NCBI GenBank assembly: GCA_001577715.1
Contig: LQAA01000091.1
Span: 1 to 64,000 of the forward strand
Origin: Candidatus Adiutrix intracellularis
Lineage (GTDB): Bacteria > Desulfobacterota > Desulfarculia > Adiutricales > Adiutricaceae
Length of the DNA stretch: 64,000 nucleotides
Direction: 5' to 3'
Shown: piece after piece, positions 1-64,000 of the stretch
How positions within the stretch are numbered: position 1 is the first letter of the stretch
How the letters are laid out: every line of letters begins with the position of its first letter
The notes under the pieces: model-generated
Databases searched by the model: none
Seen by the model: only the letters and a program-made list of their open reading frames with translations
What the model was told of the DNA's origin: nothing
Translations under genes and position numbers: made by a program

Positions 1-198
1 CCCCGGGTTATCTGGGATGAATGTCGTCGAAAAGGGGGACGGGGCGCTTGGCTGTGCCGAGTCGGGGAATCTTGTCTAGCTGGCGCCTTGAAGAAAAAAG
101 CCTTTACCAGGGCATTTAAGGTGAAGGAAAAATTGAACGTGGCTGGATTAGTCACTTCCAGGGCGGCGCCCTTGAGGATAAAAAAAGATAACCCGTGA
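1..198 (+). CDS. ylxR: YlxR-like (DUF448) RNA-binding protein, C-terminal part, truncated by window edge
   Basis: Open frame from base 1 to TGA at 196-198: PRVIWDECRRKGGRGAWLCRVGESCLAGALKKKAFTRAFKVKEKL..., the GRGAxxC...C..AL.KK.F.RAFK pattern of YlxR; sits directly upstream of infB as in nusA-ylxR-infB operons. Confidence 0.8.
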   Translation, partial: PRVIWDECRRKGGRGAWLCRVGESCLAGALKKKAFTRAFKVKEKLNVAGLVTSRAAPLRIKKDNP

Positions 199-275
199 AT
201 TTCTAGTTTATTATGACTGGTTATAGTTTTACGTTTAGGGTATAATTTCTAGATAAAATAACGAAGGGTAGCGGG

Positions 276-3146
276 ATGGGTAAAAAGAGAATTCACGAAT
301 TAGCTAAGGAACTGTCTTTAACCAGTGCCGAACTTATCCAGAAAATTTTGGAGTGGAAGCTTTTGCCTGGGGTTAAACTAGTGGCTTCTAGTGGCTTGGA
401 AGATTATTTAATTGAAGATATAGCTCGGCGTCTTGGTTCTTACAAGGAAGCTACTGAACCTACCATTCCTCAAGTTATTCGTCGTCGCAAGAAAAGCCAG
501 AGTGACCTTCTTAAACCCGCTTCTTTTGAACCAGCCACCGGAGCCCCGATTGAAGAAGACGTCGTCTCTGCCGTTGCCGCTAAGCTCGTTGAAAAAACCG
601 CCATCCCGCTTAATTCAGCCATTTTAAATGTTCAGGTAAAAAAAAACGTGTCTGCAACAGTTATTTTTAAACCAGCTTTAGTTCCCGATTTTAAACAATT
701 ACAACCTAATCCTTCTTCTCCGTCCAAAGATATTCAATCGGAGACCCCACCGTCGGATTTGGCTGTGGGCCTAATCGAAGGGGTTCTACCGTTGGCTAAA
801 GCGAAGGTAGCGACTGAACCGGGGAAAACAGCCCAGTTGATGCTCCGCAAAGTTACTCGCGAACTCTCAGATCCTCCAGCCCGCATTATTCCTCCGCCTA
901 AAGGCAACTTCGATGCGGCTAGAGTGGTGGGTAGCAAGCCCAATTGGAAAGAAACTCCGGTTGTCCCCAAACCGGCGTTTAATTCCTCCGTTTGCCGTCC
1001 GACCGGGGGGGGAGGTGAGGGTAATCACCCTCGAACCGGTGATTTTCGTCGTTCTGATTCCGTTCCCGTGGTTACAGTTTCACTCCTGGAAGCCGAGGTA
1101 ACTCGTCGTCGGGATAAGAGGAAAAAAAGTCAGACTGCCGGACGTTTCGAGGCCGATGATAATGCCGGGGCTAAACTTAGTCGTCGTCGAAATGTGGTGG
1201 AACGGACTGACCTCTATTCCGAAGGTGACTGGGAAAGAGTTCGCCGCCGGGGTAAAAATGTTAAAAAAGCTAAGGCTAAAACCGAAATAACGACTCCGAA
1301 AGCCATTAAACGTCGAATAAAAGTGGATGAAGTAATTACTGTTTTTGAATTAGCTCACCGACTCTCTATTAAAGCTGGTGATATAATCAAAAAACTCATG
1401 AGTATGGGGGTTATGGCCGGTTTAAACCAGGCTCTGGATTTTGATACTGCAACTTTGGTGGCTGCCGAATTCGGTTATGAAGTAGATAAATCAGCCTTTG
1501 ACGAGGAAAATATTCTCAATTTGGAATGCCAAACCACTTTACCAGAGACTGATCGGCCGCCGGTGGTAACCATAATGGGTCATGTCGACCACGGTAAGAC
1601 CTCTCTTCTGGATTATATTCGTAAAACCAATATTCAAATTGGCGAGGCTGGGGGTATTACTCAACATATAGGTGCTTACCATGTCCAAGCTGGTGGCCGT
1701 AATATAACTTTTTTGGATACTCCTGGTCATGAAGCTTTTACTTCTATGCGGTCGCGGGGTGCTCAAGTAACCGACTTAGTTGTGCTTATCGTAGCCGCCG
1801 ACGATGGGTTAATGCCTCAGACTCGGGAAGCCGCCGATCATGCTAAGGCGGCTGGCGTGCCTATTCTAGTAGCCGTTAATAAAATAGATAAGCCCGGGGC
1901 CGATGCTGAAAAAGTCCGTCGGGAGATGATGGAGATCGGTTTAGTGCCGGAAGCCTGGGGCGGTGATACCGTTTTCGTAGAAATATCGGCTAAGACCGGT
2001 AAGGGAGTAGCCGAACTTTTGGATATGATTCTTTTGCAGGCTGATGTTCTAGAACTTAAGGCTCGGCCCGATGGCCCAGCCCGAGGCCGTATTATTGAGG
2101 CTAGGTTGGATAAGGGCCGCGGTCCGGTGGCCACTGTTTTAGTTCAGGAAGGCTTATTAAGGCAGGGCGACGCTTATGTTTGCGGTGTTTTTCACGGGCG
2201 CATCCGGGCTATGCTTGATGATCAGGGTGATCGGGTGTCTGAAGTTGGGCCGGCTATTCCTGTGGAAGTTCAGGGCATCAGCGGTGTGCCCCAGGCCGGT
2301 GATGAATTCATAGTGCTGGAAGATGAAAAGCAGGCTCGCCAAATTAGTCAACACCGCCTTTTGCGTCAGCGGGAAAGCGAATTGATTCAGACTTCTAAAC
2401 TCACTCTGGAAAACCTGTTCGATAATATCAGGGCTGGGGCTATCAAGGGTTTGAACTTAATTATTAAGACTGATGTTCAAGGTTCTCTAGAGGCTATTGT
2501 TGATGCGGTGATGAAGCTTTCTACTCTGGAGATGAAAATTAACATTATCCATCAGGGGGCTAGTGCGGTTTCTGAAACTGATATTGTGCTGGCTTCGGCT
2601 TCTAACGCCCTGATTATTTGTTTCGCGGTACGCCCTTCCGTTAAGGTTCAGGAACTGGCCGATGCTGAACATATCCAAATCCGTTATTACAATGTTATAT
2701 ACAAACTTATTGATGACATTAAAGAAGCCATGGCTGGTCTGCTTGACCCAGTTAGGAGCGAAAAAATTCTGGGTCGGGCTGAAGTACGGGCTATTTTCGT
2801 AGTTAGCCGGGTAGGTACGATTGCCGGTTCTTATGTGCTTGATGGTAAAATTGTGCGCGGGGCTAAAGCCCGTTTGCTACGTGATAGCGTGGTAATTCAT
2901 GATGGCCGCTTATCTTCTCTGAAAAGAGTTAAAGAGGATGTCCGCGAAGTGGCCGCTGGTTACGAGTGTGGGATAGGCTTTGAAAATTATAACGACGTTA
3001 AAGTAGGCGACTTAGTTGAGGTCTTTCATGTCGAAGAAACAGCGGCCACAGTTGAACTTATAGATGAAGCTGTAGCCCGGGCCACCAAAGAAAAAGAACG
3101 TACGGTTCGAGCCGAAGAAATCCAAGACGAGGGAGCGGTCCGTTAG
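276..3146 (+). CDS. infB: Translation initiation factor IF-2
   Basis: 956 aa; [29 protein letters not shown] GTPase motifs; IF2_N segment ([27 protein letters not shown]). Confidence 0.98.
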
Positions 3147-3321
3147 ATGCATGTCGGGATGTTTATGAAACTATGGTTCTGTGTTTCGCCGTCTGTAGTT
3201 CAGTTTTCCGGGTTCTTAACAGCATTATCGATAATATCTTTGATTTCGTCGAAGATAATATCGATGCCGAGGTGGATGACTTTAAGATGAATTTTGATTG
3301 TTTCTTTGGCCGGTAATATTT
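3147..3321 (+). pseudogene. DUF503 (YlxP-like) relic
   Basis: Starts ATGCATGTCGGG (MHVG) immediately after the infB stop; in another frame NSIIDNIFDFVEDNIDAEVDDFKMNF resembles the DUF503 C-terminus. Frameshifted; DUF503 is commonly between infB and rbfA. Confidence 0.65.
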
Positions 3322-3690
3322 ATGAGTCAACGACGTTTGGAAAAATTGAATAAACTTCTAAAGGAGACCATTGCCGTCCTTTTACTCAATAAAAGTAAGG
3401 ATCCCCGCCTTAAAGTGGTAAGCGTCACAGCGGTTAGAATAACTAGAGATTTGAAAATAGCGGTGGTTAGTTACAGTGTTCTGGGTGAATCGGGGGAGAA
3501 AGTAGCGCTTCAGAAAGCTTTGGCTAGGGCTGCTCCTTTCGTCCGGTCTACCTTGGCTGTGGAACTAGGTCTCAGATATACTCCAGAGATAAAGTTTGAG
3601 TTTGATCGTAATCTGGAATACGCTCAGCATATGAATGATCTTTTAAAACGGGTAGGGTCAAGCGTAGCCGGAGTCTCAGAGCATGACTGA
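3322..3690 (+). CDS. rbfA: 30S ribosome-binding factor RbfA
   Basis: MSQRRLEKLNKLLKETIAVLLLNKSKDPRL...VSVTAVRITRDLKIAVVSYSVLG...; likely start at internal ATG of the 3298 ORF; operon position. Confidence 0.95.
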   Translation: MSQRRLEKLNKLLKETIAVLLLNKSKDPRLKVVSVTAVRITRDLKIAVVSYSVLGESGEKVALQKALARAAPFVRSTLAVELGLRYTPEIKFEFDRNLEYAQHMNDLLKRVGSSVAGVSEHD

Positions 3691-4690
3691 TATTGTGCCA
3701 GACTGGCGACCGGCAGCTCTGGAGCTTTTGAATCGATCTCGTAAAATTCTAATCCTCACTCACCATAACCCCGATGGTGATGCTTTGGGTTCTTCCGCCG
3801 CTCTGGCTAGAACCCTGATCGGGCAAGGTCGTCAAGCTGATATTGCTCTCATCGGCGCTTGGGCTGAACGTTTAAATTTTCTCCTGACTGGTCTTTTTCT
3901 GGTGGAACTACCGGATAATCTAGCCGTTTATGATTTGCTGTTGCTTCTGGATTGCCATAGCTTTGATCGCCTAGGGCCGGCGGCTAAAAAGTTGGCCGTT
4001 ATGAAGAATCGCCCTCCCGTTATGGTGGTGGATCACCATCCTTTAGATGAAGCGGAGACTTTTAAAGCAGTTTGGCTTCATCAGACTTCCGCTTCGTCCA
4101 CTGGAGAATTAACCTGGGCTCTTATAAAAGCCTGGGGGGTAATTCCGCCACTTTTGGCGGTAGAAGCTCTGCTGGTAGCTATAACTATGGATACCGGTTT
4201 TTTCACTCAGAACAACACTACCGCTACTTCTCTCAGGGCGGTGGCCGATCTGGTTGATTTGGGTGGCTCTTTGGATCAGATCAATCGGCAGCTAAAAAAT
4301 GACTTGCCTTTAAGACGTTTTAAACTTATGGGGTTAGTTTTAAATACCTTGACCCTCTATTGCGGTGGTCGTTTAGCTGTTATGATCGTTACTCCAGCTT
4401 TTTTGGAACAGACTGGGGCGGTAATAACCGATACTGAAGAGCTTGCGGAAATGGGTCGACAAGTGGTTGGGGTTATTTTATCGGCTTTAGTTAAGGATGT
4501 TGGACAGGGTTTTGGCACTATTCGAGTCAGTTTACGCAGCCGGGAATCTCTAGATGCCTCAGCTCTGGCTAGGGTTTTTGGCGGCGGTGGCCATCGTCAG
4601 GCGGCGGCTTATGACGATCCCCATGCGGGTACCGCCGGGGTGGCGGTAGATAACTTGTTGCGGTGGGCGGAAATTTTTTTAAATGACTGA
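3683..4690 (+). CDS. nrnA: DHH/DHHA1 phosphoesterase (NrnA-like oligoribonuclease/pAp phosphatase)
   Basis: THHNPDGDALGSS, VDHHP and C-terminal GGGGHRQAA motifs; overlaps rbfA and truB (coupled). Confidence 0.93.
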   Translation: MTDIVPDWRPAALELLNRSRKILILTHHNPDGDALGSSAALARTLIGQGRQADIALIGAWAERLNFLLTGLFLVELPDNLAVYDLLLLLDCHSFDRLGPAAKKLAVMKNRPPVMVVDHHPLDEAETFKAVWLHQTSASSTGELTWALIKAWGVIPPLLAVEALLVAITMDTGFFTQNNTTATSLRAVADLVDLGGSLDQINRQLKNDLPLRRFKLMGLVLNTLTLYCGGRLAVMIVTPAFLEQTGAVITDTEELAEMGRQVVGVILSALVKDVGQGFGTIRVSLRSRESLDASALARVFGGGGHRQAAAYDDPHAGTAGVAVDNLLRWAEIFLND

Positions 4691-5612
4691 TTTAACTCCA
4701 CGCTTGCATGGGTTATTACTTATTGATAAGCCGGGAGGCTTAACTAGTCATGATGTAGTGGCTAAAGTGCGTCGCTTAGTCGGGCAGAAAAAGGTGGGCC
4801 ATACTGGTACCCTGGATCCTATGGCTACCGGCCTTTTGGCTGTTCTTCTGGGTTCAGCTACCAGGCTGGAACCCTATTTGACCCGGTTAGACAAAACTTA
4901 TCTGGGGCAAATGGAATTGGGTCTGACCACCGATACTGATGATCTCACTGGGCGACCTTTACGTCGCCAGGGTCCTCCTTGGCCGGCAGAGGCGGTAGTG
5001 CAAAAAGCCCTTGAAGAGCAGGAAGGGGAGGGTGACCAGGTGCCACCGGCTTTTTCGGCTGTTAAAATTGCTGGCCGTCGGGCCTACCGGGCGGCTCGGG
5101 CCGGGGAAAATTTAGAATTGCCCCCTCGCCGAGTTACGGCTTTTAGATTGGAACCGCTTAAATATGAACCGCCTCGGTTGGATTTCAGAGCTAAAGTGTC
5201 ATTTGGTTATTACATACGATCCTTAGTTCGGGATCTGGGAGAGACTTTGGGCATCGGGGGAGTTTTGAGTGCATTGAAGCGGGAACGGATTGGCTCCTGG
5301 TCCGTGACCCAGGCGGTTACCTTAGATGAATTGGCCGTCTGGTCTGAGAGCGACTGGCGGTTGAATATCAGATCTCCGGCTGCGGCTTTACCCCATTTGG
5401 AGGCTTTGATTTTGGAAGACCGGGCGGCTCTTGATTTTGTCAACGGTCGCTCGGCTAGTGCTGGGTCCCATCCTGCCGGGATTTATAAAATTTTGAATGC
5501 CGAAGGCCAGCTTATAGGTCTCGGTCAAATAGACCCTTTCATTAGAGATGAAGTGCCCCGGGAGCCTTTCTTGCGGCCCTTGCGGGTTTTTTCGTCAGGC
5601 GGTAACGCCTGA
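4683..5612 (+). CDS. truB: tRNA pseudouridine(55) synthase TruB
   Basis: LLIDKPGGLTSHDVVAKVRRL...VGHTGTLDPMATGLLAVLLGSATR; YIRSLVRDLGE. Confidence 0.97.
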   Translation: MTDLTPRLHGLLLIDKPGGLTSHDVVAKVRRLVGQKKVGHTGTLDPMATGLLAVLLGSATRLEPYLTRLDKTYLGQMELGLTTDTDDLTGRPLRRQGPPWPAEAVVQKALEEQEGEGDQVPPAFSAVKIAGRRAYRAARAGENLELPPRRVTAFRLEPLKYEPPRLDFRAKVSFGYYIRSLVRDLGETLGIGGVLSALKRERIGSWSVTQAVTLDELAVWSESDWRLNIRSPAAALPHLEALILEDRAALDFVNGRSASAGSHPAGIYKILNAEGQLIGLGQIDPFIRDEVPREPFLRPLRVFSSGGNA

Positions 5613-5642
5613 ATCAAAAATGCCGGATGGCAAGGAGCAAAT

Positions 5643-5912
5643 ATGTCCATCATTACTGAAAAAATTAGGGAACTAATTGAAACCTATCAAACTCACGATA
5701 ACGATACTGGTAGTCCTGAAGTTCAGGTGGCTCTGCTCACTGAACGCATTGCCAACCTTACCGGACATTTTAAATACCATCACAAAGATCATACTTCGAG
5801 GCGAGGCCTTCTGAAATTAGTAGGTCAGCGCCGTCGTTTGTTGAACTATCTTAAGCAGCAGGATATTAATCGCTATCGCGATCTCATTGGGCGTTTAGGA
5901 TTACGCAAATAA
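5643..5912 (+). CDS. rpsO: 30S ribosomal protein S15
   Basis: 89 aa; [51 protein letters not shown]. Confidence 0.99.
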
Positions 5913-6038
5913 ATAAAAATCACCCGGATCAAAAAGTGGGGGGAAAAGTTCCTTATCTTTTAAGTACGGAAAAATGCTCAGAAAGACCAGGGGTTTTTCA
6001 GCCGGTGGATTAAGACCGGCGTGTTAGAGGAGAAATTG

Positions 6039-8123
6039 ATGAAAGTTGAAACTAAAATCGGTGAAGCTGTGGTCAGCATTGAGACAGGGAAAGTTGCCCG
6101 TCAGGCTGGCGGTTCGGTTATAGTTCGCATGGGAGAAACCATGGTTCTGGCTACGGCCGTGGCCTCGAACGAAAAAAGAGAGGGTCTTGATTTTGTCCCT
6201 TTTACAGTAGATTATCTTGAACGCTTTTATTCTGTAGGCCGTATTCCCGGTAATTTTTTTCGCCGTGAAATTGGGCGGCCTTCGGAAAAAGAAATTCTGA
6301 CTTCTCGCTTCATTGATCGGACTTGCCGGCCTCTTTTTAACAAAAACTGGACTTTTGAAACTCAGGTTATCGCTCAGGCTATCAGCGTAGACGATAAGTA
6401 TGATCCGGATCTTCTGGCCATGCTTGGGACTTCGACCGCTTTGACTCTTTCGGATATTCCTTTTACCGGTCCTATTGCCGGAGCCCGGGTTGTTCGGGTG
6501 GGTGGTAAACTGATCGTTAACCCTACTCAGGCTAAATTAGAAACCGCCGATCTAGCCCTTATTGTGGCCGGTAACCGTGAAGCCGTGGTCATGGTTGAAG
6601 GTGGAGCCCTTGAAGCTACTGAAGCTGATATTTTAGATGCTATCTTTTTAGCCCATCAAACTATTCAACCCCTATTAGATATCCAACTAGAACTTCAGAA
6701 GGCTTGCGGTAAGGGGAAACGAGTGCCCGATGAAATTGCGCGTGATGAAGAACTGATAAAAAAAGTAGTTTCCGAATATCGACCGGCCATGATGACCGCT
6801 TTGACTATCAGGGGAAAACAAGCTCGTCAGAAAAAAATATTCCAGCTTAAAACTGAGGTTCAGGCCGCTATAGCTGAAGAACATCCCGATGGTAAGAGCG
6901 ATGTAAGTTACGCTCTACACCATTTGGAAGCTGAGATTTTAAGAGGAATGATCGTCAGGGAAGGCCACCGTATTGATGGTCGGTCTCTGACTGAAGTCCG
7001 CCCAATTACCTGTGAGGTAAGCTATCTGCCCCGCGCCCATGGTTCAGCCCTTTTCACCCGCGGTGAGACCCAGAGCCTGGGCATAACCACTCTTGGCACT
7101 AGTTACGATGATCAGCGTCTGGACACCGTGATCGGCGATTCTTTTAAAACCTTTATGTTGCATTATAATTTTCCCTCTTTCTGTACCGGGGAAGTTAAAC
7201 GCCTTGGGGCGCCCGGCCGCCGGGAAATAGGGCATGGAGCTTTGGCCGAACGAGCCCTTCGGGCTGTTATTCCGCCTCATGAAACTTTCCCCTATACTAT
7301 TAGGGTAGTTTCTGAGATTTTGGAATCCAATGGCTCGTCTTCAATGGCCTCCGTCTGCTCCGCTACTCTTTCCTTAATGGATGCCGGAGTGCCTCTTAAA
7401 GCCCCGGTGGCCGGGGTGGCTATGGGTCTAGTAGTAGAAGGTGATCAGGTTATTATTTTGACGGATATTTTAGGTGATGAAGACCATCTGGGTGACATGG
7501 ATTTCAAAGTAGCGGGCACTGTCGCTGGTATAACTGCCGTTCAGATGGATATAAAAATTAGCGGTGTTACTCGGGAAATTATGACTCGCGCTCTGGAACA
7601 GGCCAAAGAAAGTCGTCTCCATATTTTGAGAAAAATGAAAGAGGTCATCGCTGAACCTAAGAAAGAAATATCCCAGTATGCCCCTAAAATGACTATAATT
7701 GAGATAAATCCAGAAAAAATTAAAGATGTCATCGGCCCGGGCGGTAAAATTATAAAATCAATTCAGACCGAAACTGATACCCGCCTGGAAGTTGAAGACA
7801 GTGGTAAAGTTACCATCTACGCCCCTACAGCTGAAAAGGCCATCGCAGCTGTGGAACTGGTTCGCCGCTTTACTCAGGAACCGGAACTAGACAAGATTTA
7901 TCATGGTCGAGTGGTTAAAATAATGGATTTTGGTGCTTTTGTTGAGATTCTTCCTGGTACCGATGGGTTAGTTCACATCTCTCAGCTGGCTTCTGAGCGT
8001 GTCCAGCGTGTCACCGATGTGGTCAAAGAAGGCGATCTCATCGATGTTAAAGTCCTTGGAATTGATAAGCAGGGCAAGATCAGGCTGTCTAGAAAAGCCG
8101 TGCTGGAAGGCAATAACCAGTAG
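6039..8123 (+). CDS. pnp: Polyribonucleotide nucleotidyltransferase
   Basis: Two RNase PH domains, KH (IKDVIGPGGKIIKSIQ) and S1 (GRVVKIMDFGAFVEILPGTDGLVHISQ); ATG at 6039 preceded by GAGGAG. Confidence 0.98.
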   Translation: MKVETKIGEAVVSIETGKVARQAGGSVIVRMGETMVLATAVASNEKREGLDFVPFTVDYLERFYSVGRIPGNFFRREIGRPSEKEILTSRFIDRTCRPLFNKNWTFETQVIAQAISVDDKYDPDLLAMLGTSTALTLSDIPFTGPIAGARVVRVGGKLIVNPTQAKLETADLALIVAGNREAVVMVEGGALEATEADILDAIFLAHQTIQPLLDIQLELQKACGKGKRVPDEIARDEELIKKVVSEYRPAMMTALTIRGKQARQKKIFQLKTEVQAAIAEEHPDGKSDVSYALHHLEAEILRGMIVREGHRIDGRSLTEVRPITCEVSYLPRAHGSALFTRGETQSLGITTLGTSYDDQRLDTVIGDSFKTFMLHYNFPSFCTGEVKRLGAPGRREIGHGALAERALRAVIPPHETFPYTIRVVSEILESNGSSSMASVCSATLSLMDAGVPLKAPVAGVAMGLVVEGDQVIILTDILGDEDHLGDMDFKVAGTVAGITAVQMDIKISGVTREIMTRALEQAKESRLHILRKMKEVIAEPKKEISQYAPKMTIIEINPEKIKDVIGPGGKIIKSIQTETDTRLEVEDSGKVTIYAPTAEKAIAAVELVRRFTQEPELDKIYHGRVVKIMDFGAFVEILPGTDGLVHISQLASERVQRVTDVVKEGDLIDVKVLGIDKQGKIRLSRKAVLEGNNQ

Positions 8124-9199
8124 AGTTTAAATATTGTGGACCCTCTGGAGTCTTTCGCGATATCTTTCTATTTTGATTGAGTTGTATATTTCTAGACTAA
8201 TTTTGAAGAGTGAACACAAAAAAATAAGCGCTTTTTATTCTTTAATTTATATTTCTTTCAAGTTTGTAGCGCCCAAGGAGAGTCTCTTCAATATCTCGCT
8301 TTCAAAAGCTGCTTTTGGTTTTTGATATTGAGGCCAGGACTATTTTTTTAATATTCTAACATGTTTTAGGTTACTTCAAACGTTGTTAGGGTACGGTTCT
8401 ATTCCCGCTTTCAATAGCGCCGTTGCCGATGAATCAACCTTTTTGCTGGGTATGGTCTTGGCGAAAATGGAGGAGTTTTTGCATAAATAAAAAAATCGAA
8501 AGTTTATTAGATATTTGGGAACAGAGTTTTTCTTTCATATTTTGGATTTAAGTGGCCCTATCGCTCAATAGAACGGCGTTGATAGGTTTCGTAGCTGTTG
8601 CGAAGAGTTAAAGTGAAGGTGTGTTTCTTTAAAGCGTTGGTAGTTTCGAGAAGCGTTGTGTTTTTCTTTTTAAATTTGTTTTTTTTAGGTCGGTCTCCCT
8701 TTATTTTTTTGTTTGGTTTATAGTATAGCCCCGTTGACTTTAAAGTACGATGTGTGGTTATTTTTGATTTTCAGAAATAATAATTTTTCAGAATTGAGGT
8801 AGCTACAGGTTGTCTCAGTCTCGTCTTCGTCGTTCTTGAATAGTAGTCTTCCACAATATTAGTTATAGCTCGTATAATCTATTCATTTATATTTATGGGT
8901 GTGTTACGTGCTAAAGCCTTCTGGAAATCGTCGCATAAGGATTTGGCTCTTGCACCCGGTGTGCTTTTTAGCATGATTTAAATGCTTATTTTAAACGGAA
9001 TCTCATTTAAACTAAAGGCTTCATTAGGGGGGGAAGTTATCTTTTTTGCCCGCTAATTTTTTTAGTTTTTTGGCGGCGGATGGGGTTGAGGAGATTAAGC
9101 CCATTCGCATTAACGATAGCTTACTAATCTATTACTATATTAGTTCTGGGAAAGAGCCGGCACTACCTTGGCTTGGTCCTTTTTTCGCGGGGTTCGATT

Positions 9200-9640
9200 T
9201 TTTTATTTATTAAAGCAACCTAGTTCATTTAAAAATTGTGTGTTCCTAATGAAATGAGTCAGACAGAATTGGGTTTGGGACAGGTAGTTTTTTAAATACT
9301 TGTGATAGGTTGGATAGTAATAATAGTCGAGTGATCCGGCAAAAACCCCCCAAAAATTGGGTGGAAATTTTCTTTTAATCAATGGGCTAGTATTCTTAAC
9401 ATTACGAAGAAACCGGCCTAAAAAAATTAGGTCCAAAAAAGGAGAGCATTTTTTTGTACTTGGTTTCGTCTATATTTAATAAGGGTTATTCGGGCAGAGT
9501 ATTCAAGGTTCCTTGTAAGGATCCTTTAAAATAGTTTAGATTTTCTTTAAGGTATTGACTATTTTTCTATGGCTGATAGGGTATCCCAGTACTTTGGCTA
9601 TAAAGAACTGTAAAGACGAGTACCTAAAATAGGGGAGTTA
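9200..9640 (-). pseudogene. IS66-family transposase relic
   Basis: Minus-strand ORF 9203-9436 ...DYYYYPTYHKYLKNYLSQTQFCLTHFIRNTQFLNEL resembles the IS66 DYFSAYRKYL...VQFCLAHLIRDVKFL block; continues into sequence shared with the 56.4-56.6 kb copy. Confidence 0.75.
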
Positions 9641-9999
9641 CTTTTTTAAATTGAAATTCAACAACCGGCTAAGGTTATTTATTAGTTCAAGATGTTACTT
9701 TAAAAAAATAATATTTTATTACTGGACATAATTTATAGATTAGAGCGAACCAGAGGCTTTTTGTTACAGTGGGGTGAATAAATTTAGTTAAGTAAATATA
9801 GCATTTTTATTGGCTTAGTTCTAAGCATTATTGTTTACTTAGCAGGTATTTAAATAGATGCTGAGTTGTTATAATAATAGGTAAATAATTCGGTAGAGAA
9901 AGCTATGTTAAATTGAGAAATAAGCTGTTAAAGCTCTGGACAGGGAGGGTATCTTAATTTTTTCTATTTAAAACTTTTAGCCAAATATCCTAAGATATG

Positions 10000-10880
10000 A
10001 GTCATGATTCTTTGTTCCAGCCACTGATGTAGGGGTTATATTTTTATGTTAACGTTCTTCATTATTTTAAAAACTCGCTCTACTTGGGAGAGATTTTTTT
10101 AAGTACGGATGCATTCCTCTGGGCTCATTTCATTTTTGTTAGTTAATGTTCTAATCATATAGATTTCATCTAATATTTACTTTTACTCTATACTAAAAGT
10201 GTGACGATGGAAGTTAAATTAAGGTTCACTAATTTCACGAAGAAGAGATTTTATTTTTTTGCAATTTATCTTCTGCCTTATAGCCAAATTTACGGCATCC
10301 TATCCCTTTAAATGTCCTACTTAAACACTGGCTCTTATTTACTCTAAGTCTTTCTCGGTAACGGCTAATAGCTCCTCTCTGGTCTTAGCTCACTTATCGG
10401 CCAGAAATAGATTATAATAAGTTAACAATTTCTCTCCCGGATATTCATCCAGCGCTACAAATTCAATGAGTTTTGTCTTGTTAAAAAGAGGTATCTGTTT
10501 TTTTTACGATTGTTAAGTGATTCCTATATAGATGTAGATTCTAAAGCGCTTATTCAGTTTATATCTTTTATGACCTGTAGAAGGGCTATATTCTTGACCT
10601 CCAACGTCCCCCGATCACCTATAGCAACTACTTTACCAAACCTAAATTCGACTCTAAATTTTTCAACTGTTGAAATGAGTGTGGTTAAATCAAAAGTATC
10701 GCCTGGCCAGACGTTAATAAATATGGGTCACTCCTTTCCGTTGGTCAATAGATTATAGTTTATTTGGCGCTTACCTTTCTCTTTATTACGTGAATACCCG
10801 AAACATCCCAAAAGGCAATGCTCACCTTTCCATTATTCTGGTAAGATTCGCGTAGAAGAATCGCAAGAAAAGGATTACGA
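10000..10880 (-). pseudogene. IS1634-family transposase relic
   Basis: Minus-strand frames give FRFGKVVAIGDRGTLEVKNIALLQVIKDIN.ISAL (IS1634 VxVGDRGM...WISALR) and LIEFVALDEYPGEKLLTYYNLFLADK.AKTREELLAVTEKDLE (YPGERL...RKREELLxATEKELE), with stops and frameshifts. Confidence 0.75.
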
Positions 10881-11719
10881 TTTAGAATGGCATCTATAAA
10901 TATGGATTATGATAGCTGACTAATGTTAATATGTTAAGTAGTAAATAATATTTATATAGTCACATATTTACTGTAACAATGTTATTTTGGTATCGTAATA
11001 TTAATATTTTATTGCACTTTTACTTGTGGAACTTTAGGTTGAATTGAACTTCCAGCTGCTTTTTTCTATAATACATTAAAATTATGATTAAAATATATCT
11101 TTAATTGCAATATAGATGCCTATTTAAATGATATTTTGTTATTGACTTGTACCAGCTATTTTATTATTTTTTAATCATGGATATAGATTTGCTACTAAAT
11201 CGTAATTTATCTTCGGCTATTCTCTTGTGCTAATTATACTGGGAAAACGAAAAGATCAAAATGAGAACATTAGCCATCTAAAAATTAAGCACTTTAGCCA
11301 CCGAGTTTAAAGTTAAAAGCATTGATAAGAATGGACCTTTATACCGTTATGGATTAGTTTTTTGGATTATTAGGATAAAATTAAGAATAAGCTGGTTAAG
11401 TGTTTTTTGCATCTCGTCAATTTGGCTTATTATGATCTCTTCTCAAGTTATATTGAGGTGAGTGTTAAATGTTGACCTAATATAGTTAAAACCGCGATAA
11501 AGCGTGGTAAACGGCAAATTAATTATTGGCTTCTAACCGATAAGTACTGGCATTCGATATCAGTAAAAGCTTGCCCTGAAAATACTTCCGATATCACAAT
11601 TTTATTATCGCCTTGCATTTAATTTCAATTCGTGGGTTAGTTGAGAGTAAAAATCTACGATTAAGTTTTTTTTGTGAAAGTAATTTGTGTTAGTTTAATA
11701 TTTCAAGCGATTTTTCTGG

Positions 11720-13060
11720 AGAACGGTCAATTACTTTATTCATCTTATGAAGTTGAAAGTAGTGGCAGCCATAAGGGTGTTAATATTATCTCCCAGGGTT
11801 TCTTTTAGGGAGCTTCGAAACATTCAAATATCTAATTTAAGATATCTAATAATTGATTTTATTTCACATGTTGTTTATTTTGGTTTCTATTTTTTTATTT
11901 TGTAGGACCGCTAATTTTATGACCTTAATTTTTTAATGTTAATATTTGGGCTCCTTTAACTATTTTGCGACTTTGATAACCTTAGGCACAAATCTTTAAA
12001 TCTGATTAGTGGTTTACTTTTTTAATTATTTATTGGATTGTATTGCCAAGTGTGTTACCATTGTAGAGAGTTCGGCCAAAATCTTAGCAGCTATAATCAC
12101 ATTGTTAGTTTTAGTTATCGTTATTGAAACTTTCGAATCAAATTCATAGTTCTTGTGCTTTTTACTTTTAGTTATGCAGAGTATTTTCGGTTCATGTAGA
12201 CTATAAATTTTATTTTATCTTTTTATTATTAGGTTAAAATATACTCGAAAAATTTGAACTATTTCTGATAAAATCCTAAAATAACTATTAATTTTTTTAT
12301 TTAATTTACGGAATAATGTTAAGACGATAGCTTTAAGGCGGCTTTTGATTCTCTTTATTTCTTTATTCTTTATTCTTTATTCTTTATTAGGGCTTCTGCA
12401 GAAAGTGATCATTCTGATGAATTTCCTTATCTCTTCTCCGTAGTTACGGTGTAAAAGGAACTCTGTAGAGTATATTATATTTCAGAGTTAAGTTATCACT
12501 TTTAGTTGTAACTTAGAATTAGTTTGAGGAATAATATTTTTTATTGGCTGGTGGTGTTGAAGAGAGCTTTCTTCTCAAGTGTTTTCTCTCCATATAATAA
12601 AATAGAAGCCTTGAATATTTTTCCAACCCTCTAACTTCAACGCGTTGACGAAAAATAAGTTAAATTAAATAACGCAAAAGGCACGGTTCGTTGAAAGGTT
12701 TTCTCTTTACAAAAATATCGAAAGTGGGAATTGTGGTTCCACTCTTAAACAACTTCCTCATCGTTCAATTTTTTAAATTATTATATGGTTAATATTCTGT
12801 ATAATAAACGAATATTTTTAGCTGGATATCCTTGGTTAGGATAATATTCTTAAAGCTATTGCTCTAAGAGATTCTATAGTATTTTTTCAATTAGTTATGA
12901 GTACGCATCTTAAAGATTAATTTGCTTCAGCAAATTTTCCTTGAAAAAACGCTTTACTTTAATTATGGTGATGGTATTCTTATACATCCTTCGAAGAAGA
13001 GAATATTTCGATTAGGGTTTAAAGTAAACCCAGGATTGCATGGTTGAAATTATATTATAA
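11720..13060 (-). pseudogene. IS5-family transposase relic (copy 1)
   Basis: Aligns by eye with 37.5-38.55 kb over most of its length; about 330 bp extra at 11.8-12.13 kb. Minus strand carries the same eroded IS5-like frame. Confidence 0.65.
12352..12389. repeat. 7-bp tandem repeat (TTTATTC)n
   Basis: ctttatttctttattctttattctttattctttattag, about five units. Confidence 0.8.
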
Positions 13061-13980
13061 TTACTATAATTAATTAAAAATCAAGTCATTAGTATGTTTT
13101 AAGAGTCGGCCAAATAAATACCGCATGGAAAAGCATTCTTAATTTAAAGTTGAAGACGATAACCTCCTTTTTTTTCGAAAGAATAAAAGTATTGTTGCGG
13201 AAGCTATTTTTTATGGTATCTATATTATCAGAGTTTTGATCGTGCCGAAAAAAATGAACATCGAAGATTGTGGTTGCAGTTATAAAAATTATCACAGGTG
13301 TAACGAACTTTACGTACGATGAAAAATATTGGTAAAAAAATAAACCAATTTATCATTATATGGAATCGAAAGTTCGGACGCATTTATTTTTGTTTATGTT
13401 GACCTATTACATTAGATAGCATATGTACGAGGTGTGGAGAGAATTAACTTTTTATTGATGGAGAATTATTTTAAAAAGGAACCTGCGACCTCGTAGTGTT
13501 GATATAAACCTTAGATAGTGACAAACAAAAAATAATAAAGAGAATGATGAAGGATAAATTCCCTTGTATATTAAGGAGCTTTAAATACTGTATTTTATAG
13601 TTTACTTGACTTCGTGATTATAAGGGAGCATATTTTTATGGTGATGTATAATTATAGCTTATTTGATAGTTGTTGTGAATAGGTACCGGAAACGTTTAGT
13701 CTCAGTCGTTCTCTGTCTAAATTCCTTTATGGAGTCAAAAGAATCTATAAGGAATTTTTTACGATTTTCAGGTTGATATTTTTTGGGTAGTCTTACTGGA
13801 GTTCAAGATACACTCTAATTTAGGTTGTCTAAAGTAGACGAGTTTATAGTCTTATTTTGTTTAGTCGTATCGTTTTTTGTATAAACTCTCCCCTTTTTAC
13901 GTTCGGACAGTGAAGTTGTATAGTAGAGAAATTAAACTTAGTGTTTATTTTTTTTGTGCCCCCGGTTTTAAAAAAAAATC

Positions 13981-14009
13981 TTGACATCATTTTTTTTTCC
14001 ATTTATAAT
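13981..14009 (+). promoter_or_regulatory. Consensus sigma-70 promoter upstream of rho
   Basis: TTGACA (13981-13986), 17-nt spacer, TATAAT (14004-14009); all 12 bases match consensus. Confidence 0.75.
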
Positions 14010-14237
14010 ACTAAAAAACACGTCAGATTCCATTCTATCGGTGTTCAGATTTCAGCTAAAACTGAAACTAAAAGCCGAGTCTCTTGCAATTTTTCTGCTT
14101 CTTAAAATGTCAATCTGTAAGGAACTCCGAACAACGGCCTGCCGTATTTCTTTGCGAATATCTTAATTCAGGTATAGAATAGGGTCTCAACTATCGCCTC
14201 GTACTGAACCGACGGGGTTAATTTTCCAGGAAAAAAT

Positions 14238-15500
14238 ATGACCGAAAAAATGGATCTGTCTGATCTTAAAAAAATGAAAATTGGCGATCTGATCGCTTTA
14301 GCTAAGGAATTTAAAATCGAAGGAGCCACTAATCTCCGTAAGCAGGAACTTATCTTCGCCCTTCTTCAGGCCCAGACGGAACACAACGGGATGATTTTCG
14401 GCGGCGGTGTCCTTGAAACTCTACCGGACGGGTTCGGCTTTCTCAGGGCCCCTGAATCTAATTATTTGCCTGGGCCGGATGATATCTACGTTTCACCTAG
14501 TCAGGTCCGGCGCTTCAACTTACGTACCGGCGATACCGTCACTGGGCAGATTCGGCCTCCTAAGGAAAGTGAACGGTATTACGCTTTGTTAAAAGTTGAA
14601 CAGTGCAACTTTGAAGATCCTGAAGAAAGTAACCGCGATAAAATTCTTTTTGATAACTTGACCCCTCTCTATCCCGAAGAGCGTATTAGGTTGGAAACCG
14701 ATGGCAAAAACAATTCTATGCGTATTATGGATATGATGACCCCTATTGGTAAAGGTCAGCGTGGTCTTATTGTTTCACCTCCTCGTACTGGCAAGACTAT
14801 TCTGCTCCAGACAATAGCTAACTCTCTTACTAAAAATCACCCTGAGGCTATTCTTATTATGCTTCTCATTGATGAGCGGCCTGAGGAAGTAACCGATATG
14901 CAGCGTTCGGTCAAAGGAGAAGTTATTAGTTCAACTTTTGATGAACCGGCCACTCGTCATGTTCAGGTGGCTGACATGGTTATAGAAAAAGCCAAACGTC
15001 TGGTGGAACACAAGTACGATGTGCTAATTCTGCTAGATTCTATAACTCGTCTTTCGCGGGCTTACAATACTGTTGTGCCGCCTTCTGGTAAAATTCTTTC
15101 GGGCGGGGTAGATTCTAATGCTTTGCACCGTCCCAAGCGTTTTTTTGGCGCGGCCCGTAATGTGGAAGAGGGCGGTTCTTTGACAATAATTGCCACTGCC
15201 CTTATTGATACCGGCAGTCGTATGGATGAAGTCATCTTTGAAGAATTTAAAGGTACCGGTAATATGGAGATATATCTGGACCGTAAACTTAGCGATAAGC
15301 GCGTCTTCCCAGCCATGGACATTAATCGGAGTGGCACCCGAAAGGAAGAATTATTGTTGTCTGAAACTGAACTCAACCGTATTTGGATTCTTCGTAAACT
15401 CCTTAATCCTATGAGTCCGGTGGATAGTATGGAATTTTTGCTTGATAAGATTCGTGGCACCAAGAGTAACCTGGACTTTTTTGATTCTATGAGTCACTAA
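14238..15500 (+). CDS. rho: Transcription termination factor Rho
   Basis: 420 aa; [79 protein letters not shown]. Confidence 0.99.
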
Positions 15501-15620
15501 CTACTAACATTAAAGGACTCTGCTTGCATTAGTATGGTAAATAGGGTAAAATAATTAAATTAAATAGACCGGAAGGCATATTCGGCCTTATTTTTAAAGT
15601 TCATATTTTTTAAGGGTATA

Positions 15621-16352
15621 ATGGTTGTTAATAAATTGACTGATAAAAAAAATATCCGCGATCTCATTGGGGAGAAAGACGTTTTTCTGACTATCAGTGA
15701 AAGAATTTATGAATATTTTCTGAGTCACATTAGACTTTTGGCCGCTTTGGGAGCGGTTGTAGTGCTGGTAATTATCGGGGTTATTTTATTAGTTAACTAT
15801 CAGAGTTCATTTAATATTAAAGGGCTAGAAGCCTATGAAAACGCCCTGGCTTCAGATGCGGCCGTCCCTGCTTTGGAAAAGGTTAGGGCTGATTACCCGG
15901 GTAGCCGGGCCGCTCGGTTGGCTGCCTTTTCTCTGATCGGTTTTTATACCGATCAGAGAGCGTTGGAAAAAGCGTTACCCCTGGCAGAAAATTTGCTTCA
16001 AACTCTGAAAGCTAATGAAATATCTATCAAACCTGTTCTTCTCAATACTTTGGGTGGGCTTTATGAAACTGGCCGGGATTATCCCCGGGCGCTTCAAGCT
16101 TATCAGGCTATTCTAGAATTTAAAACTATTAATGCCATTCTCCGGGAAGATGTGTTATTGGCCCTGGGGCGCGTTAATACTATAGTTGGCGACCAAAAGG
16201 CGGCCATCAGGAATTATGAGGAAATCCTGCAAAAATTCCCTAATTCTTTCAAGGCTTACCTAGCTAATACTAAATTAGCAGCCCTCAAAGGCGTGGCTTC
16301 AGCTTTTCCTTTATCGGTCCCGGCTGACGATAATGCTGCTGGGGTCAATTAA
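15621..16352 (+). CDS. Membrane-anchored TPR-like protein
   Basis: 243 aa; N-terminal TM helix (LLAALGAVVVLVIIGVILLV) then helical repeats (LLNTLGGLYETGRDYPRALQAYQAIL). Confidence 0.75.
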   Translation: MVVNKLTDKKNIRDLIGEKDVFLTISERIYEYFLSHIRLLAALGAVVVLVIIGVILLVNYQSSFNIKGLEAYENALASDAAVPALEKVRADYPGSRAARLAAFSLIGFYTDQRALEKALPLAENLLQTLKANEISIKPVLLNTLGGLYETGRDYPRALQAYQAILEFKTINAILREDVLLALGRVNTIVGDQKAAIRNYEEILQKFPNSFKAYLANTKLAALKGVASAFPLSVPADDNAAGVN

Positions 16353-16383
16353 ATTAGTTAGCTTCAAATGGTGGAACAATTTT

Positions 16384-17355
16384 ATGGAAGAATTTAACGA
16401 CAGCCAGCGGAATGAGTCCGAAAATAAGGTGCTTCAGAATGAATTGGATGTAGATGTCAGTTCTTCTGCCGGCCCTTATCCCTCCCCGAGGCCTAGCGGT
16501 GCTCAAAGATTCCGGAAGAGTTCTTTCCGGCCTATTTGGTTGGGAGTGCTTCTGATGGTGGTTATCTTGGGTCTAACTTGGTTTATTTTTCAGGACGTTC
16601 TCTCCGAATCGGAAAAGACGGGACCAGTCGGATCAACGATCATTGGGTTGCCTTCTCTGTCAACGCTTCCTGACGTCGGGGTTGCACCAGATGCGCTTAA
16701 AGTCTCTACTCCGATAGGTTCTTCTGCCGTTGTTAGTAAAGCTGCTCAGCCGGTCTCTGGGCTCGAGCCCCTTAATTTTTCTCCTAGCCCGGAAACTGAT
16801 GGTAAAGTTTCTTCTTCTACGTTAAGTGCGGTCACCCCCGCGGCTAACTCAGTAGAAGTTAAACCGACCGCTTCTAATTCCTCGGCCGCGGTTAAACCGT
16901 CGGAAATTAAACTAGCTGTCCCTAAACTTTTGGCTCCTGTTAAGTCGGCTAAAGCTAAACGGGTAGAAGCGAAACTGGCCGTTCCTGAACCTTCGATCCA
17001 GATTAAACTAGCGGAAGATAAATTGGCTGAAATCAGTTCAATTAAAACAAAAAATTCGTCCAGCCGCCAGGTTGAGATATCTGAAAGGTGGGTAGTCAAT
17101 ATTTCTTCCACCCCGGATGCCGCTGAATCTTCGCGTATTTTATCGAATCTTTTAGGTCAGAATGTTGGTGGTCAGGTTTATGCTTATGAAACCAGAATTG
17201 ACGGCCGGCTTCAACATCGCATCAGGGTAGGGTTTTTCTTTACTAAAGAAGAGGCGGAAAAAGTGGGACGGGAAATTAAAGAGCGCTACCACTTGTTCTT
17301 CGCCCCTTGGGCAGTTCGCCCCACTCAAGAAGAAGAAAATAAATATAAAAATTAG
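16384..17355 (+). CDS. SPOR-domain-containing membrane protein
   Basis: Single TM (WLGVLLMVVILGLTWFIF), low-complexity linker, C-terminal RWVVNISSTPDAAESSRILSNLLGQ...VRVGFFFTKEEAEKVGREIKERY. Confidence 0.75.
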   Translation: MEEFNDSQRNESENKVLQNELDVDVSSSAGPYPSPRPSGAQRFRKSSFRPIWLGVLLMVVILGLTWFIFQDVLSESEKTGPVGSTIIGLPSLSTLPDVGVAPDALKVSTPIGSSAVVSKAAQPVSGLEPLNFSPSPETDGKVSSSTLSAVTPAANSVEVKPTASNSSAAVKPSEIKLAVPKLLAPVKSAKAKRVEAKLAVPEPSIQIKLAEDKLAEISSIKTKNSSSRQVEISERWVVNISSTPDAAESSRILSNLLGQNVGGQVYAYETRIDGRLQHRIRVGFFFTKEEAEKVGREIKERYHLFFAPWAVRPTQEEENKYKN

Positions 17356-17471
17356 TGAAGCTATTTAGGATTTTGAATAATTTAGATCATACCCGGTTAG
17401 TTTGAGTTAAAAATAAAATTGACGGGCTAGGGAACTAAAACTTGACTAAGGGTCAGAGAGAGGTGTTATTC

Positions 17472-18500
17472 ATGGATATTGGTATTACTCTTTTCAATCA
17501 CATCTTATCTAATCAGAAAATTAACCCGAAGGCCACCGGTGCTTTTTCCCGTCTTTTAATGGCTATTGTGGTAGCGGCCAAAATGGTTCAGCGCGATGTT
17601 GCCCGGGCTGGTTTGGTCGATGTTTTAGGTCGGGCCGGCGGCTTTAATGTTCAGGGCGAAGAGGTACAGAAACTGGATAATATAGCTAATCAGGTTTTAA
17701 AACGGCTCCTGTTTTCTTCCGGCGAAGTCTGTACTCTAGTTTCTGAAGAGGAGGCGGATCTTATAGAAGTTCCCCGCCAGTATCGGCGGGGTGACTATCT
17801 GATTCACTTTGACCCTTTGGATGGTAGTTCTAATATTGATGCTAATGTTTCCATCGGCACTATTTTTTCCATTTACCGACGCATAACTTCACCGGAAACA
17901 GACCCAGAACTTAAAGACGTTCTGCAACCGGGCCTCAATCAGGTGGCGGCTGGCTATATAATATATGGCTCATCTTGTATGTTGGTTTATTCCACTGGCA
18001 GCGGGGTTCACGGTTTTACTTTGGATCCTTCGGTGGGTGAATTTATTCTTTCTTATCCGAAGATAGAGATTCCGAAAAAAGGTAAAATTTATTCAACTAA
18101 CGAGGGTAATTCCGCCTATTGGGATCAGGCTACGCGTGATTATATTGATTGGCTCAAAAATCCCGACTCAGAACACTCTAAACCTTACACCAGCCGGTAT
18201 ATTGGTTCTTTAGTAGCTGACTTTCATCGTAATCTCTTATACGGTGGTATTTACCTTTATCCGGCCGACCGGCGCGATCCTTTGAAACCAACCGGTAAAC
18301 TTAGGCTTATGTGTGAAGCTAATCCCATGAGCTTCCTAGTTGAACAGGCCGGTGGTCTGGCCACCACAGGGACTAAGCGTATTCTGGAAATAAAACCTAC
18401 TGAAATTCATCAAAGGGTACCTTTAATCATAGGTTCCTCAGAAGATGTCAAGGCATATCAGGAATTTGTGGCTAAGTCTGATGAAAAAATAAACTTGTAA
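17472..18500 (+). CDS. fbp: Class I fructose-1,6-bisphosphatase
   Basis: FDPLDGSSNIDANVSIGTIFSIY, YIGSLVADFHRNLLYGGIYLYPAD, LMCEANPMSFLVEQAGG; ATG at 17472 preferred over the 17442 start. Confidence 0.96.
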   Translation: MDIGITLFNHILSNQKINPKATGAFSRLLMAIVVAAKMVQRDVARAGLVDVLGRAGGFNVQGEEVQKLDNIANQVLKRLLFSSGEVCTLVSEEEADLIEVPRQYRRGDYLIHFDPLDGSSNIDANVSIGTIFSIYRRITSPETDPELKDVLQPGLNQVAAGYIIYGSSCMLVYSTGSGVHGFTLDPSVGEFILSYPKIEIPKKGKIYSTNEGNSAYWDQATRDYIDWLKNPDSEHSKPYTSRYIGSLVADFHRNLLYGGIYLYPADRRDPLKPTGKLRLMCEANPMSFLVEQAGGLATTGTKRILEIKPTEIHQRVPLIIGSSEDVKAYQEFVAKSDEKINL

Positions 18501-18555
18501 TAATCGGTTGGATATAATAAAAGTATCCGATTAAATTTTGTGGAGATGAACCAGC

Positions 18556-20481
18556 ATGCTGGCCTACATGAGAAAAAATGCTAATAGTTTCGTAGTCTGG
18601 CTGATCATCGGGGCTATTGCTTTAGTCTTTATTTTTTGGGGTGTTGGCGGCGGAGGAGGTAGTTCGGAACTTATAAAAGTGGGCGGCGAGGAAGTTTCTC
18701 TTCAAGATTACGATCATTTGGTTCAGGCGGAGATTTGGGCTCAGCAGCAGGAATTTAACGGGGATCCGCCTCCGTCGGCTGAACGTCTGGCCCGCTTTAG
18801 AGCGGTGAACCAGCTGGTTAGTCAGATCTTGATTCGCCAGTTCGGTTATTCGCTTGGTTTAATCCCTAGCGATCAGGTTGTGGCCAGGAATGTGGCAGCT
18901 AATCCGACTTTTCAGGAAGGGGGGCGGTTCAGCCTAAAAACCTATACGAACCTTTTGGCTACCCAGCGTCTTTCAGCTAGAGACTATGAAAATAGCCTCC
19001 GGGACGAAATTATTGCTGAGCGGGTGGCCGCGTTCATTACCAGTTTTACTCGAGTTTACCCACCCGAGGCGTTAGAGATGTTTCATTTTCAGGAAGATCA
19101 GGTTAAATTCAGCTATATTTTCTTTCCCAGCGCTAGTTTTAGAAGAAAACTAGTCCCCAGAAAAGAAGACCTAGAAGGCTATTATGTACTGAACCAGGAA
19201 AAGTGGCGGCTGCCCTCGAAAATGACTGTGGAATATGTGGAAATTCGCCAGGCTGATTTTCAGGCTCAGGCTCAACCGGCCGAACAGTCGCTTCTGGAAT
19301 ATTATAATGAAAATCCTGATCGCTTTCAGATCCCTGAATCGATTGACGTAAGTCAGATTTTATTTAAATTTCCTAATTTAAATCCAAATGAGGCCGAAAA
19401 AAAGAATACTCTAGAGCGGGCTGAAGCGGCTTACGTCAGAAGCCGGGTTGAAAATTTTGCTGATCTTGCCCGAATTTTGAGTGATGACCCGCTTACTGCC
19501 GCTCAAGGTGGCGAGATGGGAGTTATTACCCGGGGCACGACTTTTAACCCTTTTGAAGAAGCCGCTTTTGAGGCCCCTTTAGGTGAAGTCTCTCGACCGG
19601 TAGCCACCAACCTTGGTTATCATCTTATTAAAGTGAACGCTTATTTGAAACTCGGACTCCGTCCTTTCGCCGAAGTTAAAAATATTATAGCTGCTGAACT
19701 TACTACTACCAAAGCTCGCGAAATGGCCGTTAGTCGTCTGGAAGAACTTATTACTCGAGCCGAGACCAATCCTAATTTAGCCGATGCCGCTAAATCTCTG
19801 GATCTTACGGCCGTTATTTCCCCGGCTTTTACTAAAGCTTCGCCCCTGGCTTTTTTTGAAAATAACCAGAGTGCCGTCAAGCGGGCCTTTGAGGCTCCTT
19901 TGGGCAAAGTAGCTCCTCCAGTGGAAGGGTCGGAGAGCTTAGTTCTTTATACCCCTCTAACTCGCGTGGAGAGTCGTATTCCGTCTTTTTCAGATGTGCG
20001 CGATTCGGTAGTCGAAGCCTGGCTGGCTGACGAGTCTGACCGTTTAGTTAAAATTTGGGCGCAGGAGACGGCGGATAAAATTAGAACCCAGGGATGGACC
20101 AGTTTTGTTAACGGACCGGAAGGTACCGCGTTTAGGAGTGGGGATACTGGTTTAACAACCCGCTCTGCCCTTATTGGTGTTGCGCCGTTTAATCAAGTGG
20201 AAGCGATGGAACTTTTTACCGCTTTTCACTCTGTAGCTACTGTTGGTGAAATAACCCCTGAACTGGTTGCGGGAGAACTTGATGGACAGTCCGGTCGTTT
20301 TCTTCTGAAACTAGATGAGTACCAGGCGGCCGATGAAATGCGTTTTCAGGACTCGACCGGACACGCTTTTCAAACGATGATGTCCGTAAATAAAGCTAAT
20401 CTAATGAACCAAATCTGGCGGGCTGAGCTTTATGAAGTTTCTAAAAATAATATTGTTATCCCCGAGCGGTTTATAAAATAA
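18556..20481 (+). CDS. SurA_N/PpiD-like peptidyl-prolyl isomerase
   Basis: 641 aa; N-terminal TM MRKNANSFVVWLIIGAIALVFIFWGVG; parvulin signature DLARILSDDPLTAAQGGEMGVITRG. Confidence 0.9.
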   Translation: MLAYMRKNANSFVVWLIIGAIALVFIFWGVGGGGGSSELIKVGGEEVSLQDYDHLVQAEIWAQQQEFNGDPPPSAERLARFRAVNQLVSQILIRQFGYSLGLIPSDQVVARNVAANPTFQEGGRFSLKTYTNLLATQRLSARDYENSLRDEIIAERVAAFITSFTRVYPPEALEMFHFQEDQVKFSYIFFPSASFRRKLVPRKEDLEGYYVLNQEKWRLPSKMTVEYVEIRQADFQAQAQPAEQSLLEYYNENPDRFQIPESIDVSQILFKFPNLNPNEAEKKNTLERAEAAYVRSRVENFADLARILSDDPLTAAQGGEMGVITRGTTFNPFEEAAFEAPLGEVSRPVATNLGYHLIKVNAYLKLGLRPFAEVKNIIAAELTTTKAREMAVSRLEELITRAETNPNLADAAKSLDLTAVISPAFTKASPLAFFENNQSAVKRAFEAPLGKVAPPVEGSESLVLYTPLTRVESRIPSFSDVRDSVVEAWLADESDRLVKIWAQETADKIRTQGWTSFVNGPEGTAFRSGDTGLTTRSALIGVAPFNQVEAMELFTAFHSVATVGEITPELVAGELDGQSGRFLLKLDEYQAADEMRFQDSTGHAFQTMMSVNKANLMNQIWRAELYEVSKNNIVIPERFIK

Positions 20482-20494
20482 TAGGTGTTTATTT

Positions 20495-21820
20495 ATGTTT
20501 GATCGTTTAAGCGATAAGCTGACCGGAGCCTTTCAGAAGCTTATGGGGCGGGGCCGGGTTAGTGAGGTTGATCTAAAAAATACTCTTCGCGAGGTGCGTT
20601 TGGCTTTACTAGAAGCCGACGTTAATTATCAGGTGGTCAATGATTTCCTGGCGACCGTGGAGAAGCGCTCTTTAGGCGTCCAGATCACGGCTAGTCTGAC
20701 TCCTAGTCAGGAAGTCATTAAGATTGTTTATGAGGAATTGCGTGATCTTATGGGAGGTTCGGCTCAAGCCCTTACTCTTGATGGGCGGTCGCCGGCGTCT
20801 TTGATGTTAGTTGGTCTTCAGGGTTCCGGTAAAACCACTACTGCTGGGAAATTGGCTTGTTACCTTAAAAAACAGGGTCGCCGACCTTTTTTAGTTCCGG
20901 CCGATGTCAATCGTCCGGCGGCCATCATACAATTAACTCGGCTGGCCGAAGAAGCTGGCGTTCCAGTTTTTCCTTCTACTATAGATATGAATCCGGTAGA
21001 CATTGCCGTTAATTCCTTAACTGCTGCTTCCGCTGCCGGTTGCGATGTAGCTATAATTGATACCGCCGGTCGTCTAACTATTAATGATGAATTGATGGAA
21101 GAACTAAGCCAGATCAAGAATAGTACTCTGGCTCGGGAAATTCTTCTGGTAGCCGATGCCATGACTGGTCAGGAAGCTGTGAATATCGCTCAGGCCTTCA
21201 ACGAACGTATTGGTTTAACCGGGCTCATTCTATCCAAGACGGAAGGCGACGCCCGAGGCGGGGCGGCCATGAGTATCAAGGCTGTGGTGGGTCAGCCTCT
21301 TAAATTTATTGGCACCGGCGAAAAACTGGACGCTCTGGATACTTTTCACCCCAATCGGGTGGCCTCAAAAATTTTAGGCATGGGTGATATAGAAGGCCTT
21401 CTAGATAAGGCCCGTGTAGCTATTGATGAAAAAGAAGCCAGGTTGCTGGCTAAAAAAATGCAGAAGGGCGAATTCACTCTGAGCGATTTTCAGAAGCAGA
21501 TTCATCAGATCAAAAACATGGGTTCTATTGAATCGCTTATAGGTATGATACCTGGCCTGGGTAAGCTCAAAAAGCTGAGAGATGCCAGCCCGGATGAAAA
21601 GGAGCTGAAAAAGATTGAAGCTATTATAGATTCAATGACTTGCGGAGAAAGGGCTGATCCCACTATAATTGATGCTAGCCGCCGCAAGCGAATCGCTCAC
21701 GGTAGCGGTACCGTTGTGACTGATGTTAACAAGCTTTTAAAAAATTTTACTGAAATTAGAAAAATGATGCAGCGATTTACTAAAGGTGATCGATTAAGTT
21801 TAAAAAATTTCATCCGCTAA
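20495..21820 (+). CDS. ffh: Signal recognition particle protein Ffh
   Basis: GLQGSGKTTTAGKLA, DTAGRL, LSKTEGDARGGAAMS; short C-terminal M-domain tail. Confidence 0.97.
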   Translation: MFDRLSDKLTGAFQKLMGRGRVSEVDLKNTLREVRLALLEADVNYQVVNDFLATVEKRSLGVQITASLTPSQEVIKIVYEELRDLMGGSAQALTLDGRSPASLMLVGLQGSGKTTTAGKLACYLKKQGRRPFLVPADVNRPAAIIQLTRLAEEAGVPVFPSTIDMNPVDIAVNSLTAASAAGCDVAIIDTAGRLTINDELMEELSQIKNSTLAREILLVADAMTGQEAVNIAQAFNERIGLTGLILSKTEGDARGGAAMSIKAVVGQPLKFIGTGEKLDALDTFHPNRVASKILGMGDIEGLLDKARVAIDEKEARLLAKKMQKGEFTLSDFQKQIHQIKNMGSIESLIGMIPGLGKLKKLRDASPDEKELKKIEAIIDSMTCGERADPTIIDASRRKRIAHGSGTVVTDVNKLLKNFTEIRKMMQRFTKGDRLSLKNFIR

Positions 21821-21870
21821 CTGGTGAAAAAGCTGGGTAAAGAATGTAAAAACAATAAGGAGAAATGTTG

Positions 21871-22116
21871 ATGGCTTTAAAAATAAGGCTGGCTCGTTTA
21901 GGGGCTAAGAAAAAACCTTTTTATCGTATAGTGGTAGCTGAAAGCGGGGCCAAACGTGATGGCTGCTTTTTGGAAGTGGTGGGTACTTATGATCCTAATC
22001 AGAACCCAGCCAGAGTGGAAATTAAAAAAAAAGAAATTGACCGGTGGTTGGTTAAAGGTGCCCGGCCTACTGACACGGTTCGCAGTCTTTTAGGTAGAAA
22101 AAAGGCTGCGGAGTAG
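21871..22116 (+). CDS. rpsP: 30S ribosomal protein S16
   Basis: [42 protein letters not shown]. Confidence 0.98.
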
Positions 22117-22125
22117 TATTACTCT

Positions 22126-22428
22126 TTGAAAGATCTTATAAAATATCTGGCTCGCTCTCCATTCGATTGGTTTAATGAAGTGACAGTAACTTTAAGCTCT
22201 AATGAAAAAACTTTACTTCTTTTAACGGTAGCTGAAGAAGACCAAAATCGCTTCATTGTTAAAGATAGCCAGGCTATTAAAGTTATGCGCGCGCTTCTGA
22301 CCATCACTGTCGCTAGAGAAGGTAGCCGTTATTTTCTGAAGATTATTTTTAATACTATCAAGGCAGCCGTTTCGGCCAAGATAACGATCGGTATTTTGGT
22401 AGTTGTAATTGATGATGGAAACCGCTGA
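22126..22428 (+). CDS. khpA: KH-domain RNA-binding protein, KhpA/YlqC-like (diverged)
   Basis: MKDLIKYLARSPFDWFNEVTVTLS...LTVAEEDQNRFIVKDSQAIKVMRALLTI between rpsP and rimM; TTG start. Confidence 0.75.
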   Translation: MKDLIKYLARSPFDWFNEVTVTLSSNEKTLLLLTVAEEDQNRFIVKDSQAIKVMRALLTITVAREGSRYFLKIIFNTIKAAVSAKITIGILVVVIDDGNR

Positions 22429-22948
22429 CGACTTCGTTACTTTAGGTCGGGTTTGCCGGGCTCATGGAATTTCTGGGGCTTTGCTGATTGCAGCTTTTAC
22501 AAAAGATCCCCGGTTTATTTTAGATTGTCACACTTTGGAATTTCGCTCTCCTGATGGTCGCAACCATCGATTAATTAAAAGTTTCACTGGTTACTGTGTG
22601 GCGCGGGGACTTATAATCAGAGTTGATAATATAAATTCCCGGGAGATGGCCCAAACTTTCCGGGGCTGGTTACTGGGTATAGTTCGTCGCCATCTCCCTA
22701 CTCCCGGTGAGGATGAAATTTACTGGGCCGATCTTTTGGGGCTCAACGTTTTAACGATCCAGGGTCGTCTTTTGGGCCGGGTGGCTGGCTTCATGGACGC
22801 TGGAGCTGGTCTTCTGCTAGTGGTACCGGATCCGTTTGAAGAGGGCCGCGAACGTCTTCTTCCTTTTCAGGAAGAATTTTTAAACGCTTTAGATCTGCCC
22901 GGTGGGCGCCTAATTTTTGACCTTCCCCCGGGCTTTCTGGAACTTTAG
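22409..22948 (+). CDS. rimM: Ribosome maturation factor RimM
   Basis: FVTLGRVCRAHGISGALLI..., EIYWADLLGLNVLTIQGRLLGRVAGFMDAGAGLLLVV; start could be 22412 or 22415. Confidence 0.93.
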   Translation: MMMETADDFVTLGRVCRAHGISGALLIAAFTKDPRFILDCHTLEFRSPDGRNHRLIKSFTGYCVARGLIIRVDNINSREMAQTFRGWLLGIVRRHLPTPGEDEIYWADLLGLNVLTIQGRLLGRVAGFMDAGAGLLLVVPDPFEEGRERLLPFQEEFLNALDLPGGRLIFDLPPGFLEL

Positions 22949-22989
22949 AATTAGGGATATTTATAGGTTTTTACGCTAAACTTTCAACG

Positions 22990-24080
22990 CTGGTAAAATA
23001 GTTTTAGAAAATGCTCCTTCGTTCTTCTGTCGTAGGGAGATTTGTTAGCTGAGCAGGATGGTGACACGGGGATAACTGTTGGAATTAGGGAAGAGGGTTT
23101 ACTGTTGAAAGGCGAGGTGACTCTTTCTTTTGCTTCGCTTAAATTCAGAGCTAGGCAGGTAGTAGGGGGGGGTAGTGGCTTATATTAAGGCTGAGCAGGG
23201 CAGGGGCGGCGCTGACTTAGAAGAAATTCTTCCGGCGGGATGGAGCAAAAAGGTTAAATCTTTGGGTAACGGCTTGAATCAGTGCTTTAAAGAACTTATT
23301 TTAGATTTGGCTCATAGCCAGCAGAATTTGGTGAAAAAAATGATACGACCGCTCTAATTTAGTAAAATTCATATCAGCAGCTCTTGAAAACTAAGTTGGT
23401 GTCAGAATATTTCCGTGTCATGGTAGAATTGGCCGCTGAAAGTGTTAGAGCTTAGAAGGGCGAGGGTTAGGATTACCTGAGAAGTTTGGTTTTGTCAAAA
23501 TTGTGGTTAGTGAATTTATTTTTGCCCTGTCCAGATACAGGGTTTTGCTTGGATTCTTAGGTATAGGTGAGACCAGCACTCTGGTGAATTTGGTCGTCTT
23601 TTATTGTATTATGGGGGTGACGGGTGGGCACCATATTTTTGGATACCTTGCATCTGGAAGTGGTTGGGTAATTGACTTAGTATACTTGTTTTCTAGGCCT
23701 GGGAGTTTAGGTTTACCAAAACCAGGTTGAGTTCGCTATGGTTCTAGAACTTTTGAAGGTAACGAATTAGTTTTAATTAACACCCCCAGCCGTAGTTTTT
23801 AGAAAAATGAAAGGTGATAGGAATTAGTTATTTACTTTGATAAAGCTTTCGCTTTAGTTTTGCTAGTTTTGCTGGTAACTATGAAGGGTGGAGATCTATC
23901 CGTCGCTTCGAGCCGGACTAGATTTTTCTGAGATTCAGTCTTGTTCTGACTAGATTCGATGAAACGAAAAATCTGGGTAACCTAACTGGGTTCATAATTA
24001 CCGGTGCTTCTCGTCTAGCCTCTTCTCCTCTCGATCCCAATTCCATGGAAAATTTTTATGGTCACCACTGAAAAATTTTA
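22990..24080 (+). pseudogene. Probable FlhF-like SRP-GTPase relic
   Basis: LLGFLGIGETSTLVNLVVFYCIMG (cf. GPTGVGKTTT..KLA) near 23.55 kb and TRFDETKNLGNLTGFIITG (cf. TKLDEtxxLG) near 23.95 kb, at a spacing plausible for FlhF. Confidence 0.4.
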
Positions 24081-24149
24081 GAATCTTGGCTGGATGAATT
24101 AACGACTAATCCCCTCCAGGATGAGGACTCAGCTTGATTAATCCGTTAT

Positions 24150-25230
24150 CGTGGAACGTTTCGGTTAGAATACTTATTATTTCACAGTTAACATATGTTT
24201 AGCGACAGTTTTTGTTTTTTATATAGAGTCTTTCTTTTCTAACCCATCAGCGCATTATTTAAGGATTGTATGGTCGTTTTAATTTACAAACTTTTTTTAA
24301 AAACCTACAAATTACTTTGGAAAACTGTATTAGTTAGATGTTAGGTGAAATTCTAGCCGCTTATTTTAGCTTGGTACTTTTTAATATTCTTTCTGGCTTA
24401 TGTCCAATAGATACCCTGAAACTCTTTAAGTAATTTAGTGACAGATTTTTAATTGTCTTAGATGGGTCTAAGTATTCTAATTTCTAAAAAATATATTGTT
24501 GAAATTACTCTATTAGAAAACACTCCGACGGAGCTATAAAATATTTTTATAGTTCTCTAGGAGCCACCATTGTCGATCTAGGCTAAAATATAGCCCTATT
24601 CTTGTTCCCATAATTTATGATCTCGTAAGATGGGAATAAGAAAAAGACTGCGATTAGAAAGTTACCTCGCGTTGACTTTATAAGCAGGCTTAAAAAGTCA
24701 AAAACTGTGTCTTATCTTTCTAAATGATGATCTTTATACTTATGAGCAGTTTTGCGAAAAAAATTGCAGCCTAAGTTTATCTTTATTCTTTACCTATAAA
24801 TTCTTCAGCCATAATATTTTACAGGAGTATTTTGTTGGAGGTAAATTAAATAATTTATCTTTATGCGAGCCTATTTTAGGCAAAAGTTAAATAGAATATC
24901 GGTGTAAATAGCTGAAAGAAATTCTAATTCGTGATGATGAATTTTCTTTGAAAGGCAACTGAATCTGTCTTGAAATAACAGGCCCCGCTGATAAAGTAAA
25001 GCCTTTGATTTATAGCTTAATTAGAGGAACTCTTGCCACGCTTTTGGTAGTATTTAATTTGCTAGTCTTCACTATTCCACAGTATTTACTACCGATTAAT
25101 TGAAGTACTATAGCAGAAGGCGTAAGAAACAGCTTCAATGCAAGAATCATCTCTTTATTCATCTCTAGTCTACTAGCATGTATTACGACCTCCTGGAATA
25201 CACTCTTTAGGATTATCATATTAGGGTCCT
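24150..25230 (+). pseudogene. DDE transposase relic (family not named; same as 54.2-55.0 kb)
   Basis: Plus-strand reading LIVLDGSKYSNF.KIYC.NYSIRKHSDGAIKYFYSSLGATIVDLG...DGNKKKDCD.KVTSRWL...FLNDDLYTYEQFCE, parallel to the 54-kb relic. Confidence 0.6.
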
Positions 25231-25479
25231 ATTATTATAAATACATTAACTTAGCCTCTATTTTTATTGTAATAAACTTCCTGGTAAAACAGTTATAGAG
25301 GAAAATTTAGTCGACGATTTCGACATAATTTTTTAAGGCACCCATAGTTAGGGTAAATAGGTAATAACCAACGGAGAAATTTAGAGAGATCTGCGCTAAG
25401 CTTTACTGGAATGGAGTAATGTCGCTTTGGGCGCCAAAGCTATTTTCTATGTGCAGGTAATTAAGTTTCGAGTAATTAT

Positions 25480-26510
25480 TCAAGGGACGTATTTTTTTGT
25501 AGGTAAAGTTTTATAAATTGAGTAGTGGGGGTGTCCTGTTTTTTATAGGAAGAGTTGATAGCCTAGCGCATAGATTGGAAGAAGGAGTACTTCTTTATAG
25601 TGCAAGTAGCAATGGAGCCGTTCAGATACGCTCTAATTAATTACGCCTAGTTTTGGAACGGGTTCTTTGAGTGATAGTCCTACCCAAAACCACAAAACAA
25701 ATGATTTACTCGACTAAATTATTAGTAGATTTAGTTCTCGAATTAGCGATGAAGTGTAGATATGAATCACCATCTTTGCGGAAACATCTGGCTAAATTCT
25801 CGGCTTTTTTTACTGTCGGGGCTTTAATAGTCTCGTTTTGTAAACGTTTCCCGTATTCTATTGTGTATAGTTATAACTGTTTCCGTTTTAAACCGATAAT
25901 GAAACCAAAACAGTCGTTGCAATTGTTCCAGAAGCTCTAATCTATAACTTTGGGCTTTCGAGTCTTAATCTTTTGATAAAAGTCGTTAATTTTTAATGGA
26001 ATAAGCCAGACAGAACTGAGTTTGGGCCGGGTAGTCTTTTAAATATCTACGACAAGTTGAATAGTAGTCATAACTGAGTAACCTAACAAATCTTTCCCCA
26101 AAACTGATTGGAGAACCTCTAGCGATCGATGGGCTTATATTTTTAACACCGTGAAGAAAGCGGCTTGAAAAATACAGGTCCAAAAACGATAATTATTTTC
26201 TTCATGTCCGGTCTTGTTTATATTTAACAAAGGTTATTCGGATAGAGCATTTTTTGTTGGTAGAAATTGATAATATCAGACGATAAAATTTTTAATAAAT
26301 TATTTGAATTATTTATATTTTTAGCTAGTTAAGCTTCTAGTTCGGTAATTTTATCTCGCAAAGTAGCATTCTCTATTTGTAATAACATATTCTTCTCGTG
26401 TAAAACTCCAAGCTTATATTCTAATTTATCCATACGCTGTAGGGTTTGAAATACTGTATCTTGCGGTTTATTTAATCCCACGGTTATAATATAGCATACT
26501 CTTATGTTGA
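25480..26510 (-). pseudogene. IS66-family transposase relic, near full length
   Basis: Minus strand: N-terminal MDKLEYKLGVLHEKNMLLQIENATLRDKITELEA.LAKN, central LSYDYYSTCRRYLKDYPAQTQFCLAYSIKN, C-terminal region shared with the 45.4/46.1 and 55.9 kb copies. Confidence 0.8.
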
Positions 26511-26639
26511 TATATAATTACATCTTATTTAATAATTACCGTGAACAGTATCAGTTTCGAATACTACACTAAGGTACTCGACTTTTAATTTCCTGAAGGC
26601 ATATCTTTTTTAAATTTAGTGGTTAAATCTATCTGTCAG

Positions 26640-27620
26640 TCGGAAATGGGGCGGAGCTTAAATCAGGGGTTGTCTCTCCCAGGGGTGGCCACAAAGACGG
26701 GGGTCTGGCTGATAACGTGAAAATCCAGCGGTTCATAGAGTCCCACGTTCAGGGCTTCCATTTTGCGTACTGACGTGTCGCTATAGGTTAGAAAAATTTC
26801 AAAAAGGGGTATTAGTCCGCGCATTCGGCCATAATATTCGTCATTAGAAGTTAGGATGGAGCCGCTCCGGGCGTAGCTGAGCTTGCGGGGCGAAAAAATA
26901 GATTATGTCCACGAGCGAGACCATTTCTTTGACTATATCGGCTAGCGGATGCTATTAGCTTTTTCAATTTACAGAAGGCTGAGACCCGGCGTATATTATC
27001 CAGGGAGACGAGTTAGCTGTCGATAAGGTTGGTGCCGGCCTTAATACGGACGAAAGAAACCTTAGCCAGTCTTAGTTCAGTTAATTTTTTTTTAAAAGTT
27101 AGAGGTTGAAGTTACCTTTGAAGGGGTTATTGTTTATGACCTTAAGCGCAACTACGCTCGAAGCTTCGGAGATTGATCCGCCCATATAAGTGATGCGGGC
27201 TTTAGCTGTGGTGAAATGGTAATTTATAATAGTCGTGGACCCTTTAGTAACAAAGATATTGGCCAAGATATTTTTACAGGTCTAGCCCTAGTGGGCGGGT
27301 AAGAAAGATCTAGTGCCGAAGATGTTAATTAGGTTTTTTCAGCTTATAGAAGGTTTCGCTACCGGCGTAGCTATCAGCGGCCACCATCATAGCTTTGCAT
27401 TCTGGGACTTGTTCATGGCGTTGGCCCTGCTGTTAGTGAACATATCTAGAAAGGTATCACGATTGCGGAGTAAAACGGTGTTGTTGCCAGCTAACTATAC
27501 GGCGGCTAGGCGGCTGCCCATTAGGAGTAAGTTCAGGCGCCGAACCATACACGCTTTGTGCATTTCCAGAAGCAGATCGTCACTGATTTTTTTAATTTAA
27601 AATAGTTAGTTTCGGATACT
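26640..27620 (-). pseudogene. Unidentified eroded protein gene next to the Lrp-type regulator
   Basis: Minus-strand fragments such as SDTSVRKMEALNVGLYEPLDFHVISQTPVFVATPGRD and IKAGTNLIDS.LVSLDNIRRVSAF look coding but are broken by stops/frameshifts. Confidence 0.4.
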
Positions 27621-27665
27621 ATGGGGTTACTTTGTAATGATTGTTAGCAACGGTCGCATCTTAAG

Positions 27666-28124
27666 TCAATAAGGGTAGGGAGTTTTGAAGTTGACTTGCT
27701 CATAGATCAGAAAGGTTTCGTTAGCGTGAATGCTGTCGGAATAGCGTTCCAGCATGATGTTAAAAAAATCAATGAGACTGAATTTAGGGTTTAGCATAAT
27801 GGTGAGCATCAGGTCGAAACGGCCGGTGACAATAGCCACGGAAATAACCCCTGGTAATTCAGCGATTGCTTCAGCCATTTTTTTCATAGCTGGTGATTTC
27901 AGGCGTACTCCTACATAGGCGGTTTGATAGCCTGGCTCGAGATCCTGAGTCGAGACGAGAGCCTTAATTTCAATCAGATTTTCTTGAATCATACGGCTTA
28001 CTCTGGAACGGATGGTAGCTTCTGAAAAACCTAGGGCTTGTCCGATTTCTTTAAAGGAACGGCGGCCGGTCTGTAAATATTTAATAATTTCCAGACTGAC
28101 TTTGTCTATTTTACCACGGGCCAT
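27666..28124 (-). CDS. Lrp/AsnC-family transcriptional regulator
   Basis: 152 aa; HTH (IDKVSLEIIKYLQTGRRSFKEIGQALGFSEATIRSRVSRMIQENLI) plus RAM-like domain (VISVAIVTGRFDLMLTIML). Confidence 0.88.
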   Translation of the reverse strand: MARGKIDKVSLEIIKYLQTGRRSFKEIGQALGFSEATIRSRVSRMIQENLIEIKALVSTQDLEPGYQTAYVGVRLKSPAMKKMAEAIAELPGVISVAIVTGRFDLMLTIMLNPKFSLIDFFNIMLERYSDSIHANETFLIYEQVNFKTPYPY

Positions 28125-28599
28125 GGATACCCTCCCCTAAACTTAATTTTATATGAAAGTTATTTTCAGTTTATATTGTGGCGTTATAATACTTAAAATA
28201 ATTTTCTATTGCAACCGGGTTATTAATTTTAGGGTGTAGAAAATAAGCACTCTTAGTTTTTGAAAATAAGGACTATTTCTGAGCTTATAATGCCGGCGGT
28301 ACCGCTATTTTATTCTTCCGCGCCCAGCTTGAGGCTTAGGTTGGAGTTAAACCGCTGTAAGTAAGTATTTAAATAAAATTGTCTTGGGAGTAAAAGAGGC
28401 AGTACCGTCAGAGTTGTTGTGGAATTCGGACTATTTTTTGGCCACGATCGGTAGCAGGTTAAAAGGGAAGGTAATTTTGTTTAAAAATATCTTGCAACTC
28501 AATTTATTTTTTATTATGCGTTTAAGTTTTAAAAAATTACCAGTTATTATAGTGATAGGCATTTTTTAGTTTTAGCTCTAAGTCAAAGAAGCTTATGAA

Positions 28600-29000
28600 T
28601 GTTAAAATGATGAAGGATTACCAATCGCGTTAAGAAGACATAAGGAGACTGTCCGAATGGATAAGAGTAGTTTAGTACATATGAGATGAAGGTATAAGTA
28701 TTACATAGTATTTGTGGCGAAGTATTGTAGGTAAGTGACCTACGGGAAGTTCAAAGCCAATGTAGGTAAAATAATTATGTGGATCATATGAAAAGAAAAG
28801 ATTGAGAATAGCAGAGGTTAAGTGTTATTTTGATCATATCTATATGTTTATAAAGATATTGGCGAAATACAGTTCATAGGAAGTAACGGGTTATCTGAAG
28901 AGTAAAAACTTACTGATAATATTTAATAGCTATATTAACTTGAAGTATAAGTTTACGTACCCTCGTGTTAAGCATCTTTTTAATTAGTTTTATATTATTT
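28600..29000 (+). pseudogene. IS200-type (Y1 HUH) transposase relic, copy 1
   Basis: atggataagagtagtttagtacatatgagatgaaggtataag...catatctatatgtttataaag matches the 33.8 and 62.5 kb copies by eye. Confidence 0.7.
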
Positions 29001-29129
29001 TTATTCTATAGTTAAATAGTTATAGTTCTTAAATCTCCGGGTGTTAAGTTCTGGGGTTGACTATGGTATAGCGAGGGTTCTTTCGGAGTTTAAGTTAGGA
29101 GTTTAATCTATAATAGCTTTTATTTTTAT

Positions 29130-29640
29130 AGTTATTCCTAAAGATATTTTTATGAAGAAAACGGAAATGGTGATAAGCTAGGTTCAGTAGATGGGTCATT
29201 TCCTTCTGGTTATAGTGGGCGTGAGCCAGAGTTTTCTGGGAAATATCCAGAGTGAAAGCGGCTAGCTCTGCCAGTAGAATTAACTTTCAGTCTAAGGTTA
29301 GGGAGAGGGTGGAGTAGGACTGGGGCGGAAACGGAAAGTGAACTTTCTTTTAGCTCCAGATCGGCTAGTTCTAGGGGTGAGGTCGGGTGGCGGTGGACGG
29401 TTCGCTTACGTTGTTTTTGAGTTCCCGGACATTGCTCCTAACTAGGTATGTTTTTGAAAGGTTCTCCGGCTTCTAAGCCGAAGGAAGGGGCCTGATCCGG
29501 ATCTAGTTCTCTGGTTATGCTGGTAGCGAGGAGGTGGCTAGAAGCTCTATATAGCCGTCGCAGTTTCGTAGAAGAGGGGATAGTTATGGACTTTGAAGCT
29601 TAAACGATTCAAAAGGTCTGGTAGGAAATAGTCTCGTGTA
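29130..29640 (-). pseudogene. Second sigma-54-dependent activator, C-terminal relic
   Basis: Minus strand RSNVRELKNNVSEPS (PGNVRELKNVV motif) and TLAHAHYNQKEMTHLLNLAYHHFRFLHKN (HTH of PspF/NtrC type) in different frames. Confidence 0.6.
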
Positions 29641-29904
29641 GTTTGAGCTTTTAAATAAACATTGGTGGCTGAGACCAGCCAAATATCTATCCGTTTTTCT
29701 GTGGATTATCTACCCGCTGAAAAGAGTTGTATTTCACTGTTTTCAATATTTTAGACTGAGTATTTAGGTTAGAATGATTCATTTTATTTAAAAAAATCAT
29801 CCTGTTACCATCCGCCTTAAGGTGGTTGGGGTGTATCCTGGGCGCTGCTTTGATAAATGACCCTAGTTCGTAATTAAATAGTTTCGATTCCAAAAGATTC
29901 GGGT

Positions 29905-31620
29905 TCAGGGCCGCGTAGTCCGGTTAAAGCCTTCGCCGTTTTGGCTGGAGGCCCAGGCTTCGTAGTTTGTCCGTTCTTGGCGGTGTTGGAAAGAGCGTCT
30001 GGAAAGACCCAGTAGACCGGCGGCTTCGGTTTTGTTACCGTTAGTAGCGGCCAGAGCCTCGCGGATGAAGTGGCGTTCGGTTTCGATCATAATGGTGTCT
30101 AGGTTTAGAGTTACGTTGGTCCAGTCTGGGGTTAAGTCGGGGGGTAGATCCGGTTTAGGGAAATAGTTTTCACCGAAAGAGAGCAGCCCTTGATAATTTA
30201 GGTCGGCTAGCTCGTGAGCTACCAGTCTGATCCGTAACCGCCAAGGGCTGATACCCAGGCTGGCGGCCGTGCGGCCGCGTAAACCTCCGGCCGCTAGTAG
30301 CCCTCGATAAAGATAATAGACTTCCAGCCTCGCCAGCAGTTCATCAAGACCGCCCCGGGGCAGCCCCGGTAATAGGACTTTAGTTTCACTGAAATAATGG
30401 CCGGGGGTACTTAATTTTTTGTTTAGGGCGATCGAGAGTGGTGGAAGAGCTCGTTTGAAATCGGCTAGGCGTAGGCTTTCGGGTAGAATGATGCTGGACT
30501 GTTCCAGAGCTACTGACCGTTCAATGATATTTTCCAGTTCCCGTACATTGCCGGGGAAGTGGTAGCGCGATAGGATATCTAGAGCATAGGCCGAAAGCTT
30601 ACGGACATCCTTATTCTGAGCTTGGCTGTACTTTTCAAGAAAAAAATGGGCCAGGAGAGGGATGTCAGCCGGCCGGTCTCTCAAAGGTGGGAGGTGGATA
30701 TTAATGACATTTAAGCGATAATATAAATCTTCGCGAAAGCGGCCGGCCATAATTTCAGTTTCTAGATTTTTGTTAGTGGCTGAAATGAAACGGACGTTGC
30801 TCTTTTCTTCCCAGTCGCCTCCTATCGGGCGGAAAGTTTTTTCCTGAATAACACGGAGCAATTTGACCTGCATGGTGAGTGAAAGTTCCACTAATTCATC
30901 TAGAAACAGGGTGCCTCCGTCGGCTAGGGCTACTAGGCCTTTTTTGTCACTGGTAGCTCCGGTGAAGGCTCCTTTTCTATAGCCGAACAATTCGCTTTCC
31001 ATTAGATTTTCAGGTATGCCGCCGCAGTTAATAGCTACAAAGGCGCCCTCAGCACGGTCGGAGTTTTCGTGAACCGCCCGGGCCACTAGCTCTTTGCCTG
31101 TGCCGCTTTCCCCGCTGATGAGTAGATTGGTGGAAGTTTGAGCCGTTAGTCGCACCAGATCGTAGACATGGAGCATGACCGGTGAAGCTCCAACCATACG
31201 GCCAAAGCGCTGGTTAGAAGCAACCATTTCGGCCAGAGCTCGGCGTTCTTGCTCCACATTACGATGGGCTAGAGCCGAGTCGATTACTGCTAGAAGATCT
31301 TGGGGCTGGAAAGGCTTAGGAATAAAATCATAGGCTCCTTCTCGCATGGCCGCAACGGCGGTGTCGGGTTGTACATATGCTGAAATTAAGATGAGGGGTG
31401 TGGTTTTATTGGCGGCTCTCAGGTGTTTTAAAATTTCCAGGCCACTTAAGCCCGGCATTTTTATATCGCTGACGATAGCCTCAAAATTACCGTCTAAAGC
31501 TGTGTTAAGTCCAGTCGAGCCGTCTTCAGCCAGGGTGACCTGATGGCCTGCATGGCGTAGTATCATCTCCATCATTTCTCTAAGACTGAGGTCATCATCA
31601 ATAACTAGAATAGCGCCCAA
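29905..31620 (-). CDS. Sigma-54-dependent response regulator (REC-AAA+-HTH)
   Basis: REC (ILVIDDDLSLREMMEMIL...VSDIKMPGLSGLEIL), AAA+ (GESGTGKELVARAVHENSDR, ELFGYRKGAFTGA), C-terminal Fis-like HTH (TNGNKTEAAGLLGLSRRSFQHR). Confidence 0.95.
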   Translation of the reverse strand: MGAILVIDDDLSLREMMEMILRHAGHQVTLAEDGSTGLNTALDGNFEAIVSDIKMPGLSGLEILKHLRAANKTTPLILISAYVQPDTAVAAMREGAYDFIPKPFQPQDLLAVIDSALAHRNVEQERRALAEMVASNQRFGRMVGASPVMLHVYDLVRLTAQTSTNLLISGESGTGKELVARAVHENSDRAEGAFVAINCGGIPENLMESELFGYRKGAFTGATSDKKGLVALADGGTLFLDELVELSLTMQVKLLRVIQEKTFRPIGGDWEEKSNVRFISATNKNLETEIMAGRFREDLYYRLNVINIHLPPLRDRPADIPLLAHFFLEKYSQAQNKDVRKLSAYALDILSRYHFPGNVRELENIIERSVALEQSSIILPESLRLADFKRALPPLSIALNKKLSTPGHYFSETKVLLPGLPRGGLDELLARLEVYYLYRGLLAAGGLRGRTAASLGISPWRLRIRLVAHELADLNYQGLLSFGENYFPKPDLPPDLTPDWTNVTLNLDTIMIETERHFIREALAATNGNKTEAAGLLGLSRRSFQHRQERTNYEAWASSQNGEGFNRTTRP

Positions 31621-31642
31621 AAGTTGCTTCCCTCGTTGTTAT

Positions 31643-32662
31643 TTAAATGTTGAAACGGAAGTGGATTATATCGCCGTCGGCCACCACATAGGTCTTACCT
31701 TCTAGGCGAGAAGCGCCTCTTTTTTTTGCTTCGGCTAGGCTTCCGGCTACCTTGAAGTCTTCAAAGGCTACTACTTCAGCTCGTATGAAGCCTTTCTGAA
31801 TATCTGAATGAATAGTCCTAGCTGCCTCTAGAGCCGTTTCTCCAGCAGCGATAGTCCAAGCTCGGCATTCGTCTTCGCCAACGGTGAAAAAACTGATTAG
31901 ACCCATCAGGTGATAAACTTCGCGGATGACTCTAGCTGAAGCCGGTTCGGTTAGTTTATAGCCTGCCAGGAATTCAGCCGCGTCTTCTGGGGCTAGGGTC
32001 GCTAGTTCCTCTTCTAGTCGGCCTCGCACTACAACCTGGGGCCAGGTTCCGCCGAGATCCACGCTCTTTTCGTCGTCATCGGCATTGTTTAAAATTACCA
32101 GCAATGGCTTAGCCGACAAAAAGGCAAAATTTCGCAGGCGGGTGTGACGGGCGAAAATTGGATCTCGCCGCAAAGGGCGCCCTGCTTCCAATTCTATTTT
32201 TGCCATGGTCAGAAGTTCTAGCTCTTCCAGATCGTTCTTTCGGCCCCGCTTCTGTTCTTCGGTCATTCGCTCCAGACGCTTTTCCACTACCAGATAATCA
32301 TTTAATATAAGTTCAGTTTCCAGTTCGACTATTTCCGTAGCTGGTTTTATTTCCGTCGCGTTCAGATCTGGGAAATTACGGAGTGTGAGTAGTAGCACCT
32401 CGACCTCCCGGATTTTTTCTAGAGAGATTTTGAGCGCTTCTTTAGGGTGGCCTGGGGGATGAGGTAGAAAAAACTCCACCCGGGCCGGTGTGCACTTTTG
32501 TGGTTGGAAGCGGGTGTTTAAAAAATCAAGACGCTCGTCCGGCACTAGCGCTTCGCCTTGGCGAGGTTCAGAAGCGCTAAATGGAGGGCGGCTTAGTTTC
32601 GTTAGTGCTGAAAAAATGGTGTCACGACCACTTCCCGGCCAACCAATTAGGCCCGCTTTCAT
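31643..32662 (-). CDS. YchF/Obg-like protein with C-terminal DUF933/TGS-like domain
   Basis: 339 aa; N-terminal MKAGLIGWPGSGRDTIFSALTKL; C-terminal LISFFTVGEDECRAWTIAAGETALEAARTIHSDIQKGFIRAEVVAFEDF as in YchF. Confidence 0.85.
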   Translation of the reverse strand: MKAGLIGWPGSGRDTIFSALTKLSRPPFSASEPRQGEALVPDERLDFLNTRFQPQKCTPARVEFFLPHPPGHPKEALKISLEKIREVEVLLLTLRNFPDLNATEIKPATEIVELETELILNDYLVVEKRLERMTEEQKRGRKNDLEELELLTMAKIELEAGRPLRRDPIFARHTRLRNFAFLSAKPLLVILNNADDDEKSVDLGGTWPQVVVRGRLEEELATLAPEDAAEFLAGYKLTEPASARVIREVYHLMGLISFFTVGEDECRAWTIAAGETALEAARTIHSDIQKGFIRAEVVAFEDFKVAGSLAEAKKRGASRLEGKTYVVADGDIIHFRFNI

Positions 32663-33769
32663 TCACCCACCTCCGGTTTTAGTTTTTAGTGCGGCTTTCA
32701 GTTTTAGCCGGCTTAGTTAAACTTATTATAACAAAATTGCCCGTCGCGCGAAAGGATGGCTCTGAAATACAAATCTGTTAAATAGGTAAATATATGGTTC
32801 ACTTGATGGAATAAGACGCCCGTGCCGCTGGGTATGTGTATTGGTTTTTGTATAATAATTGTTTTTTTAGTGACCAGTTTTCCTCTTAATCGTTTTGAGA
32901 TAGCGATAAATAGATAGTTCGGAAATTTTAAGATGTTAAGTTAATTCACTTATGCTTTCTTTGCGGTTTTAAAAAAATATTTATATGAATTCCGTAGAAT
33001 TTCTATTCTGTCGCTTTTAGTTAGTTTATTAGGTATGCACCTAGTGCGGATGCAGAAGTTATAGATGGTCTTACTGAGTTACGAATTTATAATGATATTA
33101 AGATATTTAATTTTATTTAAAAGGAAGGTTATCGCCGATAGATACCTGGAACTGGTAGACTTACCTGGCGATGATGTTAAACTGTTGGGGGAATTATTGG
33201 GAGGAAATGCGGTAGTTAACCGTTATTGCGTGGGTTCTCTGGCGGTGAATGCTTTCACCTTTTTGATGGGTGAACTTTTTGGTGCTCTTGACGAGATGAT
33301 CTGTGTCCGGCAGTTGTGGTAGAGCGGTGGCGAGGTGGATAAAAATATGCTATTCTTACATATTATGTAGAAGAGACGGTTATATTGGTCGACAGAATTA
33401 TTTTTTTTGGGGTATATTTAGGTCGGATAGTACTCGAGGTACCGGTCGATCTTTCTTGATTCCACTTTCGCAATATCACCTTTTATCACGAATTGTTTGT
33501 ACTTTTGCGTAACGAATTACTGTGGGTCTTGAATTAAGTGGGGGGGGGTAATATTTCAAATTCTGGGATTAGGTGAGTGAAGGGAAAGTGCTTTTTTAAA
33601 AAATTTTAAATAAAAGGAATAATTCAGGTTCTAATTTATGGGGTGCTGGTGCTATTTTATGTGTTTAAGCTCGAAAACCACCAGTTATACTGGAGTTAGG
33701 CACTTTTTAGGTTTAGCTCTAAGTCAAAGAAGCCTTTGAATGTTAAAATGATGAAGATTTGCTAACTAC

Positions 33770-34383
33770 ATCAAGAAGACATAAGGAGATTGTCCAAATG
33801 GATTGGAGTATTTTAGCACAGACGAGATGGGAACGTAAGTATTATATAGTATTTGCGTCTAAGTATCGTAGGTAAGTGATTTATGAGAAGCTCAAGGTTG
33901 ATGTAGACAAAATATTATGTGAATTGTGTGAAAGGAAAGGGTCAGAAATAATAGAGGTGAAGTGTTGTCCTGACCATATCCATATGTCTGTAAAGATACT
34001 ATCGAAATACAGTGTATTAGAGGTAATAAGTTATCTGAAGGGTAAAAGTTTACTAATAACATTAGATAGGCATGTTAATCTGGAGTATAAGTATGGCAAT
34101 AGATACATTATTGTAAGTATTATATTGATATAGCAGATAAAAATGCGAAAATAATAGTGAAATATGTCAGGAATTAATTACGGTAAGACTTAACGGCTGA
34201 CTAATTGATACTGAAGGAATATATTGATCTATTTACGGGTAAGTCGGTAAATAAAAGCAAAAAGGAAGAGTCCCTTAGGAGTAAGCCTATTAACTGAAAA
34301 CCATTTAGCACGCTCTTAGGCGTTGCCGTACCAATCCCTTATAGGGGTGAGCAGATCACTCGCCTAGCAGGTAGTTCTGATTT
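33770..34383 (+). pseudogene. IS200-type transposase relic, copy 2, with right end
   Basis: ORF 33876-34133: ...EVKCCPDHIHMSVKILSKYSVLEVISYLKGKSLLITLDRHVNLEYKYGNRYI is TnpA-like with the HIH catalytic motif; frame broken both ends; right-end hairpins to about 34383. Confidence 0.85.
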
Positions 34384-34608
34384 TCTCCCAGGTTAAAACC
34401 GCAATGCATTTCTATTTTCCTTTCAGATTTAACTTTTTTTTATAGCTTACATTATTTATTTCCTGAATTCAACCTTAATGCGTCAGAGTCTATTTTGGGA
34501 TATAAGAGATATTGTCGTAAATCAAATTGAAAGTAGCGAGGTATTGTGGCATAATAAATTAGAAGTTATTTTAGATATTGGTTGCTTATATAGTAGTTCG
34601 GAAATGAG

Positions 34609-34683
34609 GCTGGCGTAGCCCAATGGTAGAGCACCTGATTTGTAATCAGACGGTTGTAGGTTCGATTCCTATCGCCAGCTCCA
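34609..34683 (+). tRNA. tRNA-Thr (anticodon TGT)
   Basis: GCTGGCG...CGCCAGC acceptor stem, anticodon loop TTTGTAA, GGTTCGATTCC T-arm, encoded CCA; one C-A mismatch at the outer anticodon-stem pair. Confidence 0.93.
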
Positions 34684-34960
34684 ATCAGGATCACTCGCTC
34701 AGTGAGTGGTTCGCTTACCCCTATAAGGGGTTAGTACGGTAGCGTCTGAGGCCGTGCTAAATAGTTTGCTAAGTGCACCATGTTAATAGTTTTACCCCTA
34801 GAGGGGTTATTCTTTTTTGCCTTTATTTATTGGCTCCCCCGTAAACGGGTTAGTGTATTCTTTCAATCTGTTGTGCGTAAATTCAAGAATCTGCGTGAGA
34901 TAGGAGTGATTCGGCGTATAGACTCTGATCAGGCGGGCTATTAGAAAGTTACTAAATAAA
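34684..34960 (-). mobile_element. IS200-type right end in inverted orientation (hairpin array)
   Basis: Reverse complement matches 34.18-34.38 and 62.9-63.12 kb, including the eroded transposase C-terminus; contains ACCCCTATAAGGGGT and ACCCCTAGAGGGGT stem-loops. Confidence 0.7.
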
Positions 34961-35259
34961 ATAGGCCTTATTTAGTTATAATCCATAGAAATTTTTAGTT
35001 TGAGGGTGTTTGGTTCTAGGTTAAACGTTAAATGTAATAAAAGGCTTGACCTAGATCAGGCCGGTACAGTATAGTGATTAAATAAAATCAGATATGAGCT
35101 GTAATATTAATTATAGTAATGTTTTAAGTAAACAATCCGGCTTAGCTTTCCCAGTTTAGGCTATTAGGGGCGGTTTCTGGTAGCGTTATCTCTTAACCTG
35201 AGGTTCAGAGTAGAGCCGGCGAATCTAGAAAATATAACGTAACCCGGAAATCTTTTTTG

Positions 35260-35288
35260 AACCGCAGGCTTAGCTGGGCGGTTTTTTT
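35260..35288 (+). terminator. Intrinsic terminator/attenuator-like hairpin upstream of trpE
   Basis: AACCGC-aggcttagctgg-GCGGTT followed by TTTTT; 27 nt before the trpE start. Confidence 0.5.
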
Positions 35289-35314
35289 GTGCCCGCCTTA
35301 TAAGGAGAATGATT

Positions 35315-36724
35315 ATGCGGATCGTCCTTCAACAGCAAATTGAATGGCTGGATAGTGATTTAGAGACTGTTATCGGCCTTTTTTTAAATCGCATCGGCCA
35401 GAGTCCTAGCGTGCTTCTAGAGAGTGCGGCAATGGATGGCCGTTGGGGGCGATATAGTTTGGCGGCCACCGATTTTTTACTGACGGCTAGAGCGGTTGGG
35501 GGTCGATTAGAATTGACTGTAGACGACCCCAGGTTGGTCCCTCTTCAGAACTTAGCCGGGCGGCCTTTTCTTGAGGGCTTAAGAGGGATTATAGATGCTC
35601 TGTGTCTGGAACCAGCTCTGGAATTGCCGCTTTTACCGCCTATCACTCGGGCCCTTTACGGTTATCTGGGTTATGGGGTGGCCGGGATGATGGAAAAAAA
35701 ACTAGCTTCGGTCGTTCCCGCTGAGGAAGCCGAAGCCGTTTTCGTGCTGCCCGGACGGATCTATTTCTTTGATCACGTCTATAATAGGCTGGCCCGTATA
35801 TCGTTACGGAAAGATAAGGTGCCGCTTATTTTGAAGCTTGCTTTAGGAGAGGCGCTCGGGGCAAGTTCGTCGCCGGAATCGTTTGAATTTGAAGAAAAAT
35901 CAAGTTTTAGTCGGGAAGATTTCATTTCCGCAGTTCAGCATATTCAGGGTCTGATTCGGTACGGGGAGGCCATTCAGGTGGTGTTGTCAGCTCAGTTTTC
36001 TGTGCCATTTGCAGGCGACCTTTTTAAAGTCTATCGACGGTTGCGACATATTAATCCTTCGCCTTACATGTTTTTCCAACGTCTGCCGGAAATAAGCCTG
36101 GCGGTTTCCTCTCCTGAAGTCATGATTAGTTGTGAGAAGGGACATCTGCGTCTTTGTCCCATCGCTGGTACTCGCCCCCGGGGGCGAACCGAAGCTGAAG
36201 ACTCAAAGCTAGCGGAAGAACTTAAAGCCGACCTTAAGGAACAGTCGGAACATATTATGTTGGTAGATTTGGGACGAAATGATTTGGGGCGGGTAGCCGC
36301 CCCGGGTACGGTTAAAGTTGAGGCTTATATGGAAGTGGAACGCTTCTCTCACGTTATGCATCTGACCTCGCAGTTGAGCGCTAAGCTAGCTGACGGTCGG
36401 AACGTAATAGATATTTTGAGTGCAGTTTTTCCGGCCGGCACCTTGAGTGGCGCGCCTAAGGTTCGAGCCATGGAGATTATCGCCGCTCATGAAAAGGTGG
36501 CGCGCGGACCCTATGGCGGAGCCTTGGGTTGGCTAGGGCTAGATAAAGATTCCATTAATCTTGACCTCGGTATTACTATAAGAGGGTTATGGACTAAAGG
36601 TGGGCAGGCTTTTTGGCAGGCCGGGGCCGGTCTGGTTTACGATTCTGATCCTGATCGTGAATGGCAGGAATGCCGCCATAAATCCAAGGTGATCCGTCAG
36701 GCTCTGGCGGCGGCCGGGAGGTAA
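35315..36724 (+). CDS. trpE: Anthranilate synthase component I
   Basis: LLES feedback motif near the N-terminus; IQVVLSAQFSVPF, CPIAGTRPRGRTEAED, HIMLVDLGRNDLGRV, FPAGTLSGAPKVRAMEII. Confidence 0.93.
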   Translation: MRIVLQQQIEWLDSDLETVIGLFLNRIGQSPSVLLESAAMDGRWGRYSLAATDFLLTARAVGGRLELTVDDPRLVPLQNLAGRPFLEGLRGIIDALCLEPALELPLLPPITRALYGYLGYGVAGMMEKKLASVVPAEEAEAVFVLPGRIYFFDHVYNRLARISLRKDKVPLILKLALGEALGASSSPESFEFEEKSSFSREDFISAVQHIQGLIRYGEAIQVVLSAQFSVPFAGDLFKVYRRLRHINPSPYMFFQRLPEISLAVSSPEVMISCEKGHLRLCPIAGTRPRGRTEAEDSKLAEELKADLKEQSEHIMLVDLGRNDLGRVAAPGTVKVEAYMEVERFSHVMHLTSQLSAKLADGRNVIDILSAVFPAGTLSGAPKVRAMEIIAAHEKVARGPYGGALGWLGLDKDSINLDLGITIRGLWTKGGQAFWQAGAGLVYDSDPDREWQECRHKSKVIRQALAAAGR

Positions 36725-36727
36725 GCA

Positions 36728-37324
36728 TTGTTTCTTTTAATAGATAATTACGATTCTTTTACTTATAACCTCGTGCAGGCTTTCCAGGTTCTGGGGCAAG
36801 ATCCCCAAGTCCTTAAAAATGATGACTTGCGGGTTCTGGGACTGGCTAGGGAGCCTGCTTTGACGCAAGTTTGTTTTTCTCCAGGTCCGGGGAGGCCGCA
36901 AGAGGCTGGCTATAGCCTTGATTTTTTGAAAGTTTTAGATAAAGTTAATCCTCTGACGTCGGTTTTAGGGGTCTGTTTAGGGCATCAAATTCTGGGTTTG
37001 TTTGGCGGCGGGGATATAATCGCCGCGGAAAGGGTTTTTCATGGCCGCTTCTCTCAGATTCATCATAACGGGCAGGGCTTGTTTCGCGGCTTGCCCGATC
37101 CTTTTGAGGCTGGGCGTTATCATTCGCTTTTGGTTGAAAAACCAGCGGGGCGGGCGGTTCGATTTGAGATTTCCGCTCAGACTACCGAAGCTGAAATTAT
37201 GGGACTGGCTTTCACTGACCGGCCCTGGGCCGGAGTACAGTTTCATCCTGAATCTATTATGACCCCCGATGGGTTGCAACTTCTAGCTAACTTTTTCAAA
37301 TTTTTTGCAGTTAGGACTAAATAG
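36728..37324 (+). CDS. trpG: Anthranilate/aminodeoxychorismate synthase component II (glutamine amidotransferase)
   Basis: LLIDNYDSFTYNLVQAF, SPGPGRPQEAG, LGVCLGHQ, GVQFHPESI. Confidence 0.93.
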   Translation: MFLLIDNYDSFTYNLVQAFQVLGQDPQVLKNDDLRVLGLAREPALTQVCFSPGPGRPQEAGYSLDFLKVLDKVNPLTSVLGVCLGHQILGLFGGGDIIAAERVFHGRFSQIHHNGQGLFRGLPDPFEAGRYHSLLVEKPAGRAVRFEISAQTTEAEIMGLAFTDRPWAGVQFHPESIMTPDGLQLLANFFKFFAVRTK

Positions 37325-37539
37325 GATATTATCTTTTGGTGGCGGTAGCGTGAATAGTGTACCCATGACTTTTTTGTATATGTTCATCCGGGAAGAGTAT
37401 TTTACAAAAAAGTAAACATAGGTATATAGTTGTTCCTTAAAAAGTGTTTTAAAACAGGTATTAATTCAAGCGTTATAGGTTCTAATAGCGTAAAATATAG
37501 TTAAAAGTCTTAAAATTACCAGATTCAAAGAAAACTGTG

Positions 37540-38550
37540 CCCTCTGCATCTATTTTATGAAATTGAAAGCGGCAGCGATCATGGAGGCGTTGGTCTCATC
37601 TTCTGGATCCCTTTATTGAAGTTTTAGAATCGAACTTATAATTCTTATATTTTTTATCTTTGGCTATGCAGAATATTTTCGGTTCATGTAAATTGTAAAT
37701 TTTATTTTTGTCTTTTTTGTTGTTGAGTCAGAACATACTCAGAAGTTTGAATTGTTCTTGATAAAATTTTAAATTAGCCACTAATTTTTTTGTTTAATTT
37801 TACGGAATAAGGTTAAGGTGATACTCTTAAAGCGGCTTTTAGTTTTTTCTGTTTTTTTGTCCTTTTTGGGGTTTCTGCGGAAATTAATAGATTTAATAAT
37901 TTTCTTTATTTCTTTTTTATAGTTACAGCTTAAAGAAGGATCTGTAGAGAACACTACCTTCCAAAGATGAGATACCACTTTTATTTGTGATTTAAAATCA
38001 ATTAGGAAGGTAATATTTTTTTCTTAAATAGTGATATCGAAGAGAATTTCTCGCTTAAGTGCTTTCTCTTTATGCAATAAAATAAAAGCCTTAAAAATTT
38101 CTCCATCTACTCAATCTCAATGCGTTGACAGTATTGGGCTAAATTAAATGACATGCAAGCTGCAGTCTCTTGAAAGGTTGCCTCTCCACAAAAATATTGA
38201 AAGCAGAGATTACTTATCCACGTTTGAACAACTTTATTATCGTTCGGATCTTCAAGTTATTTCATGATTAATAATCCGAATATTAAACGAATATTTTTAG
38301 TTGGATATTCTTAATCAGAATAGCACTTTTGAAGTTCTTGTTTTAAGAAAATCTATGATATTTTTTCAGCCAGTTAAGAGTAATCATCTCGAATATTGAT
38401 TTGCTCTAGTAATCCTTGTTGAACAAAATACCTTGTTCTGATTGTGGGGATGGTGTCCTTATACAGTCCTCTAAAAAGAGAGTATTTGACTGGATTTTAA
38501 GGTAAATCCTAGGCTTTATGATCGAAAATATATTATATTTAATACGATTA
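37540..38550 (-). pseudogene. IS5-family transposase relic (copy 2)
   Basis: Minus strand reads YFVQQGLLEQINIRDDYS.LAEKIS...NIRLIFGLLIMK.LEDPNDNKVVQTWISNLCFQYFCGEATFQ... and ends ...TNASMIAAAFNFIK, an IS5-type pattern with stops. Confidence 0.8.
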
Positions 38551-39033
38551 ATTAATAAAAAATAAAGTAATTAATACGTTTTTAAGAATTGATTAAGTGT
38601 TGTTGGGAAGAGCGGATGTATTAAAAGTAAGTTTTTGTGTATACTTAATAGTCTGGAAACAAAACAACCAGTGAGGTTTTTCATCAGTTTTTCATAAGGT
38701 CGAACGCTTCAGCGTTCTTATCGAGCTTATCTTTTAGGGATTTCAATTCGTCCTATAGCTAACGGTTAATAAAATATTAAATTCAGTATTCATAAGAATC
38801 TAGGGAAGATATAAAAAATATTATCTAACAATATCTTTAATTTATCGAGCTAAAAGATTTTGAAAAAACCTGCCCTGGTAGTTCTCCGTGGGTATATAGT
38901 AGTGAGTAAGTTTTAGCCGGGCCCTTATAACTTAATATGCTAATATTGAACGAGCCCTTTAACGTTCTAGATTCTCTTATTAGAATTATTATGCAAAATG
39001 AAATGTTTCGTTTATAGGAAACAGAAAAATCAA

Positions 39034-39187
39034 CCATGATTCTGGTCTCTTATGATATTGATAAAGCTATTTATTTAAGTGATCGGATCATTGTCTTATT
39101 TGATCGGCTGGGGATATTTAAAAAGGTCATTGATGTTTCTCTCAGCTGCCCCCAAGAACGCAGCGATCCTCGTTCTATGGAAAGTTA
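39034..39187 (+). pseudogene. ABC transporter ATP-binding protein (SsuB/TauB/NrtD-like) C-terminal relic
   Basis: TMILVSYDIDKAIYLSDRIIVLFDRLGIFKKVIDVSLSCPQERSDPRSMES resembles VTHDVDEAIYLSDRIIVLSxRPG...DVxLPRPRxRxDP. Confidence 0.65.
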
Positions 39188-39376
39188 GGCTAATTTTTTT
39201 GCAGATTCTGCGCCGTTAATCGAATATTATATTCGACCTTTTCTTCTCTCTAAGATTGACGCAGTTTAAATTTTTCTCTTTATTCATTTTTATGGGTGGA
39301 ATTTTTACTTGACAAAAAATCTCCATCCTTGTAATTCGTGGCAAAAGTACCGGAGTAAGGGCCAGGGGGGAAGACT

Positions 39377-40216
39377 ATGTGGAAAGTATCAACGGAACAA
39401 ATCGGGGTTAGAGTGCGAGAGTTGGCTCTGGATATAGCTATTAATCTCTCCTCTCTAGTTGAAAACGATTTGAAAGCAGCCTTAGCTGTCGAAGTCTTCC
39501 CTCCGGCTCGCCGCATTTTGGAACAGATTCTGGAAAATGCTCGCCTGGCTGCCGCCACTCATCTTCCTCTGTGTCAGGACACTGGGTTGATCCAGATTCT
39601 TCTGGAACTGGGTCCGGGGATTTATTTGAGCGGACCGGCCTTATCTAAGGTGGTGGAGGTAGCCGTTCGTTCTGCTTACGCTGATGGGTTTTTGAGAAAA
39701 TCAGCCTGTCAGCCTCTGAGCCGGGAAAATTCGGGTGATAACACTCCGGCTTCGGTGGAGGTCGTTTATAGTGAAAATGAGGGGCTCCGGTTGACCGTTC
39801 TGGCTAAGGGGGGTGGTTGCGATAATACCAGCCGCCTTATGATGCTTAAACCGTCTGAAGGTTGGGCTGGGGTGCGTCGGGTGGTTCTGACGGCTGTGGC
39901 TGAAGCCGGTCCTGGAGCCTGCCCGCCTTTTTATTTGGGGATAGCTGTGGGCGGTACCTTTGAATCGGCTCCTCGGCTGGCTAAGTGGGCTTTAATGGAT
40001 TTAGGAGCGGGAGAGACACCTGAAGAGCCCGGGCTGGCGGCTGAACTTTTAGAAGCTGTTAATGCCACCGGTCTCGGCCCTGCTGGTTTTGGGGGGCGTA
40101 CTACTGCTCTAGGTTTAGCTCTTAAGATTTATCCTGCCCATATTGCTTCTTTGCCGGTTGCGGTGAACATAAATTGCCATAGTTTTCGTCTGCGGCGGGA
40201 GAAACTGGCCCTGTGA
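39377..40216 (+). CDS. Class I fumarate hydratase (fumarate/tartrate dehydratase) alpha subunit
   Basis: LPLCQDTGLIQILLELG, NTPASVEVVY, KGGGCDNTSRLMMLKPSEG, CPPFYLGIAVGG. Confidence 0.92.
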   Translation: MWKVSTEQIGVRVRELALDIAINLSSLVENDLKAALAVEVFPPARRILEQILENARLAAATHLPLCQDTGLIQILLELGPGIYLSGPALSKVVEVAVRSAYADGFLRKSACQPLSRENSGDNTPASVEVVYSENEGLRLTVLAKGGGCDNTSRLMMLKPSEGWAGVRRVVLTAVAEAGPGACPPFYLGIAVGGTFESAPRLAKWALMDLGAGETPEEPGLAAELLEAVNATGLGPAGFGGRTTALGLALKIYPAHIASLPVAVNINCHSFRLRREKLAL

Positions 40217-40764
40217 TCCACCACTTAACCACCCCTCTGGAAGAAACTAGGCTGGCTTCTCTCTTAGCTGGGGATGAAGTTTCGATAAGCGGCCGACTTA
40301 TCGTGGCTCGGGATGTTGCTCACCTTAGGCTACTGGCTGAAATCAGGGCTGGCCGTCCTCTACCCTTCGATCCCCGGGGGCAGATCATATATTATATGGG
40401 CCCTTCCCCTACCCCTCCCGGTCGGGTTATAGGTTCGTCCGGACCTACCACTTCCGGTCGGATGGACGTTTTGACCCCGCCTCTTCTAGATCTGGGCGTG
40501 AAGGGTCTTTTGGGTAAAGGTCGGCGTTCGCCCGAAGTACGGGAGATTTTGTGCCGTCGCCGGGCTATTTATCTGGCGGCTGGGGGGGGGGTAGGTGCGC
40601 TACTAAGTCTCCATATTCTGGAAGCCAAAATTATAGCCTGGCCGGAACTGGGGCCGGAAGCCTTGCGCAGCCTTTGGGTAGATCAGTTTCCAGCTCTGGT
40701 TATTAATGATCTGTACGGGGCCGATTTTTATGATCTCGGCCCGAATAATTATCGGCTTTCTTAA
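40213..40764 (+). CDS. Class I fumarate hydratase (fumarate/tartrate dehydratase) beta subunit
   Basis: LAGDEVSISGRLIVARDVAHLRLL, YMGPSPTPPGRVIGSSGPTTSGRMD; overlaps the alpha subunit. Confidence 0.92.
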   Translation: MIHHLTTPLEETRLASLLAGDEVSISGRLIVARDVAHLRLLAEIRAGRPLPFDPRGQIIYYMGPSPTPPGRVIGSSGPTTSGRMDVLTPPLLDLGVKGLLGKGRRSPEVREILCRRRAIYLAAGGGVGALLSLHILEAKIIAWPELGPEALRSLWVDQFPALVINDLYGADFYDLGPNNYRLS

Positions 40765-40789
40765 TAGATATATTACGGTATCCTATATA

Positions 40790-43700
40790 GTTGGTCGAGG
40801 TGAAGCGGGATTAAAGATTTTGTGTTAGATGTGCAGGCGGGTAGCTGTCCTAACGTTTGCGGCGGCGGGACTAATTTTGGGGCTATCTGACTTTCTATTG
40901 ATAAGAACTAGTGAGGAATCTTTAAATTTTTACGGGGAAGCAGGCTAAATTGATCTGCAGCGGTTGGAGAAAAATCTAATTGAAAGAATTCGGATCGACT
41001 TCGCAGAGCTTTTAAATTTGATCTCGTTTATAGTTTTCGTAGCTTCCCAATAATAAGGTGAAGTGGGGGCTTTAGCGACAGAGCATCTTTCTGGAAGACG
41101 GGGTCGAAGTTAATATCCGTGGTGAAGAGTAGGTCGTTATTGTAGATTATGACGTTTTACATCGGGTGGGTCCGTGACTCATCGCCACCCTACTGGAATA
41201 CGAAGCGGATGAGGATTTGTTCGGAAGTAGGCATAGCGGGTTATCGCTTTGATAATCATCGCTAGTCTGGAATCTGATCCCTTAGGTAGAGTATTCTTAC
41301 TGGCGGCGGGGGCATATACTAGTCTTAAAGTTTAAAAAAACGGGCAGCCGGTATTTCTGGTGAAACTGGTTGGGAATAATTCTAACCTCTGGGCACGCCG
41401 GCTCATTGAAGTCGTAGTGACGACTGAGGGGCGGTGGAAAGTTTGGGCTGCTTCTTTTCATCGCTGTCTCGTATGAATCTGAATTTAAAGCGCGATTTAA
41501 AGGAATAGACGTTCGGGCATGTTCTCAGGAAGGCTGAGAACCCTGGTTGGCCTGATGAATTACCTTAAATGGTAGCTAGACATGGCTTTGAATGTGACCA
41601 TTCGGATTAATATTTTTGGCTTGCTCCCGAAACGGGATTAGCTCGATGAATATGTTTCTTATTCGGTGGTTACGGTTGAGTATGGTGAAAGTTCGGCTAA
41701 CGAACTTGCCAACCGTCTAGTTTTTCTGAACTGGTGACTGAAGGGGGTTCTAACCTACGGTGTGAGCTCATAGTAGAGACAGTTAACTAGTTTTATGCTG
41801 CTTCTATGAGGAAGGATCGTTGGCGATCTATGAAACGGCTATCGACCAGAAATTGTGGCGGTGCCGCCCGAGTACTCTAATGATTTTTTTTAGTTAGTTG
41901 CGTTTGGTGTTCGTTCAGTGGAAAGAGATTTTGGAGAAACGGAAACTCTGGGTAGGACAATTAGGGTAGTTATTCTGACTTTATTGGATCTAAATGACTC
42001 TCGTTAGATTGTGGATGTGGGACGGTGGCTCTGCTAACAGCTATTGATTATTCGCTGAATATTTTTGAATTAGGCACTTAGAGAAACTGTCGTTAAATTT
42101 AGTATAAATTTTTGGAAAATTACCTTTGGGTTAAAGCCAAAGTTAAAGTTAGGAATTAACAGAATAGAATTTTAGCTGAATATAGTGAAAAAATAAACAG
42201 TGAAGGTCGTTTTTTCCGAAATAACAGTTAATTATTTAAGTCGGATCGGTATCTCGGCTTGGATCTATTACCAAAAGTTCTGAAGACTTTGGCTGAATAC
42301 GAAGGCGGGGTAGGGTGATTCTGGTTCTTTGCCCGGTTTATCTACGGTGGCGGTTTAGTTGCGGTAATTGATCTTGATGGTGGCCTTCATTTTTTTATCT
42401 AAAAGGGAAACTTTGGGAAGTATTTCCGACCTGGTCTTTAAATACTATTTTAGCTAATGATCTCTCTTTTGGGTGGTCTTTCCTCTTGATTAATCGATCC
42501 CATTTTCAAGCAGGCGCTGATTCTGGATGAGTTCGATCTGAGGACGAGTCGGGTTGGGGCTATTTCACCTGGATTAGTTTAGGAACTGGCCTGGAGCTCA
42601 CCGTCTTTACAGTTGTTCCGGATGATTAATTTACGTAGTTCTAACTGATTACTGATTGTTGCGTTTAAGTTTGACCGATTGGGTCTTCGTAAAAATGCTT
42701 AGTTTGCTATCTGCGAACTTTTTCATTACTTTATTTTTTCTGGCGACGGCCGATAGCTAGCGGTGGTTTATAGCCGTGACTTTTAAATCATGGTCCCCAA
42801 GCTCTTCTCCTTGGTCAGATAAGCCTTAATCTGATAGATATTTGCTATTTATCTTTTGATTATAGCGACCGCTTTCTTTGGGTGGTTGGGGTCGGTGACG
42901 ATTACTTTCCCATCCTCAGACTGTTGGTCTCGTATTAAGTTTTTAGTATAATATCAGAGCCAATTATGTCCTGGCCACGGTCAACATTCTCATCAGGGCT
43001 CGAAAATGATCGTGGTGGCCTAGGCTCTAAGATCTCTATCTATCGAACGCTAACTGTAGGATCGCGTCGATCTCCTCATCTTCGATTATTTTTGGTTTAC
43101 CGATTTTGGGGAAGAGCTTTTTATGATCAAAATAAAAAATTCGTGAACTTATCTCTAACTCTTGACACCATGTTTTATTAGGGAATACCGGTCGATTGGA
43201 TCTTCGTAACCCTGGGCTGGGAAAAAGTGACGGAGAATTAAGACGATAGCCTTCTTATACCCTCAGATTTGTCTGAGTTCGATCGTTTATAACTGGGTTC
43301 AGAAGTTGGTCTTGGTTCCCGAGATTATTGAGCTTAAACTAATTTTCCGTCTGTCTATCGGACGTGGTAGCGCCTTTTATATCTATAGTCTGGCTTCCGT
43401 TGAAGAATTAGCCTTGATATAGGACTGTTCTTAGGACTCGGGGGGTCTGCTCGGGACTTCATTTTTAAACAACGCCGTAAAGGCAGTTATTTTCGGCCAT
43501 TTCGGTGCCCTGCGCCTGGAGATCTGGTGGGAGTTGCTCTCCGATAGATCTCGATGAGATTTTTTTGACCAGAATCGGTTGATAATCGTTGACCCTTCAG
43601 GACTTTTTAAAAGTAGCGTAGTGGAAGAGTTGTACGATTTTTATTGGGCGATCGTTAAATCATCCTCCAGATTATTTCTCTGAGCCGTTTAACGGAAGAC

Positions 43701-45410
43701 TGCCTTACCCTGAGCTTGGCCGCCGTTATTTTAGGTAAGGTCTGTTGATTCTACCGGTTCCGTTTGTAAGCAGCCGTGATTTTTAGTTATCTCCGGTACG
43801 GATTAGTGGTACTGCCTCGGATAAAGAGGTTCCCAACCAAGTAGCGGTTATGGTTATTTTATTCGGTCTGAAGCTCACGAGAAACCAGCTGGGTTAGGAA
43901 TTAAGGTTTTTTTGCGACGGTGTCTCGTAGCTGAGTCCTTTTGTTTCAGAGCGACGGCTCCACCTTAGATTTGCTACTTTAGGGTTTTTAAAATTCCGGT
44001 ACTTTTTAGCGGGCTGAAACTTACGCCCGGTCGCTAGCAAGCTATTTTTCCGCTGATTTTGTCAATTGCAATTAGGTTCAGTCTTTCGTGGGTCAGGCGG
44101 TTTAGTAAGTATAATTTTTAAAGGGGTTGGCATGAAACTAATCAGCGCGACTTAGACCTAAATTTTTTCCACTATTTCTGTTCATTGGTTTGGTGGAGTT
44201 TTTATTTTTACTGGTCATTGTTTTCTTCGGTGCATTTGATAGTTCGGTTATAGTCCTGAAAAATTATTCTGTCGTAGTGAAGTTCGCCTTGTTGGTTCCA
44301 GTTTTGGTTCCGGCCACTCTCTATTTTAAAGATAATAAATTTCCTCTGGAAAAATCTGCCAATCTAGCGGATTTATTGGGGGTACTGGGTTCTTCGAATT
44401 CGGTTGAGAAAGGTTTTTGGGGAAATTATTTTTTACTGCGGCCTAACCAGGATTTTTAACCTTTCGCCCGGAAGTTATGTCAGTTTATGCTAAAATATTA
44501 GCCAATTTCAATGGGCTGGGTGGTAGCCTTAGTGAAGGGCTCCGTCGGCTCTAGAGTATTTATCCGATTATCTCGGATGTTTACATGTAGACTTTGTGAT
44601 GATATTCAGTCGTGCGCATCGTGGTGGAGGAAATCGGGCCAACGCGGGAACTAGTCAGTTATATTTTATGGAATCTGTATCTTAATATTGCCGCTTTCCG
44701 TTCCGGCTTTGTCAGTCGCAATGTGACTAATTGGGATCGCTTAATTAACTAGTCGTTTATTCACTAATTTGAGTCTGGACAATAGCGCGCTGGTCATAAT
44801 ACTTTTGTTTGATTACCAGAATCTGACCGATCTTCCCTCCGAGGTCTTGCTTTAGATCCAGAATTGACCGGAACAGAGAAATTACTTAGATTTTCCGCCC
44901 TACGGTCGCTCGTTTTACTAGGCCGCCAGTCCTATGCCTGGGAACTACTCTCTCGTTAGATATCCTGATGGTTAGAGAAAATCTGCCAGGACTAGACGAA
45001 GCGGTTTTGATTAAATGGCTGAAAATAGATACGGTTGCTATAGTCGGTCTTATGGATGCGTTTAATCTAAATCTTAGGGTGAGCGTACCGAGGCTGATTG
45101 GTTAACCTTATTCAATACCACCTGGTGGTGTTTTCCAGGGATCCTGGTCAGCGTCTATAATTATAGCGACCTATTTATATACGTAGCTAGGTTTTTCTAA
45201 CCAAAGCATCAGCAACTTTTTGGCCACTTTGACGAAAGCCTTTGCAGCCAATATCTTTTTCTTCGCTATTTCGGTTGCTTTGGCGCCTGAAAGAGGCGAA
45301 GCGTCGGGCCCGTTCCGTGGGCTGGAGACGCCGGTGCCGCTGATTCGAGATTTTATCGGGTTTAATTTAAATTTCTGGCGGTAGATGAACTAGTTTATAA
45401 AATTTTGTAA
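40790..45410 (+). pseudogene. Block of eroded protein-coding sequence (unidentified)
   Basis: Less AT-rich than IS relics; broken plus-strand coding-like runs, e.g. GQPVFLVKLVGNNSNLWARRLIEVVVTTEGRWKVWAASFHRCL, VRIVVEEIGPTRELVSYILWNLYLNIAAFRSGFVSRNVTNWDRLIN; only short ORFs remain. Confidence 0.45.
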
Positions 45411-45424
45411 TTAACTATGGGGCG

Positions 45425-45692
45425 TATTTTTTTTGCAGGTGAAAGCTTCAAAACTGAGTAGTAAGAGATATGCTTGTTTTATATAGGAAGAGTTGATAGT
45501 CTAGCGTAAAAATTGGAAGAGGGAGTACTTCCTCATGGTGCAAATGGTATTAGCTGTCCAGATGCGCTCTGGTCAATTACGCCTAGTTTCAGAACTGGTT
45601 TCCTGAGTAACGGTCCTGTTCAGAAGCAAAAAACGAATGGTTCACTCAGCCAAATTGTTAGCAAGCTCAATTTTTAAGTTAGTGATGAGGTG
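45425..45692 (-). mobile_element. IS66-family C-terminal end fragment, left arm of an inverted pair
   Basis: Reverse complement matches 46.36-46.62 kb; shared with 25.48-25.72 kb and in part with 55.94-56.1 kb. Confidence 0.8.
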
Positions 45693-45694
45693 CA

Positions 45695-45988
45695 ATGGCC
45701 CATACTTTGTACTTTCTTTATAGTCTTTTATACCGATATATCGAATTATTGGGAAGACCTATCAATTATAGAGGAATAGTCAATACTTTAAAGAAAGCTT
45801 CCATTACTTCGAAGGGCTCTTATGAAGAGGTCTTAGATATTTTGTCTGAACAGTCCTTGTCAAATATATATGAGATCGGATATAAAGAAAATGATTATTA
45901 TTTTTTTGGCCTAAGTTTTTCAAATATTTTTTTGCGGTGTTTAGAATATCAATTTCGCGATAGTCAGAGGTTCCACAATCAATTTTGA
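45695..45988 (+). CDS. Hypothetical protein, 97 aa, enclosed by opposed IS66 ends
   Basis: Intact ORF MAHTLYFLYSLLYRYIELLGRPINYRGIVNTLKKASITSKGSYEEVLDILSEQSLSNIYEIGYKENDYYFFGLSF...; no family recognised. Confidence 0.45.
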   Translation: MAHTLYFLYSLLYRYIELLGRPINYRGIVNTLKKASITSKGSYEEVLDILSEQSLSNIYEIGYKENDYYFFGLSFSNIFLRCLEYQFRDSQRFHNQF

Positions 45989-46129
45989 GGAAAGATTTTA
46001 TCGAATTGCTCGGCTGTGATTACCATTCATCCTATCAAAAGTGCTCGAATAACTGCCCAGCCTAGGGTAATTTTATCTAGCTCATTTTATTAAGGGCACA
46101 CGATTTTTATTAGAAAATCATAAACTGGA

Positions 46130-46620
46130 AGTTCGAAGTTATGGATTAAAGCTTCTGTGACAATTGTGATGTTTATTTTAACTTCATTATCGGTTTAGAA
46201 TGAAAATTGATGTAATTATATACAACAAATTGCAAAAATGCGGAAAACGTTTACGAAATGAGATCTTCAAGGCTCTAGCGGTAAAAGAAGCCGAAAACTT
46301 AGCCAGGCATTTCCGCAAAGATAATGGTTACTATCCGTGCTTAATCATTAAATTTAAAAATTGAGCTTACTAATAATTTGGCTGAGTGAACCATTCGTTT
46401 TTTGCTTCTGAACAGGACTGTTACTCAGGAAATCAGTTCTGAAACTAGGCGTAATTGACCAGAGCGCATTTGGACAGCTAATACCATTTGCACCATGAGG
46501 AAGTACTCCTTCTTCCAATTTTTGCGCTAGACTATCAACTCTTCTTATATAAAACAGACATATCCCTCACTATTTAATTTGGAAACTTTTACCTGTATAA
46601 AATATGTCCTGTAAATGATT
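46130..46620 (+). mobile_element. IS66-family C-terminal fragment, right arm of an inverted pair
   Basis: Plus frames: CGKRLRNEIFKALAVKEAENLARHFRKDNGYY..., TNNLAE.TIR..., TQEISSETRRN.PERIWTANTICTMRKYSFFQFL, matching the IS66 C-terminus (EPTNNLAEQAIR...TQGTRSE.G..W.ERIWTV..TC..QGRS.FEFL). Confidence 0.85.
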
Positions 46621-46846
46621 ACAAAGACTTGTTGGAAATAAATTGTGTTTAAAAATACTGAACAGTAGTATTATTGACTCTTAAGATAGTGCTTTAGGAT
46701 TTATCTTTAAAAATATTTTTTATTTAATATAATTATCGAATAAAGTATTTTACAAAATTATTTAGTCTGGTTATTGCTCTTTTTGGATTTTAGATAAGTA
46801 CTTTAAAATTATACTACTCTGGCTTTAAGCCTGAAAGGATTAACAA

Positions 46847-49054
46847 ATGGATAGCAACATCTCCCCGCGACTCTTCGCTCTGAAACAGTTAGCTACTGGC
46901 TATCGCCGGCCTGATTCTCGCAAGGCCGCTAAAGACATTTTTTCGAATTTTGGTAGAGACGTCTTTAGTCTTCATTTGATGCGGGATAAATTACCTAAAG
47001 ATGTCTTTGAACGGCTCTGCATCATTGGGCGGGACGGTCGGACTCTAGCTGCTCACGATGCTGATACAGTAGCCAGTGTTATGAAGGATTGGGCTATAAA
47101 GCAGGGCGCTACCCACTACACCCATTGGTTTCAACCTATGACTGGCATTACGGCCGAAAAACATGATTCTTTTCTAGCGCTGGCCGGCGACGGCACCGGC
47201 ATCAGTGAATTTTCCGGTAAAAATCTTATTAAAGGTGAACCGGATGCTTCCTCCTTCCCCTCCGGTGGTTTACGTTCCACCTTTGAGGCCCGTGGCTATA
47301 CGGCTTGGGATCCGAGTTCTCCGGCTTTTGTTTCTCGTTATGGCGAGACTGTGACCCTGTGCATTCCTACGGTCTTTTACTCCTATACCGGGGAATCGCT
47401 TGATCGTAAAACTCCCCTTCTGCGTTCTGTTACAGCCCTGTCTAAACAAACAGTGCGCCTGATGAACCTCATTGGCTGTAGCGATTGCGAATCTGTTGAG
47501 CCGCAAGTTGGCGCTGAGCAGGAATACTTTCTAGTCGACCGCCGCCTTTATTCCTGCCGTCCGGATTTGGTTATGAGCGGCCGTACCCTTTTCGGTGCCC
47601 GCGCTCCTAAGGGGCAGCAGATGGAAGATCATTATTTCGCGGCCATTCCCAAACGTATTTTGGCTTTTATGAATGATGTAGAACAGAAACTTTTCGCTCT
47701 GGGGGTGCCGGTCCACACCCGTCACAATGAAGTAGCTCCTAGCCAGTATGAAGTGGCCCCTATTTTCGAACCGGCCAACGTAGCCACCGATCATAACATG
47801 TTAGTTATGGAGGTTCTGGTTCGCACCGCCGAAGATCACGATCTAGCCTGCTTGCTCCATGAAAAACCTTTCAACTGTGTCAATGGCTCCGGTAAACACA
47901 ATAACTGGTCTCTGATGGATAACACCGGTCGTAACCTTTTGGATCCTGGTGCCCAGCCCTGGGATAATCTACCCTTTCTCCTTATTCTAGCCGCTATTCT
48001 GCGGGCTATCCATCTTTATAGTCCTATCTGGCGTCTGGGTATTGTTGGAGCTGGCAACGACCATCGCTTGGGGGCTAATGAGGCTCCGCCGGCCATAATT
48101 TCGGCCTGCATAGGTGACAATCTGGAAAAAGTGTTGGAGGCTATTATCTCTGGCCAAGATAGTTCGAAGGGTGATGTTCAGGAGATCGCCGGAACCTCTT
48201 ACAATTTGGGCGTAAGTTCGCTCCCAAATATTTCCCGAGATACCGCTGATCGCAATCGTACTAGTCCTATGGCCTTTACCGGTAATAAGTTTGAGTTTCG
48301 GGCTCTTGGTAGTTCCCAATCCATGGCTACAATCAACATTAGCCTTAACACTACCGTAGCTAAGGCTATCGGTGATATTGTCGTTAAAATAGAAAAACTA
48401 ATTACCGAAGGCTTATCCGGTTCGGAAGCTGCCTGGAAGCTTCTACCTAAACTTTTTAAAGAACACCAGGTGGCAGTTTTTAATGGTGATAACTATAGCT
48501 CCGATTGGGTCAAGGAAGCAGCCGTACGAGGATTACCGAATCTGAAAGATTCCGTTCAGACTTTAGCCCTCTATGACACCCCGGAAATAATTGAGGTTTT
48601 TGAGAGTCAAGGTGTTTTATCTAAAGCGGAGATTCTGGCCCGTCAGCATATTTTGCTGGAAGATTATATCGGCCGCCTGCTTATTGAAGCTGATCTGACT
48701 CTTTCGCTAGGCCGCACCTCTATTTTTCCCACTGCATTGAAATGGCAGGATAAACTTTACCAGGCCGCTAAGCAGGCCCAGAAATTAGTTAATGAAAATG
48801 GGCCGGAAGCTTCGGCCTGGACTGAGGTTCGTAACCTTACTAACGCTTTGCTCAAGTCCTTAAAAGAACTGGAAACAGTTATTGAGGTTGTCAAGGCTCT
48901 GGAAATGTCGGTTTTGAAAAAAGCTGAAGCCGCTCGCGATCAGATTTTACCGGCCATGAATAAAGTTCGTGATCTAGTTGACCATCTAGAAACTTTGGTT
49001 GATGTAACTATCTGGCCTCTACCCACCTATGCCGATATGTTCTGGAGCATTTAA
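46847..49054 (+). CDS. glnN: Type III glutamine synthetase (GlnN)
   Basis: 735 aa; QGATHYTHWFQPMTGITAEKHDSF, VGAEQEYFLVD, ARAPKGQQMEDHYF, VNGSGKHNNWSLMDNTGRNLLDPG. Confidence 0.96.
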   Translation: MDSNISPRLFALKQLATGYRRPDSRKAAKDIFSNFGRDVFSLHLMRDKLPKDVFERLCIIGRDGRTLAAHDADTVASVMKDWAIKQGATHYTHWFQPMTGITAEKHDSFLALAGDGTGISEFSGKNLIKGEPDASSFPSGGLRSTFEARGYTAWDPSSPAFVSRYGETVTLCIPTVFYSYTGESLDRKTPLLRSVTALSKQTVRLMNLIGCSDCESVEPQVGAEQEYFLVDRRLYSCRPDLVMSGRTLFGARAPKGQQMEDHYFAAIPKRILAFMNDVEQKLFALGVPVHTRHNEVAPSQYEVAPIFEPANVATDHNMLVMEVLVRTAEDHDLACLLHEKPFNCVNGSGKHNNWSLMDNTGRNLLDPGAQPWDNLPFLLILAAILRAIHLYSPIWRLGIVGAGNDHRLGANEAPPAIISACIGDNLEKVLEAIISGQDSSKGDVQEIAGTSYNLGVSSLPNISRDTADRNRTSPMAFTGNKFEFRALGSSQSMATINISLNTTVAKAIGDIVVKIEKLITEGLSGSEAAWKLLPKLFKEHQVAVFNGDNYSSDWVKEAAVRGLPNLKDSVQTLALYDTPEIIEVFESQGVLSKAEILARQHILLEDYIGRLLIEADLTLSLGRTSIFPTALKWQDKLYQAAKQAQKLVNENGPEASAWTEVRNLTNALLKSLKELETVIEVVKALEMSVLKKAEAARDQILPAMNKVRDLVDHLETLVDVTIWPLPTYADMFWSI

Positions 49055-49132
49055 TTTAAAATCATTCGTTGATAATTACTGAAGAGGGGGCTTAAAATTA
49101 AAGTTCCCTTTCTTTTTTATAGTTTTAAATTT

Positions 49133-50383
49133 ATGACCAAAAAATTTCGTCTTTTGCATACTTCCGATTGGCATTTGGGCCGCTCTCTTTACGGTCGTCG
49201 GCGCTATGCCGAATATGAAGCATTTCTGGATTGGCTAGTCGGAGCTATTGAACGGGCGCAAGTCGATGCTCTACTTTTAGCTGGCGATGTTTTCGACTCT
49301 ACCACCCCTTCGACCCAGGCTCAGGCTCTCTATTATCGCTTTTTAGGTCAAGTGATCCGGACCGGCCTGAGGCAAGTAGTGATTATTGCCGGTAACCATG
49401 ATTCTCCGACACTTCTAGCAGCACCTGCTGAAATTTTAAAGACCCTGGACATCCATGTACTGGGTATGATCAGCTCAGGTGGTGCTAATGAAATTGTCAT
49501 CCTTAAAGATAAAAATCAGACGCCCCGTCTCATTGTTGCTGCTGTGCCTTATCCGCGTGATCGGGATTTACGGGAGGCTTCGGTCGGAGAAAGCTTTGAG
49601 GATAAAGAGCGTAAATTGCTAGAGGCCGTGCGAGAACACTATCGACAGGTAGCGCTAGGGGCGGAGGTGGCTGCGGAAATCTTTGAAACACGGCCCCCTC
49701 TAGTGGCTATGGGTCATCTTTTTGTCCTTGGGGGTCGGACGGTGGAAGATGACGGCGTGGATGCCCTCCATGTCGGTAGCCTTGGCCAGGTTCCAGCCGA
49801 TATCTTTTTTGGCTTTGATTATGTAGCTCTGGGTCACTTACATCAATCCCAGATCGTGGGGGGCGACCCTACTCGTCGCTATAGTGGAGCTCCGCTCCAT
49901 TTTAATTTCAGCGAAGGGCCGAAATCTAAAAGCGTAACCTTAGTTGACTTTCATCCGAGTTTGGCTACTCCCACCATTAGTACTCTTGAAGTACCGATTT
50001 TTCAAACTCTGTACCGTTTGAGCGGGGATATGAGCGAGCTTGAGGCTGCTTTGGAAAAACTGCGGCAGGCTAGAACCCCAGCTTGGTTGGAAATTGAATA
50101 TACTGGGGCGGAAATAATTGGCGATTTACGGGCTAGACTGGGCGAGCTGACCGCTGATTCGGAGCTGGATATTTTATGCATCAGAAATAATCGCTTGGCT
50201 GGTACTTTGAGGGCTTCGGCCCTCTCCGGTGATCTTCTGGATGTATTAACCCCCGGCGAGATTTTTCGTTACTGCTTGGAAATAGCTCGGGTGCCGGAAA
50301 ACAGCCGCCCGGAACTTTGGGCCGCCTATTGCGAATTGCTGCGGATTCTTAGTCTGGAAAATGATGAGAAGGGGGGTTTTTAG
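49133..50383 (+). CDS. sbcD: Exonuclease SbcD (Mre11-like nuclease subunit)
   Basis: LLHTSDWHLGRSLYGRRR, LLAGDVFDSTTPS, IAGNHDSP, VALGHLHQSQ. Confidence 0.95.
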   Translation: MTKKFRLLHTSDWHLGRSLYGRRRYAEYEAFLDWLVGAIERAQVDALLLAGDVFDSTTPSTQAQALYYRFLGQVIRTGLRQVVIIAGNHDSPTLLAAPAEILKTLDIHVLGMISSGGANEIVILKDKNQTPRLIVAAVPYPRDRDLREASVGESFEDKERKLLEAVREHYRQVALGAEVAAEIFETRPPLVAMGHLFVLGGRTVEDDGVDALHVGSLGQVPADIFFGFDYVALGHLHQSQIVGGDPTRRYSGAPLHFNFSEGPKSKSVTLVDFHPSLATPTISTLEVPIFQTLYRLSGDMSELEAALEKLRQARTPAWLEIEYTGAEIIGDLRARLGELTADSELDILCIRNNRLAGTLRASALSGDLLDVLTPGEIFRYCLEIARVPENSRPELWAAYCELLRILSLENDEKGGF

Positions 50384-53132
50384 GTTGCGCGTACTTAAAC
50401 TGCATCTCAAAAATCTTGGTTCTCTGGCCGGGGGCTTTAACCTCGACTTTACCCACCCGGAATTTCAGAATAACGGTCTCTTCGTTATAACTGGCCCTAC
50501 CGGGGTTGGCAAAACCACCATTTTAGATGCTATCTGTTTAGCTCTTTACGGCCGTACTCCTCGTTTAGCCCGGATTAACAAAAGTACCAATGAGATTATG
50601 ACGCGGGGACAAGTTGATTGTGTAGCTGAACTAACTTTTGAAACTCCAGCTGGTCGCTTTCGTGTTTATTGGGCCCAGCGGCGGGCCCGACGGACAGCGG
50701 CTGGGGAATTTCAGAATCCTAGGCATGAAATTATGGATGATCATACGGACCGGGTTCTGGAAGCTTCACTTTCAAGAACTCTAGCGGCCGTGGAAAAAAT
50801 AACCGGTATGACCTTTACTCAATTTACCCGATCTATGATGCTAGCTCAGGGGTCTTTTGCTGCCTTTCTGGTCGCCTCCGCCGATGATCGGGCTGCTTTA
50901 TTAGAACAGATCACTGGGGCTGAACTCTATAGTCGCCTCTCCAACCTGGCTTATAAACGCTGGGTCGCCGAACGTTGGAAATTAGAAGATCTGGAAAAAG
51001 AGGCGGCAGCTTTGATTGACTCGGTGGCTGATGAACACGCCTTGCAACTTGAAATCCAGGAACTTAAAACCCGGGCCTCTGCTCTGGATCGGGAACTAGT
51101 CGATCTGAACTTAGCCGCGGGGTGGCTTAAAAATATTGCTAAACTGGAAGACATTCGCTGCAATTTAGTTGAGCAAGAGCGGTTTCTGGTCGACCGGCGG
51201 AAAAAATTAGCTTCGGGGTTAGCTCGTCTCAAAGCGGCTAACCTGACTCTGTCCCTGGGTGTGCTTCACGGTGAAAGAGGTCTTATGCGGCGGCAGCTTT
51301 GGGAGGCTGCCCGCGCTCTGTTCTCGGATGGGGAGGTAGTCGGCTCCTGTCGATCTTTTTCTTTAACTGATTATCAATCTATTGTGGTTTCGGCCCGTGC
51401 TAGGATTGTCGCTCTGGATTTGGAATTAGTTGAAGGTCGACGTCAGCTTTCGGAATTTTTGGCCGGACGCGGACTAACTGAACTACGAGCGGAAGGTTCG
51501 CTTCTCCATCGACGCTTGATCGAGGTTGAAAATCTGGTGTGGGAACTAGCGGAAAGTGAACGTTTACTTCAAGAGGCTGGAGTGCTTGAGAGGCGCGGGC
51601 GTGAAACAGCTAACGAACTGGAAGTAGCTGTTGGAAAAAAAACTTTGGAAAGTGAACGCTTGGCCACTTTGGAGAGGGAAACTGAGCATCTGAACGCTCG
51701 CTGGAATCTGCAGATAGAGTTGCGAAATTTTGACGAATGGCGACGATATCTTAGCCCCGGGGAACCTTGCCGCCTCTGCGGCGCCCTTGAACATCCTTAT
51801 GCCGATCCTTGCAGGACTCTTTCGGTTGAAGTGACCGAAGCCGATATAGTCAAAAACAAGACCGAGCTTAAGGTACGGCAGAAAAGCCTCAATGAATTGG
51901 GTAAACTTGAAGCCGCCTTGAAGCAGCGTACCAAAGACGAGGTTGAAGCCGCTCAGGCTCTGATCCGGGCGGAAAAGCGCTTAGCGAAAATAAGAGTCGT
52001 TCGCTTAAAAGTTTTAAATCTTACCTTACCATCGGGGGTGCCACTAGCTGAGTTCATTCGGGATTACTTAACGCGATTGCGGGATGAAGTCGGCCGCTTG
52101 GAAAGTTTAATTTGCCGGGCCGAAGAACTGGTTGCCGATGAAGCTGCTTTGGAGCAGGAAATAAAAACCCGGGTTGCTGACCTAGAACGCTTTGAAGCTC
52201 TAGGTTGGGCTATGGCTGCTCAGCAGGAAAAATTTTTTGCTGCCTTGGCGGCGGCTGGCTTTGTGGATGAAAGCACCTTTGAGCGGGCCCGGATCCCGGA
52301 AAAAGAACGCTTGGTTTTGGATGCTCTAGCTCGGAACCTGACAGGGGAAGAAACTGTTCTAAACGTCCGACAAAAAGAAAATACTGTCTGCCTATTAACT
52401 GAACGGGCCAAAAATTTAACCACTCGGTCGGCTGGGGAATTAGAGGCCTTAATTACGACCCGGACTTCCGACCGCCAGGCGCTTTCAGAGCGTCTGGGTG
52501 TTGTTGAGCAAACCTTAAAGGATTTGCAAAAGAACGCCTTGAAGTGCCATGAGCTTCACGAGGCTCTCTTGGCTCAGAAGTGCGAAGTCCGTCCTTGGGA
52601 CGGCTTGCATGAACTCATTGGTTCGGCTGATGGTAAAAAATTTCGTAATTTCGCTCAATCCATTACTTTTGAAACTCTGCTTCAACAGGCTAATCAGCAA
52701 CTGGTCGTCTTAAGTGATCGTTACATTTTAACTCGGGAAGAAGGAGTGGGGCTAAATTTAAGTGTTATCGATAATTATCAGGCTGGCGAAGTCCGCTCGA
52801 CTAAAAATCTTTCCGGCGGCGAAAGCTTTCTCGTTAGCTTGGCTCTAGCTTTGGGGTTGGCCCAGATGTCCAGCCAGAAAGTCCGCGTTGATTCCCTTTT
52901 TTTGGATGAGGGTTTTAGTACTCTTGACGAAGAGACTTTAGAAACGGCCCTCAGCGCTCTGGCCGCTCTTCGCCACCAGGGTAAACTCATCGGTATTATT
53001 TCTCACGTTAGTGTTCTCATGGATCGGATCAGCCTACGAATCAGTCTGAGACCTACCGATGGTCCTCATAGTCTTATTATTGGCCCGGGAGTGAGTCGAG
53101 AGGAAGGTATACAAAGAAATAATCACTCTTAG
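50361..53132 (+). CDS. sbcC: Exonuclease SbcC (Rad50-like ATPase)
   Basis: VITGPTGVGKTTILDAICLALYG, zinc-hook PCRLCGALEHPYA, NLSGGESFLVSLALALGLA, LFLDEGFSTLDEE; in-frame TTG at 50385 is an alternative start. Confidence 0.95.
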   Translation: MMRRGVFRLRVLKLHLKNLGSLAGGFNLDFTHPEFQNNGLFVITGPTGVGKTTILDAICLALYGRTPRLARINKSTNEIMTRGQVDCVAELTFETPAGRFRVYWAQRRARRTAAGEFQNPRHEIMDDHTDRVLEASLSRTLAAVEKITGMTFTQFTRSMMLAQGSFAAFLVASADDRAALLEQITGAELYSRLSNLAYKRWVAERWKLEDLEKEAAALIDSVADEHALQLEIQELKTRASALDRELVDLNLAAGWLKNIAKLEDIRCNLVEQERFLVDRRKKLASGLARLKAANLTLSLGVLHGERGLMRRQLWEAARALFSDGEVVGSCRSFSLTDYQSIVVSARARIVALDLELVEGRRQLSEFLAGRGLTELRAEGSLLHRRLIEVENLVWELAESERLLQEAGVLERRGRETANELEVAVGKKTLESERLATLERETEHLNARWNLQIELRNFDEWRRYLSPGEPCRLCGALEHPYADPCRTLSVEVTEADIVKNKTELKVRQKSLNELGKLEAALKQRTKDEVEAAQALIRAEKRLAKIRVVRLKVLNLTLPSGVPLAEFIRDYLTRLRDEVGRLESLICRAEELVADEAALEQEIKTRVADLERFEALGWAMAAQQEKFFAALAAAGFVDESTFERARIPEKERLVLDALARNLTGEETVLNVRQKENTVCLLTERAKNLTTRSAGELEALITTRTSDRQALSERLGVVEQTLKDLQKNALKCHELHEALLAQKCEVRPWDGLHELIGSADGKKFRNFAQSITFETLLQQANQQLVVLSDRYILTREEGVGLNLSVIDNYQAGEVRSTKNLSGGESFLVSLALALGLAQMSSQKVRVDSLFLDEGFSTLDEETLETALSALAALRHQGKLIGIISHVSVLMDRISLRISLRPTDGPHSLIIGPGVSREEGIQRNNHS

Positions 53133-54169
53133 TTCTTGAACTTTAGGCGTTATTTTTAAACTAGCCGTGCTTGAATATAGAGTATGGTTAGAACCTAGCT
53201 TGACTGAGTGCTAAAATTATTAGTTAGGGTTCTTTTCTTTCGTTCCAAATTAGTTCCGCCAGTGAGTGACTTGGCGGCCTAGATCGTTCAATCTTTCATT
53301 TAAGTTATCTTTGGCCGAGTGAATAATGAACTTCATTTCCTAGGCTAGAACTAGAAAGATCTAAACTATCTAAGCTCATGTGAAGTTTTTGAAGTTGTTT
53401 GACGGTTGGTTGATAGCGCTTTCCCCGGTGAAGTTGGTAACAATTATCTAGCCTAGACCTTTCGTTAAAAGAGCTAGAGTAATGGTTCCTGTGGGTTGCT
53501 GAAAGATTTTGGGCAGATGCTAGTGGTTCTGCTAATCTAGTGCTGCGTTTTATGGGTCTTTAACGGGGTATGACTTCATTGGTTTAAGGTGGTCAGTTAT
53601 GATAATATATTATATTTAGGTGAAACTAGGATTATAAATTTAGCTATAATTCCGGTTCACTATTATTTATGAACGGCCAACTCCTGTTCCGGCTTAGCTT
53701 AGCTCTGATAGGGCCAGAGCTAGATGTATTTCAAAATTTTGTTTTCTGGTAATCGCCTTTTCTTATAAGAGCATTTCTAAACTTGGTAAAGGCAACCCGT
53801 TCAATATCAAGGGCACCTCACTTTAGATCTTTTTAGTTATTGCGTTTAAGGGATCTACTATATTTATGAGCTGTTATAACTACTGTTAAGTAAGTTTTAT
53901 TTTAGAATTATATAATAATAATGAAGGCTGAATTAGTGTATTTATGGTGGTGAAACGCCTGATATGATAATCCCGGAAAGCGCATTCCAGGAGATGAAGA
54001 TGTGATACGTGCTGGTGAACTAAAGATGAATGAGGAGATAATTTTTAGCACTAAAGCTGTTTTATGCTTTCTATTATAGTATTTCGGTTAACCGGCAAAC
54101 GCTGTGCATGATGAAGACTAATGAATTAAATGCTAACAGAAGCATGGTGAAAGTTTCTTTTCCGTATCC

Positions 54170-55000
54170 AAAATTATGTTCCACACTGGTTCGTTATTTT
54201 TTAAGATATTGAAAATCTTATTTTCTATTTCTCAACGATTTTTGCCATATTCAGGCAAGATTTTAATGTTGTCTTTAGAAGAGTTAAGGTTAGTAATGAG
54301 GTTATAGGTCGAAGGTTTTATTTTGCCGGCGGGGTCTGTTATTTAAAGATGGATCTAGATGACCTTTAAAAAATTTTCGTTATTGTGAATTGGAACTTCT
54401 TTCGGCCATTTATACCGATATTCTCTTTAGTTTTTGTTTGGAATAGATCTGCACAAAGTTAAATTGTCCAGTTTAACTCTAGAAAAATATTATTGTAGAG
54501 TCTTATAATTAGAAGGGTTACAGGTAAAGATAAAGCTGAATTCAGACTGTAGAATTTTTTCGTAGAGCGGCTGGTAGGTCTAAAGATCGTCACTCAAAAA
54601 GATAGGGCATAGTTCTTTGATCTTTGAAGATTGCTTATTTAGCTAGCTCGAGGTAGCTTTCTAATTGCAGTTTTGTTTCTTGTCCCCATTTTGTGGGATT
54701 ATAAATTCTGGGGTCTGGTATAGAGCTGTATTTTAGTCCGGTGCGATAATAGCGGTCTTTAAAAATCTGTGAAAATACTCTATGCTTTCGTTGGAATACT
54801 TTCTGGTGGAGTAATTCTGACAATGTGTTTTATAGGAACTGAAATATTCAGATTCGTCTAAAGCAATTAAAATTCTAGTACTAAATTGTCTAAATAGTTT
54901 CAGGGTATTTATCAGACGCAAGTCAGAAAGAATTTAAAAAAACTGAATTAAAAGGGACTGAGTTAAAATAGTCAGTTAGAAATCCATCCAGTATCGAGCG
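54170..55000 (-). pseudogene. DDE transposase relic (same family as 24.2-25.2 kb)
   Basis: ORF 54733-54921 ...ILIALDESEYFSSYKTHCQNYSTRKYSNESIEYFHRFLKTAIIAPD, continuing in other frames PEFIIPQNGDKKQNCN, ELCPIFLSDDL.TYQPLYEKILQSEFSFIFTCNPSNYKTL. Confidence 0.7.
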
Positions 55001-55319
55001 GATGTAGTTATTTAAATAAATTTGTATGTTTTGAAAAAAGTTTGTAAATTAGAACGATAATGTAGTCTTTAAAGAGTGCGCTTATGGGTTAGAAATGAAG
55101 AACCCTGCATGAGAAAAATAGAGATTGATATTAAGTAGATGTTAGATATAGAATTTGACAAACAAGCTATGGCAAAAAAATGGACGACCTCTGGTTTCGT
55201 GCTCAATCTCAGCTATTCTTTCCTGTTTATCATTACTAGATTGGTTACGCTAAATTTTAAAAATTATCACTAACTCTACGGGTAGCTGATAAGAGAAGAA
55301 CAAAATTGAGGGAAGGTAA

Positions 55320-55630
55320 ATTACATATTCACTAGTAGGAATTTTATGATGAGACTTTTTGCTTACTAAACGAACCTAAAATTGTAGCTAAGAAAGTATT
55401 TTATTGTAATTATTGTAATTATTATAGAAACATGATAAGTATTTTTATTAATTTTTTTAAATAACTAATTTTTTAATTAATATTTTGGAAGTTTGACCAA
55501 CATAATAAGGAACAGAGAAAACTATTTTAGTTGATTAATATTATAATTATATAATATTATTACAAAAAATTATTACCACTAGAAAAACTAAAAAAATGAA
55601 ATTGTTCCTAATGAATGTGTGATTAATTTT
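55320..55630. repeat. AT-rich dispersed repeat, copy 1
   Basis: Shares ordered blocks (gtattttattgtaattattgtaat, ttttttaaataactaatttttt, attaatattataatta, aaattgttcctaatgaatgtgtg) with 62.11-62.42 kb. Confidence 0.65.
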
Positions 55631-55929
55631 TTTTAAGTTATCAAAAGGAATCTGGTGTGGAGACGGATATGTAAACTTCCAAGTTTTTGAAAATAAAATC
55701 TTCACCATTATTATAAAATACATAATCTAAATTCTCGTTAATAAACAGAGACAAAACATAATCACTGACCTTCTCACAGATATAATGCATGTTATTCAAT
55801 ATAAGAAATCCGTTAAGATACAGGCCGGTACTTTTTATAGTTTCAGATGTTTTCCTATGAGTGGTTTGTAGACTATTTCGTAGACCAAATGTTTCTATCG
55901 ATAGGCTGTGGTAGTATCTTCAATCACAA

Positions 55930-56600
55930 TAGAGGTAACCGTTCACGGGATGTATTTTTTGCAGCTATAGTTCAAGTAATATTAGATATTTAGATCGTTC
56001 TGACTAGTTACGTCTGGTTTCGGAACGGGTTTCCTGAGTGACAGCCCTATTCAGAACTAAAGAATAGGTAGTTTGCTCGGTATTGGTAGGCTTAATTTTT
56101 AAGTTAGCGATAAAGCGCAGATATTAATTACTATCTTTGCGGGAATGCTTAGCCGAGTTTTCAATTTCTTTTATCGCTGGGGTTTTGAGGATCTCGCTTC
56201 GTAAACGGTTTCCGTATTTTTGTAATTTATCGTGGATAGTTGCATCGGCTTCCGCTCTGAATCTATAATAAAATCGAAATAGGCGTCACATCTGTCAAAA
56301 TATTTCCCTAAAATTAATTGGAGAACTTTTGGCGACCGATGGGCTAATATTCTAAACATCCGAAGAAAACGGCCCGGAAAATCCAGGTTTAAAAATAGTA
56401 ACTATTTTTTTTGGTTTAGTCTCGTCTATATTTAACAAGGGTTACTCGAGCGGAGCATTCAAGGTCTCTCCATAAGAGATCTTTAAAGTAGTGGAAGCTT
56501 TTTAAGGTATTTGCTATTTCTTAATGGTTAATAGGGTATCCTAATACTTTAGCTATAAGAGACTGTAAAGGCGAGTGTAAAGTATTGGCCTTGCTTTTTA
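55930..56600 (-). pseudogene. IS66-family transposase relic
   Basis: Shares C-terminal-end blocks with 25.6-25.95 kb and N-terminal-side flank (tttaacaagggttactcgagcggagcattcaaggtc...) with 9.47-9.64 kb. Confidence 0.75.
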
Positions 56601-56999
56601 AAAAAGCTAGGCAAGTAACTAAATTCAGGCCTATGAACCCATTTATAATGATTTCAGATGGTATCTATCTAAGATAAATTTCTCCATAACGGTTGCAATA
56701 GTAGGTAGCTTCACGATATTCGGTAAGCCGCCGGAGGTTGATAACTAGTTTAATTTGTTGGTACACAATATCTTTATTTGGTTTGATAAACCGTAGTCCT
56801 TGCTGCTAACTTATGCGAACTTACCATATCCGTCATCTCAATTACAGAACTAGCAGATACTTGGCTTCCATCTCTAACTCTTATATCTATCGTACTTACA
56901 GCCCTAGGTATCTTTATGATGCTGTTACCTTAAGTAAGATCATCAGCGATATCTTTTTGTAGTTGCTCTATTTCATAAAAACTCTAAAGTTTAGCTCAC

Positions 57000-57900
57000 A
57001 CTAACTACCGATAATTCTAATAGTCTCTCAGCCAAGGATTGAACAACACCAATTTTAAAGAAAATAGCTTTAAATTTGGTTGTATTATAAAGATTAGTCT
57101 CTACCGTAACAAAATTTGTCAAGATATTGGTCTATGTAACCGCTAGAAAACTACCTGTGCTCACCGGCACGCTAGCTGTCTATGCACTAGTTATAGCCCT
57201 AAAACTATCTAATTACCACTGGTCGTACTATTTAGACTAATCGTCGCTCGACTGGTAGCATCAGCCACGGCTGTGTCACTGCTAGGTAAAGACATGTCGT
57301 TATTATCACCGGAAAGACTGAAGTTTACCGGCACCTTGGTATAATATTCTTCACCGTCTCCTTTAGTTGTAAGATAGCGTTAAATATTAATCTAACCGTT
57401 TCCGTTCTAAAAACAATCGTTGTAAAACTTAAATTGTATTGTTTATTATTGTTCCCAGAAGCAGCCTTAGCTTAGGGTTTCAAAATCATTTTATTTTGTT
57501 AATTTACAAAATTGTGTTGAGAATCCTTCATTGTCTGCATTTCAGCCATCGTTTCCAAACGCAGTTGATCTTTCAACGGCATATTAAAATAATAACTTAA
57601 AATAGATTAACTTGAATCTTATTAAGGTTACTGCTGTAATATTGATCTAAATCCATCGAAAACATCGGTACAGGTGTTTATTCCAGACCTGCGCTCCAAA
57701 CGTTTGAGCTATTATTCAAATATTTAATTCGACCAAAAGCACCGATATTATCTACGTATCATTATTCAAAGTTTATCTTAACCGTCAGGATCTAGTAAAA
57801 TGATGGATAACCAGTTAGCCGGGTACCCTAGCCCTTCGACGTTTTTTCTCTATTATTGTCGGATCGTAGCATCTGGAATCCTTTTGGTCAGACAACGGCG
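57000..57900 (-). pseudogene. Eroded gene, possibly flagellar hook-like (tentative)
   Basis: Minus strand: YLTTKGDGEEYYTKVPVNFSLSGDNNDMSLPSSDTAVADATSRATIS, reminiscent of FlgE-type extracellular proteins; no decisive motif. Confidence 0.2.
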
Positions 57901-59522
57901 TGTAATGGTTCGCCGTTAGACGCAACTAGTTACACCAACTTTCTACACTAACATTCCTACGGTTGTGAGAACGCGTAAAGGTATAATCCAAAAAATCGCT
58001 ATATCTAAATGTCAAATCCTTATTAAAAGAGAAACGCTAACCTAGCCTAAATTTTTCGATTATTTTGTTTCCGCTTATAGTGCGTAATCTCAATTAATTA
58101 AACACTGTTATGCTTTCCATATTATACAGGGGCAACAGAAAATCTCTAGAGCTGGTAATGTATTTTCTCAGGTTCAGGCTTAAATTCAGTCAGATTTTCC
58201 TGTAACTCCTCAGTTAAGTTTCAGCCAGGAAATAATCGCCCCGTTTCCCGCTCCGAAACTGTCTGCTGCAATAGACGATTGCTGAGGTTGGCGGGGTTAA
58301 ACTAACCTAAATTAGATGATTGACGGCCATACGAATCATTAAGCTTCCGGTTGTAAACATAGAGGTTAGGACTATAGTTTATACGTACCAGCCAAAAATT
58401 AAAAGTTTGTTGCTTTCACCAGCAGGTCTGCTCACCTCTAGCAGACCCAGAAGTCTAAAATCTTGGTTTAAAACCGAGGTCTCCGCCGATACCATTGGAG
58501 TCGCAGCGAAAGCAAAAGCGGAAGCCATCAGTTCGTTATTTCAATTGAAGCTAAAATTAATCTTCTCTAGAAATTAATTCCGGCTTTTGTCGGGGTAACG
58601 AGTCTGAGGGGAAACCGTCTTTTGTCGGCTTCGTTTTTACTTGCGTTAGACGCGTCGGGGCCGCACCGGCGGTTTAGCCGGGTAAAGGTTGGTTAATTCA
58701 CTCCCTAGATCGCTTAAATCGCCCAGCGAAGCGGGCGTAGAACTAGAAGATTGCTGGCTTGGGTTCTCAGGATAGAATGAATAGGACGGTTAGAAATAGG
58801 CTCAGGACAACGCTTGAGCGGGAAATTTTTATAATTTACCTCTTTCTTATTCTTTTATGAGAAGGGGTAAAAGCTAAATTAGGCTGAACTTTAAACTTTG
58901 GGCCTCATGGTGAGGCATCTGCTAACGGGAATGATGGGTGGGGAAGAAAAAGGGTGGTCCGAAAGAAAAAATAGCAAAAATATAGCAACCGATTTGGTAG
59001 AAAGATTAATTAACCTTATGCGCGGATGAGGGTGGCTAGATGTGAGTTTATTCAGAGAAAGGGAAGGGAGAGAGAACAATAACTATGCCAAGTTACGGGG
59101 CGACTAGAAAATGTTAAGTGACGTTGGCTGGCCTGGGAAATATTTGCAAACTGAATCTAAACCTTAATTAAAATATCTTTAACTAAATATCATCAGTTTT
59201 CTTAAGTTAGCTAAACAAAGCGACTATTACCAAATTTAATATAAATAAAAAATAGATTAAATTATAAATTGTTTTTCTAACAAAATTATCTTCACTTTTT
59301 AAACTGCTACCGCTTGGAGCCGAGATCGAATTAAACCTTAAAATATTCCTGATGATATCGTCTTTTTTACTCTTAAGATAATTTTAATTGAATACTTAAT
59401 TGTGGCGGCTTAATCTTAACTTAGCCCTGGGCTAGGCGCGGGAGAATAGAATGGCGGTAACGTCGGTGTTGTAAGCTCGAAAATATCGTCTGACTTAAAG
59501 AACTAAGAGTGAATATTTTTTT

Positions 59523-62063
59523 ATGTCTCTCGACCCTTGTCGGGAGGATGCTTTTCTGGTAAAAACAAAGAATCTAGAATTTCAGCTCATGGGAAAGACA
59601 ATGTGTTTAACTAATTATCTATACCGCTTTTACCTGGTTCTTGCTTTTTTTGGGGGGCTTACTATTTTTACGGCCTGTGGGGGGGGGGGCTTAAATTCTA
59701 CTATCGGTCGCTCGGCGGTAACCGTAGCCCAGGAGGGTGGGATCGGAGGCAAACGAAATTATACCCTGGGGCCCCAGTTTGAAGGTCGGCTTCACGAAAT
59801 GATTAATCAGGAGGTGGAAGCTCTAGGTGGCATGGAAGGTGTACCTCTGGAGTTGAACCGCCAGGTGCTTTTGAATATAAACCGTTTTTTGAATGAAGAC
59901 CGGGGCTTCATCAGGCGGGGGCTTAACCGGGGTTCTAAATATATACCTCTTATGAAGGCTATTTTTCGTCAGAAGGGTCTACCGGAAGACCTGGTTTATC
60001 TGGCTCTGATTGAAAGCGGCTTCAACAACACCGCTACCTCTCCCGCTTCGGCGGTGGGTCCATGGCAATTCATAAGCAGCACCGGTAGTCGTTATGGTTT
60101 GGAAATTAATGAATGGGTAGATGAAAGGCGAGATCCGGTTAAATCCACCTATGCGGCCGCTGACTACCTGACCGCTCTTCACGATACTTTCGGTTCTTGG
60201 CCTATGGCTATTGCCGCCTACAATAGTGGCGAAGGCAAGATCATTCAGGGTATTCAGAATTACGGTGTTAGCAACTTTTGGGATATGTCCAGCGTTGGCG
60301 GCCACTTGGCCGATGAAACTAAACTTTATGTGCCTAGTTTCCTAGCTGCCACTTTTATTGCTAAAGATCCATCAGCCTATGGTCTAAATATTGAAATGCA
60401 GCCTCCTGATAAGTGGGACGAGGTTAGTCTGCCCCAGGCTATTACTCTAGAAAAGGCGGCTCAATATGCTGGAATTACTGTCGAACGTCTGCAGGAATTA
60501 AACCCACAGCTTAAGAAAAAATCTACTCCGCCCCAGAGGCCCGGCTTCATTCTACGCCTGCCCGCTGGTAGTCAGGAAAACTTTATTAAAGGCTATAATC
60601 GGGCTGGTCAGGGTCTGGCTCTGGTTGCGGCCATTGCTCCTCCAGTACCTTGGCCTGGGGCTTCTATTACTTCACAGGTTCAGTGGAACCCAGAAATCGC
60701 CTCTAACCTGTCAACTAACCGGGCTTTAATCCAGCCTGATGTGCAGACTTCGGTCAGATCGACTGTACCGGCCTTAGCCAGATCTACGGCATCTCCTTCG
60801 GCTTTAATCCTAGCCGGACCCGACGCCTCGGTTCCATCTAAAATTCACTCGGTAACTTCTGGTGAAACTTTGGGCGGTATTGCTATAAAATATGGGTTAA
60901 CGATTAAAGAACTGTTGGCTGTAAATAATCTTAAAGATGTTAATATCTATATCGGCCAGAAACTTAAGGTTCCCGGCGGCTCAGCTTCCACTTCCGGCGG
61001 GGCGGTAGGCCGGACCGTGGCTAAATCAGCGGCTCCGATTGCTGTAAAAATTCATTCAGTGACTTCAGGCGAGACTTTAGGCGGCATTGCTATGAAATAT
61101 GGGCTCACTGTTGGAGAACTGATGCTTTTAAACGATCTTAAAGACTCTAGTCTCCGCGTCAGCCAGAAACTTAAGGTTTCCCACGCTTCAGCTTCGGTAA
61201 CCTTTCCTTCGGCTGGATCGGTGGCTTCCGCCCCAGCTTCGGCTAAGCTAGTATCCTCAAGTTTGGCTAGATCAGCGGCCCTGGTTCCGATGAAAATTCA
61301 TTCGGTGGTTTCCGGTGAGACTTTGGGCGGCATCGCCATGAAATATGGGTTGACCGTTAGTAAACTAATGGCTTTAAATGATCTTAAGGGTCTCAGCCTC
61401 CGTGTTGGTCAGAAACTTAAGGTTTCTAATATTTCAACTCCGGCAATTTCTCCCTCAGTCACATCAGCGGCTCTCGTCCCGGCTCCGGCTAAGCCAGTGT
61501 CCTCAGTCGTGGTCGAATCGACGGCTCAGGCTTTACCTAAAACTCACTTGGTGGCCTCCGGTGAGGTTCTAGGCGGTATTGCCATGAAATATGGGTTGAC
61601 TGTCGGGGAATTAATAACTTTAAACGGTCTTAAAGGATCCAGCCTTCGTGTCGGCCAGAAACTTAAAGTCTCCGGCGCTTCAGTTCCGGTAACCCCTCCT
61701 CGGGCTAGATTAGTGGCCCGCGCCTCGGCTCCAGCTAAGCTAGAATCTTCAGTCGTGGTTAAACCAACTGCCTTGGCTTTGCCTAAAATTCACCCGGTAG
61801 CCTCTGGCGAAACTCTGGGTGATATTGCTATGAAATATGATTTAACGGTTCAAGAGTTGATGGTTTTAAACCATCTTAAAGACACCAATATTCGCCAAGG
61901 CCAGAAACTAACCGTCACCGGCGGTGGCGTCTATCAAGTTACGGATGGCGACACTCTTTACAGCATTGCTAGGCGCAACAAAATCTCGATGGAGCAGTTG
62001 AAACAGCTAAATGGTTTGACTAGCAACAGTTTGCGTCTCGGGCAGACTCTGAAAGTAAAGTAA
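59523..62063 (+). CDS. MltD-like lytic murein transglycosylase lipoprotein with multiple LysM domains
   Basis: SLT domain (LVYLALIESGFNNTATSPASAVGPWQFISSTGSRYGL...AIAAYNSGEGKI); lipobox-like LTIFTAC suggests a start at 59589 or 59601; six C-terminal LysM modules. Confidence 0.93.
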   Translation: MSLDPCREDAFLVKTKNLEFQLMGKTMCLTNYLYRFYLVLAFFGGLTIFTACGGGGLNSTIGRSAVTVAQEGGIGGKRNYTLGPQFEGRLHEMINQEVEALGGMEGVPLELNRQVLLNINRFLNEDRGFIRRGLNRGSKYIPLMKAIFRQKGLPEDLVYLALIESGFNNTATSPASAVGPWQFISSTGSRYGLEINEWVDERRDPVKSTYAAADYLTALHDTFGSWPMAIAAYNSGEGKIIQGIQNYGVSNFWDMSSVGGHLADETKLYVPSFLAATFIAKDPSAYGLNIEMQPPDKWDEVSLPQAITLEKAAQYAGITVERLQELNPQLKKKSTPPQRPGFILRLPAGSQENFIKGYNRAGQGLALVAAIAPPVPWPGASITSQVQWNPEIASNLSTNRALIQPDVQTSVRSTVPALARSTASPSALILAGPDASVPSKIHSVTSGETLGGIAIKYGLTIKELLAVNNLKDVNIYIGQKLKVPGGSASTSGGAVGRTVAKSAAPIAVKIHSVTSGETLGGIAMKYGLTVGELMLLNDLKDSSLRVSQKLKVSHASASVTFPSAGSVASAPASAKLVSSSLARSAALVPMKIHSVVSGETLGGIAMKYGLTVSKLMALNDLKGLSLRVGQKLKVSNISTPAISPSVTSAALVPAPAKPVSSVVVESTAQALPKTHLVASGEVLGGIAMKYGLTVGELITLNGLKGSSLRVGQKLKVSGASVPVTPPRARLVARASAPAKLESSVVVKPTALALPKIHPVASGETLGDIAMKYDLTVQELMVLNHLKDTNIRQGQKLTVTGGGVYQVTDGDTLYSIARRNKISMEQLKQLNGLTSNSLRLGQTLKVK
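60838..62060 (+). repeat. Tandem LysM-encoding repeats within the transglycosylase gene
   Basis: Modules begin near 60840, 61048, 61292, 61539, 61786 and 61928; core KIHSVxSGETLGGIAMKYGLTVxELMxLNDLK...SLRVGQKLKVS. Confidence 0.9.
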
Positions 62064-62109
62064 AACTGTTGTGTATTTAAGCTTGAAAAAAGTACCAGCT
62101 GTGCTGATA

Positions 62110-62425
62110 TATACACTCGACAGGAGAAATTTAATTATTGGACTTTTATACTAATCAAATAAATCTAAAGTCATACCTAAAAGAGTATTTTATTATAAAA
62201 TATTATAATTATTTATAAAAATAAGGGGATTTTTTTTGTTAATTTTTTCTAACTAACCAAAAAATTGACCAGTATTTTTGAAGATTAACTAATATATTTG
62301 GTGAGTAAAAGAATTTGTCTTAATGGACTAATATTATAATTACGTATTATTAAGTATAAAAAAATAACGTTATTAGAAAATTAAAAAAATTAAATTACTC
62401 CTGATGAATATGTGCTGACGTAGGC
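62110..62425. repeat. AT-rich dispersed repeat, copy 2
   Basis: Matches 55.32-55.63 kb in ordered blocks; lies just before IS200 copy 3. Confidence 0.65.
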
Positions 62426-62469
62426 GTTTTTTAATTTTAGCTCTAAACTGAAGTAGCATCTGAATTTTA

Positions 62470-63121
62470 AAATGATGAAGGTTTGCTAATTGCATCAAGA
62501 AAACATAAGGAGGCTGCTCAATTGGATGAGAGTAGCTTAGTACATACGAGATGGGAATGTAAATAGCATATAGTATTTGTAGTTAAGTATCGTAGGTAAG
62601 TAATCTAGAGGAAGGTTGAGACCGATATGGGTAAAATATTGTATGAATTATTTGAAAGGTAAGGTTTAGAAATAATAGAGGCTAAGTGTTATTCTAATTA
62701 TATCCACATGTTTATGAGAATACCACTGAAGTATAGCGTATCGAAAATAATGAATTATTTGAAGGGTAAAGCTCATTGGTGATATTTGATAGGCATGTTA
62801 GTCTGAAGTATAAGTATGGCAGCAGGTACCTCTGGTGTTGTGGGTACTATATGGATACGTTAGGTGAGAATGCAAAAAGGATAGTGGAATATATTAGGAA
62901 GCAATTATGGGAAGATCTAACAGTGGACTAGCTGATGGTGAAAGAATATGTTAACTCGTTTACAGGTGAGGTTGGTGAACAAAGGTAAAAAGAAATAGCC
63001 TCTTTGGGGGTAAGTTTATGAACATAATGTACTTAGTAAACTATTCAATACATCTTCAGGCGATACCGTACTAACTCCTTATAGGGATTAGTAGACTACT
63101 CGCTGAGCGTGTAGTCCTGAT
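62470..63121 (+). pseudogene. IS200-type transposase relic, copy 3, with right end
   Basis: ttggatgagagtagcttagtacatacgagatgggaatg...ttatatccacatgtttatgagaatacca...ggtaccgtactaactccttatagggatt...gtcctgat, matching the 33.8-34.38 kb copy. Confidence 0.8.
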
Positions 63122-63705
63122 ACGGGAGGATAATGCTTTATAGCATCATCAGCTATCTCCGTATCTCATAGCCATAAGAGTTAGTAATATATTTATTTCT
63201 GCTATCTTTGGGGACATAGTAGCAGTCGGTAATATCAATATTTTATAAAGGTTACACGTCGATGTTATGGCCGAGTTTATTCTAATAAGGAGAATAATAG
63301 TTCGTTTTGTCGTACTCCGGCTTTTCTCCGACAAAGTTTTTATCTTTTTCGTTCAGAGCATTGGGTTCATAGGTAATGTAAAAGGGGGAGATATATTCCT
63401 TTTTGGCTAGGGTACGTTTCAAGATGTTATTTTTTTTGCGCTCATTGAGATTGCTATCCTTCAGGGACTCAAAGGCCGAAGCCAGTATTTTTGAGGTTAC
63501 TCGGGCGCTTTGCGGTTCTACTCTGATTTTATTTTTGTAGCTGTCCGTTATTTCCTGGGCCAGGTTAAAGATGTTATTTTTAGATACTTCAAATAGTTTG
63601 TTGGAAACAACCATAGTTAGGGCCATAAAAGAGATGATTATCATGTTCGAAACTAGTGAGAATACTTTGGTTTATAGGCTTATGTCTTTAAAAATAATGT
63701 CACCC
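63122..63705 (-). pseudogene. Methyl-accepting chemotaxis protein, N-terminal sensor relic
   Basis: Minus ORFs MIIISFMALTMVVSNKLFEVSKNNIFNLAQEITDSYKNKI...YITYEPNALNEKDKNFVGEKPEYDKTNYYSPY resemble a TM plus Cache-type MCP sensor domain; cut off at the IS200 right end. Confidence 0.6.
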
Positions 63706-64000
63706 GATAATTTGGCGAATTAGTCTTGGTTTAGTTTAATTTAAAACTTGAATAGTCTAATAAAATTCAGGGTTGGAAGGATTATAGTATTTTAATCCCA
63801 AAAAAACCATAATTCATTCTGAAGTAGCACTTACGTATTTAAAGATAAAAGGTGGATTAGGTAGTAATCAGTTGCAGATTTCTTCTGAGAAAATAGGTTT
63901 AAGAAACAGCAAAAGGATTGGAAGTTTGTAGATTAATTTATATTAGGGGATCAGTCAGTAATCAGTTAAAATTAAGAAATTTTTGTTAAAATATGGTTAT

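Follow-up and report, generated by a model that had tools for sequence, protein, structure and literature searches.

The window, by which we mean the whole stretch of 64,000 nucleotides analysed from Candidatus Adiutrix intracellularis, contains a tRNA-Thr(UGU) gene located between two opposed IS200 right ends, both of which converge on the tRNA, as a preliminary description of this DNA had proposed. The features considered in this work are the following.

28514-28956, forward strand: IS200 relic D, 3'-truncated, with the left end and most of tnpA and no right end (element profile)
33657-34382, forward strand: IS200 relic A, full length, decayed (nhmmer with iterated element profile; Y1_Tnp and IS200 family matches; translation)
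34262-34382, forward strand: right-end hairpin module of relic A (covariance model, 41.6 bits, E 1.8e-6)
34527-34555, forward strand: sigma-70-like promoter of tRNA-Thr, TTGAAA-17-CATAAT (promoter scan; upstream sequences of relatives)
34609-34683, forward strand: tRNA-Thr(UGU), anticodon TGT, CCA encoded (ARAGORN; Rfam tRNA, 66 bits)
34683 to about 34890 (inner limit approximate), reverse strand: IS200 relic B, inverted, 5'-truncated (repeat and profile comparison, translation, covariance model)
34688-34712, reverse strand: HP4, terminal hairpin (putative TnpA recognition palindrome), followed by the ...CCTGATT cleavage end (fold; family alignment)
34717-34731, reverse strand: HP3, ACCCCT-TAT-AGGGGT, family loop CTTATAG (family alignment)
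34731-34760, reverse strand: HP2, TTAGCACGG..CCGTACTAA (family alignment)
34794-34818, forward strand: HP1 plus T-tract on the tRNA strand, ACCCCTAGAGGGGT plus TATTCTTTTTT, intrinsic-terminator-like (terminator scan; hairpin comparison; family-wide motif)
34838-34849, reverse strand: CCCGTTTACGGG hairpin within the tnpA coding tail, PFTG codons (translation)
62411-63121, forward strand: IS200 relic C, right end at 62990-63122 (profile and covariance model)

The gene at 34609-34683 was the only UGU tRNA-Thr matched in the assembly (own-genome matches; 2.07 Mb in 154 contigs searched), and the relatives L081 and L084 both have a GCATAATA-type -10 at a similar distance 5' of the tRNA. The tRNA has drifted from its relatives, with compensated changes in the T-stem and one D-stem change that leaves a C-A mismatch. 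The TnpA frame of relic A was disrupted by an in-frame stop and frameshifts. Relic B retained only its right end plus the final ~20 codons of tnpA (RLKEYTNPFTGEPINKGKKE, the TnpA C-terminus in translation); it was considered a 5'-truncated IS200 because homology ends at ~34890. The tRNA-side module (~185 bp) displayed 70-74% identity to the sequence after the relics at 34.2-34.4 and 62.9-63.1 kb, and a covariance model of the module, built from relatives of the IS200, matched 34683-34815 on the reverse strand (E = 1e-9) and 34262-34382 and 62990-63122 on the forward strand (2e-6 and 2e-10, respectively). The earlier statement that one module follows the forward-strand relics at 34.3 and 63.0 kb and recurs inverted at 34.68-34.87 kb was thus borne out. 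A "sandwich" of convergent ends as a designed unit was rejected, one end belonging to a full-length relic and the other to a truncated one; given ~48 copies in 2 Mb, finding two ends a few hundred bases apart is unremarkable. Other repeats were also present in the window. An insert of ~300 bp (62115-62414), with a 71% identical copy at 55334-55621, split the left end of relic C, and the closest pair among the window repeats was an inverted repeat of 277 bp and 89% identity (45404-45680 and 46351-46625), probably another mobile-element relic.

The hairpin array is of a known kind, the right end of a decayed IS200, ordinary although elaborately folded, and we are highly confident that it represents the standard right end of a TnpA-only IS200/IS605 element. 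DNA similarity revealed ~35 occurrences of the module in the genome, and the genome-wide covariance model, a kind of check suggested earlier, 48 (E <= 0.01); every aligned genomic copy ran into IS200 sequence wherever this was intact. The transposase is a Y1 HUH TnpA of IS200 type: the relic in the window scored 47.7 bits with PF01797 (over the cut-off) and 50.3 bits with NF033573 (just below the cut-off of 55); for an intact sister copy, the scores were 142.3 and 157.9 bits, respectively. Four intact copies, 99.3-99.9% identical over ~745 bp, occurred in the sister genome G002, which is of the same genus and whose IS200 TnpA shares 99% identity with the TnpA of Deltaproteobacteria bacterium Smac51 (cockroach hindgut), a strain related to Candidatus Adiutrix, a genus of termite-gut symbionts. 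In G002, the ~745 bp element has a single tnpA of 158 codons and displays, in this order, a left hairpin, tnpA, a 129-nt segment containing the four hairpins seen here, and the terminus CCACCCGCTGAGCGGGTGGTCCTGATT. The intact sister element thus carries TnpA only, in ~0.7 kb and with no TnpB. Intact copies have subterminal hairpins at both ends (left, AACCACCGGC..GCCGGTGG; right, HP4) and no terminal inverted repeats, and left flanks, as seen in filled sites, end in T-rich TTGT-like tracts.

Among the 80 relatives fetched first in the scan of named genomes (TnpA identity 73-85%, nearly all Firmicutes), 71 presented a recognisable right end, located 107-213 nt past the tnpA stop and mostly at 125-148 nt. 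TnpA coding sequence lay directly upstream of all 30 covariance-model matches fetched from eight Firmicutes genomes, and solitary or MITE-like modules were rejected because all of these matches adjoin TnpA; a few same-genus matches with no detectable TnpA were decayed, truncated or at contig edges. The "oversized IS200 end" of the preliminary description is therefore correct, but it is the normal end for this clade, the array being present in intact sister copies and in ~70 relatives.

All the hairpins named earlier were found (34688-34712, 34717-34731, 34731-34760, 34794-34807, and 34838-34849), the last of them, CCCGT-AA-ACGGG, lying outside the end proper, in the tnpA coding tail, where its ...PFTG... 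codons are still coding in intact relatives. The fold of 34684-34822 surpassed 200 of 200 shuffles (z -3.4). The inverted right end had been placed one base past the CCA, which was incorrect, since the element starts at A34683, the terminal A of the CCA itself. In those relatives where the end was placed, elements finish in TGATT or TGACT (TGTTT in one) with unrelated bases beyond; because these ends precede unrelated bases, the terminal T is part of the element and its complement in the window is A34683. The overlap of relic B with the CCA, as predicted from the family-wide element end, is of one base, and the right terminus TGATT falls on the complement of the last CCA base, so the CCA was preserved. 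At this position, beside the 3' end of tRNA-Thr, the minus-strand IS200 would have inserted as single-stranded DNA. Relic B later lost its left portion and, with it, most of tnpA.

The structure of the module is real and covaries. In an alignment of 43 distinct 3' regions (A1), 95% of the cells in HP1-HP4 were paired and 18 of the 23 pairs had changed on both sides. The covariation score reached 0.455 vs. 0.157 after shuffling, a test that is inflated by relatedness, and vs. <0.09 in slid controls, which keep relatedness. The HP4 helix (columns 148-156/161-169) was 100% paired, HP3 (126-130/134-138) 97% and HP2 (95-99/104-107) 94%, with all pairs changed on both sides in the last two (5/5 and 4/4, respectively); an outer helix around HP2 (GUUGGC/GCCAGU) was weaker, with 81% paired and mostly one-sided changes. 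Column 148, the first base at the foot of HP4, covaried with column 175, the fourth base of TGA(T/C)T (A-T in 34 cases and G-C in 9, with no exceptions). Such pairing would be the signature of cleavage-site recognition by IS200/IS605 TnpA: HP4 would act as the TnpA-binding hairpin, with the nucleotide at its base pairing with the TGA(T/C)T cleavage site, and a cleavage site apparently read by a guide at the hairpin base is in agreement with assignment to the IS200 group. In IS608 and ISDra2, base pairing with a short sequence determines which site TnpA uses (PMC5934647), and the known guide-to-cleavage-site recognition of IS608 (PMC5934647, PMC7290912) follows the same logic as the covariation observed here. 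G-U pairs outnumbered A-C mismatches by 25:6 in HP1-HP4 on the tnpA strand, a biased ratio, the structure having been derived on that strand; this suggests that the tnpA strand is probably the folding one. Folding of the tnpA strand fits mRNA and top-strand DNA alike. The "structured RNA" of the preliminary description thus holds as regards structure, and the module may act as RNA or as single-stranded DNA.

HP1, together with the terminal lysine codons of tnpA, forms a hairpin and T-tract directed against tnpA. This antisense terminator motif appeared in 52 of 62 relatives vs. 3.0 expected from shuffled sequence, although shuffles destroy the hairpin and the consistent T-tract on that side is more telling than these counts. 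At 34794-34818 the hairpin is G+C-rich and is followed by the T-tract on the tRNA strand, which is the sequence pattern of an intrinsic terminator. It is located 110-135 nt past the CCA, directed away from tRNA-Thr, and HP1 with its T6 is the nearest terminator-like site 3' of the gene. The hairpin energy of HP1 in relic B was the second of 30 copies, a rank not significant by itself. Situated at the tnpA stop, HP1 would shield the IS200 from transcription entering via the right end, and in relic B it would end the tRNA-Thr transcript instead of a native terminator.

The comparison of tRNA-Thr context among relatives, also suggested earlier, revealed a hairpin and T-run within 60 nt past the tRNA in L081, L082, and L083, and no native hairpin and T-run within the same distance at the window locus. 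No clear nearby terminator was seen for the relative L084 or the sister tRNA L085, so a tRNA of this kind may do without a close one. The terminator scan was limited to loops of up to 9 nt and therefore missed the terminators of L082 and L083, which were recognised by folding, and the trp-leader hairpin at 35260. The latter (35260-35289, AACCGC..GCGGTT followed by T7) lies just 5' of trpE (35309) and is probably the terminator or attenuator of a trp leader. Because the HP1 terminator faces the tRNA and the native hairpin and T-run are missing here, we consider it likely, on balance and within our overall explanation, that tRNA-Thr has captured the transposon's terminator; some tRNA 3' end must be made, since this seems to be the sole UGU tRNA-Thr. 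With regard to the "captured tRNA terminator" mentioned previously, the capture is thus plausible, an antisense intrinsic terminator now facing the tRNA, but a tRNA terminator was not the origin of the module.

The surroundings of IS200 elements pointed to an insertion habit. An intrinsic terminator occurred directly upstream of the left end in 38 of 60 left flanks (L062, L066, L070, L073, and L089-L167; the 60 include related copies and are not fully independent) vs. 4.6% of random nearby segments, and in 3 of 54 right flanks. Each of the four intact copies in G002 was located directly behind an intrinsic terminator, and in the genome of the window the left flanks were T-rich, several of them resembling terminators. 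Since the elements favour sites directly behind host terminators, their insertions would be mild. Relative L081 displayed an A-tract right after the CCA; an A-tract at this place is a T-tract on the opposite strand and would explain a minus-strand insertion exactly at the tRNA end, the left side being gone in relic B. In the literature searched, which lay outside most subscription journals and ISfinder, no description of IS200 homing to terminators was found. A bolder reading, which we consider less probable than not, is that throughout the family the right end forms a covarying module of four hairpins that does more than bind TnpA (at least an antisense terminator, possibly also a stable RNA), and that these IS200 elements home to the T-tracts of host intrinsic terminators, bring their own and can replace that of the host, as at tRNA-Thr.

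It could well be, although we would stop short of calling it probable, that the inverted right end is a fossil with no role for the tRNA, whose transcript would end further on or be matured by RNase processing, the perfect hairpins simply reflecting a young insertion. The genome is full of decayed IS200s, several with a nearly intact HP1, and close to the tRNA of one relative no obvious terminator was seen. Against a passive relic, the native terminator is gone, HP1 with its T6 is the nearest site, and what is apparently the sole UGU tRNA-Thr needs a 3' end. An independent structured RNA, omega-RNA-like or regulatory, that the IS200 would carry as its 130-nt 3' module is a reading that we regard as unlikely. 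The covarying multi-helix architecture and the conserved linkers, which extend far past the terminal hairpin even in enterobacterial IS200, and the G-U to A-C asymmetry on the tnpA strand (25:6) would agree with such an RNA, but the asymmetry does not single out RNA, because the same strand is also expected to transpose as single-stranded DNA. Moreover, the element has no TnpB, a search of the module from the window and 13 relatives against Rfam gave no family for it (only STnc490, at the other end), and HP1 is more simply read as an antisense terminator. A TnpB omega-RNA element was discarded, TnpA being directly upstream in 30 of the 30 Firmicutes matches fetched.

That the module is tRNA-derived or tRNA-associated and was picked up by the IS200 is scarcely conceivable: the copy studied here adjoins a tRNA and another is separated by 3 nt from a tRNA-Glu, but nearly all copies are far from tRNAs and the module belongs to IS200 in unrelated phyla, and intact IS200s carrying it away from tRNAs ruled out this origin. 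The second case (L024; G000:C14, ~11093-14201) has an IS200 at 962-1639 (forward strand) inverted behind tRNA-Glu(CTC) at 1630-1705 (reverse strand), with its AATCA terminus 3 nt past the CCA and HP3-HP4 deleted.

Compared with known elements of the IS200 group, the window copies are decayed and one of them is truncated. IS1541C and an E. coli plasmid IS200 resemble them in TnpA family, size, and hairpins near both ends, and in the right-end HP2-HP4, the CTTATAG loop, and the ...GCTGGCAACAG... linker; they lack HP1, whereas the clade studied here and the Firmicutes elements have HP1 with the antisense T-tract at the tnpA stop. The IS200 of Smac51 (plasmid CP026659.1) is an intact version from the same genus, the plasmid TnpA being 99% identical to the G002 query; in contrast to relic B, it is located directly behind intrinsic terminators and not at a tRNA. 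IS608 and ISDra2, of the IS605 group, carry TnpB and omega-RNA, which the IS200 elements described here do not. STnc490 (Rfam RF01405), or 5'tnpA RNA, of Salmonella IS200 is a structured RNA at the left end and 5' leader, not at the right end (PMC12594629). Although described from Salmonella, it also matched Firmicutes IS200 5' leaders (L098, L158, L123, L089, L162, L117, and L131), one of them above the gathering score.

An odd-looking array has thus been explained as a normal transposon end, with its boundary corrected. A conserved antisense terminator is part of the right end in this IS200 clade and provides a testable point on a common element, and an IS200 at a tRNA may replace the host transcription stop with the transposon's own. 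The conserved antisense terminator, the possible homing to terminators, and a tRNA apparently dependent on a transposon terminator are worth following up.
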